A stretch of 6,274 nucleotides of DNA, taken from contig WQXD01000227.1 of assembly GCA_009785015.1 (NCBI GenBank), positions 1 through 6,274 on the forward strand, in the 5' to 3' direction. The notes under the pieces were generated by a model. It was not told where the DNA came from and made no database searches. It saw only the letters and a program-made list of their open reading frames with translations. The translations under genes and the position numbers were made by a program. This document shows, one piece after another, positions 1 through 6,274 of the stretch. Position 1 is the first letter of the stretch. Each line of letters begins with the position of its first letter. This DNA is from Oscillospiraceae bacterium (GTDB lineage: Bacteria; Bacillota_A; Clostridia; Oscillospirales; WRJC01).

Positions 1-5
1 CTATC

Positions 6-1526
6 TTAACCTATCTTTTCATAGGCTTCCACGACTTTGTCTATGGCCGTCTCCATTTTTGGGAGCGCCTTTTCAAACGGCGAGGCGTAGTCCGGTTTTT
101 TGTTCTGCGCGTTGCGGAGCATGATATCCATGCCGAAACCTCCGAAGTTGTAGACATAACCGATGTCGTGCGCGGTGTTGTTGAGTATTATTTCGAGCAT
201 ATCCTGGCTCTCCTCGTCGCGCGCGTACTTGCCTTTCAGGTTTATATCGTAATACGCGGGCTGCAGCGTATACAGCGATTCGGCGCACAGATCCTCGAGT
301 ATCATTCCCGTGCGGTCCAGATCGGACGCGACGACCGGTATCGATATCCCGACGCCGGTATGCGGGTTCATGTTGGTGATGTATTTCGGCTGCGCCTTGT
401 CCAATTTAGGCAGCGGCAGTATGCCGAAATCCATTTCCATACCCCTCAGCCGCTCCACGATCCTCATCCTTATCCAAGAAAACAACGCCCTGTTTTCCTC
501 CATCATCTTGACCTGCTCGTCGTATATGGGGAATTTGCCTTCGTATCTGTGGAGATGGACCACATTGTTCTCATCGAGCATGAGTTCTGAAATCTTGTCT
601 GTGATCTGGTAGCCCCTTTCGCTGCCGAAAGTGACTATGGGGTAGTCGTTTTCGTCTTTGGCGCATATTTTTTCCCCGCCGCCGACAAAGAACGAAACGT
701 TTGAGTCGGCCTGGGTGATGCAGCCGAACACGTCATCTTTGATATACATCTCGCCGTCGCCGTTTAAATCCCTTGCCACGCCTCTGCTCATTTCGATCAG
801 TTTGTCAAATGTCCATTCCCCGTTTTTGACTATGACATAGGGATCCTCCAACGCGTGTTCCTTCAGCAATTCCTTGTTGAACACCATCGCCTCCATGGCG
901 TCGTTGTCCAAAACCAAAAGCGCCCCCTGCAGAATAAAGAGCTTGTTTATAATCGACAGATCGCGGATTGTGCCCTGGTCCCACCACGGCTTTTTCAAGT
1001 CGAGGTAGGGCATGCTGAAAAAGTCGACGTAGTTGCCCGCCTGGGCCGTAGGCGTAAATTGCACAAGGTGTGGGGCGACCACGTCGTAGATATCGTCCCC
1101 GGCTTTGATCGCCTGGCTGACTTTCGTTTCGACCTGAGGGTTTTCCACCGATATCTGCGATATCCTTATATTGTACTTTTCCTCTATTTTGCTGTTCCTG
1201 TTGTAGACCGCGTCATTGATCACATCGCCGTTTATCTCCTCGGCGAACAAGTCCCTGTGGACCCATTCCACCCAGTCCGCCCCGAGGCTGTCGACGCCCC
1301 TTACCAAAAACACGAATTCATACCCTCCGAAATCCTTCGCTTCGATATCCGGATATTCTCTTTCCGTGGCCTGCTCGAGGCCGCCTGAAGCGTCTGCGCC
1401 CTCTGCGGCTTTTTCGGTGGTGGTTTCTTCATTTTTTGCGGGAGCGGTCTGACACGCGCCCGACGCAAAAAGCGCGAGCGCCAAAGCCGCAAGCAGTAAA
1501 ACCGCCAAGATTCTTCCTTTTTTCAT
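6..1526 (-). CDS. ABC transporter sugar-binding lipoprotein (extracellular solute-binding protein)
   Basis: This 506-residue protein is a probable extracellular sugar-binding lipoprotein that would deliver a carbohydrate to an ABC importer. Residues 1-24 form a signal peptide: MKKGR, then a Leu/Ala-rich core. Cys25 in ASGAC is the probable lipidation site, although Ser at -3 makes the lipobox imperfect. Residues 26-57 are a low-complexity Thr/Glu/Ala tether. The mature domain has features I associate with large Clostridia solute-binding proteins: AEEINGDVINDAVYNRN (95-111), IEEKYNI (114-120), an EF-hand-like loop DLNGDGEMYIKDD (253-265) that could bind calcium, and FGILPLPK (367-374) followed by PHTGVGISIP (388-397). 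The start at 1526 is preceded by GGAGG (1539-1543) with a rather long 12-nt spacer. It lies 56 nt after the GH36 stop with no recognisable promoter, so co-transcription is likely. Permease genes are expected beyond the left edge. The ligand cannot be read from the sequence; an alpha-linked oligosaccharide is inferred from the neighbour. Confidence 0.9.
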   Translation of the reverse strand: MKKGRILAVLLLAALALALFASGACQTAPAKNEETTTEKAAEGADASGGLEQATEREYPDIEAKDFGGYEFVFLVRGVDSLGADWVEWVHRDLFAEEINGDVINDAVYNRNSKIEEKYNIRISQISVENPQVETKVSQAIKAGDDIYDVVAPHLVQFTPTAQAGNYVDFFSMPYLDLKKPWWDQGTIRDLSIINKLFILQGALLVLDNDAMEAMVFNKELLKEHALEDPYVIVKNGEWTFDKLIEMSRGVARDLNGDGEMYIKDDVFGCITQADSNVSFFVGGGEKICAKDENDYPIVTFGSERGYQITDKISELMLDENNVVHLHRYEGKFPIYDEQVKMMEENRALFSWIRMRIVERLRGMEMDFGILPLPKLDKAQPKYITNMNPHTGVGISIPVVASDLDRTGMILEDLCAESLYTLQPAYYDINLKGKYARDEESQDMLEIILNNTAHDIGYVYNFGGFGMDIMLRNAQNKKPDYASPFEKALPKMETAIDKVVEAYEKIG

Positions 1527-1560
1527 GCTCGTTTTTTTCCTCCGTTCATTTTTTCATTTT

Positions 1561-1580
1561 TATATATATTTATATATATT
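1561..1580. repeat. AT-only tandem repeat between the GH36 and binding-protein genes
   Basis: Two perfect copies of the 10-mer TATATATATT lie directly after the GH36 stop, within a 56-nt gap. The stretch is self-complementary enough to form a weak AT hairpin, but it has no G+C stem and is not a convincing terminator. It might be a processing or mRNA-stability site between the enzyme and binding-protein messages; that is speculation. Confidence 0.6.
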
Positions 1581-1582
1581 TT

Positions 1583-3727
1583 TTACTTGCCGGTTTCCTC
1601 GTACATGATAAGCTCACTCGACATATTCAGCCCCACGCTGACATACACCCCAAACGCGGACAATTCATGCCCGCTCATAATCACGCTCTCGCCGCTGTTT
1701 GAAAAAGTCACCTCGTATGTCCGCCCAAGCGAAACGCCGCGCGCCTTTATATTCAAATTTTCGCAGGGTTCGGCCTGCGTGAACGCCATGATCATGCCCC
1801 TGTCTTTTTTCGGCGAGGCATATTCCAAAATCGTCGCGGGGGCCGCCTTTTGCACCGGCTGGAAATGGGTGTGGTGATAGACGAGGCAGTTTTCGAGCAG
1901 CGGCACAAAAAAGCTCTTGTACAGCCGGTTGTATGTCACAAGTTTTTCTTTCAGATACGGGCTGAGCGCTTCCGAAGAGGGCGCGATCCCCCTGTATATC
2001 GGGCGGCAGATCATCGATATGCGTATCTGCGAGTCGAGGTCCCCGTCCATCGGCCATTCGGGCACTTCGGTCCCGAACGTGCGCAGCAGTATCTCCGGCG
2101 GCAGGGACATCATGACCCCCGCGAGTATGCGCGTGCTGCGCGGCTGGCGCATCCAGTCCGAGAGCTCCGTGTTGTGGAAGCGGCCCAGCGTGCCCCAGTC
2201 GAGCCGGCCTCCGCCGCCCGCGCAGTTCTGGAACACCACTTTCGGGTATTTTTCCCTGAGTCTGTCAAATATCCTGTAAAACGCCTCGTAGTAGCGCCAC
2301 AGGGTGTTTTCGCAGAATCCGCCGTTTTGGCGGTTGGCCCCGAGGCCTATGCCGTGGTTGTGGTCTATTCTGTACATATCCAAGCTGTACTGCTCTATGA
2401 GCCGGCATATCGTGTCAAAACAAAATTTTTCCACCTCCGGATTCGCGAGGTCGAGGGCTCTCCCCCCCGCGCAGGGTTCGCCGTTTCGTTTCGCTATCCA
2501 TTCGGGGTGTTCCTTTTTCAGCTCGCTGTTTTGGCCCGCCGCCTCTATTTCGACCCAGAGCCCGAAGCGCATGCCTTTTTTGTGCGCGTATTCGGGTATG
2601 GGTTCAAACCCGTTTTTCATCCAGGGACCCGCGACCCAGTCGCCCACGTTGTTGCCCCACTGATTGGGTTCTTTGGAGCCGTACCAGCCAGCATCCACCA
2701 CATACATCTCCGCTTCGATTTCATGGGCCACGTCGATATCGGCCTTTATGCCTTCCTCGCTCTCGCGGTCGCACAGATATCCCCTGTGGTTGGCCTCTAT
2801 TTCGCTCACCGGGATCCCGCCGGGCAGCTGTGGCAGTATGAAGCGGCGCACATAGGCGTGGGTCGCCTGCACTATTTCGTCGTCGCCGGCCCGAAACAAG
2901 CCGAAATGCGCCTTCGGGGTAGCCACGCTCTCGCCCGGCTCGAGCACGTAGAGCGCCTCGCCTTCGATTTCCGGCATGCCGATTTCAAAAGAAAGCGCGG
3001 CGTGATCGTCGTCGTATACATGCGTTTTAAACTGCCAGTTGCCGCTCCAGGCGTATTCGCAGACGAACGTTTCGCCGGTGTAACGATCCCTCAGCCAGGC
3101 GGCGGGCCTCGTCCAGCCCGACTTGCCGTAGTCCGAATAAAACCTGAAATCCCCGGCGTCCAAGCGGTCGAAGTAAAAATCGCCCTCCTTGCCCCAGTCC
3201 TTGAGATGGTTATACGCTATCGCGAATCCCGCTTTGTCCCCGCCGCCGAGCACTTCCTCTTTTGTGAGATTCATGTGGTGCCGCCATATATAGCCCGCAA
3301 GCGGGCTTGCTTTTGTTATCGCCGCCGCTTTTTGGGTGTTGTTGGTGACCTCGAGCCACCGCGCAGTGAAATCGGCGCCGGAAAGTTTGGTGCACACGTT
3401 CACATCAATGCCCAAACCGTGGCTCAATTTCAGGGCGTACTGCCCCGGCCCGCGCTCCTCAAAGCCCGAATACTGCCAGCCCCCGGCGAGATCGGCGCCG
3501 TTTACCGACAGCTTGAACGCATCCGCTTCGGGATATTTGGAGATCAGCCGCTCAAACATCCCCTTGCCGAGGCTCATTTCGGGATATACCTGCCCCGTGC
3601 AGTTTCTGTACCGGCAAACAAGCCTGCCGCCGATCAACGCTTCGTCTGTCACCTGCCTGCCGGAGACGTAGCGCAGTCCCCGGACCCCTTCGCCCGATTC
3701 GAATACTTTGGTGTAACTGCCATCCAT
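1583..3727 (-). CDS. divergent GH36-family alpha-galactosidase-like glycoside hydrolase
   Basis: This 714-residue protein has the usual length and layout of GH36: an N-terminal beta-sandwich (about 1-300), a catalytic barrel (about 305-630) and a C-terminal beta domain. Catalytic motifs are in order: VVDAGWYG (343-350); FGLWVEIEAAG (388-398), matching FGLWFEPE; YRIDHN (452-457) at the place of KWDMN, making Asp455 the probable nucleophile; and NCAGGGGRLDWG (501-512) followed by ELSD (521-524), making Asp524 the probable acid/base. The 69-residue spacing is close to that of characterised GH36 enzymes. Several substrate-contact positions differ: DDGWF becomes DAGWY, KW before the nucleophile becomes RI, and the upstream NTW/NSW motif is NHR (313-315). 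It may therefore belong to a GH36 subgroup with another alpha-linked substrate. No signal peptide is present, so it should act in the cytoplasm on imported sugars. The ATG at 3727 has GGAGG (3738-3742) 10 nt upstream and its own consensus promoter. GH36 membership is secure; galactose specificity is not. Confidence 0.88.
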   Translation of the reverse strand: MDGSYTKVFESGEGVRGLRYVSGRQVTDEALIGGRLVCRYRNCTGQVYPEMSLGKGMFERLISKYPEADAFKLSVNGADLAGGWQYSGFEERGPGQYALKLSHGLGIDVNVCTKLSGADFTARWLEVTNNTQKAAAITKASPLAGYIWRHHMNLTKEEVLGGGDKAGFAIAYNHLKDWGKEGDFYFDRLDAGDFRFYSDYGKSGWTRPAAWLRDRYTGETFVCEYAWSGNWQFKTHVYDDDHAALSFEIGMPEIEGEALYVLEPGESVATPKAHFGLFRAGDDEIVQATHAYVRRFILPQLPGGIPVSEIEANHRGYLCDRESEEGIKADIDVAHEIEAEMYVVDAGWYGSKEPNQWGNNVGDWVAGPWMKNGFEPIPEYAHKKGMRFGLWVEIEAAGQNSELKKEHPEWIAKRNGEPCAGGRALDLANPEVEKFCFDTICRLIEQYSLDMYRIDHNHGIGLGANRQNGGFCENTLWRYYEAFYRIFDRLREKYPKVVFQNCAGGGGRLDWGTLGRFHNTELSDWMRQPRSTRILAGVMMSLPPEILLRTFGTEVPEWPMDGDLDSQIRISMICRPIYRGIAPSSEALSPYLKEKLVTYNRLYKSFFVPLLENCLVYHHTHFQPVQKAAPATILEYASPKKDRGMIMAFTQAEPCENLNIKARGVSLGRTYEVTFSNSGESVIMSGHELSAFGVYVSVGLNMSSELIMYEETGK

Positions 3728-3762
3728 AAAATAATTTCCTCCGTATTTTTGTATTATCGTTC

Positions 3763-3791
3763 ATTATACCGCACATTCAAAGAAATGTCAA
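3763..3791 (-). promoter_or_regulatory. consensus sigma-A-type promoter of the GH36 gene
   Basis: On the minus strand a perfect TTGACA (3786-3791) and a perfect TATAAT (3763-3768) are separated by 17 nt. They lie in the 83-nt gap between the SIS and GH36 genes. Transcription should begin near 3756, about 29 nt before the GH36 ATG. This gives the GH36 and binding-protein genes transcription independent of the epimerase promoter. No terminator is visible after the SIS gene, so read-through may also occur. Confidence 0.85.
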
Positions 3792-3810
3792 CATATATTT
3801 GAATTGCCTG

Positions 3811-4419
3811 TCATTCGCCGAAAAACTCGTTTTCGACCGCCGCGCACAGCGCGTGATACACGGGCAGGGTGAGTTCCTGCACTTTGTAGGTCTCATCCGC
3901 CGGAAGTTTTATCGCGCAGTCGCACATTTCCCCCAGCATTCCGCCGTCTTTTCCCGTGAGCGCCATGGTTTTGCATTTTCTGGCGCGGGCGGCCACGACG
4001 GCGCCGCACACGTTCGCCGCGTTTCCCGAAGTGGAAAGCGCGATCAGCACGTCCCCCGGGTCGGCGTATCCCAAAACCTGCTGCGCGAATATATAGCTTT
4101 CGCCTATGTCGTTTGCCACCGCGGTGATTAAACTCGTCTGGCTCACAAGCGAAATCGAGCGAAGCGGCGCCTGCAGGCCCGGCAGGCCGGAGATTGCCTT
4201 TGCGAGCGGGCGCTTTAATTTGAAGCCTTTCATAAATTCGCCCACGATATGCTCGCAGTCCGCCGCGCTCCCCCCATTGCCGCAGAGCAGCGTCTTTTTG
4301 CCTTTTTCGTAGCATTTGATCAGCATACCATACGCCGAAATGATCCCGCCCTCGACGCTCTTCAAATCCGCATAACAGGAAAACAGCTCCTCAAAAATTT
4401 TTTTTGTCGAATCCTTCAT
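3811..4419 (-). CDS. SIS-domain phosphosugar isomerase, GmhA-like (sedoheptulose 7-phosphate isomerase family)
   Basis: This 202-residue protein is a single SIS domain of GmhA length. GmhA converts sedoheptulose 7-phosphate to D-glycero-D-manno-heptose 7-phosphate. The phosphosugar-binding loops are CGNGGSAADCEHIVGEF (46-62) and STSGNAANV (129-137). Counterparts of the E. coli GmhA catalytic-site residues appear in place: His57 and Glu61 (E. coli H61 and E65) and, near the C-terminus, Gln181 and His189 in QELTLPVYH (E. coli Q172 and H180). The chemistry therefore looks intact. The ATG at 4419 is 9 nt beyond the epimerase stop. The nearest Shine-Dalgarno-like sequence, GGCAGG, overlaps the end of the epimerase gene and is rather far from the ATG, so translational coupling is likely. 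No heptose kinase, heptosyltransferase or other LPS/S-layer heptose gene is in the window. In this sugar-catabolic context it could instead isomerise another phosphosugar. Family membership is firm; the substrate is uncertain. Confidence 0.88.
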   Translation of the reverse strand: MKDSTKKIFEELFSCYADLKSVEGGIISAYGMLIKCYEKGKKTLLCGNGGSAADCEHIVGEFMKGFKLKRPLAKAISGLPGLQAPLRSISLVSQTSLITAVANDIGESYIFAQQVLGYADPGDVLIALSTSGNAANVCGAVVAARARKCKTMALTGKDGGMLGEMCDCAIKLPADETYKVQELTLPVYHALCAAVENEFFGE

Positions 4420-4428
4420 TTAAATCGA

Positions 4429-5454
4429 TCAATCCTGCCTTTCGTCCGAAAAAGACACGATGAAATGGTACTTTATTTCTTCTTGCGGCCCGATAAATTT
4501 CAATATGTTGTTCTCCTTCGCGGTTTTTCTGCTCTCGCCGTCGCAGTTCGCGGGCTCGAGCCCGAGCACGTAATCGCCCTCCCCCGGCATTTTCCATTCT
4601 ATGAAGTAATCAAGCGGAGCCGCGTCGTAGGCGACCGACAGGCCCTTTTTCAGATTGGGATTGTACAGCGAGTACTTTGCCCAGCCCCGCTCGTCCGTCT
4701 TTAGTTTGTGGTAGTAGCAAAATTCGTCTATGCCGTGGCGCGGGGGGTCGAATTTATCCCAGAGGGAAAATTCCGCCGCCGAATAGTCGCAGCGCGGCGC
4801 GGAAGCAGCGGCGGGGACGCCGATTTCGATATTTTCGTCCAGAAACGGATAGCCGTAATTGAGATGGTATAAGATCATGTGCGGCGAGCTTTTGAAGCCC
4901 GTGTTTTTGACCGTGTCGCGGATTTCGAATTTGTTTTCGCCGGTATATATTTTTATTTCCCGCTCCAAGCTGTATTTGTCCCCGAAAAGCCGGGCCTGGC
5001 TCATAATCCCGGTGATGACGATCTCAGGCTCGCCGCCGGGCGTATTTTCATTGATGCGGTAATAGAAATTGTCCGCGGGGGTATTTGCTATCCTGCCGTG
5101 GAGCCCGAGCTCTTCGCCTTCGTCCTCGCAGGGCGTGCAGATGGTCTCAAGCCCGCAGGTGGTCAGAAACCCGGCGTAGAAGCTGCGCAGAAATTCGGTT
5201 CCCCTGTTGTCGTAATAGCCGGGATGGACCGCCCCGACGGGCGAAATGTAGCACATATTCGTGTCCTTATAGATCACCTGGTAGATATCCATGCACCGGT
5301 CGGGCAGAATCGTCATAAACAGGCCTTTGCCGTTGATGACGTCGATGGCGCGGACATTATTCGCCCTCCCGTCCGCCATGACGTAATTTTTCACCGAAAA
5401 CAGCTGATTTTTGCTGCCTATGTATTTTAATTTTTCCGAATAACTTTTTGCCAT
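4429..5454 (-). CDS. aldose 1-epimerase-like protein (DUF4432 family)
   Basis: This protein of 341 residues (from the chosen start) resembles DUF4432, a branch of the galactose mutarotase-like beta-sandwich superfamily that acts on the anomeric carbon of sugars. Family marks are PDRCMDI (51-57), GLHGR (117-121), PHMILYHLNYGYP (191-203), and EWKMPGEGDYVLGLEPANC (286-304). By analogy with galactose mutarotase, His197 and Glu300 are the candidate acid and base; this is inference. There is no signal peptide, so it is cytoplasmic. An in-frame ATG at 5487 would add 11 residues, but it sits at the predicted transcription start. The ATG at 5454 has AGAGAGGA (5461-5468) ending 6 nt upstream, so I chose it. 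It is the first gene of the minus-strand cluster, directly behind a strong promoter, with the SIS gene starting 9 nt past its stop. Its likely role is anomer conversion of the sugar released by the GH36 enzyme, but DUF4432 substrates are poorly known. Confidence 0.85.
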   Translation of the reverse strand: MAKSYSEKLKYIGSKNQLFSVKNYVMADGRANNVRAIDVINGKGLFMTILPDRCMDIYQVIYKDTNMCYISPVGAVHPGYYDNRGTEFLRSFYAGFLTTCGLETICTPCEDEGEELGLHGRIANTPADNFYYRINENTPGGEPEIVITGIMSQARLFGDKYSLEREIKIYTGENKFEIRDTVKNTGFKSSPHMILYHLNYGYPFLDENIEIGVPAAASAPRCDYSAAEFSLWDKFDPPRHGIDEFCYYHKLKTDERGWAKYSLYNPNLKKGLSVAYDAAPLDYFIEWKMPGEGDYVLGLEPANCDGESRKTAKENNILKFIGPQEEIKYHFIVSFSDERQD

Positions 5455-5495
5455 AAAATATCCTCTCTTTATTATATTCGCGTTCACTTATCCAG

Positions 5496-5524
5496 ATTAT
5501 ATCACGTTTGCATATTCAAGTCAA
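5496..5524 (-). promoter_or_regulatory. sigma-A-type promoter of the epimerase gene and minus-strand cluster
   Basis: On the minus strand a -35 box TTGACT (5519-5524) and a -10 box TATAAT (5496-5501) are separated by 17 nt. The predicted transcription start is near 5489, giving a leader of about 35 nt to the ATG at 5454. This placement argues against the alternative ATG at 5487. Confidence 0.85.
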
Positions 5525-5545
5525 CAAAAATAACAAAAAATTATA

Positions 5546-5574
5546 TTGAAATTTTCAAGATTTTGTGATATGAT
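5546..5574 (+). promoter_or_regulatory. divergent plus-strand promoter with extended -10
   Basis: On the plus strand TTGAAA (5546-5551) and TATGAT (5569-5574) are spaced by 17 nt, with TG at 5566-5567 forming an extended -10 (TGATATGAT). Transcription would start near 5581 and run towards the DUF559 gene 220 nt away. It is back-to-back with the epimerase promoter, with 21 nt between the two -35 boxes. The sequence match is good, but no clear first gene follows directly. Confidence 0.6.
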
Positions 5575-5741
5575 ACAAGTGATGATCTACTTCGTTTAAA
5601 CCTGCTTTTTGGCAATCATTTTTTGGAATCAACCGAAATGAGCGAAGAATGTTAAAATGTCCATGCTGTAATAAACGAAAATGGGTAACAACGACAAAAG
5701 ACAGTACAATATGATAACGAATTTGATTACACAAAGTGGCG
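5575..5741 (+). other. AT-rich intergenic stretch with a short possible zinc-ribbon gene fragment
   Basis: This non-repeat stretch lies between the divergent promoters and the left inverted repeat. An open frame runs from 5586 to the stop at 5712-5714. From an internal ATG at 5649 it would encode a 21-residue peptide beginning MLKCPCCNKRKW. The CPCC spacing resembles a zinc-ribbon start or end, but there is no good ribosome-binding site and the frame upstream of 5586 is closed by TGA. It may be a remnant of a small gene or chance. I see no RNA gene here. Confidence 0.25.
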
Positions 5742-5793
5742 TGAACAAAGGCTCCTTTTTCAAAGGAGCTGTCAGCGCAGCTGACTGAGGATT
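5742..5793 (+). repeat. left terminal inverted repeat with two tandem hairpins
   Basis: This 52-bp arm is the reverse complement of 6134-6185 except at 5760. It begins TGAACAAAGG and ends ACTGAGGATT. Hairpin 1 (5751-5769) pairs GCTCCTTT with AAAGGAGC around a TTC loop. Hairpin 2 (5771-5785) pairs GTCAGC with GCTGAC around GCA. The mismatch with the other arm lies in the loop of hairpin 1. The end of the arm carries a GAGG that can serve as a ribosome-binding site for the enclosed gene. Confidence 0.95.
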
Positions 5794-5801
5794 GAGGATT
5801 T

Positions 5802-6155
5802 ATGATACCAAGAAATAAAACGCTGAGAACTCGTTCAATCGAGCTTCGTAACAATGCTACAAAACAAGAAAATCACTTGTGGTATGATTTTCTAAAAAAG
5901 TGCCCCGTGCAGTTTTACAGGCAGCGAATCATCGGCAACTATATCGTTGATTTTTATTGCCCCAAGGCAAAATTGGTGATCGAGCTTGACGGGTCGCAGC
6001 ACTACGAAAAGGAAACGGCGGAATACGACAGGGTAAGGACGGAATATTTGAACGCGCTGGGGCTTCGAGTCATTCGATTCACGAACAGGGACATAGATGG
6101 CAACTTCAACGGCGTTTGTCAAATTGTCGAAGGAATCCTCAGTCAGCTGCGCTGA
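5802..6155 (+). CDS. DUF559 (Vsr-like) endonuclease-domain protein
   Basis: This 117-residue protein is a nearly complete DUF559 domain, related to very-short-patch-repair (Vsr) and PD-(D/E)XK-type nucleases. The family pattern is clear: NNATKQENHLW (17-27), FYRQRIIGNYIVDFYC (38-53), LVIELDGSQHY (58-68), YDRVRTEYLNALGLRVIRFTN (75-95, split here at YDRVR and RVIRFTN). Glu23, Asp50, Glu61, Asp63 and His67 are the candidate catalytic or metal-binding residues and all look intact. The ATG at 5802 is the only upstream start, because an in-frame TGA lies at 5793-5795. GAGG sequences at 5787-5790 and 5794-5797 are possible ribosome-binding sites; the first is 11 nt away and lies inside the left inverted repeat. 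The last codons (LSQLR) and the stop lie inside the right repeat. It is read opposite to the sugar cluster. It could be the mobility or maintenance protein of the flanking-repeat element, or a passenger. Its DNA target and function are unknown. Confidence 0.85.
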   Translation: MIPRNKTLRTRSIELRNNATKQENHLWYDFLKKCPVQFYRQRIIGNYIVDFYCPKAKLVIELDGSQHYEKETAEYDRVRTEYLNALGLRVIRFTNRDIDGNFNGVCQIVEGILSQLR

Positions 6156-6185
6156 CAGCTCCTTTGGAAAAGGAGCCTTTGTTCA
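6134..6185 (-). repeat. right terminal inverted repeat with two tandem hairpins
   Basis: This arm is the reverse complement of the left arm at 51 of 52 positions. It contains the same two hairpins in mirrored order: GTCAGC/GCTGAC around TGC (6142-6156) and GCTCCTTT/AAAGGAGC around GGA (6158-6176). The final codons and TGA stop (6153-6155) of the DUF559 gene lie inside it. The outer hairpin is followed by CTTTGTT, so it might act as a weak terminator, but the T-tract is poor. Confidence 0.95.
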
Positions 6186-6274
6186 TATTCGTCACATGGT
6201 GAAAAAGGATTCTTGGCTCTTTGTCCTTTATGGAATTAATATTTTACTTTTCGGGAAATAAAAATATTGAATTA
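6186..6274. other. AT-rich flank with no supported gene
   Basis: These 89 bases follow the right inverted repeat. The only open frame is a 21-codon one at 6196-6261 (MVKKDSWLFVLYG...), with no convincing ribosome-binding site. It is hydrophobic but too short to call. The flank is cut by the window edge. Confidence 0.3.

What the first reader, a model, noticed from the sequence alone, without database searches (positions are those of the whole stretch)
5742..6185. DUF559 nuclease gene tightly enclosed by near-perfect 52-bp inverted repeats: a possible minimal mobile element without a transposase
Seen: 51/52-bp inverted repeats enclose a single 117-residue nuclease-domain gene in 444 bp, with almost no spare DNA. 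Known: DUF559 belongs with Vsr/PD-(D/E)XK-like nucleases, and palindromic repeat families such as REPINs depend on a nuclease-type protein (RAYT). Inference: this could be an analogous selfish unit in which a DUF559 protein mobilises or maintains its own hairpin repeats, or a homing-like element.
Basis: partly seen in the sequence, partly recalled or inferred. Interest (0 to 1): 0.78.

Follow-up and report, generated by a model that had tools for sequence, protein, structure and literature searches.

The report
Nuclease gene enclosed by triplex-like repeats
A tiny bacterial gene for a DNA-cutting enzyme sits between two mirror-image DNA hairpins that are scattered through related genomes, and the pair behaves like a minimal jumping gene whose ends look able to fold into a three-stranded helix.

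Summary
In detail: 51/52-nt inverted repeats enclose one DUF559 gene (PF04480, 105 bits). It is not a local oddity.

Each arm is two hairpins plus a purine tail. The tail follows the outer hairpin's purine strand in mirror order, the rule of an antiparallel purine triplex (7.38 of 8 triads; 5.18 when tails are shuffled). The arms are thus a two-hairpin form of the known "intrastrand triplex" (PIT/TM) repeats, for which the one paper I read on them reports no mobility gene.

In 196 Clostridia genomes arms occur in 28/28 with a stand-alone DUF559 gene and 22/168 others; 27/28 loci have an arm within 150 bp of the gene. Ten of 12 other genera sampled also have such motifs beside DUF559 (E. coli ycjD included).

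The window's own arm recurs at dozens of places in related genomes. In a better-sampled genus the full unit lies at a gene junction that is bare in more distant species, and gene-less inverted pairs (108-126 bp) are dispersed.

Best reading: a REPIN-like mobile element in which a Vsr-type nuclease replaces the RAYT transposase. That the nuclease itself moves the repeats is inferred, not shown.

The parts
5747..5750 (+). left outer boundary AAAG (family consensus WWAG just outside the first stem)
   Evidence: 102 ends of 51 units: -1 G 80/102, -2 A 63/102, -3 A or T 88/102, -4 A or T 84/102; no clear preference from -5 outward
5751..5769 (+). left arm, stem 1: GCTCCTTT-TTC-AAAGGAGC
   Evidence: models R2/R3 hit 5750-5795
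5770..5785 (+). left arm, stem 2 (linker hairpin) TGTCAGC-GCA-GCTGAC
5786..5793 (+). left arm, purine tail TGAGGATT; mirrors stem-1 strand AAAGGAGC by the purine-triplex rule
   Evidence: rule tested on 146 arms
5794..5801 (+). GAGGATTT, repeats the tail and offers GAGG as a possible ribosome-binding site for the ORF
   Evidence: read from sequence; function inferred
5802..6155 (+). DUF559 nuclease gene, 117 aa, Vsr-like PD-(D/E)XK fold; residues E23, D50, E61, D63 (invariant in 38 proteins) and H67 (nearly so) present
6134..6176 (-). right arm, same three parts inverted (tail 6134-6141, stem 2 6142-6157, stem 1 6158-6176); [quoted passage not shown]
6177..6180 (-). right outer boundary CTTT (AAAG on the - strand)
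5747..6180 (.). whole unit, about 434 bp (51 units in the family: 426-584, median 461, stem to stem)

Best explanation
The unit is the gene-bearing member of a REPIN-like mobile repeat family. The ends are arms of two hairpins and a purine tail that can fold, on the purine-rich strand, into an intrastrand triplex; outside them lies WWAG. The DUF559 protein, a Vsr-type nuclease, is the cognate enzyme: it recognises the folded arm when the DNA is single-stranded (for example at a replication fork) and cuts near the WWAG foot, so that a unit, or a gene-less inverted pair acting in trans, is copied into new intergenic places without target duplication. Shown by comparison: anatomy, triad rule, gene-arm association, dispersal, presence at sites that are bare in related species, gene-less copies. 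Inferred: recognition and cutting of arms by DUF559, the route of insertion, triplex formation in cells.
Against: 22/168 Clostridia genomes without stand-alone DUF559 carry arms, five of them 10 or more; of the six such genomes found with R2, five gave no match to the protein and one a weak partial match (E 0.10). E. coli rows without ycjD still show 2-6 places that match the ycjD-region query, which I take to be triplex motifs but read in one case only (L217). Y1 association reaches p 0.044 at 10 or more arms. 29/81 loci have no scanner hit within 150 bp. 33 of 49 distal arms best match another genome's DUF559 arms. Holder et al. saw the triplex in vitro but no stable triplex in vivo. Association is correlative, genomes share ancestry, and many are draft metagenome assemblies. 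The window's own site could not be compared with an empty one.
Confidence: 0.7

Rival explanations
1. Passenger model: triplex repeats are spread by another agent (slippage, recombination or an unlinked enzyme) and the DUF559 gene is a homing-like parasite that prefers to sit between them.
For: Arms occur without stand-alone DUF559 in 22/168 genomes and E. coli rows lacking ycjD still match motif-like places; DUF559 is related to a homing endonuclease.
Against: All 28 genomes with stand-alone DUF559 have arms, and 24 of 29 genomes with 10 or more arms have the gene; distal arms resemble their own genome's DUF559 arms more than chance; the gene-less pair at L025 1698-1812 starts its spacer ATTCATTATGAA like the DUF559 unit, as a deletion derivative would.
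Confidence: 0.2
2. REP/RAYT or IS200/IS605 system: the arms are REPs moved by a Y1 (HuH) transposase.
For: Inverted pairs with 14-30 bp spacers, no general target duplication and a tetranucleotide at the hairpin foot resemble REPINs; weak Y1 association at 10 or more arms, p 0.044.
Against: The enclosed gene is DUF559, not Y1; Y1 genes occur in 34/52 genomes with R2 arms and 84/144 without, p 0.41.
Confidence: 0.04
3. Terminator/attenuator model: arms are transcription signals of a fixed host or defence gene.
For: 36 of 45 arms in G007 lie outside long ORFs; arms can form RNA hairpins; the tail can serve as ribosome-binding site.
Against: Unit-only homology between loci with different flanks; control ORFs rarely have inward arms on both sides (1/73); mirror rather than reverse-complement covariation of the tail; an earlier study found no promoter or terminator activity of the E. 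coli motif (as reported by Holder et al.).
Confidence: 0.05
4. Chance palindrome around an unrelated gene.
For: None.
Against: Recurrence in related genomes and within 250 bp of the gene in 28 of 28 loci of the second sample; the scanner finds 0 such motifs in one dinucleotide shuffle of each of the 81 loci.
Confidence: 0.01

Closest known systems
Intrastrand triplex motifs (PIT elements of Hoyne and Maher; TM of Holder et al. 2015, PMC4666352)
   Same: Hairpin plus purine third strand in mirror order; tens of copies per genome; inverted pairs; in E. coli the five pairs are always type A + type B, as all 16 tails-in pairs read in G007 join a C-type and a G-type arm.
   Different: Clostridial arms carry a stem-loop linker (16 nt in the window) instead of a 1-6 nt loop; the paper found no mobility gene near the motif, whereas here a DUF559 gene lies between arms.
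REPIN/RAYT systems
   Same: Low-copy nuclease gene flanked by arms (1-4 DUF559 matches per genome in 12 genomes), many gene-less inverted pairs, mainly intergenic, no general target duplication.
   Different: Enzyme is a Vsr-like PD-(D/E)XK protein, not a Y1 HuH transposase; ends have a triplex-type tail; boundary WWAG, not the GTAG or CGTC tag (tags from the title and abstract of PMC3733652).
Vsr-like homing endonucleases (I-Bth0305I)
   Different: The unit is intergenic, with its own repeated ends, and its relatives lie at different sites; intron or intein hosting is recalled for homing enzymes.
E. coli YcjD / N. gonorrhoeae NGO0050 (3hrl)
   Same: Same domain family; the E. coli gene and the gonococcal DUF559 gene examined have triplex motifs within 500 bp.
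   Different: I found no report of their function in the passages and listings seen; motifs have 3-nt linkers and the scanner hits lie on one side only.

Membership tests
DUF559 (PF04480) | score above the curated cut-off | tested here: met
   105.2 bits vs 20.6
DUF559 (PF04480) | Vsr-like PD-(D/E)XK fold | tested here: met
Intrastrand triplex motif (PIT/TM) | stem plus third strand obeying purine triads | tested here: met
   window arms GCTCCTTT/AAAGGAGC with tail TGAGGATT; family 7.38 of 8 triads, shuffled 5.18, 0/2000
Intrastrand triplex motif (PIT/TM) | loops of 1-6 nt between the three strands (ITxF definition) | tested here: not met
   the second loop of the window's arms is a 16-nt stem-loop; E. 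coli, Neisseria and most other genera scanned have 3-4 nt, Shinella 14
Intrastrand triplex motif (PIT/TM) | folds as a triplex in vitro | not testable with these tools
   needs CD or NMR on the arm oligonucleotide
REPIN/RAYT | Y1 HuH transposase partner | tested here: not met
   enclosed gene matches DUF559; Y1 not associated with presence of arms, p 0.41, weakly with 10 or more arms, p 0.044
REPIN/RAYT | many inverted pairs with short spacers, gene flanked by arms | tested here: met
   16 tails-in pairs with 14-30 bp spacers plus one unit in 800 kb of G007; not counted in the window's own genome, which is not held
REPIN/RAYT | GTAG or CGTC tag at the palindrome foot | tested here: not met
   foot is WWAG
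DDE-type IS or MITE | target-site duplication | tested here: not met
   51 units: matches of 3 nt 10 vs 7.9, of 4 nt 2 vs 2.2 shuffled; one locus has a 9-nt match
Homing endonuclease | cleaves the empty allele of its own site | not testable with these tools
   needs biochemistry
Anti-phage defence gene | member of a known system | tested here: inconclusive
   only partial matches to nuclease domains of longer proteins (best 3.6e-8 to DpdF, 56 residues)

The most novel reading that the evidence does not exclude
DUF559 nucleases are the missing enzymes of the intrastrand-triplex repeats spread over many bacterial phyla. Together they form a class of transposon of its own, with a Vsr-type nuclease as the only protein and a DNA triple helix as the recognised end, whose gene-less pairs parasitise the gene-bearing units.
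Probability: 0.5. Interest if true: 0.93.

Novelty: new variant of a known kind. Interest (0 to 1): 0.85.

Why it matters
[quoted passage not shown] This work names a candidate enzyme, DUF559, a family that Pfam still lists as of unknown function and that includes E. coli YcjD. If true it gives a protein-specific test of whether DNA triplexes act in bacterial cells, adds a second protein family beside RAYT that maintains palindromic repeat populations, and explains many small intergenic repeats in gut Clostridia.

Tried and rejected
Own-genome search: no genome is held for the window. Rfam: no match in the window up to E 1. E. coli ycjD as a clean empty site: rejected, because the three strains read without it carry an efflux operon next to sapF instead (PMC12817139, passages, names it eefRABCD). 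Empty site for the window itself: in the four genomes searched only the arms and the unit match. First covariance model R1 was useless (4 base pairs). The pair classification was wrong (hits sorted by strand) and was replaced. Target-site duplications: not above shuffles, except one locus (apparently L060) with a 9-nt match. Y1 transposase as partner: not associated with presence of arms. A TM site of E. coli (ypfG-tkt) was queried but not compared base by base. Watson-Crick pairing of the tail with the purine strand itself exceeded shuffles over all loci (0.76 vs 0.54 of 8; 5/2000) but fell below them within loci. Sequence strings of the arms in the paper library: 22 papers, of which the 15 listed have titles unrelated to bacterial repeats.

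Papers: PMC4666352 (abstract, sections 15 and 18, part 1 of section 20, passages); PMC12817139, PMC1189080 and PMC8044849 (passages only); all others search listings with the start of the abstract. What I say about absence from print rests in an open-access library; the papers of Hoyne and Maher were not read. REP, IS605 and homing biology not cited is recalled.

'Stand-alone DUF559' means E <= 1e-12 (28 genomes); the 25 genomes with weaker matches, many of them partial or inside long proteins, were counted as without. The second sample takes one locus per genome; L091 in it is the same locus as L024 of the first set, so the 109 genes hold one twice. The 15 R3 seed arms come from the first set. 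Arm counts per genome are capped by the number of candidates scored (about 30 in the class search, 150). The cross-genus set is one record for each of the 12 genera in the 30 rows shown (of 40 records), with an E. coli laboratory strain standing for Escherichia; several of the genera had been looked at before.

Full report
What is there. The window carries 52-nt inverted repeats, 51/52 matched, at 5742-5793 and 6134-6185 around one 117-aa ORF. The ORF is DUF559 (PF04480, 105 bits). Each arm folds as two consecutive hairpins. The rest of the window looks like a sugar-utilisation cluster: melibiase family, DUF4432, SIS and a weak match to solute-binding proteins. No whole genome is held for it.

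The arm is a family. A scan of genome contigs for relatives of the protein alone gave 80 loci (best 80 of 562), 78 of them in assemblies labelled Clostridia or other Firmicutes groups. Many showed the same architecture on their flanks: stem 1, a short joint, stem 2, and a purine tail facing the gene; with a scanner for hairpin plus mirror tail, 52 of 81 loci (window included) have at least one such motif within 150 bp. A covariance model of the arm (R2; clean rebuild R3) was searched on the 81 loci. Of the best 150 of 271 R3 hits, 105 lie within 150 bp of the gene (24,014 bases), 23 between 150 bp and 1 kb, and 22 beyond 1 kb (284,931 bases), about 57-fold by density (base counts); at most 15 of them are seeds of the model. 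In a second sample of 28 loci taken by Pfam profile, one per genome, 27 have an arm within 150 bp, 18 have inward arms on both sides, and all 28 have one within 250 bp. One of these (TWA4) is also in the first set. With my scanner, 45 of 109 DUF559 genes have inward arms on both sides within 150 bp against 1 of 73 control ORFs at least 1 kb away (Fisher 3e-11); on at least one side 84 of 109 against 6 of 73.

The tail follows a triplex rule. Reading the purine strand of stem 1 backwards predicts the tail: G to G, A to A or T, C to T. Over 47 distinct stem-tail combinations (146 of 150 arms usable) the rule holds at 7.38 of 8 positions, against 5.18 when tails are shuffled (0 of 2000 shuffles reach it). 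Shuffling only within a locus, which controls for kinship, gives 7.62 against 6.78 (32 loci, 78 arms; 0 of 2000). Watson-Crick pairing of the tail with the 5' strand of stem 1 shows little excess (3.62 vs 3.46; 175 of 2000 reach it) (same result with R2). Pairing with the purine strand itself is rare (0.76 of 8), above shuffles over all loci and below them within loci. At the outermost pair, C goes with T in 16 of 16 combinations and G with G in 30 of 30. A mirror relation cannot come from ordinary copying; it is what an antiparallel purine-motif triplex, or a protein that reads the two strands side by side, would demand. In the dispersed variant GCTTCTCCT/AGGAGAGGC with tail TGGTGAGGT the tail follows the purine strand at a G-T wobble (that scanner requires a mirror tail, so it shows the variant but does not test the rule).

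Link to known repeats. Intrastrand triplex repeats are known in bacteria: Holder et al. 2015 (PMC4666352) describe 23 copies in E. coli MG1655, triplex formation in vitro but no stable triplex in vivo, five inverted type A + type B pairs, and state that no gene for mobility was found near them. E. coli ycjD, its DUF559 gene, is followed directly by such motifs in the two strains read. One record for each of 12 genera outside Clostridia gave scanner hits within 500 bp of the gene in 9 (Neisseria, Photobacterium, Deinococcus, Azospirillum, Sphingomonas, Sinorhizobium, Synechocystis, Shinella, Escherichia); density was 1.61 per kb within 150 bp (gene included), 0.83 at 150-500, 0.67 at 500-1000 and 0.07 per kb beyond 1 kb. 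The model R2 adds Novosphingobium, with inward arms on both sides, so 10 of 12. The two others, Picosynechococcus and Pseudanabaena, are below threshold, though short-stem versions are visible by eye in Pseudanabaena and in a second Picosynechococcus strain. Shinella carries the two-hairpin form.

Co-occurrence. Among 196 Clostridia genomes, 28 have a stand-alone DUF559 gene (E <= 1e-12). R3 arms occur in 28 of 28 and in 22 of 168 others (Fisher 1e-20); 10 or more arms in 24 of 28 and 5 of 168. As a control, Y1 transposases are found in 34 of 52 genomes with R2 arms and 84 of 144 without (p 0.41; at 10 or more arms p 0.044). Arms far from the gene resemble the DUF559 arms of their own genome: 16 of 49 best match it, 4.1 expected, 3 of 5000 permutations reach this. 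Shared ancestry is only partly controlled.

Dispersal and movement. The window's own arm matches the four genomes of the genus of its closest protein relative at up to 100% over 53 bp: 92 matches in G001, 44 in G222, 41 in G223, 4 in G221, many copies matching both arms. In 800 kb of G007, 45 arms form 16 tails-in pairs of 108-126 bp with 14-30 bp spacers, 4 tails-out pairs, one DUF559 unit and 3 unpaired arms; 36 of 45 lie outside ORFs of 150 aa or more. All 16 tails-in pairs join one C-type and one G-type arm (read from the sequences), like the type A + B pairs of E. coli. In the genus of G007 (16 genomes, 14 read at the site) the unit sits at one gene junction in 2 genomes. Gene-less pairs sit there in 3 others, other repeats in 2, a bare junction of 26-29 bp in 5; in the last 2 the gap is 56 bp (measured from an anchor that ends 27 bp early) and 165 bp, without arms to my eye. 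A neighbouring gene-less pair is present in 4 genomes, replaced by a different pair in one, and missing in others, with a 3-bp gap in one. Between loci, homology of units often stops at the arms: for example L067/L117, 414 bp at 88.6%, and L103/L121, 541 bp at 86.5%. Fifty-one units with both arms (of 116 loci examined) are 426-584 bp; the conserved boundary is WWAG; target duplications do not exceed shuffles except for one 9-nt match.

Reading. The simplest account is a REPIN-like family: a cognate nuclease gene between two arms, and many gene-less pairs that spread in trans. The ends differ from REPs by the triplex rule, and the enzyme is unrelated to RAYT. Against it stand genomes with arms but no stand-alone DUF559, E. 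coli lineages that appear to keep motifs without ycjD, and the lack of any biochemistry. A passenger role of DUF559 is the strongest rival. No paper in the library held both 'intrastrand triplex' and 'DUF559' (33 papers with either).

Noticed in passing
L234, L235, L236 (genus of G007), gene junction: A different repeat family (GTAGGGGCGG...CCGCCCGTA) occupies the same intergenic junction in sister species, so the junction collects several kinds of repeats.
   Followed up: no
G007 contigs C1-C3: All 16 tails-in gene-less pairs join one C-type and one G-type arm, while several full units are C/C or G/G (the window is G/G). The reason is unknown.
   Followed up: partly
window 5786-5801 and 6134-6155: The arms supply both a possible ribosome-binding site (GAGG) and the stop codon and last residues (LSQLR) of the nuclease.
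   Followed up: partly
L205, L206 (phage records MT835749.1, MT835756.1), L134-L202: DUF559 genes occur on two human-gut phage records, and a stem-1 pattern of the arms in 69 stretches of viral contigs, a possible route between hosts.
   Followed up: partly
L003, L010: Two Dehalococcoidia assemblies carry a Clostridia-type DUF559 gene, one with five alternating arms in a row beside it; transfer or contaminated bins.
   Followed up: no
L213, L214, L218 vs L216: E. coli lineages carry either ycjD with triplex motifs or an efflux operon downstream of sapF.
   Followed up: partly
NZ_CP135245.1 300452-300490 (hit H133): A 39-bp exact match to the E. coli triplex-motif site lies on a 373-kb plasmid; Holder et al. 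reported no association of the motif with plasmids.
   Followed up: no
model m4caf56312ca5: The DUF559 fold also matches proteins of the Toxoplasma and Tetrahymena mitochondrial ribosomes.
   Followed up: no
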